Assembly (NCBI RefSeq): GCF_947493595.1
Contig: NZ_CANLRL010000007.1
Coordinates: forward strand, 168,473-232,472
Length of the DNA: 64,000 nucleotides
Direction of reading: 5' to 3'
From: an uncultured Shimia sp.
GTDB taxonomy: Bacteria; Pseudomonadota; Alphaproteobacteria; Rhodobacterales; Rhodobacteraceae
How positions within the stretch are numbered: the first letter of the stretch is position 1; every line of letters begins with the position of its first letter. Below are positions 1-64,000 of this stretch, piece after piece. Both the position numbers and the translations under genes were made by a program. Below the pieces are notes generated by a model. That model was not told the origin of the DNA. It saw only the letters and a list, made by a program, of their open reading frames with translations, and did not search any database.

Positions 1-1
1 A

Positions 2-928
2 CCGTCCGAGACCACGCCAATGTGTGCCTTGAAGGTGGCGGAGATCTTGCATGAGGCCGGTGTGCCAGCGGGTGTGTACAACGTCATTCAAGGCATGGGC
101 GAAGTTGGCGCCGCACTGGTCAATGATCCGCGTGTGGACAAGGTTAGCCTGACCGGATCGGTCCCAACCGGCAAGAAGGTCTATGCAGCGGCGGCCGGCC
201 ACATGAAGCATGTGACCATGGAGCTGGGCGGGAAGTCCCCGTTGATCATCTTCGATGATGCGGATGTTGAAAACGCCGTTGGTGGTGCCATTCTGGGCAA
301 CTTCTACAGTTCCGGTCAGGTGTGTTCCAACGGCACGCGGGTGTTTGTGCAGAAGGGCATCAAGGAGAAGTTCCTGACCCGTCTGGCAGAGCGACTGGGC
401 ACGGCCGTGATTGGCGATCCGTTGGATGAGGCAACCAGCTTTGGACCGATGGTTTCCGAGCGGCAGATGAACATTGTGCTGGGATATATGGCCAAGGGTG
501 TCGACGAGGGCGCGCGGTTGGTGTGCGGTGGCAAGCGTATGGAGCGCGACGGGTTCTTCCTAGAGCCAACGGTCTTTGCCGATGTGACCGATGACATGAC
601 CATTGCGCGCGAAGAGATTTTTGGTCCTGTGATGTCGGTGTTGGACTTTGACACCGAGGAAGAGGTGATCGCGCGGGCCAATGATACCGAATATGGCCTG
701 TCTGCCGGTGTGTTCACGTCTGACCTGTCTCGTGGCCACCGTGTAATCGGGAAGCTGGAAGCGGGCAGTTGTTTCATCAACTCCTACAATGATGCGCCGG
801 TGGAGGCTCCGTTTGGTGGAGTCAAAAACTCCGGCGTGGGGCGTGAAAACTCCAAAGAAGCGATCAACCACTACAGCCAGGTGAAGTCCGTCTATGTGCG
901 CATGGGCGACGTAGAAGCGCCTTACTAA
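2..928 (+). CDS. betB: betaine-aldehyde dehydrogenase, C-terminal part (5' end lies outside window)
   Basis: ALDH motifs [18 protein letters not shown] and [14 protein letters not shown]; followed directly by betA. Confidence 0.9.
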
Positions 929-964
929 TTGCCCGCGATGGCGGCCCTGTCAGGAAAGATCAAG

Positions 965-2620
965 ATGCAGGCAGATTATGTGATTGTTGGCGCGGGCTCT
1001 GCCGGGTGCGCGATGGCGTACCGGCTGAGTGAAGCGGGCAAATCCGTGTTGGTGATTGAACATGGCGGCACCGATGCGGGGCCGTTTATTCAGATGCCGG
1101 CGGCACTGAGCTATCCGATGAACATGAGCCTGTATGACTGGGGCTATAAAACCCTGCCTGAACCGCATTTGGGTGGACGGACGTTGGTCTGTCCGCGTGG
1201 CAAGGTGATTGGTGGGTCGAGTTCGATCAATGGCATGGTTTATGTGCGCGGGCACGCAGGCGACTATGACCACTGGGCTGAGAGCGGCGCGGATGGGTGG
1301 TCTTATGCGGATGTGCTGCCGTATTTCAAACGCATGGAGAATTGGCACGAAAGCGGGCAGGGCGGAGATCCCGATTGGCGCGGCTCTGACGGTCCGTTGC
1401 ATATCAGCCGCGGGCCTCGCAACAACCCGCTGCATGGCGCTTTTGTGGAGGCCGGGCGGCAAGCAGGCTATCCGGTGACCGATGACTACAACGGGCAGCA
1501 GCAAGAGGGCTTTGGCCCGATGGATATGACCGTCTACAAAGGTCAGCGCTGGTCTGCTGCAAATGCCTATCTGAAGCCTGCATTGAAGCGCGAGAACTGT
1601 GACCTGGTGCGGGGGTTGGCGCGCAAAGTGGTTATGGAAAACGGCCGTGCCGTGGGCGTGGAGATCGAGCGTGCCGGGCAGGTTCAGGTGATCCGTGCCA
1701 ATGCTGAAGTGATCTTGTCGGCGTCTTCGTTGAATTCGCCCAAGCTGTTGATGTTGTCGGGTATTGGTCCAGGCGCCCATCTGGCGGAACATGGCATTGA
1801 GGTTGTCGCGGATCGCGCCGGAGTCGGCCAAAACTTGCAGGACCACCTTGAGGTCTACATGCAGATGGCCTGCAAGCAGCCGATTACGCTCTACAAATAC
1901 TGGAACCTGATTGGCAAAGGTCTGATCGGGGCGCAGTGGTTGTTCACCAAAACCGGGCTTGGGGCTTCTAACCAGTTTGAAACCGCTGGGTTTATTCGGT
2001 CGAGGGCTGGGATTTCCTATCCCGATATTCAATATCATTTCCTGCCCATCGCGGTGCGCTATGACGGGCAAGCGGCGGCAGAGGGGCATGGATTTCAGGC
2101 ACATGTCGGGCCGATGCGGTCGCCGTCGCGGGGCGAAGTGACATTGCAGTCGGCTGATCCAAAGGACGCGCCGAACATCTTCTTCAACTACATGTCGACG
2201 GAGCGGGACTGGGAAGACTTCCGCGCCTGTATTCGTCTGACACGGGAGATTTTTGCGCAAGAGGCGATGCAGCCGTTTGTGAAAAGCGAGATCCAGCCGG
2301 GCGCGGATTTGCAGACCGATGACGAGATCGACAGCTTCATTCGCGAGCACGCGGAGAGCGCCTATCACCCCTGTGGCACTTGTAAGATGGGCAGCGTTGA
2401 TGATCCCTCGGCGGTAGTTGACAGTGAATGTCGGGTGATTGGCGTGGATGGCCTGCGCGTGGCGGACAGTTCGATTTTCCCACGCATCACCAACGGCAAT
2501 CTTAATGGGCCGTCGATTATGACCGGCGAGAAGGCCGCAGATCACATCTTGGGGCGGCGAATGCCGTCGTCTAATGCGGCGCCATGGTTTGCGTCTGATT
2601 GGGAAAATACACAGCGCTGA
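965..2620 (+). CDS. betA: choline dehydrogenase (GMC oxidoreductase)
   Basis: FAD-binding [30 protein letters not shown]-terminal HPCGTCKMG; start at ATG 965 preferred over the upstream ORF start 929. Confidence 0.92.
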
Positions 2621-2713
2621 TGCGTGTTTTTGAATGTGACTTGATCCGCGTCAAAGTGGGGAGGTGTGCTGTTGGAGTAGGGTGTGTACGACCTTAAAAA
2701 CAGGAGCGCAAAC

Positions 2714-2953
2714 ATGGCGAACACCCCACACGAACTGGCCGCAGAATTCCCTGAATTTGTTGAGAAAATGCATGAGCTGAAGGTCAGCGATAAGCACTTC
2801 GCAAAGCTGGCTGAAGAGTACCACGAGTTGAACCGGAAGGTGCATGCCGCAGAGACCAATGTGGCGCCGCGCGAAGAACTGGCGGAAGTGGATCTGCGCA
2901 AGCGCCGCGGGGCGCTGAAGGATGAGATCTACGCCTATCTCAAAGCAAACTGA
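2714..2953 (+). CDS. YdcH/DUF465 family small protein
   Basis: 79 aa, FPEFVEKMHELKVSDKHFAKLAEEYHELNRKVHAAE typical of DUF465; ATG at 2714. Confidence 0.8.
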   Translation: MANTPHELAAEFPEFVEKMHELKVSDKHFAKLAEEYHELNRKVHAAETNVAPREELAEVDLRKRRGALKDEIYAYLKAN

Positions 2954-3759
2954 TTGATGAAGCTGGTCAGTTTTGGCCAGGTGTCGGTGCGCCACAAGCC
3001 GGTGTGACCTGCGCCGGGAGCCTCGACAAATACTTTTCTATTGGAAGGGGCGGCAGAGAAAATCTGTCGCCCCATCTTTATTGGGATCAGTTCGTCCTCA
3101 GTGCCGTGCAGGATCAGCAAAGGCAAGGTGACGGTCTCGGCGCGAGACAGGCTGTCCCATTGATTTGACAGGTGTTTTGTAAAGTCCCCGTTGCCGGGAT
3201 GGTGGTGCGCGGCCATGGTCTTGAGAGACGTATAAGGCGCTTCCAGCAGGATGGCGTTGGGCGTGATGCCTGCTTCCAAAGCGCCCAGGGTTACGGCGGC
3301 GCCGATGCTTTCGCCATAGACCACTACCGGGGCCTGTAAGGGGCGCACGATGCTGTCGTAGATCTCAACTGTGTCGTTTATGATGGCGGCTTCTTGCGGG
3401 GTGCCTGTGCTGCCGGAATAGCCGCGGTAGGCAGGGGCAACGAGGCCGTAGCCTCGCTGAAGTAGGAGGTCGAAGCGCGAAGCGCGGTTGGCCAAATTGC
3501 CTGCGTTTCCTTGCAGATAGAAGATCACTGGCTCGCCGGGCGCGGGTGGTGCGGTCCAGACAATCAGCTCTTGGCCGTCGTGGTGGAATACCTCTTCGGT
3601 CACGGCTGGCAGGTTGGCATCGGCAGGGGAGACGCGGGTGTCATCCAGCGGGTAGATCACCAACCGTTCCAGCAGGGGCGCAGCGGCCACCAGCATAAAG
3701 GCAAAGACCACGCAAAAGGCGCAGAGCCGGAACAGGAATTGCGCGAGCCTAACCCACAT
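2935..3759 (-). CDS. alpha/beta hydrolase
   Basis: YGESIGAAVTLGALEAG nucleophile elbow, LILHGTEDELIP, GAGHTGLW; start ambiguous (3759 or 3789). Confidence 0.75.
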   Translation of the reverse strand: MWVRLAQFLFRLCAFCVVFAFMLVAAAPLLERLVIYPLDDTRVSPADANLPAVTEEVFHHDGQELIVWTAPPAPGEPVIFYLQGNAGNLANRASRFDLLLQRGYGLVAPAYRGYSGSTGTPQEAAIINDTVEIYDSIVRPLQAPVVVYGESIGAAVTLGALEAGITPNAILLEAPYTSLKTMAAHHHPGNGDFTKHLSNQWDSLSRAETVTLPLLILHGTEDELIPIKMGRQIFSAAPSNRKVFVEAPGAGHTGLWRTDTWPKLTSFINQFALR

Positions 3760-5149
3760 CGTAGGGCAACACGCCACGGGCGTTTTCATTGATGGTCAGG
3801 CGGCGTTCAAGTGGAGGTACGGAGCGTTGGTGGCAATGGGTGCGTTCACAGATGCGACAGGAAATGCCAATGGGTTCAAAGGCCTGTGGGTTGTCGAGCT
3901 CCATGTGGTCAGCATAGACCAGCGCGTCGGCGTGGCGGATTTCACAGCCCAAAGCGATGGCGTAGCGGCGCACTGGCGCGCCGAAGTGGCCGCCGGATTT
4001 GGAGACATCGCGTGCCAGTGAGATGTAGCGCACGCCGTCCGGGGTTTCGGCCAATTGGCGTAGGAAACGGCCCGGCGTTTCAAAGGCGCGGTGTACGTTC
4101 CAGAGGGGGCAGGCGCCGCCGAAACGGGCGAATTGTAGGCGGGTTGCAGAGTGGCGTTTGGTGATGGTGCCAGCCTGATCAACGCGGACAAAGAAGAAGG
4201 GAATACCTTTGTTTCCAGGGCGTTGTAGGGTTGAGAGACGGTGTGCGACTTGCTCAATGGAGGCGCCAAACCGGTTGGAAAGCAGTTCCAGATCGTGGCG
4301 GGTTTCGCGGGCGGTTTGCAGGAAGGTGCCGTAAGGCATGAGGGCCGCACCGGCGAAGTAGTTGGCGAGGCCAATTTTGGCGATGGAGCGCGCGGCGTCA
4401 GATTGGAAGCGGGCGAAGTCCAGTGTGGCCTCTAGGAGTTGTCCGTTTTGCAGAAGGGCAACTTGTAGAAGGAGTTGAAATGTTTGGGTTTCTGGTTGGG
4501 CGTAGCGGGAGATTTGCAGGCGCTGGTGCTCGGCATCGTAGTGGCGCAGCTGGTCGATGTCGGTGAAGGCGACCGTGATGCCTGTTTCTTTCAGGGTTGA
4601 GAGAGCTGCGGCGCGGATTCCACCGTGCTCTACTGCACCTTGGGCGAAGCGTTCTGCTGCGTGGTCGACGGCGTCTATGTAGTTGTCACAATAGTGAAAA
4701 AAATCGCGGACCTCGTCCCAGGGGCTGGCCTGCATTTGCACATCCTGGCGACCCAGGGCCTCGTCCAGCGAGGCGAGGCGTTCATGGGTTTGGCGGTAGG
4801 CGCGGTGCAGTTCCAGAAAGGCGCGCGCAAGGGCGGGCGCATTGGAGGCTGTAAGGCGCAAGTCTGCCAGTGGCGCAGAGGTTTCAGCCAGCACGGGATC
4901 GGCCAAGGCTTCGCGCATGTCAGAGACCAGGCGTTCGCTGTCGCCGGTGCTTAATTCCGTGACATCTAATCCAAATTCCTGCGCGAGTGCCAGAACAACT
5001 GTGGTGGAAACCGGGCGGTTGTTGTTCTCCATCTGGTTCAAATAAGGCAGGGAGACGCCAAGTTTCTGGGCAAAATCCTTTTGCGTCAGCGAGAGCCGCG
5101 TGCGGATTTCACGTAGTTTGGCGCCTGCGTAAAGCTTTTGCGTGGGCAT
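3749..5149 (-). CDS. pccR: XRE-family regulator with ImmA/IrrE-like (DUF955) and DUF2083 regions, PccR/RamB-like regulator of propionyl-CoA metabolism
   Basis: N-terminal HTH KLREIRTRLSLTQKDFAQKLGVSLPYLNQMENNNRPVS; C-terminal GCEIRHADALVYADHM...GISCRICERTHCHQRSVPPL; close to pccB; ATG at 5149. Confidence 0.75.
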   Translation of the reverse strand: MPTQKLYAGAKLREIRTRLSLTQKDFAQKLGVSLPYLNQMENNNRPVSTTVVLALAQEFGLDVTELSTGDSERLVSDMREALADPVLAETSAPLADLRLTASNAPALARAFLELHRAYRQTHERLASLDEALGRQDVQMQASPWDEVRDFFHYCDNYIDAVDHAAERFAQGAVEHGGIRAAALSTLKETGITVAFTDIDQLRHYDAEHQRLQISRYAQPETQTFQLLLQVALLQNGQLLEATLDFARFQSDAARSIAKIGLANYFAGAALMPYGTFLQTARETRHDLELLSNRFGASIEQVAHRLSTLQRPGNKGIPFFFVRVDQAGTITKRHSATRLQFARFGGACPLWNVHRAFETPGRFLRQLAETPDGVRYISLARDVSKSGGHFGAPVRRYAIALGCEIRHADALVYADHMELDNPQAFEPIGISCRICERTHCHQRSVPPLERRLTINENARGVLPYDVG

Positions 5150-5170
5150 GGAATCCTCCCGGCTTGCATA

Positions 5171-5193
5171 GCTGCAAAGATAGCTTTGCAAAG
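5171..5193. promoter_or_regulatory. candidate PccR operator upstream of its own gene
   Basis: TGCAAAG-ATAGC-TTTGCAAAG just upstream of the start codon of the XRE regulator. Confidence 0.4.
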
Positions 5194-5345
5194 TTGCTTG
5201 CGCCAGAGGGCAAATCGGGCTGCGGCGATTGGTCGTTAACCAGTGAGATTTGTGGCGATTTTCACGTCGGTAACACGTCTGTATCGCGGCTGTTTTGCGG
5301 AGGTGGGGTTTGGTGTCGCGCAAAGGTTAATTGCGCGACACGCGA

Positions 5346-6560
5346 TCAGACGCCGATGTATTTTTCACGGCGGACCACCGTAATGATGGAGGCCACGCCC
5401 AGTGCCGAGGTTGCCAGCATCAGCCACAGCAGGGGGAAGGCGCCGGTTTCGGGTGTGAGCAAAGCGCCCGCAAGAGCGGACAGGGCAGCGCCGCCGCCAA
5501 TCATAATGGCGCCTGCGAGGCCGGAGGCGGTGCCCGCGAGGTGGGGGCGAACCGACAGGGCGCCTGCTGTGGCGTTGGGGATGGCGAGGCCGTTGCCGAT
5601 GCCAACAAAGGTCATAAAGCCAAAAAAGATTTCAGCGGAGCCAAAGCCTGCGGCAAAGATCGACAGGGAGGCCGCGACACCGAGCCCGCAAATCAGACAG
5701 CCCATGGTGACCATGCGGTTGATGCCGACGCGGGCAGAGTAGCGGCCGGAGAGGAAATTACCGATGAAGTAGCCAACAGCAGGGGCGCCGAAGTAGATGC
5801 CCATTTGCGCCGCGCTCATGCCGAAGAGTTCGGTGGCCACAAAAGGCGCGCCGCCGAGATAGGCAAAGAAGGCACCGGAGGTGAAGCAATTGGCCAGGGA
5901 ATAGCCCCAAAAGCGGGGGCTGGTCAGAAGCTCGGGGTATTCGCGGAATTGTTGACCAAGTGTCAGACCGCTACTGGATTTGGTTTCACCCAGATCGCGG
6001 TAGGTCAGCCAGAAGATGGCAACGCCAGTGGCAAACAGCAGCCAAAAGCTGGCCTGCCAACCAAAGGCGCTGTCCAATAGGCCGCCAAGGGCAGGGCCAA
6101 GCATCGGCACCACGGTCATGCCCATGGTGACGTAGCCAATCATCGAAGCGGCCTCATCTGCCGACACCATGTCGCGCACCACGGCGCGGGACAGGACCAT
6201 GGCCACAACCACGGCGGCTTGCAGCATGCGGAAGGTCAGAAAGATCGCAGCGTTGGGCGCGTAGATGCAGCCAATGGTGGCGGCAAGGAAGATTGCGAGG
6301 CCTGCGAGGATCACCGGACGGCGGCCCAGTTTGTCGCTGATTGGGCCAACGACAATTTGCAGCACCGCGTTGACGCCCAGGTAGACCGCAATGGAGAGTT
6401 GCATCACGCCATAGTCGGTGTCGAAGTACTCCGTCATCGAGGGCAGGCTGGGCAAGAAGATGTTCATGCACAACGCAGAAACCCCGGCCAGCAGGATCAA
6501 CGTGAAGATGTTTGGCGGTGTGGTTCGGTCTAGAAATTGACCACGGGCTAAGCTGCTCAT
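5346..6560 (-). CDS. MFS multidrug effflux transporter, Bcr/CflA type
   Basis: 12-TM profile, FLPSLPSMTEYFDTDYGVMQLSIAVYLGVNAVLQIVVGPISDKLGRRPVILAG. Confidence 0.85.
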   Translation of the reverse strand: MSSLARGQFLDRTTPPNIFTLILLAGVSALCMNIFLPSLPSMTEYFDTDYGVMQLSIAVYLGVNAVLQIVVGPISDKLGRRPVILAGLAIFLAATIGCIYAPNAAIFLTFRMLQAAVVVAMVLSRAVVRDMVSADEAASMIGYVTMGMTVVPMLGPALGGLLDSAFGWQASFWLLFATGVAIFWLTYRDLGETKSSSGLTLGQQFREYPELLTSPRFWGYSLANCFTSGAFFAYLGGAPFVATELFGMSAAQMGIYFGAPAVGYFIGNFLSGRYSARVGINRMVTMGCLICGLGVAASLSIFAAGFGSAEIFFGFMTFVGIGNGLAIPNATAGALSVRPHLAGTASGLAGAIMIGGGAALSALAGALLTPETGAFPLLWLMLATSALGVASIITVVRREKYIGV

Positions 6561-6620
6561 GCCCTAAGAGGTAGGAGTGCAGTGGGGGAATGTCCATGTG
6601 TAAATTTCATTTGTGAAGTA

Positions 6621-6676
6621 TTTGCACATTTGCAATTCGCACCGCATTGGTTTTCTGTGGTTTGCAAATTTGCGGG
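6621..6676. promoter_or_regulatory. candidate PccR operator region upstream of pccB
   Basis: TTTGCACATTTGCAA (6621-6635) and TTTGCAAATTTGCGGG (6661-6676), matching the TTTGCAAA core described for PccR/RamB-type regulators. Confidence 0.45.
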
Positions 6677-6778
6677 AAAATTCTTTTGCGGGTGCAGCAA
6701 TACGCGTATGCTCTCTCGCAAAGCTTTTGGGGGCAGTGTGTTTTGCGCCTGCCCAAACCGACGAATGAGGGCCCCGCC

Positions 6779-8311
6779 ATGAAAGACATTCTGCAACAGT
6801 TGGAAGAGCGCCGTGAAGTTGCCCGTTTGGGTGGTGGACAGCGCCGCATCGACAGTCAGCACGCCAAAGGCAAGCTGACCGCGCGTGAGCGGATTGAGCT
6901 GCTGCTGGACGAAGGCAGCTTTGAAGAGTTTGACATGTTCAAAACCCATCGCTGCACCGAGTTTGGCATGGAAGAGCAGAAGCCGGCAGGCGACGGTGTG
7001 ATCACCGGTTGGGGCACAATCAATGGCCGTATGGTCTATGTGTTCTCTCAGGACTTTACCGTGTTTGGCGGCTCTTTGTCAGAAACGCACGCGCAGAAGA
7101 TTTGCAAGATTCAAGACATGGCGGTGCAAAACGGTGCGCCGATCATTGGCCTGAACGATTCCGGTGGCGCGCGCATTCAGGAAGGTGTCGACTCGCTTGC
7201 GGGCTATGCCGAAGTGTTCCAGCGTAACATCATGGCGTCCGGCGTGGTGCCGCAGATTTCCGTGATTATGGGGCCATGTGCCGGTGGTGCGGTGTATTCG
7301 CCAGCGATGACCGACTTCATCTTTATGGTGAAAGACACTTCTTATATGTTTGTGACCGGTCCGGATGTTGTGAAGACCGTGACCAATGAGGTTGTGACCG
7401 CCGAAGAGCTTGGCGGGGCGTCGACCCACACCAAGAAGTCTTCGGTGGCGGATGGCGCGTTTGAGAACGACGTTGAGGCGCTGACCGAAGTGCGCCGTCT
7501 GGTGGACTTCCTGCCGCTCAATAACCGCGAGAAACCTCCGGTGCGTCCGTTCTTTGATGAGCCGGGGCGGGTGGAGACCTCTCTGGACACATTGGTGCCA
7601 GAAAACGCCAACACGCCGTATGACATGAAAGAGCTGATCGCCAAAGTGGCGGACGAAGGCGATTTCTACGAAATTCAAGAAGACTACGCCAAGAACATCC
7701 TGACCGGCTTTATCCGTCTGGAGGGGCAGACCGTGGGTGTGGTGGCAAACCAACCGATGGTGTTGGCGGGCTGTCTGGACATCGACAGCTCCCGCAAGGC
7801 GGCGCGGTTTGTGCGCTTCTGTGACTGCTTTGAAATTCCAATCCTGACGCTGGTTGACGTGCCGGGCTTCCTGCCGGGCACCAGCCAGGAATATGGCGGC
7901 GTGATCAAACACGGCGCGAAGTTGCTGTTTGCCTATGGCGAAGCCACGGTGCCGAAAGTGACCGTGATCACGCGGAAAGCCTATGGTGGCGCTTATGACG
8001 TGATGGCGTCCAAGCACCTGCGCGGTGATTTTAACTACGCCTGGCCGACGGCGGAGATCGCGGTGATGGGGGCCAAAGGTGCAACCGAGATTATCCACCG
8101 GGCAGACCTTGGCGATGCCGAGAAGATTGCCGCGCATACGCAGGATTACGAAGACCGGTTTGCGACGCCGTTTGTGGCCGCAGAGCGTGGCTTTATTGAT
8201 GAGGTGATTCAGCCAAAATCCACCCGCAAACGGGTGAGCCGGGCGTTTGCGAGCCTGCGCAACAAAAAGCTCGAGAACCCGTGGAAAAAGCACGACAACA
8301 TCCCGCTGTAA
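6779..8311 (+). CDS. pccB: propionyl-CoA carboxylase beta subunit
   Basis: carboxyltransferase motifs [57 protein letters not shown] at 6779. Confidence 0.93.
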
Positions 8312-8360
8312 TGACCTATAGGTGGTTTCACTACCAATCCACCACAAGGAAGAATTGAAT

Positions 8361-8786
8361 ATGCGTACCCTAACATTTGCCTCCTGCATTTTGCTTGCGT
8401 TGCCTTTGGCAGCGCAGGCGCAGAGTTGTCGTGGCGTCCAGTCGCTTGATCTGGGCAATGGCACGAAGGCTTGTGTTGTCAAGATCGAGGAAGGCGCGAT
8501 CACGACGACAAAAACGCGGGACGACTATGCCAGTGAGCAAAAACACACGCGGGCGCAGCCGATGGTTGGCGCGACAATGACCGGACCAGTGCCGGCCAAG
8601 CGAGCCACGGTCAAAAAACAGATGCTGGCGATGTGCAAGGCGACGCAAGCTAAGGTCTCTGAGCAATTTGCCGGCCGGAAATACAATCGTGTCATCTTGA
8701 TCCAGGATTGGACCAAGGCCGGGGGCAAGGTTCAGGCTGGCTTCTCCTCTGACACCTGCAAAGGGTTTCGGTTCTTTGCCGGTTAA
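8361..8786 (+). CDS. secreted hypothetical protein
   Basis: signal peptide MRTLTFASCILLALPLAAQAQ then a Cys-containing domain. Confidence 0.6.
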   Translation: MRTLTFASCILLALPLAAQAQSCRGVQSLDLGNGTKACVVKIEEGAITTTKTRDDYASEQKHTRAQPMVGATMTGPVPAKRATVKKQMLAMCKATQAKVSEQFAGRKYNRVILIQDWTKAGGKVQAGFSSDTCKGFRFFAG

Positions 8787-8873
8787 AGCGACATATCACG
8801 TTGCTTTTGGGTTCGCTGCAGATGTGGCGGACCTGGTACGGTGCGGCCGAGTTCCCAGCGGACGTTGGGCCAC

Positions 8874-9344
8874 ATGACCCGCGCTGGCCCGAATATCGCG
8901 GTTTACCCGCCCGCCGTTTCGGTGATCGCCCCCGTGGTGGCAGTTGCGTTGGAGTGGCTGGTGCCGTTGGCGGTGTTGCCTGCGGCGGGTCGTTTGCTAC
9001 TTGCGGTTCCAGGCGCCGCGTTGCTGGGCGCCGCCGGATGGCTGGCTATGTCCGGCACGCGGGCCTTTGAAAAGGCAGGGACCAATGTTGATCCCAAGCA
9101 GCCTACTCTGAAGCTGGTGCGCAGTGGACCGTACCGGTTTACGCGCAATCCGATGTATCTGGGCATGGTTGTGTTGCAACTTGGGCTGGCACTGACGTTT
9201 TCGCTGGATTGGGCTGTTTTGGGCGCGGCTGTGGTTTTTATGCTGTTGCACTTTGGCGTTGTGTTGCCGGAGGAGATCTATCTGACGGACCTCTTTGGCG
9301 CAGAGTACCAGACGTTTCTTACGCAAACCCGGAGGTGGCTATGA
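8874..9344 (+). CDS. isoprenylcysteine carboxyl methyltransferase (ICMT)-like membrane protein
   Basis: VRSGPYRFTRNPMYLGMVVLQLG and LPEEIYLTDLFGAEYQTF signature. Confidence 0.75.
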   Translation: MTRAGPNIAVYPPAVSVIAPVVAVALEWLVPLAVLPAAGRLLLAVPGAALLGAAGWLAMSGTRAFEKAGTNVDPKQPTLKLVRSGPYRFTRNPMYLGMVVLQLGLALTFSLDWAVLGAAVVFMLLHFGVVLPEEIYLTDLFGAEYQTFLTQTRRWL

Positions 9345-9694
9345 GCCGGAGCCGCTGGCATATCCAACGTGAGGGCGATGCGCTGACCATGAGTCGTCGC
9401 TTGCCGGTGCGCTGGGACGTGGTGGCAGAAACGTCGCTGCCGGATGCGGGCTTGCTGCGCACGGCGCAGCAGGTGCGCCAGGATATGTGGCGCGCGTTGC
9501 AGGATCTGCGCGGCTTTGCCCCAACCGTTGAGGTGCGGCGGGAGGCTGGACAGCTTTATGTGAAAGCGGGCGGCGCGGTGGAGGGTGCTGTCGCCAAAAC
9601 CCATGCGCAGGCCATCATTGCAGAGATTTTGGACTGTCCAGAGCGGCGCGCGCGTTGGCGTCAATTTGCGCAGCACCGGGGGGCGTCGTCATGA
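9341..9694 (+). CDS. hypothetical protein
   Basis: ATG overlaps stop of preceding ORF (ATGA), no recognisable domain. Confidence 0.5.
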   Translation: MSRSRWHIQREGDALTMSRRLPVRWDVVAETSLPDAGLLRTAQQVRQDMWRALQDLRGFAPTVEVRREAGQLYVKAGGAVEGAVAKTHAQAIIAEILDCPERRARWRQFAQHRGASS

Positions 9695-10185
9695 AATTTG
9701 TGACGACACGTAAGGCTTTGGCGCAAAAAACTTTCGCGTCTCGCACATTTTTTGCAGCTTTTACAAAAGAACTGTGCAAGCGTGCGATTCAAGTTACGAT
9801 ATCCGCCGCGTTTGGAGGGGCCCTCTTGGGCGCGGCCACGGCCGGGGTTTTGGAGGAGACCCCGGTCGTGCCCTCAGGCAACGATCTCCATCTTCAGGAA
9901 ATTCTATACGAAACCCGCGTGGACGAGAGCCGCGTGGCGCGGTTTCGCTACATCATGCCGCTGATCCGGCAGGGCGTGGAGTTTGCTGAGATCGAACAAG
10001 ACTTCTTTCACCTGTGCATTGGCGTCGCAGTGCCGTATCTCGCCATTCAGGATGAAACAGTCGATCAGGTGATCATTTCCATGGCGGACAGAGAGACCAC
10101 ATTTGGCGAGGCCACACAGCTGGCCACGCAGTTTTTTGAAGCATTCAGCGTGCAGGACGGCACCTGTATCTGGGAGGGCTTTTGA
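9691..10185 (+). CDS. hypothetical exported/membrane-anchored protein, probably DUF6497-like
   Basis: ATGA overlap with preceding ORF; C-terminal VDQVIISMADRETTFGEATQLATQFFEAFSVQDGTCIWEGF resembles this family. Confidence 0.55.
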   Translation: MKFVTTRKALAQKTFASRTFFAAFTKELCKRAIQVTISAAFGGALLGAATAGVLEETPVVPSGNDLHLQEILYETRVDESRVARFRYIMPLIRQGVEFAEIEQDFFHLCIGVAVPYLAIQDETVDQVIISMADRETTFGEATQLATQFFEAFSVQDGTCIWEGF

Positions 10186-10387
10186 TGACACCACTAGATA
10201 TTGTTAACGCTAAGGCCAATGAGCAAGACATTGCGACTTTGCGGTCACATCAGATGAGCTTGGCCTCGTATCTGTATCTTTTTGCAGAGCATTTGCGTAA
10301 TCTCCGCGCGTGTCCCCAACGTGGGGCACTGAGGCAGGCAGGGCAAATCCGCCCTGTTTGGACGTTAAACAATGAGTGGAGAACAAG

Positions 10388-10534
10388 ATGTCCAAGAGCA
10401 TCAAGACATTCCTCGCGATCGGCCTCGTGGCCATCGTGGCAGCCTGTGGTCAAGACGAGCCGCTGGAAGAATATGTTGTGGTCGACCCAGAGCCGATCTC
10501 TTCTGAGCCAACTTACACTGGCAAATACAAGTAA
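10388..10534 (+). CDS. 48-aa predicted lipoprotein (absent from the supplied ORF track)
   Basis: MSKSIKTFLAIGLVAIVAACGQDEPLEEYVVVDPEPISSEPTYTGKYK; lipobox VAAC; upstream GGAG. Confidence 0.7.
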   Translation: MSKSIKTFLAIGLVAIVAACGQDEPLEEYVVVDPEPISSEPTYTGKYK

Positions 10535-10551
10535 GGCGTTACGCCTGACAG

Positions 10552-10577
10552 GTGGACAGGCCGCGCGGCCTGTTCAC
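10552..10577. repeat. near-perfect 26-bp palindrome GTGGACAGGCCGCGCGGCCTGTTCAC
   Basis: both arms read directly; one G.U-type mismatch. Confidence 0.8.
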
Positions 10578-10615
10578 ACCCGCGCCACCCCCTCTCAGAT
10601 CCGGAGGGCCGTGGC

Positions 10616-10972
10616 ATGATCAAGCATCGCGGGTTCCCCGGACGTCTTCCGGGATCGGATTTCCAATTCACCATTCGTCGCGCCAACCCCAAAGGTGTCA
10701 CGCCGATCACCCGGCGTGAGCGGTTCAAAGACCGTCGTCCGCCGGATCGTCGCGCGGATGCGGCCTTTATGCAGGCACTTTGGGAGCATTTTGGCGACCA
10801 GCCGTTTGAGCGGGGCAATTTGGATGCTGGCCGTTTGAGTTGGCTGTTTGGCCGTGAAGTTGTCGCGGTTGAAGAGGATTTTGACCCCGAGGATTATGAG
10901 GCGCTGCTGGTCATTGACGAAGCTGTGGCGCGGATTTCATTCCCGGACGCATTTGAAGGTGATTGGGCGTAA
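10616..10972 (+). CDS. conserved-looking hypothetical protein
   Basis: 118 aa ORF, acidic C-terminus, no recognisable domain. Confidence 0.55.
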   Translation: MIKHRGFPGRLPGSDFQFTIRRANPKGVTPITRRERFKDRRPPDRRADAAFMQALWEHFGDQPFERGNLDAGRLSWLFGREVVAVEEDFDPEDYEALLVIDEAVARISFPDAFEGDWA

Positions 10973-11135
10973 TGTTGCCGATGCCACGACATAATGGGCA
11001 AGCCATTGCCCAAAGCGGAAAGGAGGCAAAATTGCCCCTGTTTTCCGTGGTTTGCCGTGGCAAGGTCACTGTCATGGAGCGAGGCGTTGTCGCGCATTGC
11101 TCCTGTAACAGTGTATTCCGTTACCCTTCCCCTTT

Positions 11136-11176
11136 CGGGTGGTCCTGTGTTGTCCCTTCAGGATCACCCGTTTTTT
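11136..11176 (+). terminator. Rho-independent terminator
   Basis: CGGGTGGTCCTG-loop-CAGGATCACCCG followed by TTTTTT. Confidence 0.8.
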
Positions 11177-11285
11177 CTGCGGCGCTTGCGTGTCGCGTGA
11201 AATCGGGTGAGATTGTGGGCACACTCACAGCACAGGCGGACATAAGATCCGCCAACAGACCCGTCACGGGAAGAGGCACATACAC

Positions 11286-11486
11286 ATGCGTATCACAGCA
11301 GCAGTTTCCATCATTGCGCTCCTTGGGCTTTCGGCGTGCGGTCGGACCATGGGCGAGCAAGCGCTTATCGGCGCGGGTGCCGGCACCGTGGCGGCAGCGG
11401 CCGTTGGCGGCAGCCTGGCAGCTGGCGCGATTGTCGGCGGCGCGGCCAACACGATCTATTGTCAAGAATTCGCCACCAGCTGCTGA
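11286..11486 (+). CDS. small glycine-zipper lipoprotein
   Basis: MRITAAVSIIALLGLSACGRTMGEQALIGAGAGTVAAAAVGGSLAAGAIVGGAA; lipobox LSAC. Confidence 0.7.
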   Translation: MRITAAVSIIALLGLSACGRTMGEQALIGAGAGTVAAAAVGGSLAAGAIVGGAANTIYCQEFATSC

Positions 11487-11641
11487 GCGCCACAGCGCGC
11501 CGCAGGGTGATTTGAATTGTCCGGCTGAGCTTCAGCCGGTTCCGAACCCAAAGCCATCGACGTGCGTAAGCGCGGCGGTGGCTTTTTTGTTGCCTATGCA
11601 AGCTGCCGTCGCGGCTCGCGAAGACCAAGAAGGACGATAAG

Positions 11642-13672
11642 ATGTTCGACAAGATCCTGATTGCCAACCGGGGCGAAATTGCCTGCCGTGTGATCAAGTC
11701 TGCCCAGAAAATGGGTATCAAGACTGTGGCGATTTACTCCGACGCCGACAAGCAGGCGCTGCATGTGCAGATGGCAGATGAAGCCATTCACATCGGCCCG
11801 CCGCCAGCGAACCAGTCTTACATCGTGATCGACAAGGTTATGGACGCCATCAAACAATCCGGCGCGCAGGCGGTGCATCCGGGGTATGGCTTCTTGTCCG
11901 AGAACGCCAAGTTTGCTGAGGCATTGGCCGCCGCTGGTGTGGCATTTGTGGGCCCGCCTAAAGGTGCCATCGAAAAAATGGGGGACAAAATCACCTCCAA
12001 GAAAATCGCGCAAGACGCCAATGTGTCCACCGTACCGGGTTATATGGGCCTGATCGAAGATGCGGATGAGGCTGTAAAGATTTCTAACGAGATTGGTTAT
12101 CCGGTGATGATCAAGGCCTCCGCCGGTGGCGGTGGTAAAGGCATGCGGATTGCCTGGAACGATCAGGAAGCACGCGAGGGTTTCCAATCGTCCAAAAACG
12201 AAGCGGCCAACAGCTTTGGCGATGATCGTATTTTCATCGAGAAGTTCGTGACCCAGCCGCGTCACATTGAAATTCAGGTGTTGTGTGACGCCCATGGCAA
12301 CGGCGTGTATCTGGGTGAGCGCGAGTGTTCGATCCAGCGCCGGAACCAGAAGGTTGTCGAGGAAGCGCCAAGCCCGTTTTTGGATGAAGCCACCCGCAAA
12401 GCGATGGGCGAGCAGTCTGTCGCGCTGGCCAAAGCGGTGGGCTATGCCTCTGCCGGGACCGTAGAATTCATCGTTGATGGCGACAAAAACTTCTACTTCC
12501 TGGAGATGAACACCCGTTTGCAGGTGGAACACCCTGTGACCGAGTTGATCACCGGTGTGGATCTTGTGGAGCAGATGATCCGTGTGGCCAATGGTGAGCC
12601 GCTGAGCATCACGCAAGATGACGTGAAGCTGCAGGGTTGGGCGATTGAGAACCGTCTTTATGCGGAAGACCCTTATCGGAACTTCCTGCCGTCGATTGGC
12701 CGTTTGACCCGCTATCGTCCGCCAGCCGAGACCAAAGCCTACACCCCTGGCACCGCGCCGGGTGAAGCGGGCGATGTGGTCGTGCGCAATGACACCGGCG
12801 TCTATGAAGGCGGCGAGATCAGCATGTATTATGACCCGATGATTGCCAAGCTCTGCACCTGGGCGCCCACCCGTGACAAAGCCATTGAAGCGATGCGCGT
12901 GGCGTTGGACAGCTTTGAGGTCGAGGGTATTGGTCACAACCTGCCATTCCTGAGCGCGGTGATGGATCACCCGATCTTTGAGAAAGGTGACATGACCACG
13001 GCCTTTATCGAAGAGCAGTATCCGGACGGTTTTGAAGGTGTGGATCTGCCGGAAGACCAACTGAAGCGTGTGGCTGCTGCGGCGGCTGCGATGTACCGCG
13101 TGGCGGAAATCCGACGCACCCGCGTGTCGGGCCGGATGGACAACCACGAGCGTCGTGTTGGCAAAAAGTGGGTTGTGAGCGCACAAGGTCAGGATTTTGC
13201 CGTGAAGGTGAAGGCTGACAAGAAAGGCTCCACCATCAAGTTTGAGGATGGCAGCAAGCTGCGCGTGTCCTCTGACTGGACGCCGGGGGATCAACTGGCC
13301 ACTTTGAAAGTTGGCGGTGAGAAGCTGGTGCTGAAGGTGGGCAAGGTGCCAAGCGGCTTCCGTCTGCGTACGCGTGGAGCGGATATGGTTGTGAATGTGC
13401 GCACGCCACGTCAGGCGGAGTTGGCCAAGCTGATGCCAGAAAAGATTGCGCCGGATACCTCCAAGCTGTTGCTGTGCCCAATGCCGGGTCTGATCGTGAA
13501 GGTCGACGTGGAAGTGGGCGACGAGGTGCAGGAAGGCCAGGCGCTGTGCACCGTGGAAGCCATGAAGATGGAAAACATCCTGCGGGCGGAGAAAACCACC
13601 GTGGTCACAAAGATCAACGCGGCGGCGGGTGACAGCCTCGCGGTGGACGATGTGATCATGGAGTTTGAATAA
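11642..13672 (+). CDS. pccA: propionyl-CoA carboxylase alpha (biotin-containing) subunit
   Basis: MFDKILIANRGEIACRVIKSAQKMGI, biotin carboxylase motifs, C-terminal biotinylation site VEAMKMENIL. Confidence 0.93.
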   Translation: MFDKILIANRGEIACRVIKSAQKMGIKTVAIYSDADKQALHVQMADEAIHIGPPPANQSYIVIDKVMDAIKQSGAQAVHPGYGFLSENAKFAEALAAAGVAFVGPPKGAIEKMGDKITSKKIAQDANVSTVPGYMGLIEDADEAVKISNEIGYPVMIKASAGGGGKGMRIAWNDQEAREGFQSSKNEAANSFGDDRIFIEKFVTQPRHIEIQVLCDAHGNGVYLGERECSIQRRNQKVVEEAPSPFLDEATRKAMGEQSVALAKAVGYASAGTVEFIVDGDKNFYFLEMNTRLQVEHPVTELITGVDLVEQMIRVANGEPLSITQDDVKLQGWAIENRLYAEDPYRNFLPSIGRLTRYRPPAETKAYTPGTAPGEAGDVVVRNDTGVYEGGEISMYYDPMIAKLCTWAPTRDKAIEAMRVALDSFEVEGIGHNLPFLSAVMDHPIFEKGDMTTAFIEEQYPDGFEGVDLPEDQLKRVAAAAAAMYRVAEIRRTRVSGRMDNHERRVGKKWVVSAQGQDFAVKVKADKKGSTIKFEDGSKLRVSSDWTPGDQLATLKVGGEKLVLKVGKVPSGFRLRTRGADMVVNVRTPRQAELAKLMPEKIAPDTSKLLLCPMPGLIVKVDVEVGDEVQEGQALCTVEAMKMENILRAEKTTVVTKINAAAGDSLAVDDVIMEFE

Positions 13673-13782
13673 CGCCTGACACGTAGTCGCCCGGCCGTTG
13701 GCCGGGCAGCCCCCGACCTCTCGAATGGGCGGGGGCATTCCTCCCACCCGCGGCCGTGGGCTGCCCCGAAATGGTATTTGCC

Positions 13783-14697
13783 ATGCCTGATAGCAAGCTA
13801 GCCATCTCCCGAATGACAAACATCGGCCCGTTTGAGGTTGGTCGCTTGGCTTATGGCTGTTGGCGGTTTTCCGGCAGCGCGGTTGCGGATGCGACGGCGA
13901 AAATTGAGGCGGCTTTGCAAATTGGCGCCAATCTGGTCGACACGGCTGCCATTTACGGTTTTGGCGCAGAAGGTTTTGGCGGGGCTGAAGCGGTTTTAGG
14001 CGAGGTGTATGCCGGGCAAAAGGGGCTGCGGGAGAAAACCGTGCTGGTTACCAAAGCGGGCATTCACCCACCTGTGCCCTACGACAGCCGCGCGTCCACC
14101 CTGATTGCGAGTTGCGAGGGCTCACTCGCGCGGCTCAAAACCGATGTGATCGACGTGTTTTTGGTCCATCGGCCAGACCTTCTGGCCTCTTATGACGAGG
14201 TGGCGGAGGCGTTGACGCAGTTGCGGGCGGCGGGAAAGATCAGAGAAGCCGGTGTGAGCAATTTTAGCCACACCCAGATCCGGGCGTTGCAGAGCAAGTT
14301 GGATTTTGCGCTGGTGGCCAATCAGCCGGAGTTTTCACCCCTGGCCATCGCGCCGTTGGAAGACGGCATATTGGACATCGCACAGGAGTTGGGCCTAGCC
14401 ATTATGGCCTGGTCACCGCTGGGAGGCGGGCGTTTGACCGCAACCCATCAGCCGGAAGCGGGCACGCAGGAGGCGCGGGTGTTGTCGGCGCTGGATGGCA
14501 TTGCCACACGTGACGGCGTGGGGGTCGACCATGTGGCGCTGGCCTGGGTGTTGGCACATCCGGCGGTGAGCATGGCGTTGATTGGCACACAGAATGTGGA
14601 ACGGATCAAAGACAGTGCCAAAGCCTTTGATGTGACGTTGAGCCGTCAGGATTGGTATGACGTGCTGGTGGCGGCGCGTGGGGTGGCGATGCCGTGA
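13783..14697 (+). CDS. aldo/keto reductase
   Basis: GCWRFSG, VDTAAIYGFG, DVFLVHRPDLL, AWSPLGGGRL. Confidence 0.85.
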   Translation: MPDSKLAISRMTNIGPFEVGRLAYGCWRFSGSAVADATAKIEAALQIGANLVDTAAIYGFGAEGFGGAEAVLGEVYAGQKGLREKTVLVTKAGIHPPVPYDSRASTLIASCEGSLARLKTDVIDVFLVHRPDLLASYDEVAEALTQLRAAGKIREAGVSNFSHTQIRALQSKLDFALVANQPEFSPLAIAPLEDGILDIAQELGLAIMAWSPLGGGRLTATHQPEAGTQEARVLSALDGIATRDGVGVDHVALAWVLAHPAVSMALIGTQNVERIKDSAKAFDVTLSRQDWYDVLVAARGVAMP

Positions 14698-14734
14698 TTT
14701 TCCGCGGGCGTCATATCCCAGTTGGCGCCGTTGC

Positions 14735-15220
14735 TTATGGTTGGCGACGGTCGCGAATTTCCTGTTGGCGCAGGGGGTTTTTGTCGATGGAGGCCGAGAT
14801 TTCACGCACCGTCCAAGGCTCGGGTTTGCGCAGGTATACAATGCCGTCTTTGCCCACCAAAGCCATCATGAATCCACGGGGACGCAGCCGTTTGCGCAAG
14901 GCGGATTTGGCGGCGGGATCGGTGTCTGTGAGCACCACCACATCGCGCTCGATCAGCTCTTCGGGGAAGGCTTTGAGCAGCTCAATTTGTTTGATGTACC
15001 TTGGATCGCGTGGTGTGTCTGCAAAGACCACAAACACGCGGTTTAGCCAGAGGTATTCCTCCAGTTGGGCATTGAGGCCAGATTGTATTAATTTCGGTGC
15101 ATTTTCTGCCACGGTTTCCGCAGTGGCGGGGGCGTCTTCTGAGGGGGATTCAGTGGCTTGCGCGGCGGCGCCGGAAGCGGCCAGAAAACCTGTCAGAACA
15201 AAGGCTAAGCGGTGGGTCAT
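14735..15220 (-). CDS. DUF4174 domain protein, exported
   Basis: signal peptide MTHRLAFVLTGFLAASGAAAQ; RVFVVFADTPRDPRYIKQIELL; MMALVGKDGIVYLRKPEPWTVREI. Confidence 0.7.
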   Translation of the reverse strand: MTHRLAFVLTGFLAASGAAAQATESPSEDAPATAETVAENAPKLIQSGLNAQLEEYLWLNRVFVVFADTPRDPRYIKQIELLKAFPEELIERDVVVLTDTDPAAKSALRKRLRPRGFMMALVGKDGIVYLRKPEPWTVREISASIDKNPLRQQEIRDRRQP

Positions 15221-15397
15221 CGTCTCTCCTGTTGAGACCAATATAGGGGGTGTTTCTGGCAATACGAACCCCTTTGGTAAAGTCGGTCAAATTTTAACGC
15301 CGATTAACAGCATTTCCATGGGTGATGCGGCATGATGGTGGCCCTTGTATATCCGGCCAGCCTTGAGGGTGTGGCCCTCAAAAAGGTGCGCAAAGCC

Positions 15398-16291
15398 ATG
15401 GATGTCATCCTACATGTCGGGGCCCATCTGAGCGGGGTGTCCACGCTCGCCAGCTATCTCAACCGCAACCGCCGTCCGCTTGAAGCCCGTGGCCTCAAGA
15501 TCTGGACACCGGAGGTCACCCGCAAAGGCCTGTTTGATGGGCTGACACTGAAGTCCGGTCTGGATGGTGTGGCGCGGCGTCGGGCGCGGGGAGCCGGACG
15601 GGTGCAGCTGCGGTGTGCCATGTTGGAGCGCCAGCGTGTGCGCGAGCTGTTGGTGCTGGAGCCGCAGATGCTTGGTACAATGGACAGCAACGTCGCCAGC
15701 GAGCGGCTATATCCGGCGGCAGGAGAGCGCGTGGCGCGGATGGTGCATGCCTTTGGCGGGCGTGTGAAGCGGGTGGTGCTGGGCATGCGCGCCTTGGAAG
15801 ACTACTGGGGCGGGGCCATGGCGCATGCGCTTCAGATGGGGGCGGATGTGCCGAGTGAGGCGACAATGGACCGGCTGGTCACGCAGCCACGCAGCTGGCG
15901 CAAGGTGGTGCAGGATGTGGCCTGTGCGGCGCCGGATGCGGAGATTTTGGTGCTGCCCTATGAGCGGCTGGGTGAGCAGCCTGCGCGGGTTGTGGAATAT
16001 GCGGTCAGCGGGCGGTTTGGCGCGCCAACCAATTTCCGTGTCAGCGGCTTGTCACACGTGCCGGAGTTGCCAGAGTTGCGCGAGGTTCTGTCGGATCGTG
16101 GGTTGGACCCTAAAAGCCTGCCCGAAGGCACCGAGCGCTGGCATCCGTTCAGCGCGTTTCAGGTTGATATTTTACGCGAGATTTACGTTGAGGATCTGGC
16201 CTGGCTGCGTGCCGGGGCGGATGGTTTGGCGTTTCTCATCGAAGAAAACGGGACCAGCACGGCGCGACATGCCGGGCGTTTTGGTCCCTAA
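15398..16291 (+). CDS. sulfotransferase-like protein with an atypical N-terminal loop
   Basis: MDVILHVGAHLSGVSTLASYLNRNRRPLEARGL resembles the HIGTHKTGTTSIQ P-loop region but is altered; longer start at 15332 possible. Confidence 0.5.
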   Translation: MDVILHVGAHLSGVSTLASYLNRNRRPLEARGLKIWTPEVTRKGLFDGLTLKSGLDGVARRRARGAGRVQLRCAMLERQRVRELLVLEPQMLGTMDSNVASERLYPAAGERVARMVHAFGGRVKRVVLGMRALEDYWGGAMAHALQMGADVPSEATMDRLVTQPRSWRKVVQDVACAAPDAEILVLPYERLGEQPARVVEYAVSGRFGAPTNFRVSGLSHVPELPELREVLSDRGLDPKSLPEGTERWHPFSAFQVDILREIYVEDLAWLRAGADGLAFLIEENGTSTARHAGRFGP

Positions 16292-16306
16292 AGAACACAG
16301 ACGAGG

Positions 16307-18442
16307 ATGACACCAATGACGGACACCAAGAAATGGGCCGAACTGGCAGAGAAAGAGCTGCGCGGAAAGCCGCTTGAGGATCTGACGTGGAAGACGCTGG
16401 AAGGCATCGACGTCAAGCCGCTCTACACGGCGGAAGACACCGAGGGGCTTGACCACATGGGCTCCATGCCCGGGTTTGGCCCATTCACTCGCGGACCCAA
16501 AGCCACCATGTATGCGGGCCGTCCGTGGACCATCCGGCAGTATGCGGGCTTCTCCACCGCAGAAGAATCCAACGCGTTCTACCGCCGCAACCTGGCCGCC
16601 GGTCAGCAGGGTGTCTCCGTGGCCTTCGACCTGGCGACACACCGTGGCTATGACAGCGACCACGAGCGTGTGGTCGGCGACGTTGGCAAGGCCGGTGTGG
16701 CGATTGACTCCGTTGAGGACATGAAGATCCTTTTTGACGGCATTCCGCTGGACAAGGTTTCGGTGTCGATGACCATGAACGGCGCGGTGATCCCGATTTT
16801 GGCGAACTTCATTGTGGCTGGCGAAGAGCAGGGCCATGACAAGAGCCTGCTGGCGGGCACCATCCAGAACGACATTCTGAAAGAGTTCATGGTGCGCAAC
16901 ACCTATATCTATCCGCCTGAGCCGTCGATGCGGATCATTTCGGATATCATTGAGTACACCTCCAACGAGATGCCGAAGTTCAACAGCATTTCGATCTCCG
17001 GCTATCACATGCAGGAAGCGGGCGCGAACCTTGTGCAGGAGCTGGCCTATACGCTTGCGGATGGGCGCGAATATGTGCGCGCGGCGATGAACGCGGGCAT
17101 GGACGTGGACAAGTTTGCCGGGCGTCTGAGCTTCTTCTTTGCTATTGGCATGAACTTCTTCATGGAAGCGGCGAAGCTGCGCGCGGCACGGACATTGTGG
17201 CATCGGGTGATGACCGAGTTTGGCGCCAAGAACGAGCGCTCTAAGATGTTGCGCACCCATTGTCAGACCTCTGGCGTGAGCTTGCAGGAGCAGGACCCGT
17301 ATAACAACGTGATCCGGACGGCCTATGAGGCGATGTCTGCGGTTCTGGGGGGCACACAGTCGCTGCACACCAATGCGCTGGACGAGGCGATTGCGCTGCC
17401 AACGGATTTCTCGGCCCGGATTGCGCGGAACACACAGCTGATCCTGCAGGAAGAAACCGGGGTGACCAATGTGGTCGACCCATTGGCGGGTTCCTACTAT
17501 GTTGAGGCGCTGACCGATGACCTGATCCAGAAGGCTTGGGCGCTTATGGAAGAGGTTGAGGAAATGGGCGGCATGACCAAGGCCGTGGCCTCCGGCATGC
17601 CGAAGCTGCGCATTGAAGAGAGCGCGGCGACCCGTCAGGCGATGATCGACAAAGGTGACGAAGTCATTGTTGGCGTGAACAAATACCGCAAAGACAACGA
17701 AGATCCGATCGACATTTTGGACGTGGACAACGTGGCGGTGCGGGAAAGCCAGGTGGCGCGTTTGGCGCAGATCCGCGCGGATCGCGATAGCGCGGTCTGT
17801 GAGGCGGCCTTGGCGAACCTGACCAAAGTGGCGAAAGAAGGCGGCAACCTGTTGGCGGCGGCTGTGGAAGCGGCGCGGGCGCGTGCCTCGGTAGGAGAAA
17901 TCAGCATGGCAATGGAGAAGGAATTCGGCCGCCATCGGGCCGAGGTGAAGACATTGGCGGGTGTCTATGGCGCCGCGTATGAAGGCGACGAAGGCTTTGC
18001 GGCGATCCAGAAATCCATCGAGGATTTTGCCGAAGAGGAAGGCCGTCGTCCGCGTTTGTTGGTGGTGAAAATGGGCCAGGACGGACACGACCGGGGCGCG
18101 AAGGTGATTGCCACTGCCTTTGCCGACATTGGGTTTGACGTCGATGTAGGCCCGCTGTTCCAGACCCCGGAAGAGGCAGCGCAGGATGCGGTGGACAATG
18201 ACGTGCATGTGGTGGGGATTTCTTCACAGGCGGCGGGTCACAAGACATTGGCCCCACAGCTGATCGAGGCGCTGAAAGGCAAAGACGCAGAAGACATCAT
18301 TGTGATTTGTGGCGGGGTGATCCCGCAACAGGACTATGAATTCCTGCAAAATGCTGGCGTGAAGGCGATCTTTGGGCCGGGCACCAATATTCCGGAAGCG
18401 GCGGAGAACATCCTTGGCCTGATCCGCGCGGCGCGGGCGTAA
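16307..18442 (+). CDS. methylmalonyl-CoA mutase
   Basis: [26 protein letters not shown]12-binding [26 protein letters not shown]. Confidence 0.93.
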
Positions 18443-18446
18443 GCTG

Positions 18447-18500
18447 CTGGGGGCTGTCTGCCCCCAGACCCCCGAGGTTATTTGGGTCAAATGAAGGGGC
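18447..18500. repeat. REP-like intergenic element with hairpin CTGGGGGC-TGTCT-GCCCCCAG followed by ACCCCCGAGGTTATTTGGGTCAAATGAAGG
   Basis: perfect 8-bp stem; wording recalls an intergenic motif common in Rhodobacteraceae genomes. Confidence 0.6.
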
Positions 18501-18527
18501 GCGGATGCGTCCCTTTTTTGATGTCTG

Positions 18528-19985
18528 TCAGTGGCGTTGGATTTTGAGGCAGGCGCGCATGCCGGCGGTGCCAGCTTCAAAATAGAGCGTGCCGCCGTGT
18601 TGCTCCGCCACGGTGGCCACAATGGTCAGACCCAAGCCGTAGCCGTCAATTGCCTGGGTGTTGTCGCCACGGGTGAACGGGGCCACGGCGGCTTCGATCT
18701 CCGCCGCGGTCATGCCGGAGCCTTCGTCCTCAACCGTGAGTGTGGCGTGTTCGGCGGTGGCGACCAGCTCCACCTTGGCTTTGCGGCCGTATTTAAGGGC
18801 GTTCTCTATCAGGTTCGAGATGGCGCGTTTGAGCGAGATCGGGCGGGCGGAAACCAGGATGCGTTGCTCGGACGGGAGCGAGCCGCGTCCGGCGTTGGAC
18901 ATGAACACCGAGCCGCCGCCCTGAAACGACGGGGTTTCCAGAGCGGCCAGGGTGACGGGTTGTCCGGTGTCTTGATAATCGTCCACCAGGGCTTCGACCA
19001 AAGAGGTCAGGGACAATTCGCGCGGCGCTTCTTCGTTGAGCTCGGCGCGGGTGTAGGTCAGCACGCTTTCAATCATGCCGGTCATGCTGTCGATGTCGGC
19101 CTCAAATTTCTCGCGCAGCTCCGCATCCTGTACCAGCGCGGCGCGCAGACGCAGACGGGTGGCCGGGGTGCCCAGATCGTGGCTGACGCCAGAGAGTACA
19201 GTGGCGCGTTTGGCAATTTGGTCGCGTTCGCGCCCGAGGTATTGGTTTACGGCCTGCACAATGTCGCGCAGTTCCTCGGGGCCTTGCACCGGGTAGCGTT
19301 GCGGGCCGCCAAGGCGGCGGTGGTTGCGCAGGGTGCGGGCGAAGCGTTCAAAATGGGCAGAGGTGTCACGTACAAGCGTGGTGAAGACCGCCAGAGCCAC
19401 CAGTGCCAGCAGAATGGCGGCCAGGCGCAGATCGGTGGGGGCAGTGTGGCAGCCCCAGACGTCTTGACCGTCGATGCGTTTCCAGTCTTGCGCGCCCATG
19501 CGGGCAAAGAGGATGGGTTCGCTGCAATAGGTGGCCAGAAGCTGGGTGACGTTGCCCAGTTTTTGCGCCGCAGATTGGCGGCCGTTGGAGATCAGCTCTG
19601 AGACGTTATACTGCAGACTGTCCGACACAATGATCAGAGCCAGAGACTCGCCGGAGACCGGATCATGGCCCTGACCTTTGATGGAGACGTTGGTGACAAA
19701 CGCCGGTTGGGGCATGTTGGGAAGTTGCCAGAAGTCGCCTTGCATGACCTGGGTTTGCGCCACCTGAGAAAGGGGGCTGATGTCCACACCCACTGGCGGG
19801 TCGGCGCGGGTGCGCAAGCTGTCATAGAGCGAGACACCAGCGACGTACGAGCGGGTGAGGTGGTCGCGCCAGCCGTTGGTGGAGGAGGACCACATCCAGG
19901 CGGTGGCGTAGGCGGTCAGAAAGCAGGCAGCGACCAGCAGCACGCCCAGAGTGTTTAGGCGAAGGCCCTGTGACTTGGCGGTCAT
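18528..19985 (-). CDS. two-component sensor histidine kinase
   Basis: TM segments, VLSGVSHDLGTPATRLRLRA, NLIENALKYG, GSGMTAAEIEA, GYGLGLTIVATVAEQHGG. Confidence 0.88.
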   Translation of the reverse strand: MTAKSQGLRLNTLGVLLVAACFLTAYATAWMWSSSTNGWRDHLTRSYVAGVSLYDSLRTRADPPVGVDISPLSQVAQTQVMQGDFWQLPNMPQPAFVTNVSIKGQGHDPVSGESLALIIVSDSLQYNVSELISNGRQSAAQKLGNVTQLLATYCSEPILFARMGAQDWKRIDGQDVWGCHTAPTDLRLAAILLALVALAVFTTLVRDTSAHFERFARTLRNHRRLGGPQRYPVQGPEELRDIVQAVNQYLGRERDQIAKRATVLSGVSHDLGTPATRLRLRAALVQDAELREKFEADIDSMTGMIESVLTYTRAELNEEAPRELSLTSLVEALVDDYQDTGQPVTLAALETPSFQGGGSVFMSNAGRGSLPSEQRILVSARPISLKRAISNLIENALKYGRKAKVELVATAEHATLTVEDEGSGMTAAEIEAAVAPFTRGDNTQAIDGYGLGLTIVATVAEQHGGTLYFEAGTAGMRACLKIQRH

Positions 19986-20725
19986 TGATCGTCCTCAACC
20001 GCCACGTCAACGGCAAAGACATAGCCCACCCCGCGCTGGGTGCGCAGCAACTCCGGAACTTTGGGCTCGGTTTCGATTTTGCCGCGCAGGCGGCCTACAA
20101 GGACGTCAATGGCGCGGCCCGGGTTGCCGTTGCCTGCGTCTTGACCGTCGCCGGTCACATCCAGCGCGGTGTTGATCTCTTCGCGGGTCAGGGGGATGTG
20201 GGGGTTGCCCAAAAAAACCTTGAGCAGCGCGGTTTCCTTGCGCGAGAGGCTGACCTGATAGCCTTGCGGGGAGGTCACCTCGTCGCGTTTGGCGTCATAA
20301 AACCAGCCGCCAAAGCGGAAGGTGGAGATGCTGCGCCGGTAGGTCAGGGAGCTGCTGCGTTTGGCACGATGCAGGACGGCTTTGACGCGCGCGAGCAGTA
20401 GGTTGGGATTAAACGGCTTGGCGATGTAGTCGTCCGCGCCCACCTCGTAGCCCGCCATGCGGTGATGGTCGGCCGAGAGGGCGGAGACTAGGATCACGGG
20501 CACGTCCTGTTCGTGGCGCAGGCGTTTGCAGATGTCGACGCCGTATTCGTCCCCCAGCATGACATCCAGCAAGATGAGGTCCACACGGCCACTGTCCAGT
20601 TGCTCGCGGATGGTGACTTCGCTGTCACAGGGCAAGGCGATGAAACCGTTCTGGCGCAGGAACTGCGTGAGCATCCCGCGGGTTTCTGCGTCATCATCAA
20701 CCACCAAAAGCCGTGGAATCGTCAT
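19982..20725 (-). CDS. OmpR-family response regulator
   Basis: MTIPRLLVVDDDAETRGMLTQFLRQNGF, LLDVMLGDEYG, GADDYIAKPFNPNLLLARVKAVL; ATG at 20725. Confidence 0.88.
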   Translation of the reverse strand: MTIPRLLVVDDDAETRGMLTQFLRQNGFIALPCDSEVTIREQLDSGRVDLILLDVMLGDEYGVDICKRLRHEQDVPVILVSALSADHHRMAGYEVGADDYIAKPFNPNLLLARVKAVLHRAKRSSSLTYRRSISTFRFGGWFYDAKRDEVTSPQGYQVSLSRKETALLKVFLGNPHIPLTREEINTALDVTGDGQDAGNGNPGRAIDVLVGRLRGKIETEPKVPELLRTQRGVGYVFAVDVAVEDDQ

Positions 20726-20955
20726 GCCTACCTCCCAATCGTCGCCCGCCGCTCCCCCACGGCAGGTTGTCTTGTTGCTTGCTTTGTAACACCGTGCAAC
20801 AAAATCAAGGCCTAGGTAACAGCGTGTAACAGAACACCGGATTTTGTGACATGGCAAAGGCGAAACCCGTATTTGGTGGATTGTGACACCCCCCTGCGGT
20901 TTGGCAGGAATGGGGCAGCGCTGCTCAGACGGGCAGTCGAAATTGGGAGGAAATT

Positions 20956-22200
20956 ATGAAAAAATCCGTATTCGCGGCCGCTGTGGTTGCGTCGCTTGTT
21001 GCATCCAACGTTGCAAAGGCTGAGCCTCAGGCAGAAGTTCTGCACTGGTGGACGTCTGGTGGCGAAGCCAAGTCTGTGGCTGTGCTGCAAAAAGAATTTG
21101 CAGACAACGGCGGCACCTGGACTGACATGCCGGTTGCTGGTGGTGGCGGTGACGCCGCGATGACTGCGCTGCGTGCGCGCGTGCTGTCCGGCAACGCACC
21201 GACCGCTGTGCAGCTGAAAGGCCCAGCCATTGCCGAGTGGTATGAAGAAGGTGTGCTGGCAGATATATCCGATGTTGCCGAGGCGCAGGGTTGGGCTGAC
21301 GTTTTGCCGGCCTCAATCGCAGGCCATATGAAATGTGAAGGCACCTGGTGTGCTGCGCCGGTAAACGTACACCGGATCGACTGGATCTGGGCCAATGCCG
21401 ACATCCTTAAAGCCAACGACATTGCGATGCCCAACACTTGGGCGGAATTCAACGCCGCGGCGGACAAGTTGATGGCGGCTGGCGTTATCCCACTGGCTCA
21501 CGGTGGTCAGGCCTGGCAGGACGCAACTGTTTTTGAAGCTGTGGCTCTTGGCCTTGGTGGCGCTGACTTCTTCCAGAAAGCCTTTGTTGATCTGGATATG
21601 GACACGCTGAAGTCCGATCAAATGGTCGAAGTTTTCGATCAGATGCGCAAGCTGCGCGGCTATGTGGACGGAAACTTCTCCGGTCGCGATTGGAACCTTG
21701 CCACCGCAATGGTCATGAACGGCGAAGCGGCGTTCCAGATCATGGGTGACTGGGCCAAAGGTGAATTCCTGGCTGCGGGCAAAGTTCCTGGCGAAGATTT
21801 CCTCTGTGTGTCGACACCGGGTGACGGTTTCCTCTACAGCGTGGACAGCTTTGCGATGTTCAATGTGGACGGAGATGACAAGCAAAACGGTCAGAAACTG
21901 TTGGCTGAGCTGATTGTTGGCAAGAGCTTCCAGAAAGTGTTCAACCTGAACAAAGGCTCCATTCCAGCACGCACCGACGTTGCATTGGATGAATTTGACT
22001 CCTGTGCGCACACCTCTGCGGCAGATATGGCCGCCAGCAACACCGGTGGCTCCCTGCTGCCAAGCTATGCCCACGGCATGGCGCTGCGTGGTGCCCAGGC
22101 CGGTGCGATCACGGATGTTGTGACAGCGCACTTCAACTCGGACATGTCTTCGGCTGAAGCCGTTCAGATGCTGGCCGACGCGGTTGCCAACTCGCTGTAA
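20956..22200 (+). CDS. carbohydrate ABC transporter substrate-binding protein (glucose/mannose type)
   Basis: signal peptide, AEVLHWWTSGGEAKSVAVLQKEFADNGGTW. Confidence 0.88.
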   Translation: MKKSVFAAAVVASLVASNVAKAEPQAEVLHWWTSGGEAKSVAVLQKEFADNGGTWTDMPVAGGGGDAAMTALRARVLSGNAPTAVQLKGPAIAEWYEEGVLADISDVAEAQGWADVLPASIAGHMKCEGTWCAAPVNVHRIDWIWANADILKANDIAMPNTWAEFNAAADKLMAAGVIPLAHGGQAWQDATVFEAVALGLGGADFFQKAFVDLDMDTLKSDQMVEVFDQMRKLRGYVDGNFSGRDWNLATAMVMNGEAAFQIMGDWAKGEFLAAGKVPGEDFLCVSTPGDGFLYSVDSFAMFNVDGDDKQNGQKLLAELIVGKSFQKVFNLNKGSIPARTDVALDEFDSCAHTSAADMAASNTGGSLLPSYAHGMALRGAQAGAITDVVTAHFNSDMSSAEAVQMLADAVANSL

Positions 22201-22211
22201 CCTCCTCCCAC

Positions 22212-22242
22212 GCCCTGTCCCGAGATTGCTTCGGGGCGGGGC
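22212..22242 (+). promoter_or_regulatory. stem-loop between substrate-binding protein and permease genes
   Basis: GCCCTGTCCCGA / TCGGGGCGGGGC, 12-bp stem with two G.U pairs, no T-tract. Confidence 0.55.
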
Positions 22243-22264
22243 ACTTAAATAAAGGGTCGTTGTG

Positions 22265-23137
22265 ATGACCGAATGGCTTGAACGCCACGTGCCAAAAATG
22301 GTGCTTGCACCGTCTTTTGTGGCCGTCCTCATCTTTGTCTATGGCTTTATCATCTGGACCGGCTGGGTGTCTCTCACCCGCTCCAAGTTGATGCCGAAAT
22401 ACGAAATCAAAGGCTTCATTCAGTACGATCGCCTGTTTGCCTCCCCACGTTGGGACACGGCGATGGACAACTTGTTCATCTTTGGCGGGCTGTTTATCGG
22501 GATCTCACTGATCCTCGGTCTGTTTCTGGCCATTTTACTGGATCAAAAGATCCGCGCTGAAGGGGCTCTGCGAACAATCTACCTCTACCCGATGGCGCTC
22601 TCGATGATTGTGACCGGGACCGCGTGGAAGTGGATCATGAACCCCGGCCTTGGCATTGAGGCAACGGTGCGCAGCTGGGGCTTTGAGAGCTTCACCTTCA
22701 ACTGGATCACCGATCCCAATATGGCAATTTATGCGGTGGTGATTGCGGCCGTGTGGCAAGCCAGCGGCTTTGTTATGGCGCTGTTTCTCGCCGGGTTGCG
22801 TTCCGTGGATGAGGAAATCATCAAGGCAGCGCAAGTTGACGGAATTCCCACTTGGCGGATTTACTCAGCCATCATCATCCCGTCGATGGCGCCAATCTTT
22901 CTGTCTGCCTTCATCGTGCTGGCACACCTTGCGATCAAGAGCTTCGATCTTGTCATTGCGCTTACGGGTGGTGGCCCCGGATATGCCACGGACCTGCCAG
23001 CAACCTATATGTATGCCATGGCGTTTTCGCGTGGCGACATTGGGCAAGCGGCCAGCTCTGCCATGGTCATGATGGGTGTCGTGTTCACCATTGTCGTGCC
23101 TTACCTGTACTCTGAATTGAGGGCGAAACATGACTGA
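22265..23137 (+). CDS. carbohydrate ABC transporter permease
   Basis: EAA-type loop EEIIKAAQVDGIPTWRIYSAIIIPSM. Confidence 0.88.
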   Translation: MTEWLERHVPKMVLAPSFVAVLIFVYGFIIWTGWVSLTRSKLMPKYEIKGFIQYDRLFASPRWDTAMDNLFIFGGLFIGISLILGLFLAILLDQKIRAEGALRTIYLYPMALSMIVTGTAWKWIMNPGLGIEATVRSWGFESFTFNWITDPNMAIYAVVIAAVWQASGFVMALFLAGLRSVDEEIIKAAQVDGIPTWRIYSAIIIPSMAPIFLSAFIVLAHLAIKSFDLVIALTGGGPGYATDLPATYMYAMAFSRGDIGQAASSAMVMMGVVFTIVVPYLYSELRAKHD

Positions 23138-24023
23138 TTTCACCCAATCTTACGACGCACCGCGTCGCAACTACAGTCAGCTGGTGCTGCGGTGGTTATT
23201 GTTTTCTCTGCTGGGCTTGTTTGCGCTCTTCTACCTGATGCCGCTGTTTGTCATGGTAACCACCTCGCTGAAAAGCTTGGAGGAAATCCGGACGGGCTCT
23301 TTGGTGGCCCTGCCACGTGAAGTGACATTCGATGCATGGCGCACAGCTTGGTCTGAAACATGTACCGGCGTGAAATGTGAAGGTCTGAAGCCTTACTTCT
23401 GGAACTCAGTCTTGATGACTGTGCCAGCGGTGTTCATTGCCACGCTGCTGGGTGCAGTGAACGGCTATGTGATTGCGCAGTGGCGGTTCAAAGGTGCGAA
23501 CCTGATCTTCTCGCTGATGCTGTTTGGTTGCTTCATCCCGTTTCAGGTGGTGCTGCTGCCAATGGCGCGCAGTCTGGGCATTTTGGGATTGGCGGGCTCG
23601 ATCCCTGGATTGATCTTCGTGCACGTGATCTATGGGATTGGCTTCACCACGCTGTTTTTCCGCAACTACTATGTCACGATCCCGTCTGAGCTGACCAAAG
23701 CGGCCAAGGTGGACGGGGCAGGGTTCTTCCGGATCTTTTGGTCAATCTTCTTGCCGCTATCGCTGCCCATCGTGGTGGTGACTGTGATCTGGCAGTTCAC
23801 CAACATCTGGAACGACTTCCTCTTCGGGGTCAGCTTTAGTCAGGCCGGTACGCAGCCAGTAACCGTGGCCCTTAACAACATCGTCAACTCCACCACAGGG
23901 GTGAAGGAATACAACGTCGATATGGCCGCTGCCATCATCGCCGCCCTTCCCACGCTGCTTGTCTATGTGGTGGCAGGCAAATACTTCATCCGCGGCCTGA
24001 CCGCAGGCTCCGTGAAAGGTTAA
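23130..24023 (+). CDS. carbohydrate ABC transporter permease
   Basis: TKAAKVDGAGFFRIFWSIFLPLSLP. Confidence 0.88.
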   Translation: MTDFTQSYDAPRRNYSQLVLRWLLFSLLGLFALFYLMPLFVMVTTSLKSLEEIRTGSLVALPREVTFDAWRTAWSETCTGVKCEGLKPYFWNSVLMTVPAVFIATLLGAVNGYVIAQWRFKGANLIFSLMLFGCFIPFQVVLLPMARSLGILGLAGSIPGLIFVHVIYGIGFTTLFFRNYYVTIPSELTKAAKVDGAGFFRIFWSIFLPLSLPIVVVTVIWQFTNIWNDFLFGVSFSQAGTQPVTVALNNIVNSTTGVKEYNVDMAAAIIAALPTLLVYVVAGKYFIRGLTAGSVKG

Positions 24024-24027
24024 CCTC

Positions 24028-25125
24028 ATGGCACCCATTCTGGATATCAATAACCTCTACAAGAACTATGGTTCTGTCGAGATCCTCAAAGACATCAATG
24101 TGGCGATTGAGCCAGGTGATTTTCTGGTGCTGGTCGGCCCGTCGGGCTGTGGTAAGTCCACGCTGCTGAATTGCATCGCAGGGCTGGAGCCAATCACCGG
24201 CGGTACTCTGTCGATTGGTGGCAAGGACATGACCCATGTCAGCCCCAAGGATCGTGACATCGCGATGGTGTTTCAATCCTACGCGCTGTACCCAACTATG
24301 TCGGTGGCCAAGAACATCACCTTTGGCATGAAAGTGCGCGGGGTGGATGCGGCAACCCAAGAACGTAAGCTCAACGAGGTGGCCAGCCAGTTGCAGATTG
24401 AGCAGCTGCTGCATCGTCGTCCGGGGCAGCTGTCCGGTGGTCAGCGGCAACGTGTGGCGATGGGGCGGGCATTGGTGCGCGATCCCAAGCTGTTCCTGTT
24501 TGACGAGCCGCTGTCCAACCTTGATGCCAAGCTGCGCGTTGAGATGCGCTCTGAGATCAAGAAGCTGCATCAGAACCTTGGTGCCACCATGGTCTATGTG
24601 ACCCATGATCAGATCGAGGCGATGACGCTTGCGACCAAGATTGTGGTTCTGAAAGGCGGTGTGGTGCAGCAGATTGGCACGCCGGCGGAGATCTACAACC
24701 GTCCAGCCAACCTGTTTGTGGCGGACTTTATGGGCAGCCCGGCGATGAACCTGATCCCGGCCAAAGCCACCAAGAACGGCTCCGGTACACAGATCGAAAT
24801 TGCGCGGGATGGTGCAGCACCGCTGATGCTGACCGACACCCATGCGGAGAACCTGCCGCAGGATGTGATCCTTGGCTTGCGGCCTGAGGACATTGCCGAA
24901 GCGGGATTCCGTGCCGGTGAAGACGTGCAGGTTGCCGAGTGTCAAATCGATATGGTCGAGCCTGCGGGCGCGGATACGTTTGTGGTCTCTGAATTGGGCG
25001 GCAAACAAGTGACAGCGCGCTTGCACGCCGAAACCGGCGCCGAGTCGGGTAAGCCGCTGCCACTGGCGTTTGACTTGAGCAAAGTGTCCTACTTTGCACC
25101 AGGTACCGGTGAGCGGCTGAACTAA
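24028..25125 (+). CDS. ABC transporter ATP-binding protein (MalK/UgpC type)
   Basis: Walker A GPSGCGKSTLL, signature LSGGQRQRVAMGRALVRDPKLFLFDEPLSNLDAKLR. Confidence 0.92.
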   Translation: MAPILDINNLYKNYGSVEILKDINVAIEPGDFLVLVGPSGCGKSTLLNCIAGLEPITGGTLSIGGKDMTHVSPKDRDIAMVFQSYALYPTMSVAKNITFGMKVRGVDAATQERKLNEVASQLQIEQLLHRRPGQLSGGQRQRVAMGRALVRDPKLFLFDEPLSNLDAKLRVEMRSEIKKLHQNLGATMVYVTHDQIEAMTLATKIVVLKGGVVQQIGTPAEIYNRPANLFVADFMGSPAMNLIPAKATKNGSGTQIEIARDGAAPLMLTDTHAENLPQDVILGLRPEDIAEAGFRAGEDVQVAECQIDMVEPAGADTFVVSELGGKQVTARLHAETGAESGKPLPLAFDLSKVSYFAPGTGERLN

Positions 25126-25142
25126 GTCAGCATCGATGAACT

Positions 25143-25179
25143 AAAAAGGCCCGCTTGGTTTTGCCAAGCGGGCCTTTTT
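25143..25179. terminator. bidirectional Rho-independent terminator
   Basis: AAAAAGGCCCGCTTGG-loop-CCAAGCGGGCCTTTTT. Confidence 0.92.
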
Positions 25180-25197
25180 GTTTGTGAATGAGTTGCT

Positions 25198-27456
25198 TTA
25201 AGCGCTTAGGCGCTCCTCATCATCGAAGTCGTCAGCCACTTCAGGCTGTTCCGCGCCCTCCATGTCAAAACGGGCCACGATGCCTGATAGGCTTTGCGCC
25301 TCGGCCAGCAGCATCTGGCTAGACGCGGCGGCCTCTTCGGCCATGGCGGTGTTTTGTTGTGTCATGGAGTCGAGCTCGCTCATGGAGGTGTTGATGCTGT
25401 CCAAACCAGAGGACTGCGTGCGCACACCTTCGGAAATCTCGGTCACCAGATCGGAGACAGATGTCACCTGCGTGATGATTTTGGAGAGGGCTTCGCCAGC
25501 ACGACCCACCATTTCAACACCGTTGGAGACATGGTCTTCGCTGGCGCTGGTGAGGCCTTGAATTTGACCGGCGGCTTCGGAGGCACGTTGCGCCAAGGCG
25601 CGGACCTCGGAGGCAACCACGGCAAAGCCACTGCCTGCGCTGCCTGCACGGGCGGCTTCGACCCCGGCGTTGAGCGCCAGCAGGTTGGTTTGGAAGGCGA
25701 TGTCGTCGATCACGCCGATGATTTGCGAAATCTCGCTGGAGGCAGTTTGGATTTGGTCCATGGCTTCCACGGCGGAGGAGACCACATCACGGCTGTTTTC
25801 AGCTTCCCGGCGGGCGGTTTGCATGACGCCATCCACGCGGGTTGCACGGTCGGCGGCGGCCTTCACACCATCTGAGAGCGCGTTTACGGCCTGTGCGGTG
25901 TCCTCCAGCGTGGCAGCGGCGCTTTCGGTGCGTTTCTCCATCACCGTGGCGGCGGATTTCTGTTCGTCAGAATATTGGCCTACGTGCTGGGAGGCTTCGA
26001 CGATCTCAGACATCAGCGTGCGCAGATTGGCGAGGCTGCGGTTGAAGTTCTCCCGCAAAATCTCATAGTCGGCCACAAAAGGCTCGTTGATGTCACAGGC
26101 CAGGTTGCCCCGCTCGAGTTCGGACAGGGCCTCGCTCATGGTTTCCACCACGTCGGAGGTTTTGCGGGCGTTTTCAGCTTCGCGTTCCGAGGCTTCATCC
26201 GCGCGTTTCAGCTTGTTGCGAAACTCTCCCATGGTGCGGGCCAGATCCCCCAGCTCATCGCCGCGCTCTTCGCCGGAAATCTCAATAGAATAGTCCCCTT
26301 CCGCCAGAGCGTCGGTCACGCCACGCAGAGCTTGAATGGGTTTGGTGACACGACTGGCGGCAATCCAGGAGACGATGATGGCGATGACCACAGAGGCCGC
26401 AATCATGGCGATAGCCACCATGCGGATTTGGTGCACCACAGTGAAGGCGGCGTCATGATCGGTTTCCATCACCAGCGACCAGTTGAAGCCGGGCACGTCC
26501 ATGGGCTTGACCAAGCTGATGGCGTCGATGCCAGTCACGGAGTCAACGGATTCAAAGAAAGCTTCTTCGTGAGCTTGGGCTGCGACGATATGCGGTGCCT
26601 GTGGCAGGGCGGTAGAAACTTCAAACTGGCCTTCGATCAGAGATGGGCTGCGCGCGGTGCCGTCCGCGCCAACCACGAACAGGTTCTGGTGGCCGCTGTC
26701 GTCCAGATTGGTCGACAGGGCGCTCACGATGTGGTCACTTGAAAGCTGCACCGCGAGCACGCCTGCGATGGTTTTCTTTTTGCTGAGGATCGGGATCGCA
26801 AGGAACGCGCCGGCGGCTCCGCCGGTGATCTCGTATGCGGCAAAGTCAGAGGTGCTGATTTCGCCCGGCTTGGAGTTTATGGCGGCCTTGAAAACCTGCC
26901 CAAGGCCGGACTCGGCATAGGCGCCTTTGGAGAAGTCTTGCGCAAAATCGTCTTGCTTCATCACGGTGTAGAGCAGGCGGCCCTCGGTGTTGAACAGGTA
27001 GATGTCTTCATACCCATTGAGGTTCAAGGAGCGCAGGAAGGTTGGATGATAGCTGTTGTGCGATTGGCTGTAATACTGCCCGTCGCCCGGATCCACCAGT
27101 TTGGCGCGCTCGCCAACAGGGTTTGGGTTTTTGGCGATATATGTGTCGGTCAGGTATTTGATTGGGTCATCCGCCTCAATCATACCAATCACGCGGTCAA
27201 AGTTGCTGATGGCGCGGAAAGTTGTCGGCTGATCAGCGTTCATCACCAGATCACGGCGCACCGCATCAATCAGGGCTGCAATGGCTTGCTTGCCCGCATT
27301 GGCAGTGGTTTCATGGGAGGCATAGACATTCTGGCGAATGTTTTGCTCTGCCATACGATAAACAAGGAAGGACACGGTAACCAGAAACGTGGCTGTCAGG
27401 GCCACCATCACAAGGGGTAGCTTTAGCGAAAGCGACAGCTTTTTGGCTCTGAACAT
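25198..27456 (-). CDS. methyl-accepting chemotaxis protein with periplasmic Cache-type sensor and HAMP
   Basis: hairpin tip [51 protein letters not shown]. Confidence 0.9.
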
Positions 27457-27651
27457 TTTTTGCTCCTCACAAAATGTCTCATCGCCCGGGTTTCCTCGGG
27501 GTCCTCAATCGTTAGCCATAAAAGTCCTTCGAAGTGCTTAAGGGTAAATTTGAGCCGGAAAACAACGCCTCACGGCATGCGCCACCGAAGAAGAAGGTCG
27601 AATGCTTGCGTTGTTAAGTTGTTGAGCAGAAACAGATTTTGGCGCTCTAAC

Positions 27652-28116
27652 TCAGGGAATGCGCACACGTTCGACAAACTTTTTGAGCGCAAAGCGTGAG
27701 CGGATCGCGCGGATTCCGGGCAAGCGCATCAGTTTGGCTTGCAGAAAACTCTCAAATTCTTCAAGGCTTTCCACCCAAATCTCCAGTTGGAAATCCATCG
27801 CGCCGGTCATCAAGGTGCCGGTGACAACTTCATCAAAGCGGGCAACTTCTTTCTGAAAATTTGAAATAGCGTCCGCATCTTGACGCTCCAGCTCGACATT
27901 CACATAGGCGGTGATGCCGAAGCCGGCGGTCATGCGGTCAATGCGCAGAGTGTAACCGGCAATCAATCCGCTGTCTTGCAGCTGTTTCAGGCGGCGTTTG
28001 CAGGGGGTGGCGGAGAGACCGACGCGGTCGGCAATTTGCACCACAGACATGCGGCCGTCCTCACACAATGCGCGGATGATTTTGCGGTCAATTTCGTCTA
28101 TAGTGATTTTCGCCAC
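27652..28116 (-). CDS. Lrp/AsnC-family regulator (probable bkd regulator; GTG start)
   Basis: DEIDRKIIRALCEDGRMSVVQIADRVGLSATPCKRRLKQLQDSGLI; divergent from bkd operon. Confidence 0.85.
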   Translation of the reverse strand: MAKITIDEIDRKIIRALCEDGRMSVVQIADRVGLSATPCKRRLKQLQDSGLIAGYTLRIDRMTAGFGITAYVNVELERQDADAISNFQKEVARFDEVVTGTLMTGAMDFQLEIWVESLEEFESFLQAKLMRLPGIRAIRSRFALKKFVERVRIP

Positions 28117-28333
28117 AGTACGCTCCTTGGCCGACTTTATCGGCTAACATTTCGCAAATACGACAGGAGAACGCCGTTTTTCAACCCGGGATGTGGGCTA
28201 AACTTAACAGGTTGAATAATTCTCGCTGACCGGCGGGGGTATCGGTTCCATCATCCGCCCCTGATCCCTTTGCGTGGGTCAACAAGACGGAGCAACCGTG
28301 CCTTCAGGCGTCAGCCCCACTTCAGAAAGGTGA

Positions 28334-29572
<1,239 letters not shown>

Positions 29573-29574
29573 TC

Positions 29575-30588
29575 ATGGCACAGATGACAATGATTGAAGC
29601 CATCCGCGAGGCCCATGATGTGGCTATGGCGGCGGATGACAAAGTGGTGGTGTTTGGCGAGGACGTTGGGTTCTTTGGCGGTGTGTTCCGCTGTACTGCG
29701 GGGTTGCAGGAGAAATACGGCAAGTCCCGGTGTTTTGACGCGCCGATAAACGAGAGCGGTATTGTCGGCACGGCGATTGGCATGGCGGCTTATGGTCTGA
29801 AGCCGGTGATTGAGATCCAGTTCGCGGACTATGTGTATCCGGCGTATGACCAGATCGTGTCGGAGGCGGCGCGTCTGCGACACCGCTCCAACGGCGATTT
29901 CACCTGTCCCTTGGTGATCCGCATGCCCACTGGTGGCGGTATCTTTGGCGGGCAGACTCATAGCCAGAGCCCGGAGGCGATTTTCACCCATGTGTCCGGG
30001 TTGAAGGTGGTGATCCCGTCCAACCCGCGCGATGCGAAGGGGCTGTTGCTGGCGGCGATTGAAGACCCCGATCCGGTGATCTTCCTGGAGCCGAAGCGGT
30101 TGTACAACGGGCCGTTTGATGGGCATCACGACAAGCCCATTGAAAGCTGGAAGAAGCACCCTCAGGGCGACGTGCCTGAAGGCAATGAGATCATTCCGCT
30201 GGGCAAGGCGCATATTCAGCGTGAAGGCGCGGATGTAACGGTTTTGGCCTATGGCACAATGGTTTACGTGGCCGAGGCGGCTGCAGAAGAGACCGGTGTC
30301 GATGCGGAGGTGATCGACCTGCGAACGCTGATGCCGCTGGATCTGGAGACCATAGTTGAAAGCGTGAAGAAAACCGGGCGCTGTGTGATTGTGCATGAGG
30401 CGACCCGCACCTCAGGCTTTGGGGCGGAGCTGATGAGCCTCGTACAAGAAGCCTGTTTTTATCATCTTGAAGCGCCAATGATCCGGGTGACCGGATGGGA
30501 CACGCCGTATCCGCATGCGCAGGAGTGGGAGTATTTCCCGGGACCTGCACGGGTTGGCGAAGCGCTGCGCAAAGTCATGGAGGACTGA
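29575..30588 (+). CDS. bkdA2: branched-chain 2-oxoacid dehydrogenase E1 beta subunit
   Basis: VVFGEDVGFFGGVFRCTAGLQEKYG, PVIEIQFADYVYPAYDQIVSEAARLRHRSNG. Confidence 0.9.
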   Translation: MAQMTMIEAIREAHDVAMAADDKVVVFGEDVGFFGGVFRCTAGLQEKYGKSRCFDAPINESGIVGTAIGMAAYGLKPVIEIQFADYVYPAYDQIVSEAARLRHRSNGDFTCPLVIRMPTGGGIFGGQTHSQSPEAIFTHVSGLKVVIPSNPRDAKGLLLAAIEDPDPVIFLEPKRLYNGPFDGHHDKPIESWKKHPQGDVPEGNEIIPLGKAHIQREGADVTVLAYGTMVYVAEAAAEETGVDAEVIDLRTLMPLDLETIVESVKKTGRCVIVHEATRTSGFGAELMSLVQEACFYHLEAPMIRVTGWDTPYPHAQEWEYFPGPARVGEALRKVMED

Positions 30589-30592
30589 TCCC

Positions 30593-31861
30593 ATGGGAGT
30601 ATTTGCAATCCGTTTGCCCGACGTTGGAGAGGGCATTGCCGAGGCCGAGCTGGTCGAATGGCATGTGAAGGTAGGCGACGTGGTGCGCGAAGATGACGTG
30701 CTGGCCGCCGTGATGACCGACAAAGCTGCTGTGGAAGTGCCGTCGTCGGTTGATGGTAAGGTGCTCGCGCTGGGCGGTGAGATTGGCGACATGATCGCCA
30801 TCGGCGCCGTGTTGATCCGCATCGAAGTGGACGGCGAGGGTAACGAGAGCGGTGACGTGGAAGCGCCTGCGGCGGCACCGGCTGAGGAAAAGCCTGCGGT
30901 TGTGGAGGCGGTGGCTGAGCCAGCGCCAAAACCAGCGGCGAAGCCTGCGGTTGCTCCTGTTGCCGCAGCGCCAGTAAAGCGGGCGGCGGGCACCAAACCT
31001 TTGGCCTCGCCATCTGTCCGCGCGCGGGCGCGGGAAGAGGGTGTGGACCTGCGGCAGGTGCCAGGGTCCGGTGCAGCGGGGCGGATCAGCCATGCTGATT
31101 TGGACAACTGGATTGCCTCTGGTGGCATTCAGCAAGGTACTGTGGTGCGGGGGCAGAACACCGGTGTGGAAGAGGTGCGCGTGATTGGCATGCGCCGCAA
31201 GATCGCGGAAAAGATGGCGATCTCCAAACGGCAAATTCCGCATATCACCATTGTGGAAGAGGTGGAGATGTCGGCGCTGGAAGACCTGCGCGCGGCGCTT
31301 AACACCAAACACAAAGGGGAACGCGCGAAGCTGACGCTTTTGCCGTTCCTGATGCGGGCGATTGTCGAAGCGGTGCGGGAGCAGCCTGAGTTGAACGCGC
31401 GTTACGATGACGAAGCGGGCGTGATCCACCGTCATGGGGGCGTGCATGTGGGCATTGCGACGCAGACGCCAAACGGCCTGAACGTGCCGGTGGTGAAACA
31501 TGCCGAGGCGGGCAGTCTGTGGGACAATGCAGAAACCGTGTCGCGATTGGCGCAAGAAGCACGGGACGGCACCATCAAACGCGATGAGCTGTCCGGGGGC
31601 ACGATCACCATCACCTCGTTGGGGCCGCTGGGCGCGATTGCCACAACGCCGATCATCAACCACCCGGAGGTGGCCATCGTCGGTGTGAACAAGATGCAGA
31701 TCCGTCCGGTTTGGGATGGGCAGCAGTTTCAGCCGCGCAAGATGATGAACATCTCCTGCAGCTTTGATCACCGGGTGATCGACGGCTGGGATGCGGCTGT
31801 GTTTGTGCAAAAACTGAAAACCCTGCTGGAAACACCAGCCATGCTGTTTGTTGAGGGCTAA
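30593..31861 (+). CDS. bkdB: branched-chain 2-oxoacid dehydrogenase E2 (lipoamide acyltransferase)
   Basis: lipoyl domain VMTDKAAVEVPSSVDG, E3-binding domain, C-terminal SCSFDHRVIDGWDAAVF. Confidence 0.9.
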   Translation: MGVFAIRLPDVGEGIAEAELVEWHVKVGDVVREDDVLAAVMTDKAAVEVPSSVDGKVLALGGEIGDMIAIGAVLIRIEVDGEGNESGDVEAPAAAPAEEKPAVVEAVAEPAPKPAAKPAVAPVAAAPVKRAAGTKPLASPSVRARAREEGVDLRQVPGSGAAGRISHADLDNWIASGGIQQGTVVRGQNTGVEEVRVIGMRRKIAEKMAISKRQIPHITIVEEVEMSALEDLRAALNTKHKGERAKLTLLPFLMRAIVEAVREQPELNARYDDEAGVIHRHGGVHVGIATQTPNGLNVPVVKHAEAGSLWDNAETVSRLAQEARDGTIKRDELSGGTITITSLGPLGAIATTPIINHPEVAIVGVNKMQIRPVWDGQQFQPRKMMNISCSFDHRVIDGWDAAVFVQKLKTLLETPAMLFVEG

Positions 31862-33220
31862 ATGACTGATCTATCCTGTAAACTTCTGATCATTGGGGCT
31901 GGTCCTGGCGGCTATGTCTGTGCCATTCGCGCCGGGCAGCTGGGCATTGACACCATTGTTGTGGATGCTGGGAAGCCGGGGGGGACGTGCCTGAATGTGG
32001 GCTGTATCCCGTCCAAAGCGATGATCCACGCGGCGGATGAATTCCACAAGATTGCGCATGTAAACGACGGCCCCCTGGGGATCTCCGCCAGCGCGCCAAG
32101 CATCGATTTGGCCCAAACGGTGGCGTGGAAAGATGGCATTGTGCAGCGTCTGAACACGGGTGTTTCGGCCTTGATGAAGAAAGCCAAAGCGCGGTTTGTG
32201 AACGGACAAGCGCGGTTTTTGGATGGCAAAACCGTGGAAGTCACCAATGGGGACGAGGTGCAGCAAATCCGTGCGGAATATGTGGTGATTGCCACGGGTT
32301 CCGCGCCGGTGGAACTGCCGTTTTTACCGTTTGGCGGGCCAATCTTGTCCTCGACCGAGGCGCTGGACCTGACCGAGGTGCCGGAGACATTGGCGGTTGT
32401 TGGTGGTGGCTATATCGGGCTGGAGCTGGGCACGGTGTTTGCCAAACTGGGCAGCAAGGTCACGGTGGTGGAGGCGGAAGACCGCATTCTGTCGCTCTAT
32501 GACAAAGCGCTGACCAAACCGGTGGCGAAGCGGCTGGAAGACCTCGGCGTGACAGTGATGACCGGCTCCAAGGCACAGGGCTACAGTGACGGCGCCTTGC
32601 AGACAGACCAATGCGATGTGGTCGCAGAGAAGGTGTTGGTCACTGTCGGGCGGCGTCCGCGCACGGCGGGAATTGGCATTGAAGAGTTGGCGCTGACCCA
32701 AGACGGGCCGTTTGTGAAGATAGACAGCTTTTGCCAGACCTCCATGCGGGGGATCTACGCGATTGGCGACGTGACCGGCGAGCCGATGTTGGCGCACCGG
32801 GCGATGGCGCAGGGCGAAATGGTGGCCGAACACATCGCGGGTCACTCTGTGGAGTGGGACAAACGTGCCATTCCGGCGGTGTGTTTCACCGACCCGGAAG
32901 TGGTGACGTGCGGCGCGCTTCCCGGTGAGATTGACGGCACCAAGGCCAGCGAGTTTCCGTTTATGGCCAATGGTCGCGCCATGACCACGGAGCGCGACGA
33001 CGGCTTTGTGCGGGTTGTGTACCGCGAAGAGGACCACGCAGTTGTGGGCCTGCAGGCGGTGGGCGCCGGGATTTCGGAACTGTCGGCGGCGTTTTCATTG
33101 GCAATAGAGATGGGGGCTTGCCTTGAAGACATTGCAGCCACGATCCATGCCCATCCCACGCAATCTGAAGGATTGCAGGAAGCCTGTCTCAAGGCATTGG
33201 GGCACGCGCTGCATATCTAA
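31862..33220 (+). CDS. lpdV: dihydrolipoyl dehydrogenase (E3)
   Basis: IIGAGPGGYVCAIRAGQLG, GGTCLNVGCIPSKAMIHA, C-terminal IHAHPTQSEGLQEA. Confidence 0.9.
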   Translation: MTDLSCKLLIIGAGPGGYVCAIRAGQLGIDTIVVDAGKPGGTCLNVGCIPSKAMIHAADEFHKIAHVNDGPLGISASAPSIDLAQTVAWKDGIVQRLNTGVSALMKKAKARFVNGQARFLDGKTVEVTNGDEVQQIRAEYVVIATGSAPVELPFLPFGGPILSSTEALDLTEVPETLAVVGGGYIGLELGTVFAKLGSKVTVVEAEDRILSLYDKALTKPVAKRLEDLGVTVMTGSKAQGYSDGALQTDQCDVVAEKVLVTVGRRPRTAGIGIEELALTQDGPFVKIDSFCQTSMRGIYAIGDVTGEPMLAHRAMAQGEMVAEHIAGHSVEWDKRAIPAVCFTDPEVVTCGALPGEIDGTKASEFPFMANGRAMTTERDDGFVRVVYREEDHAVVGLQAVGAGISELSAAFSLAIEMGACLEDIAATIHAHPTQSEGLQEACLKALGHALHI

Positions 33221-33223
33221 TCT

Positions 33224-33255
33224 AAAAAGGCCCGCAGGAGATTGCGGGCCTTTTT
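33224..33255. terminator. bidirectional Rho-independent terminator
   Basis: AAAAAGGCCCGC-aggagatt-GCGGGCCTTTTT. Confidence 0.9.
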
Positions 33256-33283
33256 GTTTGCAGGGAGAGGAGGGACCTGCGGG

Positions 33284-33847
33284 TTAAAACAGTTGCACGT
33301 CGCCCAGGTTGTCGTCGACCTTTGGCTTCGGTGCGCGCTTTGGTGCTTCGTCCTCGGTGAGCAGACGGGTGTCTTTCATAAAGCGGCGCTGAATGCGGCC
33401 ACCCACGGGCCAGAAACGGATGTTGCGGCCCCGCTGGCCACCCAAACAGCAATCCATCAGCTCAAAACCTTCGTTGCGCACAAACCACATGGCAAATTCA
33501 GCGTTTTTGGAGCCGATGTCGATGCGGCTGTTGAACATCTTGCCGCCGCCTAACAGCTTCACCTTGAGATTGTCGCGGCGGGCGCCAGCCTGGATCAAAC
33601 CGTTCACCAGAAGTTCCATTGCGTGCACACCATGGCTCATGGAGCCAGCAGAGCCGTCTTCTGTGCCCGGCAAAAGGAAATGGTTCATGCCCCCGATCCC
33701 GGCGGTTTCATCCCACATGCAAGCCGCCACACATGACCCCAGGATCGTGGTCATCACGATATCTTGGTCACTGGAAACCTGCACATCACCCTGCAACAGG
33801 GGCTGGACCTGGTATCCTTTGATGGCTTCTGCTTCACTAAGACTCAT
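33284..33847 (-). CDS. cheD: chemoreceptor glutamine deamidase
   Basis: TTILGSCVAACMWDETAGIGGMNHFLLPG; KLLGGGKMF; che operon context. Confidence 0.9.
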   Translation of the reverse strand: MSLSEAEAIKGYQVQPLLQGDVQVSSDQDIVMTTILGSCVAACMWDETAGIGGMNHFLLPGTEDGSAGSMSHGVHAMELLVNGLIQAGARRDNLKVKLLGGGKMFNSRIDIGSKNAEFAMWFVRNEGFELMDCCLGGQRGRNIRFWPVGGRIQRRFMKDTRLLTEDEAPKRAPKPKVDDNLGDVQLF

Positions 33848-33925
33848 TGGCTATTCCATTCACCGAGGGTTACACGCCAGCCGGGTTCGCGCACCAGCTG
33901 GCAAGGCGCAGTTTTTGCGCAGTTC

Positions 33926-35962
33926 TTAGAAGTCTTCCCAGTCTTCGCTGGCGGTGTCTTGAACCGGTGCCGTTTGGTTTACGGCGGCTTTGGTTGGCTT
34001 GGGCATCGGTTTTGCTGCTTGAACGGCCTTGGGGCTGGGCTTGGCGGTCGAAGTCTTCTTGACCTTGGCTTTGCTCAGCTTGGCATCTTTGGCCGCGTCA
34101 TCGTCCCATTCTTTGGTTTTGGCAACGTCTGCAACTGGCTTGGCCGGGGCAGGCTTCGCAGCTTTTGGCGCCGGTTTGGCCGCCGCTGCCGCTTTTTTCG
34201 GAGCCGGTTTTGGTGCCGCAGGGGCCGAGGCCGCGACGACGTCTGCTTCGGTTAGCTTAAAGACTTTAAGGGCTTGAGACATATTGGCAGCCTCATCCGA
34301 CAAGCTGCGGCTGGCGGCTGAGGATTCTTCGATCATGGCTGCGTTGCGCTGAGTCACCCGGTCCAGTTCGGTCACACTCTCTTTGATCTCGCGCAGGTTG
34401 TCCGCTTGGTCGCGGGACCCTGTGGCAATTTGCGAGACCAGATCGGAGGCGTGGTTCACACCGGTTATGATTTCCTGAAGCGCGTCGCCGGCCTTGTTGA
34501 CCAACTCGCTGCCCTTGGTGACCTGTTCACCGGATGTCAGGATCAGCTCTTTGATTTCGTTGGCGGATTCAGAGGCGCGTTGCGCCAGAGCGCGGACCTC
34601 GGAGGCGACAACCGCAAACCCGCGACCTGCTTCGCCGGCACGGGCGGCTTCGACACCGGCGTTAAGAGCCAGCAGGTTGGTTTGGAAGGCGATGTCATCA
34701 ATCACACCGATGATGGCAGTGATCTTGTCAGAGCTCTGTTCGATGTTGCGCATCGCCTCAACGGTGAGTTCAACCACCTCGCCACCGGACTGCGCCTGTT
34801 GACGGTTCTGGGTGATACGCTTGTTGGCTTCCGCAGCATGATCTGCTGTTTGTTCGACCGATGTGCTCAGGGTTTCGATGGCCGCCGCAGATTCCTCAAG
34901 CGTCACAGCCTGCGCCTCAGAACGCTTGGATTGATCCACAACGCTTTCGGAAATTTCCTGGGCACTGGAACGCACGGTTTCGGCTGTGCGGGTCACGGTG
35001 GAGAGCACTGATTTCAGATTGGTGAGGACCTCGTTGAAGTCTTTGCAGATCCGCTGGGAGTTTTCGCCCAGATGGGAGAACTCGGTCACATCGATAGGAC
35101 GATCCACACGGCCATCGGCAATTTCAGACAGACCTTCCGCAAGACGGGCAAACAGACGCTGGCGTTGTTTATCCTGCGCGGCACGCATTTCGCGGTCACG
35201 TTCTTCCTGGGCGAGTTGCGTGCGGAATTTCTCCAGACGCTTGGCCATGGCGCCAATTTCGTCGTCGCGATCCAGGCACGGCACGTCATAAGTAAAGTCG
35301 TGATCCGCAATAGCATCCATTGCTTTGCCAAGGCTCAGCACCGGACGTGTCACCACGCGGCCGACCAGCATCACAATCAGGCCGAGTGCCAAGGCGGCTG
35401 CCAGGGAGGAGCCAATCGCGCCTTTGACAAATTCCTGAAGGGCTTCTTGGCGAATGGAGGACACATCGGCGGCAACCTGCAACGAACCAACCGGTGCACG
35501 GCCAGCCTGCGCGATGGGCATATGCGCGGCATAGACCGCCCCTTCGATGGCATGTGCGCTTGGTTTGGCGTCGGTGACAGACGCTGAGACACCACTCAAT
35601 GCTTGGTTGACACTGTCTGCGCGGGTCTCAGCGGCATCATAGGTGTAGATCTCTGTGCCGTCTGAGGCCAGAACGCTGACGGCAGTGATATGCGCATCTT
35701 GCTCCAAGAAACGGTCGGTTGTCGCTTTCAGGCGGTCCACATCCTGAAACTGAGCGGCGGCGACCAATTGCGTGCTAAACAGCTCTGTGAGCAGATCGTA
35801 GCGCTCCATCGCTTGCGCTTCGGCTTCGGCGGTGCGGGCGTTGTACTGGGAAAATTGTGACAGGCCGACAGCCAGGAGGGCGCAGGCTGCAATGGCAACT
35901 GCCAATTTGGTTTTGATGCTCATCCGCGAGAAGCGGGCTTTCATTTTTTGGAAAACTGGCAT
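33926..35962 (-). CDS. methyl-accepting chemotaxis protein with Ala/Pro/Lys-rich tail ending DWEDF
   Basis: hairpin tip [54 protein letters not shown] region; long low-complexity C-terminus. Confidence 0.9.
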
Positions 35963-36027
35963 GGTGTTTCCTGTTGTTTTTATGGAGCTAATGGGCGCGG
36001 CAGAAAATTAGGGAGGGAAGCAGCCCC

Positions 36028-37239
36028 TTAAAGGGAGCTGCCTTTTTGAGTGACTTGCGACGCCTTGGCGGAAAGATCGGCCAGGTGGCGGTCGGTGTTG
36101 TCATGGAAGTTTTCCAGACGGGCGATGATGCCGTCCAAACCACTGTCCACGTCACGCATACGGCCGCTTTCGACTTTGCAAAGCAGTTTCACAACGTCGA
36201 GACCGTTGATCCGACGGCGCAGGCTGCGGCAGATGTCCGGGATGGATTTGCCGATGGAGGAAATTTCGATCAGGCGGGAGCGGCTGCGCTGATGTAGGCG
36301 TTCGTGGTGCTCTTTCAAAAGCAGAGCGCCGTCGGTTTCCTTGTCGTCCGGTTGCACGTGATCGTAGGCTTCGTTGAGAAGCTGCGCAATCTGCATGGAC
36401 CAGCGGCCCTGAGACACGGCGCTGTACATTTGCACCAGCGAGCCGTTTTCCGGATCGTGCAAACGGCCAACAAGACCGTGCATTTCTTTGGCCATCGCAT
36501 CATAGTTTTGCGAGATGGTACCAAGAGCGGCCCCGGCACCTTCCAGACGGCCAGCCAAAATGCGCAGGTTCACGGGCTCGCCACGGACACGCTCAAAACC
36601 TTGTTCGATGCTGTTAACCAGCCCCTGCATGTCGGAAATGATTTCTGCCAGCTCGTCCATCAGTTGGAAAGAGTTGACCAAATTCGGCGCGACAATATTG
36701 CGGCCTTTGAACTCGAGATTCAGAGCCTCGATGCCGTAAGCTTCCAGTGTTGGGTAGCCGGCCTCTTTGATCATCTCAAGCAACCGCGCTCCGCTTTGTT
36801 CCGGCGTCAGGTTCTTGTCTTTCTCTTCCTGGAGAAGTGAGACGTACATTTCTTTCGTGGTTTCAAACAGCTCTGTGCCGGGGCGAATACGGGCGGACAA
36901 AAATCCGTTTTCGGTTTGGGTGACCACAGCCAAAACCCAGTAATAACCACCGGATTTGGTTTTGTTTTTCACATAGGTACAGACCGGCTGACCCGCTTTC
37001 AGGCACTCCCACAACAGGTAGAAAACACCTTTGGGCATGTCTGGATGGCGCATGATTTTATGCGGCGCGTTGATGAGCTCTTCCAGCGGGTAGCCACCCA
37101 CTTCGATGAATTTTTCGTTGGCGAACTGGATCACGCCACGCGGATCGGTCGCCGACGTGATGATACTCTCGTTGGCAAACCGCACCTCAGTTGCGGAGCT
37201 GTCTGCGCTGGCGCTGCTGATCTTTGTCATGGCGTTCAT
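36028..37239 (-). CDS. soluble PAS-domain chemotaxis protein (Aer-like PAS, no canonical MCP hairpin)
   Basis: TSATDPRGVIQFANEKFIEVGGYPLEELINAPHKIMRHPDMPKGVFYLLWECLKAGQPVCTYVKNKTKSGGYYWVLA. Confidence 0.8.
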   Translation of the reverse strand: MNAMTKISSASADSSATEVRFANESIITSATDPRGVIQFANEKFIEVGGYPLEELINAPHKIMRHPDMPKGVFYLLWECLKAGQPVCTYVKNKTKSGGYYWVLAVVTQTENGFLSARIRPGTELFETTKEMYVSLLQEEKDKNLTPEQSGARLLEMIKEAGYPTLEAYGIEALNLEFKGRNIVAPNLVNSFQLMDELAEIISDMQGLVNSIEQGFERVRGEPVNLRILAGRLEGAGAALGTISQNYDAMAKEMHGLVGRLHDPENGSLVQMYSAVSQGRWSMQIAQLLNEAYDHVQPDDKETDGALLLKEHHERLHQRSRSRLIEISSIGKSIPDICRSLRRRINGLDVVKLLCKVESGRMRDVDSGLDGIIARLENFHDNTDRHLADLSAKASQVTQKGSSL

Positions 37240-37278
37240 GGGTCTATTCCAATGTCACTGTGGCTGAGCGAGTGTGGC

Positions 37279-37623
37279 TCAGAAGAGGTTTACGTTGCCT
37301 GCATCAGGCGAGATTGCGCGGGCTTTTTCCGCATCGGAGAGGCGAGATTTCAGGTAATCCAGACGGACGCTGTTTGAGAGATCCTGCACATTGAGATCCG
37401 GACCAGCGCCAATCATGGAAGACATGTTGCCAAGCAATGCCGCGATGTCATCCAGGTGCTGAAACAGCGCGTCTACGCGCTGTAGATCCCTTATTTTATT
37501 GTGATCGACGCCTTCCAGATCCAACTCACTGGTCAACCCGTCCAGCGCATGTGCGATGGAGGCAAGGTCAGCCACGTCCTCGGAAATGGTGGTTAGTACG
37601 TCTGCGGTTGAGCGCGTTGTCAT
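37279..37623 (-). CDS. small helical che-operon protein with DxxxQ motif (candidate CheT/CheZ-like phosphatase)
   Basis: RDLQRVDALFQHLDDIAALLGNM contains D-A-L-F-Q; C-terminus SPDAGNVNLF; sits between cheY and the PAS gene. Confidence 0.6.
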   Translation of the reverse strand: MTTRSTADVLTTISEDVADLASIAHALDGLTSELDLEGVDHNKIRDLQRVDALFQHLDDIAALLGNMSSMIGAGPDLNVQDLSNSVRLDYLKSRLSDAEKARAISPDAGNVNLF

Positions 37624-37648
37624 TTGTAGTCCCCCATGGGAGCCTCTT

Positions 37649-38035
37649 TTAAAGAGGCCCCACCACCTTCTCGATGCAGGCTTTCAGCTGTGCGGTTTCG
37701 AACGGCTTCTTAATGAAGTTGTTCATGCCCAGCTTGACGCCTTTGTTGATTGTGTCCGGATCTGCACGTCCCGTGATCAGGATAAAGCCGGTGCGTGCCG
37801 TCGCTTTATTGCCGCGGATGCCTTCCAGAAGCTGGAGACCGTCCATGCCTGGCATGTTGAAGTCGGACAGGATCAGGTGCACCGGTTTCGCAGCCAGGCT
37901 ACGCCAGGCTTGTGCGCCGTCGTTTTCGGTGCGGTAATTGACGATCCCGATCTCATCGAGCGCCTGTGTGATGAGTCCTCGGCTGGTGGACATGTCGTCC
38001 ACAACCAGAATGTGCAGCTTATCTTTCAAGCTCAT
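37649..38035 (-). CDS. cheY: CheY-type response regulator
   Basis: LHILVVDDMSTSRGLITQALDEIG, LILSDFNMPGMDGLQLL, FIKKPF. Confidence 0.9.
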   Translation of the reverse strand: MSLKDKLHILVVDDMSTSRGLITQALDEIGIVNYRTENDGAQAWRSLAAKPVHLILSDFNMPGMDGLQLLEGIRGNKATARTGFILITGRADPDTINKGVKLGMNNFIKKPFETAQLKACIEKVVGPL

Positions 38036-38037
38036 TT

Positions 38038-38940
38038 TTAATTCCCCATGTGCAAGGTTGCATCAGCGCTTCTGCTGCCAATGCTGGAGGTGTCTATTGA
38101 GAAAACGCCCCGTCCGGCTGTGTGAAACAGGTCGGCGTGTTCCGGGCCAATTCCTTCGGAATGACCCAAGAATAGAAGACCGTCCGGGCAGAGCTGCTCG
38201 CCAAATCTGCGCCAGAGGCGGCTTTGTGTTGGCGCATCAAAGTAGATGGCGACGTTGCGACACATGATGATGTCGAACTGGCCCTTGAACGGCCAATCGC
38301 CATGAAGATTGAGGCGCCGGAAGCTAATCAGTTCGCGGGCTTTGTCGCAAACAGACTTCCGATCGTTAGACCCTTCAAAATCCTCAAAATACTTGGTCGC
38401 TTGCCCGTTGGGCAGGGTGTTGACCGAGGATGCGGGGTAGATGCCGCGCTTGGCGGATGCCAAGATTTCGGGGTCGATGTCTGATGCCAGGATTTTTACA
38501 TCCAGGGACGGGGCCTCCGGGCAGGCATCCAATACATGGAACGCCAGGCCATAAGGTTCTTCCCCGCTGGAACAGCCAGCAGACCAAATCCGAACCCGCT
38601 TGCCGCGACGTGCCTGGGCCATAAGGTCCGGCAGCACATCATTGGCCAACTGTTCGAAGTGATGCCCTTCGCGATTGAAGCGCGTCATGTTGGTTGTATA
38701 GGCGCTGATAAAGCGGGTTTGTTCATCCCGCCCTTGAGGCGAGTGCATATAGTCAATGTAGTCGTTGACTGTCTCATAGCCTGTGGCACGCAGGCGCTTG
38801 GAGAGGCGGGAGGCGACCATCGTCCGCTTGTGCGGCTGAAGATCGATTCCCATCCACTCACGCACCAGACCAGCAATGGCGGCAAAGTCCGCATCACTGA
38901 TTGTGCCTTCTTCAAGGGATTTTTGCGCCATCTGGGTCAT
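38038..38940 (-). CDS. cheR: chemotaxis protein methyltransferase
   Basis: RFNREGHHFEQLANDVLP, RIWSAGCSSGEEPYGLAF, FDIIMCRNVAIYFDAPTQSRL. Confidence 0.92.
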   Translation of the reverse strand: MTQMAQKSLEEGTISDADFAAIAGLVREWMGIDLQPHKRTMVASRLSKRLRATGYETVNDYIDYMHSPQGRDEQTRFISAYTTNMTRFNREGHHFEQLANDVLPDLMAQARRGKRVRIWSAGCSSGEEPYGLAFHVLDACPEAPSLDVKILASDIDPEILASAKRGIYPASSVNTLPNGQATKYFEDFEGSNDRKSVCDKARELISFRRLNLHGDWPFKGQFDIIMCRNVAIYFDAPTQSRLWRRFGEQLCPDGLLFLGHSEGIGPEHADLFHTAGRGVFSIDTSSIGSRSADATLHMGN

Positions 38941-39407
38941 GCTGCTGACAATGCTTCCTGTGGCATGATCTGGTGAACATCGATCGCACGCACGATGGTG
39001 TCATCCAGAGTGTAGACCCCGCGAATGAACGCAGCTGTCTTGGAGGAAGACACTTCCGGTGTGGCTTTGATCTCATCCGTGTTCACGGTGATGATGTTGG
39101 ACACTGCGTCCACCAGGAAACCAACGCTCTTCTCATCGATATGCGCGATGATGATGACGTGACGGCTTTCCGGGATGGTTTTGCCAAGGCCCAGGCGCAT
39201 CGACAGGTCGATCACCGGCAGCACAGCACCACGCAGGTTCATCATGCCAACCACATAATCCGGCGCGTGCGGCAGGGTGGTGGTGTTGGTCCAGCCGCGA
39301 ATTTCGAGCACGTGGCCGATGTCCAGGCAGAAGGCCTGCTCGCCAATGGCGAAGGACACGATTTCAATGCGTTCGTCGGTCTGTTCTTGAGTTGCTTGTT
39401 CAGACAT
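38937..39407 (-). CDS. cheW: chemotaxis coupling protein
   Basis: EIVSFAIGEQAFCLDIGHVLEIRGW, MMNLRGAVLPVIDLSMRLGL. Confidence 0.92.
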   Translation of the reverse strand: MSEQATQEQTDERIEIVSFAIGEQAFCLDIGHVLEIRGWTNTTTLPHAPDYVVGMMNLRGAVLPVIDLSMRLGLGKTIPESRHVIIIAHIDEKSVGFLVDAVSNIITVNTDEIKATPEVSSSKTAAFIRGVYTLDDTIVRAIDVHQIMPQEALSAA

Positions 39408-41634
39408 AAGAGTTCACCTCTGCCAAATCGGACCCCTTACGCAGTCCTGGGTTGCCGTTACCCGGCGATGGGATCATTTGATCCGTGTCGACGATCAGGG
39501 CGATCTTGCCGTTGCCAAGGATGGTTGCGGCGGCGATGCCCGGAATGGATTGATAGTTTTGTTCCAGACCTTTGATCACCACTTCGCGTTGCTCGACGAT
39601 GCCGTCCACCGCAAGGGCGGAGCGCCGACCGGATTCCCCTTCGATCAGAAGGAGAGACTGGTTGCTGAAGTCCGGCAGTGGCGAGCGGAAACCAAGGGCC
39701 TCCCCCAGATCCACAATCGGGAGCATCGAGTCGTTTACCGAAAGCCCACGGTCACCATCACAGAAGTCGTGAATGTTGGCCTGACCAGGCTGAAGCGTTT
39801 CGCGCAGCGCAACGGTTGGAACCACCAGGCTTTCGCCGGCAACTTCGATCAACATGCCTTCCATCACCGCAAGTGTGAGTGGCAGGGAGATTGTAATCGT
39901 TGTGCCTTTGCCTGGCTCAGACATCAGGTTGATCCGTCCGCCAAGCGCCTGAATTTCAGAGCGCACAACGTCCATACCAACACCGCGGCCGGAGAGCTGG
40001 GAGATCTCATCTGCGGTTGAGAAACCAGGACGGAACAAAAGGTTGTCGATGTCGCTGTCAGTCAGATCATCCTCAGGACGGATAAGACCTTTTTCCTCAG
40101 CTTTTTGACGCACTTTGGGGCGGTTTACACCAGCACCATCGTCCGACAAAGAGATTACAACCCGGCCAGAGCGGTGTGCCGCTTCGAGCTTGATTGTGCC
40201 CATCTCAGGTTTGCCTGCGGCCACGCGATCCTCAGGTTTTTCAAGGCCGTGGTCGACCGAGTTCCGGATCATGTGGGTCAGAGGTTCCACCAGACGTTCG
40301 GTTACAGTTTTGTCGACCTCGGTGGCCTCCCCAACCATCACCAAACGAGAAGATTTACCAGCCTGACGAGAAGATTCCCGTACAATCCGGCTCATCCGCT
40401 GGAACAAGCCACGCACAGGTTGTGCACGAATGGCCATCACGCTCTCTTGCAGAACGCCGGACAGTGTTTTCAGCTGACCAATGGCTTCACTGACGGCGCT
40501 GTTGGCCGACACGGGGAGCTCATTCATCGACTGGCGCAACATGGCTTCGCTGATCACAAGCTCGCCAACCAGGTTGATCAGGCGGTCTACGCGGTTCAGG
40601 TCAACACGAATTGTGCTGTTGCGCGGTTCAGAGGACTTTTTTCCACCGTCTCCGCCTTTGGCCTCCTGCTTTTCAGCTTTAGGAGCTTTGGCAGGTGTTG
40701 GCTTGGCTGGAGCTTTGGCCGCAGGAGCAGCTGCAACTGGCGCTGTTTCCTCAGCGGGCGCAGGCGCTTCAGCGATTGGGGCGGCGTTCTCTTCAGTTGC
40801 TGTTTCCACAACAGTCTCAGAGATTTGCAGCGTGCATTGTCCTTCAACGAACTCAAAGATTTCGCGGATGGCGCTTTCGTCGATGCCGTCGTCCGGGCGC
40901 AGCGTCAGCGTCCAGGAGATTGCCGCAGGGGCGTCCTTGAGGCTTTCCAGAGCGGCCACTTCGGAGCGGTCAGCTTCGATGGACAACTCACCCATTTCAC
41001 CCAGGGCACGGAACAGCAGGGCCGGATCGTGGCCGCGCGTATAAAGCACGGGATCGGCTTTGAACTTCACCACAAAGTGCGTCGCACCTGCGGGCGCGTC
41101 ATCGCCACCACCAAGAGAAGGCAGGCCTGGCAAATCGCCAATGCCCCCGTCGTCGTCGCCCCCCAGATCGAGGTTGAAATCCATGGCTTGAACTTCAAAG
41201 TCGTCTGAGCTGACTTCGTTGGCATCGTCGTCATCGTCGCCGCCAACGCCGCCATTGGCGTTTTGAGTGGTCTGCTTCAGCTCTGCCAAAACAGCCGCGC
41301 CGTCAGAATCGGGGAGGTCGTTGTCGTCACGGGCCGCGTCCACAAGATCGCTCAGGTGGTCAAAGCCGGAGAACATCAGAGCGGTGATGGTGCCGTCTAC
41401 TTCCAGCTTGTTGGAACGCAGGTCATCCAGCACGTTTTCGAATGCGTGGGCAAATTTAATCAGGCGATCAAGGCCAAAAGCCCCGGCGCCGCCTTTGATG
41501 GAATGCACGGAGCGGAACATCGCATTGATGGTTTCCGCATCCGAGGTCTCGTTCTGGAGATCTTCCAGACCGGTGGACAACACTTCTAGAAGGTCGTCAC
41601 ATTCCTCAAAGAACATGTCACGAAGATCGGACAT
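39400..41634 (-). CDS. cheA: chemotaxis histidine kinase
   Basis: HPT domain FRSVHSIKGGAGAFGL; H-box, MIRNSVDHGLEKPEDR; GRGVGMDVVRSEIQALGG; CheW-like C-terminus. Confidence 0.95.
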   Translation of the reverse strand: MSDLRDMFFEECDDLLEVLSTGLEDLQNETSDAETINAMFRSVHSIKGGAGAFGLDRLIKFAHAFENVLDDLRSNKLEVDGTITALMFSGFDHLSDLVDAARDDNDLPDSDGAAVLAELKQTTQNANGGVGGDDDDDANEVSSDDFEVQAMDFNLDLGGDDDGGIGDLPGLPSLGGGDDAPAGATHFVVKFKADPVLYTRGHDPALLFRALGEMGELSIEADRSEVAALESLKDAPAAISWTLTLRPDDGIDESAIREIFEFVEGQCTLQISETVVETATEENAAPIAEAPAPAEETAPVAAAPAAKAPAKPTPAKAPKAEKQEAKGGDGGKKSSEPRNSTIRVDLNRVDRLINLVGELVISEAMLRQSMNELPVSANSAVSEAIGQLKTLSGVLQESVMAIRAQPVRGLFQRMSRIVRESSRQAGKSSRLVMVGEATEVDKTVTERLVEPLTHMIRNSVDHGLEKPEDRVAAGKPEMGTIKLEAAHRSGRVVISLSDDGAGVNRPKVRQKAEEKGLIRPEDDLTDSDIDNLLFRPGFSTADEISQLSGRGVGMDVVRSEIQALGGRINLMSEPGKGTTITISLPLTLAVMEGMLIEVAGESLVVPTVALRETLQPGQANIHDFCDGDRGLSVNDSMLPIVDLGEALGFRSPLPDFSNQSLLLIEGESGRRSALAVDGIVEQREVVIKGLEQNYQSIPGIAAATILGNGKIALIVDTDQMIPSPGNGNPGLRKGSDLAEVNSYV

Positions 41635-41647
41635 AATTCAATTCCTT

Positions 41648-42013
41648 TCAGACAACCAGACGATTGATGACAGCGACCAGTTTTTCGGCGTCAAATGGTT
41701 TGACGATCCAGCCGGTCGCGCCAGCTGTGCGGGCACGTTGTTTCAGTTCTTCACCGCTTTCCGTGGTCAGCACGAGAATTGGCAGAGAGGCGCATTCAGG
41801 ACGCTCGCGGACACCTTCGATCATGCCAAAGCCATCCAGGCGCGGCATGTTGATGTCGGTGATGACCAGATCGGGGTCGGAGCCGCCAAGTTTGTCCAGA
41901 CCGTCGATGCCGTCCTCGGCCAGATCGACATCAAAGCCTGCATCGGTCAGTGCGGTTTGAATCATCGCGCGCATGGTGCGGGAGTCATCAACTGCAAGAA
42001 TCTTCGTCGTCAT
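41648..42013 (-). CDS. cheY: CheY-type response regulator
   Basis: KILAVDDSRTMRAMIQTALTDAGFDV, LVITDINMPRLDGFGMI, GWIVKPFDAEKLV. Confidence 0.92.
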   Translation of the reverse strand: MTTKILAVDDSRTMRAMIQTALTDAGFDVDLAEDGIDGLDKLGGSDPDLVITDINMPRLDGFGMIEGVRERPECASLPILVLTTESGEELKQRARTAGATGWIVKPFDAEKLVAVINRLVV

Positions 42014-42312
42014 GCGGAGCCCCTTTCAAGAAGACAGTCATGGGGCAGGCCGAGCCGCTCCATACCTTTAAGAAAATCGTCAGATGGTTGTTTCAGTTCA
42101 AATGCCAGGTTGCGTGCGGCCCATTCGGCGCGCGTGGCAAGAAGAAGTTCCGCGCCAGCCCCCCCAAGGAACTCAACATGGTGCGCATCAAGCGCAAGCG
42201 GTTGACCGCGGGAGGCCTCGATAGCGAGGCGCAACTCAGTGCAATGTGCGTAATCCAACTGCTGCGGCAGCGCGATGCAGTCGGCCTGTGATGATGTGTT
42301 TTGTGTGTTCAT
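42010..42312 (-). CDS. STAS-domain protein of che operon (positional counterpart of CheS/CheX-type STAS proteins)
   Basis: LALDAHHVEFLGGAGAELLLATRAEWAARN; ATGA overlap with cheY. Confidence 0.7.
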   Translation of the reverse strand: MNTQNTSSQADCIALPQQLDYAHCTELRLAIEASRGQPLALDAHHVEFLGGAGAELLLATRAEWAARNLAFELKQPSDDFLKGMERLGLPHDCLLERGSA

Positions 42313-42607
42313 GGGTCTGGTTCAATACCGTTTTCGGACTGGCTGATTGAAGGCAACGTAAGCTGGCAGCTCTTAACACCGCGTTACTCTGACAATTCTT
42401 CTGGAATTGGAGCGCGGTAGGTAGGCGCAGACGTCGGTCTTGCCCCGGTTTTGAATTGGGGGTGGCATGGTTAAGTGGTAGAAAAAGAAACACTTTTTGG
42501 GATTTCGGGAGTTTGGAGGGGAAGGTTTTTTGACGCTACCGCCATAGGTTGAGCTTGCCGTTTTGATGTGTTTTCAAGGCCTGCCCTCTAGGGATTGTCG
42601 CGCAGCA

Positions 42608-42640
42608 AAAAGCCCTCGGAATCGGCGATTCCAAGGGCTG
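42608..42640 (-). terminator. terminator downstream of DsbA-like gene
   Basis: on minus strand AGCCCTTGGAATC-gcc-GATTCCGAGGGCTTTTT. Confidence 0.75.
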
Positions 42641-42681
42641 TTTAGGATCAGATTGTCGCAAGGCCAGACTGGCCAAAGTGG

Positions 42682-43323
42682 TTATTGATCCGCCATGTGT
42701 CGGAGCAGTTTGGCAAAGGTGTCGACGCCCTGCGCACCGGAGGTGGCTTGTTTGCCCTCAAAGACCATTGTTGGCACGCCAGTCACGCCACGTGAGGTCC
42801 AGAACTGTTCCTTCTGGCGTACCATCTCGGCATGGCGTTGATCTTTCAGCACCGCTTGAGCCTCTTCGGAATTCAAGCCAATGGAAGCGGCGACATCAAC
42901 CAGCACCTCTGGATCGCTCACGTCCTGACCTTTGGTGAAATAGGCGTCAAACAATGCAAGCTTTAAGGCCTGTGCCATTCCTGTTTCCGAGGCCCAATGC
43001 AGGAGCTGATGGGCGGCAAAGGTGTTGTAGATCCGGCTGTTGTCAGACCATTGGAAATCAATATCGAGATCAGCGCCCACATGCGTTAACCGGTCACGTG
43101 CGTCTTTGGATTGTTCAGCCGTGCTGCCATATTTTCGCATGATATGATCGCGCAGGTTTTCACCTTTTGCTTCCATGTCTGGATTGAGTTCAAAAGGATG
43201 CCAATAGGTTTCGATGGCGATGCCCGTGGCCTCGGAGGCTTGCATCAATTGGCGGTAGCCTACGATGCACCATGGGCAGACGACATCAGAGACAATGTCT
43301 ACGCGGATTGGATCTTGGGCCAT
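42682..43323 (-). CDS. DsbA family oxidoreductase (FrnE-like)
   Basis: VDIVSDVVCPWCIVGYRQL, GVTGVPTMVFEGKQATSGAQ; ATG at 43323. Confidence 0.85.
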   Translation of the reverse strand: MAQDPIRVDIVSDVVCPWCIVGYRQLMQASEATGIAIETYWHPFELNPDMEAKGENLRDHIMRKYGSTAEQSKDARDRLTHVGADLDIDFQWSDNSRIYNTFAAHQLLHWASETGMAQALKLALFDAYFTKGQDVSDPEVLVDVAASIGLNSEEAQAVLKDQRHAEMVRQKEQFWTSRGVTGVPTMVFEGKQATSGAQGVDTFAKLLRHMADQ

Positions 43324-43399
43324 TGGGGCGCTCCTGTGGAAGGTCAGGCTGTCAAAATGGGGCGACGTGAACACAGGCGCAAGCGGCTGTGCCGCAAGG

Positions 43400-44329
43400 T
43401 CACGGTAATGTGCCCAACCAGAGCCAAACCGTGAGCACGGAGAGCGCGGTGCCAATCAGCACAGTAGAGGCGGCGACGCGCATGGCACGGCCGTACATGT
43501 TGGCAAACAGATAGGCGTTGATGCCCGGTGCCATGGAAGCGGTGACGATGGCGGAGCGCATGTTGTCGGTCGAGATGGCGCTCAGGGTGCCAAAGACAAA
43601 GGTGAGGGTAGGGTGCAGGCCTAGGGAGACTGCGCAGCAAAACAGGATAACGCGCATGTCGCCTTCGGGACGGTAGCGGTAGAGTACGCCGCCCATGCCA
43701 AACAGAGCGGCAGGTAATGCGGAGCCGGCCAGAAGGTTGACCGCATGCAAGGCGGGCTCCGGAATGGGGACGTTGCCGAGGTTCACCACAAAGCCCAGAC
43801 CAATGCCAATGATCAGAGCGTTGGAGAACATTGCCTTGAGTACGGTGGGTACAATTCTGGATTTGGCGCTGTGCCGTGCGCGCATGATCTCCATGGTGGC
43901 GATGCCCAATCCATAACAAAACGGGGCGTGTATAGAGATGATTGCATAGTTGCCGGTCAGGCTGTCTGGCCCGTAAGCGCGCTCCATAATGGCGAGGCCC
44001 AGCAGGAGGGAATTGGAAAACAGGCAGACAAAGCCAATGGCTGTGGCGTCTTCCCAATCGCGGCCAAACAGGTATTTGGCACCAAACATGCCGGTGAGAA
44101 AGCAGAGGAAGGCCGCTCCGTAAAAGCTGCCAAGCAGGCTGACATTGTATTCAGCGGCCAGATCAAGGTTGGAAATCGCGCGAAACAGCAGGACCGGCAC
44201 CGCAAAGGTGGTGGCATAGCGCATCAACCCGTCGACGTTTTGCTGGCTGAACAAGCCACGCCAGGCGGCCAGATAGCCAAAGCCGATGATGAAAAAGACT
44301 GGCAGGATCACAGAGATCAGAGTTTGCAT
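43400..44329 (-). CDS. AEC family transporter
   Basis: multi-TM ORF, FIIGFGYLAAWRGLFSQQNVDGLMRYATTFAVPVLLFRAI. Confidence 0.8.
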   Translation of the reverse strand: MQTLISVILPVFFIIGFGYLAAWRGLFSQQNVDGLMRYATTFAVPVLLFRAISNLDLAAEYNVSLLGSFYGAAFLCFLTGMFGAKYLFGRDWEDATAIGFVCLFSNSLLLGLAIMERAYGPDSLTGNYAIISIHAPFCYGLGIATMEIMRARHSAKSRIVPTVLKAMFSNALIIGIGLGFVVNLGNVPIPEPALHAVNLLAGSALPAALFGMGGVLYRYRPEGDMRVILFCCAVSLGLHPTLTFVFGTLSAISTDNMRSAIVTASMAPGINAYLFANMYGRAMRVAASTVLIGTALSVLTVWLWLGTLP

Positions 44330-44357
44330 CTGCGGTGTCCTGCTGCGTGACCTTTTG

Positions 44358-45161
44358 TCAGAGGTCGTAGGTGAGTGTCATTCCGTCAAAAGCGGGGGTG
44401 ATGTGGTCCGGGGTTTCGCCATCAAGCACCGTGTGATCCAGGTCGATGTGCATGTTGGTCAGCACCGCGCGCTCCGGTGTGAGCTTGGCAATCCATTCCA
44501 GCGCCTTATCGAGATGAGCGTGGGTGGGGTGCGGAGACCGGCGCAGCGCGTCGATGATAAAGCATTTCATATCCGCAAGCTGTGGCCAGGCGGCGTCATA
44601 GATTTCGGCGACATCCGGCATATACACTACATCGTTCACGCGAAACGCCAAGGCGTCGATGCTGCCATGGTTCACTTTGATGGGCGTGAAGATGATATCG
44701 CCACCTGCGCCTGAGATGGTGAAATCTTCGTCATCAATGGTGTGCAGGTCCAGGATCGGTGGGTAGGGGCTGTCTTTGGGTTGGACAAAGGCATAGCCAA
44801 AACGGCTGAGCAGATCGTTTTGCGTGGCGCCATCAGCCCAAACCGGGATGCGTTGGCGCATGTTGTAGACCACCATACGCAGGTCATCGATGCCATGCAC
44901 ATGGTCGGCGTGGCTGTGGGTGTAGACAACCGCATCCAGCGCACCGGTGCCAGAGGACAACAGCTGTTCGCGCATGTCCGGTGAGGTGTCGATCAGCACT
45001 GTGGTTTTGCCGTCTGTGGTTTCGCGTTCAATCAGCAAAGAGCAACGGCGGCGGCGGTTTTTTGGGTTGGTGGGATCACAATCCCCCCAATGGCCGCCAA
45101 TGCGTGGCACGCCGCCTGAGCTGCCGCAGCCCAGAATGGTGAAGGTCAGCGTGGCGCTCAT
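44358..45161 (-). CDS. MBL-fold phosphodiesterase/hydrolase, PhnP-like
   Basis: TILGCGSSGGVPRIGGHWGDCDPTNPKNRRRRCSLLI, YTHSHADHVHGIDDLR. Confidence 0.8.
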   Translation of the reverse strand: MSATLTFTILGCGSSGGVPRIGGHWGDCDPTNPKNRRRRCSLLIERETTDGKTTVLIDTSPDMREQLLSSGTGALDAVVYTHSHADHVHGIDDLRMVVYNMRQRIPVWADGATQNDLLSRFGYAFVQPKDSPYPPILDLHTIDDEDFTISGAGGDIIFTPIKVNHGSIDALAFRVNDVVYMPDVAEIYDAAWPQLADMKCFIIDALRRSPHPTHAHLDKALEWIAKLTPERAVLTNMHIDLDHTVLDGETPDHITPAFDGMTLTYDL

Positions 45162-45964
45162 GCAGCCGCCACCGTGCTGGCTGCTTTGGAAAACAGGCAC
45201 TCAAAATTTAGTTGGGTCTGAGCGGCGAAGTCGGCGTAGTCCATGCCAAACACCTCGGCGCCGACACGGGCGGTTTTTTCAACATAAGACGGCTCGTTGC
45301 GTTTGCCGCGATAGGGCGGCGGCGCAAGGTAAGGCGCATCCGTTTCCACCAGAACGCGGTCCACTGGTGCGGCGGCAAAGATGTCGCGCACCTCTTGTGA
45401 GCGTGGGAAGGCGGCAATGCCGGACATGGACAGGTAAAACCCCAGATCCAGCATTTTCTTGGCCAGTTCCGGCCCGGAGCTGTAGCAGTGCATGACACAG
45501 CCATAGGCGCCTTTGTTGAACTCTTCCGTCAGGATCTGCGCCATGTCTTCATCGGCGTCGCGACTGTGGATAATCAAAGGCAGGCCGGTTTCGCGCGCCG
45601 CTTCGCAATGGATGCGCAGCGAGGTCTGCTGCACCTCTTTGCTGTCGGCGGTGTAGTGGTAATCCAGACCGGTCTCACCAATGCCCACAAATTTGGGGTG
45701 CTGTGCCAGCGCAACCAGCTCGTCCACAGTGGCCAAAGGTTCTTCGGCCGCGCTCATTGGGTGGGTGCCTGCGGCGTAGAACACCGGCGCGTATGCCTCC
45801 GCAATCGCGCGCACAGATGGTTCATTGCGCAGGCGGGTGCAGATGGTGACCATGCGTGTCACACCCACCTCTGCGGCGCGGGAGATGAACTCATCCAGCT
45901 TGCCGTCGAAATCCGGGAAGTCGAGGTGACAGTGGCTGTCAGTGATCTGTGGAAAGTCAGTCAT
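45158..45964 (-). CDS. TatD family hydrolase
   Basis: ITDSHCHLDFPDFDGKLDEF, GIGETGLDYHYT, VETDAPYLAPPPYRGKRNEPSYV. Confidence 0.9.
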   Translation of the reverse strand: MTDFPQITDSHCHLDFPDFDGKLDEFISRAAEVGVTRMVTICTRLRNEPSVRAIAEAYAPVFYAAGTHPMSAAEEPLATVDELVALAQHPKFVGIGETGLDYHYTADSKEVQQTSLRIHCEAARETGLPLIIHSRDADEDMAQILTEEFNKGAYGCVMHCYSSGPELAKKMLDLGFYLSMSGIAAFPRSQEVRDIFAAAPVDRVLVETDAPYLAPPPYRGKRNEPSYVEKTARVGAEVFGMDYADFAAQTQLNFECLFSKAASTVAAA

Positions 45965-45971
45965 AGGGCGC

Positions 45972-47090
45972 TCAGGCAATTGCGGTTTGGTGGATCTTGA
46001 AAACCGTATCCAGCACAAGGGCGGCAGGGTCAAGGTTGACCGCTTTACCGTGTTGGGTGCGGTCGGAGATTTCCTGCGCCGTGGCGGCCCAAGCGCGGGC
46101 CTTTTGAGCATGGGGCGCAAGCCGTGTCAGCACCTGTGTTTCATTGGGGGCTACCTCGACGGCAGGCGGTTGGCCCAAGGCACCTGTGCGCGCCAGGCGT
46201 GTGAGGAAAAGGTCGATCAAACTAAGCAACAGCTCATAACGATCGGCGTTGGCGGGGCCGACGGCGGCGTTGGAGAGGTTGATGGCGCGTTGCCGGTCAA
46301 AGCCTTGGTCGGTGGCAAAGAGCGAGATCAATTCGGCATAGAGCGCCAGACCGTCGCTTTGCAGAATGCGCAGGGCTTCCCCCACAGATCCAGCGGCCAG
46401 TTCAGCGAGGGCAGGGGACTCGGCGGCTTCAAACCCGGCCTGCGTGAGTGCGTTGTGCATATCGTCCGGTGTTAGTGGATGCAGACGCAGCTCGCGGCAG
46501 CGCGATCGGATGGTGGGCAACAGACGCGATGGCTGATGTGAGATCAGCATCATGGTGGTGCGCTCTGGCGGCTCCTCAAGCATTTTTAGGAGCGCGTTGG
46601 CGGCGTTGACGTTCATCTCGTCTGCGCTGTCGACAATCACCACACGGCGGCCACCGTCGGCAGAGGACATGGTCAGGAAGTGGGTCAGGCCACGCACGTC
46701 ATCCACCACAATTTTGTCGCGCAGCTTGCCGGTTTTTTCGTTCACGGAACGCGTGATGCTGAACATGCCGGGCTCAGAGCGCGCCAAGAGGCGGTGGGCC
46801 ACTGGATGATCGGGCGCAACATCAAGGCTGGTATGGGGCACAGGATCGCCAAACAGGCCAGCGCCTTCGTCCAGTGGTGTGGCCAGTAAAAATCGTGCCA
46901 TACGCCAGGCCAGCGTCGCTTTGCCAACGCCTATCGGGCCGGTGATCAACCAACCGTGGTGCAATCGGTGGGAATTGACCGCAGTGAGGAAATCCTGTTC
47001 GGCAGAAGCCTGACCATAAAGCACCTCGGTTTCACGCGGATGCGGCGCGCCGGTGACGCGGTCCGCTTCTGGGGCGGTGTCGTCGCTCAC
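45972..47090 (-). CDS. holB: DNA polymerase III delta' subunit
   Basis: LHHGWLITGPIGVGKATLAWRMARFLL, ANALLKMLEEPPERTTMMLISHQPSRLLPTIRSRC. Confidence 0.88.
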   Translation of the reverse strand: MSDDTAPEADRVTGAPHPRETEVLYGQASAEQDFLTAVNSHRLHHGWLITGPIGVGKATLAWRMARFLLATPLDEGAGLFGDPVPHTSLDVAPDHPVAHRLLARSEPGMFSITRSVNEKTGKLRDKIVVDDVRGLTHFLTMSSADGGRRVVIVDSADEMNVNAANALLKMLEEPPERTTMMLISHQPSRLLPTIRSRCRELRLHPLTPDDMHNALTQAGFEAAESPALAELAAGSVGEALRILQSDGLALYAELISLFATDQGFDRQRAINLSNAAVGPANADRYELLLSLIDLFLTRLARTGALGQPPAVEVAPNETQVLTRLAPHAQKARAWAATAQEISDRTQHGKAVNLDPAALVLDTVFKIHQTAIA

Positions 47091-47716
47091 GCGCTGGCCT
47101 CAATGTGTTGTTTCACAGTGGCGTAAACGGCGTCAGACACGCTGTCCATATCACTGGCCCCGTCGATCACTCGGAAGCGGTCGGCGTATTCCTTGGACAG
47201 GTCCAGGAAGCCTTTGCGCATTTGTTCCTGAAGCGCTTGGCCGAAGTCTTCAAAGCGTTCTTCGGCGGTTTGGCGGGATTTGGCGCGGGCCAGACCGGTG
47301 GCCGGATCCATGTCGATCAGCACGGTCAGGTCCGGTTCGCGGCCGATCATCAGGCTGTGCAATTGGTCCACAATCCCGCGCAGGTCGCCACGAGAGAGGC
47401 CTTGATACATGCGGGTGCTGTCAGCAAAGCGGTCACAGATGACAATTTTGCCAGCGGCAACGGCGGGTAGAATGGTGCGCTCCAGATGGTCGCGGCGGGC
47501 GGCGGTGAAGAGAAGGATTTCGGTTTCCGCAGACCAGCGGTCCGGGTCGCCTTCGAGCACGAGCGCGCGGATTTCCTCTGCGCCAACGGAGCCGCCGGGT
47601 TCGCGGGTGAGCACCACGTCCCGCCCATCGGCGCGCAGGCGCTCTGCGAGGCGTTTTGCTTGGGTGGATTTTCCGGAACCGTCGATGCCTTCAAACGTGA
47701 TGAAGTGTCCGCTCAC
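47087..47716 (-). CDS. tmk: thymidylate kinase
   Basis: FITFEGIDGSGKSTQAKRLAERL, TREPGGSVGAEEIR, VICDRFADSTRMYQG. Confidence 0.93.
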   Translation of the reverse strand: MSGHFITFEGIDGSGKSTQAKRLAERLRADGRDVVLTREPGGSVGAEEIRALVLEGDPDRWSAETEILLFTAARRDHLERTILPAVAAGKIVICDRFADSTRMYQGLSRGDLRGIVDQLHSLMIGREPDLTVLIDMDPATGLARAKSRQTAEERFEDFGQALQEQMRKGFLDLSKEYADRFRVIDGASDMDSVSDAVYATVKQHIEASA

Positions 47717-48882
47717 GATGCACCTGCGAGATTGAGGCCAAATTGCTGCATCAGGATGCCGGTGGCGGTGCGCAGGCGGATGCCAAAGCCGCCTTCAGGC
47801 ACGTCCGCTTCTGCCACCAATGGAATGCGCATTTCAGGCAAGTCCTCAGGCATCAACACGAGCTCGGCCAGCGATTGGCCTTTGGTGATCGGGGCCTCAA
47901 TGGGGCCGTTATAAATCACTTCAGCTTTGACTTTGTTTTTGGCCAGAACTGGCAGTAGCACGTCGATGTCGCTTTCCGGCACCAAGCCAACACGGGCGGT
48001 TTTGCCCATCCAAACGTCTGCCTCGGCCACGCGCTCGCCTTCGCGGGCCAAGGTGGCCTCGGAGAATTGGCGGAACGACCAGTTTACGATTTGCTCGGAC
48101 ACTTCTGCGCGCTCAGCGGCGGTTTGCAGGCCGGAGAACGCAAAGATCACACGGCGGTTGCCTTGTTTGGCGGAGCCCACAAGACCGTAGCCCGCTTCCG
48201 ACGTATGGCCGGTTTTCAGACCATCCGCGCCAATGTTCAGCTTAAGAAGTGGATTGCGGTTTTGCGTGTTCTGCGGTGCACGCCCGTCGAATTTGAATTC
48301 GCGCTCCGAAAACATCGGGTAGAATTCAGGGAAATCGGTGATCAGATGGTTTGCCAGAAGCGCCAGATCGCGCATGCTCATGCGGTGGCCCGGTGCGGGC
48401 CAGCCGTTGGAATTGGCAAATGTCGAATTGGTCATGCCCATTTGCCGTGCGCGGCGGGTCATCAGGCGGGCAAAGCCAGCCTCGGTGCCGTCTGGGCTCA
48501 GGGTTTCAGCAATCACCGCGCAGGCGTCATTGCCGGATAACACAATGATTCCACGCAGCAGGTCTTGCACCGCCACCCTGTCTGTTGTGTCCAAAAACAT
48601 GGTGGAGCCGCCGTAGTTCATCGCATGTTGCGACACCGGCAGTTTTTCGGTCATTTGCAAGCGGCCATCGCGCACAGCCTCAAACGCCATATAAAGCGTC
48701 ATCAGCTTGGACATGGAGGCTGGAGGCAGGGCTTCGTCGGCGTTTTTGGCCAGAAGCACCGTGCCGGTGGATTGGTCCATCACAAAGGCGGCGCGCGCCT
48801 TGGTTTCAAAGGCGCTGGCAGAGCTGGCCGCGACCGTCAATCCAATCGCTGCCACACAGGCACGGAACATGGACTTGAACAT
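47713..48882 (-). CDS. D-alanyl-D-alanine carboxypeptidase
   Basis: LPPASMSKLMTLYMAFE (SxxK), SGNDACAVIAE, DGLKTGHTSEAGYGLVGSA (KTG). Confidence 0.9.
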   Translation of the reverse strand: MFKSMFRACVAAIGLTVAASSASAFETKARAAFVMDQSTGTVLLAKNADEALPPASMSKLMTLYMAFEAVRDGRLQMTEKLPVSQHAMNYGGSTMFLDTTDRVAVQDLLRGIIVLSGNDACAVIAETLSPDGTEAGFARLMTRRARQMGMTNSTFANSNGWPAPGHRMSMRDLALLANHLITDFPEFYPMFSEREFKFDGRAPQNTQNRNPLLKLNIGADGLKTGHTSEAGYGLVGSAKQGNRRVIFAFSGLQTAAERAEVSEQIVNWSFRQFSEATLAREGERVAEADVWMGKTARVGLVPESDIDVLLPVLAKNKVKAEVIYNGPIEAPITKGQSLAELVLMPEDLPEMRIPLVAEADVPEGGFGIRLRTATGILMQQFGLNLAGAS

Positions 48883-48896
48883 GGCAGAGGCCTCCG

Positions 48897-49787
48897 TCAG
48901 TTGGTCACCGCATAGGCATCGGTGAAGCCAATGCCATGCACTTTCTTGGTCATAGATTTAAGAGCCGACTTGCTGGAGGCCGGGCCAACCAGAACGCGGT
49001 AGAAGGTTTTGTCACCCGAGGTGGTTTTTTTGGTCAAGGCTGGCAGGCCCGCGCTCTTCATTTGTGCGGCGGCGCCGTCGGCGTTGGATTTCACCGAGAA
49101 AATCCCGATCTGCACATAAGGCTTGGACAGCGATGAGGACTGCGGCTTAGGTGCCACTTCGGATTGCGCGGCAGGTGCGGGTGCTGGGGCGGGTTGCTTG
49201 GCTTCGGCGGCGGCGATGGCAGCGGTGGCAGCGGCGATTGGCTCCAGCGGGGTCTCTTCGACCTGCGCGGTTTCGGCCACTTCCGTGGTCGCCTCGGCAT
49301 CTGCTGGAGCTTCTTCCGCGACTTCTTCGCGACGCAGGGCAGTGATGTTTAGCTCCACTGGCGCCCCGGCCAACATGCCGAGCGCCGCGGCGGCGTCAGA
49401 GGACACCTGAATGCGGGGGCCAGGAATGTCGCGTTCGCGGCGGAATAGCGCCCCAATCACAAATTTTCCGTTGGCCTGATTGCGGATAATCACGCGCTCG
49501 GGATCTCCTACGTCGGGGTGGGCAGCCCAGACACCACCCAAAGACGGGCGCCCGTCCCAGAGGCCCGCTTCGGAAGTGGAGAAAACTTCTGGTGCTTCGA
49601 CGTCACGTTCGACAAGTTTTGTGGTCTGTCCGGCCACCGGTGCCGTGGCTTCAGTGGAGGCGGGTTTGTTCAGAAAGTTGAAGTCTTCGCCATCTGTGCA
49701 GCCTGTGAGGGCCACGCCACACATCACAAAAACAATGGGCGCCGTGCGGCGCGGAAAATGAAAGTTTGCGCCTGAAAATAAGGTCAT
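48897..49787 (-). CDS. SPOR domain-containing envelope protein
   Basis: C-terminal KPYVQIGIFSVKSNADGAAAQMKSAGLPA...YRVLVGPASSKSALKSMTKKV. Confidence 0.85.
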   Translation of the reverse strand: MTLFSGANFHFPRRTAPIVFVMCGVALTGCTDGEDFNFLNKPASTEATAPVAGQTTKLVERDVEAPEVFSTSEAGLWDGRPSLGGVWAAHPDVGDPERVIIRNQANGKFVIGALFRRERDIPGPRIQVSSDAAAALGMLAGAPVELNITALRREEVAEEAPADAEATTEVAETAQVEETPLEPIAAATAAIAAAEAKQPAPAPAPAAQSEVAPKPQSSSLSKPYVQIGIFSVKSNADGAAAQMKSAGLPALTKKTTSGDKTFYRVLVGPASSKSALKSMTKKVHGIGFTDAYAVTN

Positions 49788-49985
49788 ACTGTGCCCTTTG
49801 CCTGCTCGTATTCTGTCGCACCAAGTGCCGCTGTTTTCTGTCCTATAAGAGGCGCAGCAGCGGTCAATTGCGCGGAGTGTAACCCGCGTTGGGTTTTAAG
49901 GAAAGTGCGACGGACAAGAAGTGTCGGAAATCCGCCACTCTTTCTGCTTGAACCACGCTGAGAGTGGTATTAGGGATGGCGCGTC

Positions 49986-50075
49986 GGAGAAGTGGCAGAG
50001 TGGTCGAATGCACCGGTCTTGAAAACCGACGAGGGTTAACGCCCTCCGTGGGTTCGAATCCCACCTTCTCCGCCA
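49986..50075 (+). tRNA. tRNA-Ser (anticodon TGA), including encoded CCA
   Basis: acceptor GGAGAAG/CTTCTCC, anticodon loop CTTGAAA, long variable arm, T-loop GGTTCGAATCCC, CCA end. Confidence 0.95.
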
Positions 50076-50224
50076 GTTTACATTTTTGTTCGATTTGAAT
50101 GGGCCGATTTTTTCGGCCTTTTTCATTTTCTTTCATGAGTTTACATGTACTTGAGCTTTTTGTTGGATTTCTTTCGATGATGCTCGTATCGTTTCCTTGA
50201 GTGGTATGAAATGTGGTATTCTAA

Positions 50225-51409
50225 ATGGCACTTTCTGGAAAGCTGACAAAGAAGCTAGTCGAGAATCTCGGCGCTGGGCGTCATGGCGATGGCAACGGCT
50301 TGTATCTGGTTGTCGACCCCTCAGGTGCGCGGCGATGGATCGTGCGGGTGGTGGTCAAAGGGCAGAAGAACAAGAAGGGTGCACCGCTTAGGACGGACTT
50401 TGGTTTGGGCGGAGCGGATATCGTCACGCTGAACCAGGCGAGAGAACGCGCACTAGAGTATCGACGCATGGCAAAGCAGGGGGTGAACCCGCGCTTCAAT
50501 GCACGTCAGGAAGTACCGACTTTTGAAGAGGTGGCGCAACAGGTCCATATTGATCGCATGCCGACGTGGAAGAATGCCAAACATGGCGCGCAGTGGATCA
50601 ATACGCTGCGCGATTACGCTTTTCCCAAAATTGGCCGCATGCCTGTCGACAGTATTGATCAGCCTGAAGTGCTGATGTGCCTGTCACCGATATGGACGGA
50701 AAAGCACGAAACGGCACGGCGTTTGTCGCAGCGGATAAAGATTGTGCTGGATGTGGCAAAGTCAAAAGGGTTTCGGTCTGGTGAGAACCCAGTGACGGCC
50801 ATAAAAGACGCGCAGGTTCTGGCGAAGGTGAAGGCCAAGCCCAAGCACCATATGGCCATGCGTTGGCAGGATGTTCCGGCTTTCTTTGCAGATCTCAAGA
50901 CCCGCAATGCGATGTCTGCCAAAGCACTGATGTTCACTTGCCTCACCGGATCGCGCACGGGCGAAGTGCTTGGTCTGCGCTGGGCAGAACTGGACCTTGA
51001 GCAGCGGCTTTGGATTTGTCCTGCTGAGAGAATGAAGACCGGCGAAGAGCACCGTGTTCCGCTGAGTGACGAAATGCTGGCGATCCTGGAGCCACTCCAG
51101 GCGCTGCAGTCGGACATTGTTTTTGAGGGGCAGAAACGCCACCACCCCCTATCGAACATGTCGATGCTAATGCTTCTGCGCCGCATGAAGGTGGAGGGTG
51201 TGACGGTGCATGGCTTCCGCTCCACTTTCCGCGATTGGGCGGCAGAGGTGGCCAATGCGCCGCGCGAAGTGGCGGAGAAGAGCCTGGCGCATACGGTTGG
51301 CTCCGATGTGGAGCGGGCCTATGCGCGATCCGATCTTCTGGAAAAGCGCCGTCGGTTGATGTGTGAATGGTCGCAATTCGTCGTGTCAGGAAAAATTGAT
51401 GGGCAATAG
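50225..51409 (+). CDS. tyrosine integrase of a tRNA-Ser-linked genomic island (DUF4102-type N-terminus)
   Basis: starts about 150 bp past the tRNA; HGDGNGLYLVVDPSGARRWIVRVVVKGQ, TGSRTGEVLGLRWAELDL, VHGFRSTFRDWAAEVAN, VERAYARSDLLEKRRRLM. Confidence 0.92.
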   Translation: MALSGKLTKKLVENLGAGRHGDGNGLYLVVDPSGARRWIVRVVVKGQKNKKGAPLRTDFGLGGADIVTLNQARERALEYRRMAKQGVNPRFNARQEVPTFEEVAQQVHIDRMPTWKNAKHGAQWINTLRDYAFPKIGRMPVDSIDQPEVLMCLSPIWTEKHETARRLSQRIKIVLDVAKSKGFRSGENPVTAIKDAQVLAKVKAKPKHHMAMRWQDVPAFFADLKTRNAMSAKALMFTCLTGSRTGEVLGLRWAELDLEQRLWICPAERMKTGEEHRVPLSDEMLAILEPLQALQSDIVFEGQKRHHPLSNMSMLMLLRRMKVEGVTVHGFRSTFRDWAAEVANAPREVAEKSLAHTVGSDVERAYARSDLLEKRRRLMCEWSQFVVSGKIDGQ

Positions 51410-52037
51410 TATGCAAATACCGCTGAATGGACCGGAGTGCGAATGTCTGGGGCTGTTTCGCATGGCGATCAGTGAGGAGACGGACGAAGAACGTTTAAGA
51501 GCCATTCAGGTGATACGTCATGAGGTGGTAAGCCTCGGCTTGGAAAACTTTCCGATTGGCAAGTCTTCGAGTAACGAATTTACGCGATGGATCGCTGAAA
51601 CTGCAAGGGAGCGTTATGATGCAGCGCACGAGTTCGGCGAGATTGCCCAGCGTTACGAGGGAAAAAATGAACGCCACCTCAACATAGCCGAATACATCGG
51701 CAAACGTGTCTGGGACAGCATCCAGGACAAAAAGTTCCAAGGTGTGCAGGCACTAGGTGGTATTTTGGAGCAGACCTCGGATTATGCGCGAAAGATGGGC
51801 ATTCGAGGCGCGAAGGATCAAAGTGTTTTACGTGAGATCTGGGGCAAACACCGCGGTGTTGTACATCTGGGTATGGCTATGGACTTTTGCGAAGATCATC
51901 CTGGAACAACTTGGCACGTACTCCAGCTCGCTGAGACGTTTCGCGCTGGCCTCAGCTCCAACTACCCCCAAAATGCCCCGTCCCCCTACGTGGACCCTGA
52001 TGCGCAATCTTCTTTCCTTTACTTATCAGACCATTAG
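51399..52037 (+). CDS. hypothetical island protein
   Basis: ORF overlaps integrase 3' end; about 200 aa, no recognised domain. Confidence 0.55.
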   Translation: MGNSMQIPLNGPECECLGLFRMAISEETDEERLRAIQVIRHEVVSLGLENFPIGKSSSNEFTRWIAETARERYDAAHEFGEIAQRYEGKNERHLNIAEYIGKRVWDSIQDKKFQGVQALGGILEQTSDYARKMGIRGAKDQSVLREIWGKHRGVVHLGMAMDFCEDHPGTTWHVLQLAETFRAGLSSNYPQNAPSPYVDPDAQSSFLYLSDH

Positions 52038-52038
52038 G

Positions 52039-52062
52039 GTCCCCGATTTGCAAATCGGGGAC
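52039..52062. repeat. perfect 24-bp palindrome GTCCCCGATTTGCAAATCGGGGAC
   Basis: read directly; starts 1 bp after the stop codon of the preceding ORF. Confidence 0.9.
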
Positions 52063-52129
52063 TGCCGCGCTCCTTAGGCAAGGTTCATTTCATTCGCTGA
52101 CATTCAAATCAGCTGAAGGAAATCCAATC

Positions 52130-52342
52130 GTGCCGAATCTATTTGAAGATGACCGTTGCTATGTCTTGGGAGATCCTGAACTCGAGCTTCTGGGGGACCG
52201 CGACAAGCTGGCCCAGTGGCGCCATAAGGGAGTGGGACCCGCCTATTACAAGATTGGCCGCAAGGTGATTTATTGCGGCACTGACCTGAACACCTGGCTT
52301 ACCGCAAACCGTATTGATCCGCTTCAAGGGCGCGCAAAATGA
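52130..52342 (+). CDS. excisionase/AlpA-like helix-turn-helix protein
   Basis: DRDKLAQWRHKGVGPAYYKIGRKVIYCGTDLNTWLTANRID. Confidence 0.7.
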   Translation: MPNLFEDDRCYVLGDPELELLGDRDKLAQWRHKGVGPAYYKIGRKVIYCGTDLNTWLTANRIDPLQGRAK

Positions 52343-52406
52343 CGCTCTTGCCTGCTGGAGCCCCCAAACTCCCGCACGCCGTACCTTGTGTGGTTGGCGG
52401 TGCCCG

Positions 52407-53978
52407 ATGAGCCGATCTTTCAAGGGGATCCGGTTAAAGAAGAACCGCGTCTTTTCGACCGAAGACCTGCAGCGTGCCTACGCAGTAAGTGCCAATACGA
52501 TCTCGAACTGGCGAAAAGCCGGATTGCAACCTTCTGATCGCAAGCGCCCATATGTGTTCCGTGGGGGGGCTGGTAATGGCCTTTCACAAGGCCCGCCAAG
52601 AACGACTAAGAACGCGGCTGAATCCAGGCGAGTTCAAATGCACTGGCTGCAAGTCTGCGGTGTTTCCGGACCCAAACAGCCTCACTACAAACCGCGCTAC
52701 TAACGGTGCCAACATCGCATTTGGCCAGTGTTCGGAGTGTAAATGCCAAGTCAGAAAGTTCTTTTCTGAGGCCGATTTGGCGGTGTTTGAACAGTTGCGC
52801 AATCCCAATACCACCGTGGACTCGTCACACGAAAGAATTAGGCGACATCCCGGTGGTATTGGGATTGGCGCGGAAACGGATGATCCACGCTGGTGGGGCG
52901 TAAATGACCGCGTTGTCTATGACTGGCAGGTTCATGCTGGTCGACTCACGGAGCAGACGGTGGATCAGCATCTATCGGCAATCCGTTACATGGAGGATGT
53001 TTTGCAAGGGAAACCCTTCGATCGCCTCACAATCCGGGATGTAGATCTCGTGCGCAGCGCCCTGAAAGAGGCGATGATGACAAAGGGAGAAGGCCAAAAG
53101 TCAAGATCAACTGCCTCACATCAGGCCAGTCAGATCATGGGTTTTTGGAATGGTTGATCAAACAGGACGGCTACAAACGCCTGCCGGCCGACCTACCAAG
53201 CTATATCCAGCTACCCAAGGCGGCCTATGCAAAGGCGATGCCAAAGGGGGAGAAAGCCTATGCCTCCCTGGAGGAGGCGGAGGAGCTATTGCAGAGAATG
53301 CCGAATCTGAGCCTGGCGGACAGAAGGGCCCGGGCGATGGTTGCTATTGCCTACCTTGGAGCGCTGCGCGCGGACACCGTCACCTCATTGAGGCTCGCTC
53401 ACTTTGATCAAGAGCGACGCCAGATTATTCAGGATGCCAACACCTCGCGCACCAAAAACGGTAAAAGCCTCAGGATCAGCTGGTTCCCGATCGCCGAAGT
53501 GTTTGTCACCGCCGTAGTCGATTGGGTTGATCATATGCAGTCCCTGGGGCTGTAGGGGAAGGATGCACTTTTTCCCAGCCTCCCCAAGTTGAAGAGGCGG
53601 TCGTATTTGCAGATCCCAGAGCGCAAGCCGATAGAGCCGATGGCCTCCAAAGACGCTGTGGCAAAAGCCTTCGCCCTCGCCTGTCGCGACACAGAGGTTA
53701 AGTATAACCCGCATTCGGTAAAAGATACCCTCGCTGCAGAGCGCGACCGCCGCCCGTTAACGCAGCAACAGCGCAAGGCCTGGTCCGAAAACATGGGGCA
53801 CGAAAGCGAAAAAATCACCGAAACCCACTACGGAAAACTTCCCGAGGCGGCGCGCTTTGCCCTGTTTGAAGACATTGTGCAGGGCAAGGAGGAGGTGGAG
53901 ACCGCACCGCGCAATCTGACCGACGCGCAGAAGCTTGCGTTGATGAACGAGGTGCTGGCGAAGGTTGGCTTGGGATGA
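52407..53978 (+). pseudogene. decayed HTH / zinc-ribbon / tyrosine recombinase (fragments 52407-52703, 52576-53157, 53145-53555, 53589-53978)
   Basis: fragments join when one G is removed from G7 (52563-52569), one T is added to T5 (53142-53146) and TAG 53553-53555 is read through; CTGC...CSECKC and MGHESEKITETHYGKL retained. Confidence 0.75.
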
Positions 53979-54203
53979 GATGTGTGGTTTTGGACATGGG
54001 CTAGATAGCCAATGGTCAGCTTACAGTCGCGCCGGCGGACGACGCTGTGCTTGCTTCCGGGAGTGGATCTACGCGGGATCGTGAGCTCTGCAAATTCTGG
54101 TTCCAGCCCTTCTGCGACATTGCCGCGCAGTGCAGTATGGGGGACGTCTGACGCAGGCAGGGCGGGAAGCAGACGTTTGCTGCGTGACGTACCAATGTCC
54201 GCT

Positions 54204-54241
54204 CTCTCATGGTGAAGCGGCCGCCTGCTTCACCATGAGAG
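54204..54241. repeat. perfect inverted repeat, 15-bp arms CTCTCATGGTGAAGC / GCTTCACCATGAGAG, 8-nt spacer
   Basis: both arms read directly. Confidence 0.9.
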
Positions 54242-54358
54242 AATTTCATTTTGAGCTTGAAGTGAAATTGTGGGGGTGGATTTGGAGGCAGCCAGCCCAT
54301 TGATTGCGATCTAAGATCCTTTGGGAAACTATCTTACCAAATAGCTTTCGACGTTCCT

Positions 54359-54395
54359 CCCCCCCCCAAAAAAAATCCGCCAAAAGCCGGCGCCG
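54359..54395 (-). terminator. possible terminator of the GntR gene, with C9A8 tract on plus strand
   Basis: on minus strand a short GC stem CGCC...GGCG followed by T8. Confidence 0.4.
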
Positions 54396-54400
54396 CAGAG

Positions 54401-55090
54401 TCAAACTCCGCGCAGCCGATGTTTTTTGAGTAGTTCAAGCATCATGTTCTTCGCATTTTGCCGGTGTGCGCGATGCACTGCGTCTGCCGTCCCTGCGTCG
54501 CCTGCCTTAATAGCTTCGAACACTTGGCGGTGATCTTCGTTAGACTGAACCGGCAGTGGGCGCATGAAGAGAGTAACGGTGCGAGCGCGTCGCACCTGGT
54601 CGTTCATCATATCAAATACTGTCGCAGCTCTGGAGTTGCCTCCAAGCAAAACCAGTGCGCGGTGGAAGCGGTCATCCGCCTCTGCCCAGTTCTCCAGATC
54701 GTTTTGGGCTACAGCCACTTCCATGTCCTCAATGGCCTTGGCGAGTGGATCAAGGTCTGGCTCTGAATACCCTTTGTTTGCCGCATTGCGCGCCGCGAGG
54801 CATTCCAGCTCAGTCAAAACGTCATAGATCTCAGCCATATCGTCGGGAGACACGGGTAGAATGCGTACGCCTTTGCGGGGGCGTAACTCAAGCAGGCCCT
54901 GACTTTCCAACATGAGAGCAGCTTCGCGGACCGGCGTGCGAGACACGCCCAATTGTTCTGCGAGCTCACTTTCCAAATGATCGGACCCTGGCGCCAAATC
55001 GCCTGCAAAAATCATGTCACGTAGGGCCAGAAATGCGCGTTGGGAATTGGAAAGCGGTTTCGTGGAGGGAGTGTCGGCCTTAGAGCTCAC
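54401..55090 (-). CDS. GntR family regulator, FCD subgroup (GTG start overlapping upstream stop)
   Basis: ALRDMIFAGDLAPGSDHLESELAEQLGVSRTPVREAALMLESQGLLELRPRKGVRI. Confidence 0.9.
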   Translation of the reverse strand: MSSKADTPSTKPLSNSQRAFLALRDMIFAGDLAPGSDHLESELAEQLGVSRTPVREAALMLESQGLLELRPRKGVRILPVSPDDMAEIYDVLTELECLAARNAANKGYSEPDLDPLAKAIEDMEVAVAQNDLENWAEADDRFHRALVLLGGNSRAATVFDMMNDQVRRARTVTLFMRPLPVQSNEDHRQVFEAIKAGDAGTADAVHRAHRQNAKNMMLELLKKHRLRGV

Positions 55091-56112
55091 GGCGGTCCTA
55101 TCTTCAGTTTTTGGCCGGTTTTCGCCGACGCGTAGATGGCCTCTTCGATTGCAATCACACGCAGATAGTCGGCGGCGTCGTTTTCGAAAGGCGTTTGTGT
55201 GAGAAGGCCAGAAATGACGTGGGACTGCAAGTGGTGCACGCAGTTGCCGCCAAACCCGTCCCACGTGTCTGCGGGCTGAATGCACGTTGTCTCCTCGGTC
55301 CCGAATTTTCGGAGCCAAAGTGAGCCATCGCCATGCAAAGAGATCGTGCCTTCAGTGCCTTCAAGTAGCGCCTCGCCCATGGTGCGGCGATGGTTGTCTG
55401 CGCTGTGATCGAGGTTTCTGTTGCCATCAAACAAAGCGCGGACGCCGTTGGGGTGATCAAACAGAATGTAACCAGCGTCTTCGCCTTTTATCGCAGGGTT
55501 GACCCGGCGCAGGTCGGCATAGACGGCCTCCGGATCGCCCAAAAGGAAACGGAACGTGTCGACCCAATGCACCGCTGTTTCGTGCACCAAAAAACGAGGC
55601 ATGCCGCGAAAATACGGTTGGCGGGCAAGATAAGCGTCTGGCCCCTGACCGTCGCCCGGACGGAGGCGGAAGGTCAGTTGTTGTGGCGTGCCAACCTTGT
55701 TTTCCGTAAGCGCCGTCTTGAGCGCGCGGTACCATGGTTGGAAGCGGAAGTTTTCGTGTACGATGATGGTGGCTTGAGTCGCGTCGGCCAGCTCGATCAT
55801 GTCTTTGGCTTCTTCCAAGGATTGGCAAAACGGCTTTTGGCAAACCAGTGTTTTTACGCCTGCATCCAAGGCCGCGCGAATTGTTTCTGCATGTGCAATT
55901 GGCGGCAGGATGATGTCGAGCACATCCGGGGTCACCTCCGCCAGCATCCGGGGCAGGTTGTCGTAGGCGGGCAGGCCTGTTACCTGCGCCTTTGTTATGT
56001 CGCGGTTGCAGGAGGCTGCCAGATGCACTTCTGGTATGGAGGCCCAACTGGCATAGTGGAATTGACTGAAATAGCCAGCCCCCACGCAGGCCACTTTGAG
56101 TTTCGCGGTCAT
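55087..56112 (-). CDS. Gfo/Idh/MocA family oxidoreductase
   Basis: KVACVGAGYFSQFHYASWASIPEVHLAASCNRD, VCQKPFCQSLEEAKDMIELA. Confidence 0.88.
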   Translation of the reverse strand: MTAKLKVACVGAGYFSQFHYASWASIPEVHLAASCNRDITKAQVTGLPAYDNLPRMLAEVTPDVLDIILPPIAHAETIRAALDAGVKTLVCQKPFCQSLEEAKDMIELADATQATIIVHENFRFQPWYRALKTALTENKVGTPQQLTFRLRPGDGQGPDAYLARQPYFRGMPRFLVHETAVHWVDTFRFLLGDPEAVYADLRRVNPAIKGEDAGYILFDHPNGVRALFDGNRNLDHSADNHRRTMGEALLEGTEGTISLHGDGSLWLRKFGTEETTCIQPADTWDGFGGNCVHHLQSHVISGLLTQTPFENDAADYLRVIAIEEAIYASAKTGQKLKIGPP

Positions 56113-57206
56113 GCGGCCTCCAGAACCAAGAGGGCAGAAACCGCATCCGCCGCTTCGTCTGTGCTGGCGGTTCCACCCAGATCCCGCGTTAGGACCGTGC
56201 CTTTGGCGACCACTGTTTCAACAGCTTCGCGCAGGCGACTCCCATCGCGCCGCAGATCAGCGTTGTCGTGTTTCACACCAAGCCAGTCCAGCATCATGGC
56301 GGCAGACAGCAGCATCGCAAAGGGATTGGCCACGCCTTGCCCGGCAATGTCGGGGGCCGAACCGTGACACGGCTGGAAAACCGCGTGGTCCAATCCAATG
56401 TCGGCCGAGGGCGCCAAGCCCAGACCGCCCATCAAGCCCGCGCCGAGGTCGGACAGGATGTCGCCAAACATGTTTTCTGTGACCAGCACATCAAAATCCC
56501 AAGGCTTTTGTACCATCCACAAGGCGGTGGCATCTACATAGGCGTGGTCTGCGGTGAGGGTGGGGTGCTTGGCGGCCTCGGTGTCAAACAAGGCGCGGAA
56601 GAAGGCAAAGGCGCGGAATACATTGGCTTTGTCCACGCAGGTCACGCGTCCTGGGCCTCGACTTTGCGCCTTGCGTTGGTGGGCGAGGTCAAAGGTAAAG
56701 CGGAACAGTTTTTCGGAGATGTCACGCGTGATGCGGAGAGTTTCGCGGGCTTCATCCGCGCTGACCTCGCCGGTGCCTTGAGTAAAGAAGAGCCCTTCGG
56801 TGCTTTCGCGGACCAGGACAAAGTCGATTTCTTTGCCGTCGGGAATTTTGAGTGGCGTTGCTTGGCCTGGGCGAACCGTCACGGGGCGGACACCGGCAAA
56901 GAGAGTTAGGGCTTTGCGCAGATCGATTTGCGGGGAAATTTCTGTGCCGTCAGCGTACCGCACATCTGGAAGTCCCATGGCTGACAATAGAATCGCATCC
57001 GCATTTCGCGCGGTCTCCAAGGAGCTTGCAGGAAGAGATTCGCCGGTTTCTGCATAATGTGCTGCGCCAGCGGGCGCTGCGGTGAAGTTCAGCGAATAGC
57101 CCGTGGATTGCTCTGAGAGAGTGTTCAGGATTTTCACTGTTGGATCAGTGATTTCCGGGCCAATCCCGTCTCCTGCAAACACTGCGATTTCATACGAGTT
57201 GGGCAT
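56109..57206 (-). CDS. isopropylmalate/isocitrate/tartrate dehydrogenase family protein
   Basis: VFAGDGIGPEITDPTVKIL, VRESTEGLFF, CVDKANVFRAFAFFR, VTENMFGDILSDLGAGLMGGLGLAPS. Confidence 0.88.
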   Translation of the reverse strand: MPNSYEIAVFAGDGIGPEITDPTVKILNTLSEQSTGYSLNFTAAPAGAAHYAETGESLPASSLETARNADAILLSAMGLPDVRYADGTEISPQIDLRKALTLFAGVRPVTVRPGQATPLKIPDGKEIDFVLVRESTEGLFFTQGTGEVSADEARETLRITRDISEKLFRFTFDLAHQRKAQSRGPGRVTCVDKANVFRAFAFFRALFDTEAAKHPTLTADHAYVDATALWMVQKPWDFDVLVTENMFGDILSDLGAGLMGGLGLAPSADIGLDHAVFQPCHGSAPDIAGQGVANPFAMLLSAAMMLDWLGVKHDNADLRRDGSRLREAVETVVAKGTVLTRDLGGTASTDEAADAVSALLVLEAA

Positions 57207-57282
57207 GGATATGCGTTCCTTCCTTTGACCTTGTGGCAGGTTTTGCCGGCGCGATCTATTTAAAAATTTGACATCGCATTTA

Positions 57283-57298
57283 TTAACGCATACGTAAA
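57283..57298. promoter_or_regulatory. candidate GntR operator in the divergent promoter region
   Basis: TTAACGCATACGTAAA, imperfect palindrome (5 of 6 arm positions). Confidence 0.35.
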
Positions 57299-57338
57299 TT
57301 CATGCAACATAAAACGCATTGAGTCTGGGAGGACAAGA

Positions 57339-58346
57339 ATGGAACTCAAGTTTGCACGTATTTTGGGGGCGGCAGCATTGGCTGCTGGCCTGGCCACATC
57401 CGCGACCGCGCAGGATTACCCGTACCGTGACATCACAACGGCGGTTGTCTGGGGCGCTGGCGGCGGCACCGACACGATCAACCGCATGATCATGGCGGAA
57501 ATGGAAAAGCACCTGCCTGTTTCAATCAACGTGATCAACCAAACCGGCGGCGTCGCTGGCTCCAACGGGATGGTCTATGTGATGAACCAGCCGGATGATG
57601 GCTATACGCTGGTAGGGCTGTCTGAATCCAACGTCACCGCAGCCGTTCAAGGCGGCTGGGATAAGAAGTTTGACTACTGGTATCCCTTTATCGTTGGTGG
57701 CTCGCCCGATCTGATTTCGGTTCCAGCAAATTCTCCGTACGGGACAATTGAGGACCTGGTTGACGCCGCCAAGGCCGCACCGGGAACCATTCCGGCTGCG
57801 GCCTCTGGTGCTGGCTCGATCCACCACTTGAACCTTTTGGCGATTGAAAGCGGTTCCGGAGCGACCTTCAAGTTTGTGCCTTACAAAGGCTCCGCGCCGG
57901 GTCAGGAAGCGGCGATTTCTGGGGAAGTTGCGCTGGTTGTGACCTCGCTTGCTGAGCAGGCCGCCTTGATTGAGGGAGGGCAACTCAAGCCACTGGCGAT
58001 GCTGACACCGGAAACGGCGGAGATTGCCGGGATGACGGTGCCGTCGGCCTTCGACGTTTACGATGGGCTCGACAAATTTCTTCCGCTGAAACAGGCCATT
58101 GGGTTCGCCGTGCACAACTCCGCTGGGGATGAGGTGAAGGCCGCGTTGGGCTCTGCTTTTGAGAAGGCGATTGCAGGTGACAAAGTGGCGGAATGGGCAA
58201 CGGCCAACAACTATGACGTTGGTGGTCAGTATGGCGATGAAGCTGCACAGATCTTTGAAACGCTGGAGGCAAACTTTGCCTACACCTTGCAAGAGCTTGG
58301 GGCAGCGACGGTTGATCCGGCGAAGCTAGGCATCGTGAAGCCTTAA
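57339..58346 (+). CDS. tripartite tricarboxylate transporter substrate-binding protein (TctC family)
   Basis: signal peptide, YPYRDITTAVVWGAGGGTDTINRM, GSAPGQEAAISGEVALVVTSLAE. Confidence 0.88.
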   Translation: MELKFARILGAAALAAGLATSATAQDYPYRDITTAVVWGAGGGTDTINRMIMAEMEKHLPVSINVINQTGGVAGSNGMVYVMNQPDDGYTLVGLSESNVTAAVQGGWDKKFDYWYPFIVGGSPDLISVPANSPYGTIEDLVDAAKAAPGTIPAAASGAGSIHHLNLLAIESGSGATFKFVPYKGSAPGQEAAISGEVALVVTSLAEQAALIEGGQLKPLAMLTPETAEIAGMTVPSAFDVYDGLDKFLPLKQAIGFAVHNSAGDEVKAALGSAFEKAIAGDKVAEWATANNYDVGGQYGDEAAQIFETLEANFAYTLQELGAATVDPAKLGIVKP

Positions 58347-58372
58347 TTGAGCAGGCGGCGGGCGCAGGATTT

Positions 58373-59200
58373 GTGCCTGCCGCACCAAGGGATCAAGTGG
58401 CTGGGGACAGATCCGTGACGACCAACGATCAATTACTTCAATCCGAGGCAGAAGACCGCGAGGCACAGCTGATTTTGCGGGCGCGGGACTTCTGGGGCGC
58501 TCTTGTTTTATTGAGCCTGTCGGTGTTTTTCCTTTGGCGCACGTCATTTATCCCGTTGTGGGGTGAAAATCGGGCCGGTGTGAAAGGCGGAGATTGGTAC
58601 AACTCCGCGGCCTTGGTGCCTTTGGGAATTTTCTCAGCGATGCTCGTGCTTTCGCTGGTACTATTGCGCATTTCGGTGCGCGAAGGGGGTGCTGAGCAGG
58701 CATTGACGGCGGTTGGGATCGGTTGGAACCGGGCCGAGGCGCTTCGCTTCTCGACACTGGCCGTGATCTTGTTCTTCTACATAGCCGGATTGGTGCCTCG
58801 GGTAGACTTCATTTTGTGCTCTGGGTTGCTGATCACGGCGTTGATTTACGGCTATCACGGCGGGAAGGCCGCGCGGATGGTTCTCGGTGCGGCAGTTGTT
58901 GGCGTGGCGGGGCTTTACGCCATGGCGCTAAATCTGCCGAGGTCGGAATGGGCGCAACACGATGACGATTGGCTGGTGCTTACGCTCTGGATCGCGTTGA
59001 CGGCTTGGGTGTTGTGGCGCGCACGAGGGAGCCGACTGGCCCGTGTCATTCCGGTGATCGCGATTTTCGCGCCAACCCTTCTTGTGTGCGCCATGGCCTT
59101 CGGGTTTCGCCAAAACGTGCCCAACCGAGGCGGGCTGATCTTCAAGCAGATTGAATATCACTACTACGTCACGCTCAAACCGTTCTGGAGCGGTAAATAA
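58373..59200 (+). CDS. TctB family protein (start may be GTG 58415)
   Basis: multi-TM protein located between TctC and TctA. Confidence 0.8.
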   Translation: MPAAPRDQVAGDRSVTTNDQLLQSEAEDREAQLILRARDFWGALVLLSLSVFFLWRTSFIPLWGENRAGVKGGDWYNSAALVPLGIFSAMLVLSLVLLRISVREGGAEQALTAVGIGWNRAEALRFSTLAVILFFYIAGLVPRVDFILCSGLLITALIYGYHGGKAARMVLGAAVVGVAGLYAMALNLPRSEWAQHDDDWLVLTLWIALTAWVLWRARGSRLARVIPVIAIFAPTLLVCAMAFGFRQNVPNRGGLIFKQIEYHYYVTLKPFWSGK

Positions 59201-60711
59201 TGGACTTTGTATTCTCTCAACTGGCAGGGTTTGGCAGTGCCTTTGCCGCGCTTGTGGTCGACCCGCTGACCTATGTCTATTTGGTCACGTCGGTCTTCCT
59301 TGGCATCACGTTTGGCGCGCTGCCTGGCCTGACCGCCACATTGGCTGTGACCATTCTAACCGGCTTTTTTGGCAACAAAATTCCGCTGGATTATTCGATG
59401 ATTGCGCTGCTTGGCGCCTATGTCGGCGCGATCTATGGGGGATCCTACCCCTCGATCCTTTTGAATATTCCCGGCACAGCGGCATCTGCGGCAACGGCAA
59501 TGGATGGCCACCCACTCGCAAAGGCGGGGCGCGGAGGCGAGGCCTTGGGGCTCACAACCACGGCCTCCTTTATCGGGACGCTGATTGGCACCGTGGCACT
59601 GCTGATCTTCGTTTGGGTGCTTTTGCTGATTTCCAAGAACATCGCCAGCCCGGAAAAGGCACTGTTGGCGCTGTTTGGTATTCTGCTGTCAGGCACGCTG
59701 ATGAGCGAGGACTTGGTGATCAAAGGCTGGATTGCCGGTCTGATTGGGTTGGCGATGGCGATGGTGGGCATGGATCCGCTTCTCTCGGAGCCGCGATACA
59801 CGTTTGGCTGGTCTTACATGCTGTCTGGCTTCCAGGTTGTGCCGGTGTTGATGGGGGCCTTTGCGGTGCCGCAAATCATTGATGGCATGCGACATGTGCA
59901 AGTCGGGAAGATGGTTGCTTTGCAGGGGCGTATTCTTCCCAACCTCGCCGCCGTTCGGCGACATATGCCGACGATCACCCGGTCGGGCGTTATTGGCACA
60001 GGTGTTGGCGCATTGCCCGGTGTCGGCGAGGACGTTGCCGGCTGGGTGTCCTATGGCGTGGGTAAAACCGTTTCCAAAGACGGCAAGAACTTTGGCAAAG
60101 GCTCTCTTGAAGGCTTGCTGTCTTCTGAAACCGCAAACAATGCTTGCATTGGTGGAGCGCTCATCCCGTTGTTGGTGCTGGGCATTCCAGGATCGCCTCC
60201 GGCGGCGGCACTCATGGGCGCTTTCAAAATCAACAATGTGATCCCCGGCCCCACCATTGATCCGGCCATAATCCTGCGGGTGGTCGCCATTATGGTGCTG
60301 GCTTCTTTCACTATGTGGATTTTGGGTCTGTTTACTGCGCGGGTGTTCATCAAGATCCTGCGCATTCCACAGACGGTCTTTTTGCCGATTGTCATGGTGC
60401 TGACGGCGATCGGGTCTTTTTCCGTGGGAGGTGGGATCAATGATCTCTATTTGATGCTGGGGGTTGGATTTGTGGCCTATTTCATGAACCTGATGAAATA
60501 CCCCATCGCGCCATTGGTGATTGGCGTTATTCTTGGAGGTCTGTTTGACGAGACGTTCCGCAGGGCGCTGTTTCTGTCCGATGGCAGCCTAGGTGTATTT
60601 GTATCACGTCCCGGCGCAGCTGTGCTGTTGGCGTTGAACGTGGCGCTGATTGCTGCGCAAATCCCTATGATCCGGCGCCCATTCCAGCGGCGTGACAGAA
60701 AGGAAGCCTGA
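59200..60711 (+). CDS. TctA family large membrane subunit
   Basis: GITFGALPGLTATLAVTILTGFF, GGSYPSILLNIPGTAASAATAMDGHPLAKAGRGGEALG. Confidence 0.92.
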   Translation: MDFVFSQLAGFGSAFAALVVDPLTYVYLVTSVFLGITFGALPGLTATLAVTILTGFFGNKIPLDYSMIALLGAYVGAIYGGSYPSILLNIPGTAASAATAMDGHPLAKAGRGGEALGLTTTASFIGTLIGTVALLIFVWVLLLISKNIASPEKALLALFGILLSGTLMSEDLVIKGWIAGLIGLAMAMVGMDPLLSEPRYTFGWSYMLSGFQVVPVLMGAFAVPQIIDGMRHVQVGKMVALQGRILPNLAAVRRHMPTITRSGVIGTGVGALPGVGEDVAGWVSYGVGKTVSKDGKNFGKGSLEGLLSSETANNACIGGALIPLLVLGIPGSPPAAALMGAFKINNVIPGPTIDPAIILRVVAIMVLASFTMWILGLFTARVFIKILRIPQTVFLPIVMVLTAIGSFSVGGGINDLYLMLGVGFVAYFMNLMKYPIAPLVIGVILGGLFDETFRRALFLSDGSLGVFVSRPGAAVLLALNVALIAAQIPMIRRPFQRRDRKEA

Positions 60712-60992
60712 TGTATGCGGTTTGTGTGACATTCAAAATCCATCCAGGGCAGATGGCGGATTTTTTGCCCTTGATGGTCACCAACGCGAGGACATCACGG
60801 GCTGAAGAGGCTGGATGCCAGATGTTTGACGTGTGTGTGCGCGACGATGAAGTGTTTCTCTATGAGATTTACGATGATCGCGCTGCGTTTGATCTGCACC
60901 TTGCTTCTGCGCATTTCAAAACCTTCGACGTCAGCGTGGCGCCTATGGTTGCCTCCAAACGGGTGGCGCTGTTTGATGAGGTGATCCGATGA
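60711..60992 (+). CDS. antibiotic biosynthesis monooxygenase (ABM)/YgiN-like small protein
   Basis: MYAVCVTFKIHPGQMADFLPLMVTNARTSRAEEAGCQMFDV, YEIYDDRAAFDLHLASAHF. Confidence 0.82.
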   Translation: MYAVCVTFKIHPGQMADFLPLMVTNARTSRAEEAGCQMFDVCVRDDEVFLYEIYDDRAAFDLHLASAHFKTFDVSVAPMVASKRVALFDEVIR

Positions 60993-61834
60993 TGGCAAAG
61001 GCAGGCGGGCAAACCGGAACTTGGCAGGTTCATGCTGTGAAGTACGCCGATCGAAACGCGCGGGCTCGTGGAGACAGCTTTCTGTTTGATGACAATCATG
61101 ATGCGCCACATGCGATGGATTACTTCATGTGGCTCCTACGGGATGGCGATCGAACTATTCTGGTCGACACTGGGTATGACCACACAGAAGCTAAGCTGCG
61201 AGGACGTCCGATCCGGCTTGATCCCGGTGAGGCGCTGGCGCCATTTGGCTTGACGCCGGAACAAATTACCGAGGTGATCGTCACTCATCTGCATTACGAT
61301 CACGCCGGAGGGGTGGCGCTGTTTCCCAAAGCGCATTTGCACATGCAAGAAGCTGAAATGGCCTTCGCCACGGGGCCATGCATGTGTCACGACGTTTTAC
61401 GTGATCCATTTACAGCAGGGCATATCTGTGAAGTGGTCATGCGCCTGTATGGTGGAAAGCTGACCTTTCATAGCGGTGACAGCCAATTGGCGGACGGACT
61501 GAGCCTGCATTGCATCGGTGGCCACTCACGGGGACTGCAATGTGTGCGTGTCAGGACGGCGTCGGGCTGGATGGTATTGGCGTCTGATGCGGCGCACTAC
61601 TACGAGAACGTACTTTCGCAAAAGCCCTTTCCGATTGTCGTGGATCTTCAGGATATGATGCAGGGGTTTGAGCACCTTATCAAACTCGCTTCGCGGCCGG
61701 AATTGATCATTCCCGGTCACGACCCTTTGGTGCGCAAGTTGTTCCCGCAGGATTTGGCTTCGCACATTCACCGGCTGGATGTTGGCCCAGAGACAGACGC
61801 ACTCGCAAAGATTTCTTCGGAGTTTGGCAAATGA
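60989..61834 (+). CDS. MBL-fold hydrolase of the N-acyl homoserine lactonase-like family
   Basis: ILVDTGYDHTEAKLRGRPI, VIVTHLHYDHAGGVALFPKAHLHMQEAEM, GGHSRGLQCVRV. Confidence 0.8.
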   Translation: MMAKAGGQTGTWQVHAVKYADRNARARGDSFLFDDNHDAPHAMDYFMWLLRDGDRTILVDTGYDHTEAKLRGRPIRLDPGEALAPFGLTPEQITEVIVTHLHYDHAGGVALFPKAHLHMQEAEMAFATGPCMCHDVLRDPFTAGHICEVVMRLYGGKLTFHSGDSQLADGLSLHCIGGHSRGLQCVRVRTASGWMVLASDAAHYYENVLSQKPFPIVVDLQDMMQGFEHLIKLASRPELIIPGHDPLVRKLFPQDLASHIHRLDVGPETDALAKISSEFGK

Positions 61835-63075
61835 AATTGGGTGTCATCGCAGATGATTTTACCGGCGCGTCTGATATCGCGCTGACCATTGCCGAGGCGG
61901 GTATGTCCGTCACGCAATACATTGGCATTCCGGTTGGTGACGCTACTTCGGGGAGTGATGCAGGTGTCGTGGCGTTGAAGTCGCGCACCGCAGCTGTTTC
62001 GGAAGCCGTGGCTGATAGCCTCGCCGCTTGTAATTGGTTGAAGGCGCAAGGCGCAGAACAGATTGTCCTAAAGGTTTGTTCCACTTTCGACAGCACGGCC
62101 GAGGGCAACATTGGGCCTGTTCTTGAAGCGCTGGCCGCGCGGTTGGGAGCGGGACCGGTGATTGTTTGCCCGGCTTTTCCCGAAAACGGTCGCTCTGTCT
62201 ATCAGGGGCACCTTTTTGTGACGGATAAACTGTTGAACGAAAGCGGCATGCAGGATCATCCGCTGACCCCTATGACAGACCCTGACATCAGGCGCGTCCT
62301 CGCCGCACAGACCAATCTGACAGTTGGCCACGTATCTATTCACGCAGTCTCGAAAGGCACCGATGCCATTGTGGCAGCCATGCCTGCTGATACCGCCCTG
62401 ATGGTTACAGACGCCATTCATGACGGCGATCTGTTGGAGATTGGGAATGCTGCGAGAGGGATGCCATTGTTATGTGGTGGGTCCGGGATCGCGTTAGGCT
62501 TGCCAGGCAACTTCGGTGTGACAGCGTCGCCCACCAAGTCGCTGGGAAACAGAGGCGCAGGTGTTGTGCTTTCCGGTTCTTGCTCAAAGGCGACACGCGC
62601 GCAAGTCGCGAGCTATCGGCAACTCGCACCAAGTCGCGAGATCAGTGCAGGCGAGTTGCTTGAAGGCGGCGTGAACGCTGAGGATGTTGCCGCTTGGGTT
62701 ATGGAACAGGAGGCCGCACCGATGGTGTTCTCATCTGCGGATCCGGACGTTGTTAAGGATGCGCAAAGACAGTTTGGAGCGTCTCTGGCGGCAGAGGCAA
62801 TTGAAGGCTTCTTTGCAGAATTGGCCGCTGTTTTGGCACGAAGGGGAATTGGTCGGATTGTAGTTGCGGGCGGTGAGACCTCTGGGGCGGTGGTCAAAGG
62901 GTTGGGTGTAAACGCTCTTGAGATTGGTCCGAGGTTGGCCGCCGGTGTTCCGATGGTGCGCCCCCTCAATGCGGATTTGGTTCTGGCATTAAAGTCGGGG
63001 AACTTTGGGGGGGAGACCTTTTTCGAAGATGCGTTGCGCCTCATGTTGGACACTGAAATGGAGAAGGCCGGATGA
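61831..63075 (+). CDS. otnK: DUF1537 four-carbon acid sugar kinase (OtnK-like)
   Basis: KLGVIADDFTGASDIALTIAEAGM, FDSTAEGNIGPVLEAL, VVAGGETSGAVVKGLGV. Confidence 0.82.
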   Translation: MKLGVIADDFTGASDIALTIAEAGMSVTQYIGIPVGDATSGSDAGVVALKSRTAAVSEAVADSLAACNWLKAQGAEQIVLKVCSTFDSTAEGNIGPVLEALAARLGAGPVIVCPAFPENGRSVYQGHLFVTDKLLNESGMQDHPLTPMTDPDIRRVLAAQTNLTVGHVSIHAVSKGTDAIVAAMPADTALMVTDAIHDGDLLEIGNAARGMPLLCGGSGIALGLPGNFGVTASPTKSLGNRGAGVVLSGSCSKATRAQVASYRQLAPSREISAGELLEGGVNAEDVAAWVMEQEAAPMVFSSADPDVVKDAQRQFGASLAAEAIEGFFAELAAVLARRGIGRIVVAGGETSGAVVKGLGVNALEIGPRLAAGVPMVRPLNADLVLALKSGNFGGETFFEDALRLMLDTEMEKAG

Positions 63076-63716
63076 CCGAAGCGACCAAAGCACGAGAAGA
63101 CATTTGCCGGATTGCCAAGTCGATGTTTGATCGGGGGCTTACCTGTGGTGCGTCAGGAAACATTTCTGTCAGGCTGTCGGATGGAAACTATTTGGTAACG
63201 CCAACCGGATCGTCCATGGGTTTTTTGGATCCCGCACAAATTTCGCATTTGGACCAAAATTTGCGACACCTATCAGGTGACAAACCAACCAAGGAAATTC
63301 CACTGCACAGTGCTTTCTACGACACTCGGGCTCAAACAGGTGCGGTGGTCCATCTGCATTCCACCTACTCTGTGGCCCTTTCGATGCTGCCTGACATTGA
63401 TCCTGACAACGCGCTTCCAACGCTTACGCCCTATGGGATTATGCGTTTGGGGAAGGTGAAGTTGCTGCCGTTTTTCCTACCCGGTGATGCGGCGATGGGC
63501 GAGGCTGTCCGCGCTCTGGCAGGAACACGCTCGGCGGTGCTATTGGCAAACCATGGCCCAGTTGTCGCAGAAAAGGATCTTTGGACGGCCGTTTATGCGA
63601 TGGAAGAACTCGAAGAGACGGCAAAACTTGCGGTTCTGCTTCACAGCATGGAGCCTAAAACACTCTCAGATCAAGACGTGCAGGCCGTTGCGCGGAAGTT
63701 TGGTGTGAACTGGTAG
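63072..63716 (+). CDS. otnC: class II aldolase/adducin family decarboxylase-aldolase (OtnC-like)
   Basis: CGASGNISVRLSDGNYLVTPTGSSMGFLDP, AVVHLHSTYSVALS, LANHGPVVAEKDLWTAVYAMEELEETAKL. Confidence 0.82.
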   Translation: MTEATKAREDICRIAKSMFDRGLTCGASGNISVRLSDGNYLVTPTGSSMGFLDPAQISHLDQNLRHLSGDKPTKEIPLHSAFYDTRAQTGAVVHLHSTYSVALSMLPDIDPDNALPTLTPYGIMRLGKVKLLPFFLPGDAAMGEAVRALAGTRSAVLLANHGPVVAEKDLWTAVYAMEELEETAKLAVLLHSMEPKTLSDQDVQAVARKFGVNW

Positions 63717-63782
63717 GGCTCGCGCCTTAAATCGCGGTGACCCAAGCGGTCTTTCGAGCAAGCGGCCTGCAATGACTGTTTT

Positions 63783-63804
63783 GGGCCGTCTGTGAAGACG
63801 GCCC
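63783..63804. terminator. hairpin downstream of the aldolase gene (no clear T-tract)
   Basis: GGGCCGTC-tgtgaa-GACGGCCC. Confidence 0.45.
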
Positions 63805-63810
63805 AGTGAT

Positions 63811-63996
63811 TTAGATTTCCACCGCCTCGGTGATCGACAGCGCATCTTCCAGCTCTACACCGAGGTATCGGACTGTGCTGTCCATCTTGGTGTGTCCAAG
63901 CAGAAGCTGAACAGACCGTAGGTTGTCTGACGTCAGCGCTAATGGGTCCAAATAGGGCGATTTGATAAGGGAGTGTTTCTGGCTCATCGTAACCAC
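63811..63996 (-). pseudogene. C-terminal remnant of a tyrosine recombinase
   Basis: NLRSVQLLLGHTKMDSTVRYLGVELEDALSITEAVEI is the LGH...Y C-terminal catalytic segment; nothing of the N-terminal part is seen in-window. Confidence 0.7.
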
Positions 63997-64000
63997 TGAG

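Follow-up and report, generated by a model that had tools for sequence, protein, structure and literature searches.

In CheZ, Gln147 enters the active site of CheY and positions a water molecule. CheC, CheX and FliY have the same role, CheY-P hydrolysis, but their fold and their ExxN motif differ from what is found in CheT, a small protein of the Sinorhizobium meliloti che operon, of which CheY1 is reportedly the target. S. meliloti CheT (Agbekudzi et al. 2024, pmid 39081077) is described in a review (PMC12654446) as a DXXXQ protein that complexes with CheR and makes one of two CheY-P lose its phosphate faster; its AlphaFold model is reported there as CheZ-like. The review also describes CheS as a single STAS domain (PMC12654446).

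We analyzed a che operon carried on a 64,000-nucleotide stretch of DNA from an uncultured Shimia sp. (contig NZ_CANLRL010000007.1), referred to as the window (Table 1). A preliminary description, made from the letters alone, had noted a 114-aa ORF, predicted to be mostly helical, between cheY and a PAS gene, with a DxxxQ motif and a C-terminal GNVNLF peptide, and had proposed it as a candidate CheT/CheZ-like CheY-P phosphatase. The ORF, named cheT hereafter, was found where it had been placed and on the minus strand, with D51 and Q55 of the motif (both contained in RVDALFQHLDDIAALL, residues 49-64) and the terminal peptide as announced. It opens with an ATG preceded by GGGGGA; 25 bp separate it from cheYb on its upstream side and 39 bp from the PAS gene that follows.

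Table 1. Features of the che operon and of cheT, in window coordinates
Feature	Assignment	Position	Strand	Remarks
cheT	114-aa ORF, almost certainly a CheT ortholog	37279..37623	-	Predicted helices at residues 6-32 (helix 1) and 41-71 (helix 2); C-terminal tail disordered, residues 105-114
cheT codons 48-55	QRVDALFQ, with invariant Q48, D51 and Q55; proposed catalytic face	37459..37482	-	Coordinates derived from the ORF start, 37623; 94/94 homologs
cheT codons 109-114	GNVNLF, conserved C-terminal peptide; form in common with CheD GDVQLF	37282..37299	-
cheYb	S. meliloti CheY2 ortholog (1p6q best match); possible substrate	37649..38035	-	Directly upstream neighbour of cheT in 86/94 loci of relatives
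cheR		38038..38940	-
cheW		38937..39407	-
cheA	Sole CheA in the genome	39400..41634	-
cheYa	Response regulator occupying the CheY1 position, flanked by the STAS gene and cheA; may be a substrate	41648..42013	-
STAS-domain gene	Position of rhizobial cheS	42010..42312	-
PAS-domain gene	No MCP signalling domain	36028..37239	-
MCP gene	Pentapeptide-like C-terminal end EDWEDF	33926..35962	-
cheD	C-terminal end GDVQLF	33284..33847	-

A whole-genome search (genome completeness 99.99%) found no CheZ, CheC or CheX, and PF04509 (CheC) and PF13690 (CheX) had no match either in the cheT ORF or in the whole genome, which leaves CheT, among the families tested, as the sole protein recognisable as a candidate CheY-P phosphatase. 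The CheB methylesterase domain (PF01339) was found nowhere in the genome, with positive controls, whereas cheB is present in the S. meliloti locus; the chemotaxis system is thus one with CheR and without CheB. The PAS protein is soluble and has a helical C-terminal half, and several relatives retain its gene in this operon. Beside the che operon, at 28337-33220, are genes that on visual inspection resemble those of a 2-oxoacid dehydrogenase complex (E1 alpha, E1 beta, E2 and dihydrolipoamide dehydrogenase).

Searches of Pfam, NCBIfam and the PDB with the single cheT sequence returned nothing usable, and a plasmid tblastn gave no match. The neighbouring cheYb has a full-length best PDB match in S. 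meliloti CheY2. Using the CheY2 sequence (100% match), we found the S. meliloti locus, L043, where the gene order is cheB-cheY2-cheD-cheT and CheT is encoded at positions 5969-6343 of the locus, with the motif LQGIDLAVQK and the tail GDFEAF. An hhalign comparison of 28 family members with 80 rhizobial CheT sequences shows an end-to-end alignment in which motif is superposed on motif (probability 98%, E 7e-13, 114 columns), although S. meliloti CheT itself is no more than about 21% identical. Such a full-length match with superposed motifs, for a gene sitting in a che operon homologous to the rhizobial one and beside a CheY2 ortholog, makes it almost certain that the ORF is a CheT ortholog, in agreement with the CheT-like identity first suggested for it. 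The likeness to S. meliloti CheT comprises, in addition to the full-length homology, LQxxDxxxQ in a small helical protein, a conserved C-terminal tail with a final F, and a place together with cheR and cheY2 in a che operon. The two differ in the position of cheT, which directly follows cheY2 here and cheD in S. meliloti, and in the form of the tail, GxVxLF here and GDF[ED]xF in rhizobial CheT.

In one sequence the motif is worthless as evidence, since some DxxxQ occurs in 34% of shuffles of the cheT ORF (QxxDxxxQ in 0.6%); a second DxxxQ, D76-Q80, lies in the ORF itself, outside the conserved columns. The concern, voiced in the preliminary description, that DxxxQ could occur by chance is therefore justified for a single sequence but does not extend to the homologs, in which the D and Q whose conservation it had wished to see checked are invariant. 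Among 123 homologs with a mean column identity of 20%, no column is invariant except Q48, D51 and Q55, and each of these three is present in 94 of the 94 ORFs retrieved afterwards with the family profile, a set in which some selection remains because the genomes were picked with the unmasked profile. Most of these ORFs (82 of the 94) come from genomes outside the seed alignment, and invariance there is 82/82; moreover, a profile in which the three invariant columns had been masked recovered the same 94 ORFs. The rhizobial set was chosen on CheY2 alone and is hence free of motif selection: CheT was found in all 80 of the 80 CheY2-selected loci, always with QxxDxxxQ and a terminal F. On an ideal helix, Q48, D51 and Q55 fall within 60 degrees, which puts them on a single face of helix 2.

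A search with the single sequence detects cheT in 15 of 60 relatives and in 40 of 397 genomes of the family, and nearly all of its matches, including the weak ones, lie directly after a cheR-cheY2 pair. Using a profile built from an alignment of 30 family members, we found cheT in 117 of 298 Rhodobacteraceae genomes, representing 116 genera (about 40% of the sampled genera); no earlier report of CheT in Rhodobacteraceae was found in the literature searched. In two relatives (loci L204 and L219), whose gene order is cheA-cheW-cheY2-cheT, cheR is missing from its place between cheW and cheY2. In a 91-genome sample, CheT and CheD co-occur, as expected of two che genes (31 genomes with both, 5 with CheT only, 8 with CheD only and 47 with neither).

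CheT and CheD also resemble each other at the C-terminus, which follows Gx[VI]x[LWF]F in both, and among the stop-to-stop ORFs of at least 80 aa in the window they are the only ones to end in [VIF]x[LFW]F. Similar CheD ends occur in Rhodobacteraceae and in many other Pseudomonadota and are absent from short CheDs of another type. That the CheD tail would be specific to CheT-bearing systems was refuted, as CheT-negative members of the family and several other Pseudomonadota have it. It is reasonable to infer that the tails of CheT and CheD have a docking partner in common, for instance CheR, CheY or another protein.

These tails bear on the possibility that CheT is mainly an adaptor, its tail linking CheR (or CheD) to CheY or to the receptor array, with phosphatase activity as a minor function. 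The reported complex of S. meliloti CheT with CheR (PMC12654446) would fit such a role, as would the conservation of a CheT tail that matches that of CheD (103 of 123 rows have F at the last aligned position) and the presence of CheR without CheB, given that control of receptor modification must then come from elsewhere. However, the only three invariant residues are those of the putative catalytic QxxDxxxQ, whereas the tail is more variable and is missing in a minority of homologs, so that we regard a mainly adaptor role as unlikely.

The AlphaFold2 model of CheT, built with 123 sequences (pLDDT 82, pTM 0.73), supports a helical hairpin whose second helix carries the motif, consistent with the mostly helical protein initially predicted; it also places strands at residues 3-5 and 76-78, short helices, and a tail that is short as well as disordered. 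Foldseek against the PDB, run twice, gave no significant match (best E about 1), listing generic helical hairpins and no CheZ in the top 50, and thus did not reproduce the resemblance to the CheZ fold that has been reported for S. meliloti CheT; a profile search of the PDB yielded no CheZ, its matches being for the most part coiled coils and further helical proteins without relation to CheT. A few weak Foldseek matches were to the DHp domains of histidine kinases (CpxA, RetS/GacS, ERS1), which are likewise two-helix hairpins, but these are not significant (E >1), and CheT has neither a phospho-accepting His region nor an ATPase domain. HisKA_3 kinases also use DxxxQ in phosphatase activity.

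Could CheT nevertheless be a genuine CheZ that has diverged very far? In both proteins DxxxQ lies on a long hairpin helix and the last residue is phenylalanine, and the S. meliloti CheT model is reported as CheZ-like (PMC12654446). Against this, the cheT ORF has no match to Pfam CheZ (PF04344), and hhalign of the CheT set with 28-30 CheZs gave a probability <1% with the motifs unaligned. In the CheZ signature, FQD[LI][TS]GQ, a Q adjoins the D, whereas in LQxxDxxxQ of CheT it stands three positions before it. In addition, CheT has 114 aa compared with 214 in CheZ and is devoid of the linker and the C-terminal CheY-binding helix. Descent from CheZ therefore appears very improbable. The term “CheZ-like” remains apt for the proposed way of working, with DxxxQ in a helical protein ending in phenylalanine and the same chemistry proposed, but not for sequence homology or for the CheZ C-terminal helix. 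CheZ (PF04344) was found in none of 249 Rhodobacteraceae genomes, with a positive E. coli control, and none of the CheZ-bearing genomes sampled in the class, which are small in number, is among the CheT-positive ones. As to the reading in which a small helical protein unrelated to CheT carries DxxxQ by chance, the frequency of the motif among shuffles is outweighed by the invariance of D and Q in 94/94 and 123/123 homologs, by the robustness to masking and by the homology to CheT, and this reading can practically be dismissed.

Based on this comparative analysis, CheT is most likely a dedicated CheY-P phosphatase, and we consider its putative phosphatase activity probable. In the mechanism that we propose, which is modelled on CheZ, Q55 would be inserted beside the phospho-aspartate of CheY and orient a water molecule for attack, D51 would contact the active-site lysine, Q48 would assist, and the flexible tail would dock a partner. 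Orthology predicts that one of the two CheYs is the substrate of CheT, which may bind CheR here as well. Because the rhizobial effect is reported on one CheY only, a role toward the motor CheY is putative in this organism. An attempt to name the target CheY from co-occurrence failed, since nearly all of the wide loci examined contain both CheYs; the sink-type CheY1 position would make CheYa marginally the likelier substrate. Both CheYs have Asn at D+2, whereas at T+2 CheYa has Glu, as in E. coli CheY, and CheYb has Arg, a difference that may bear on phosphatase sensitivity. More speculatively, and with rather low confidence, CheT may represent a CheZ-independent phosphatase family that reached DxxxQ chemistry separately and has Q48 as a further invariant residue; with CheB missing from this genome, CheT and CheD would dock one partner, CheR or CheY-P, via their common peptide, which would couple signal termination to receptor modification without CheB feedback.

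Taken together, these results are best explained by a CheT ortholog that probably terminates the chemotaxis signal. In Rhodobacter sphaeroides, a phosphatase was stated to be known for CheY6 only, with none identified for the other regulators (PMC2924250). Known so far in rhizobia, Caulobacter and close relatives, CheT now has a range that takes in the large family Rhodobacteraceae, in whose CheZ-less members it is a strong candidate for the missing off switch, with three residues to mutate, making signal termination testable there.
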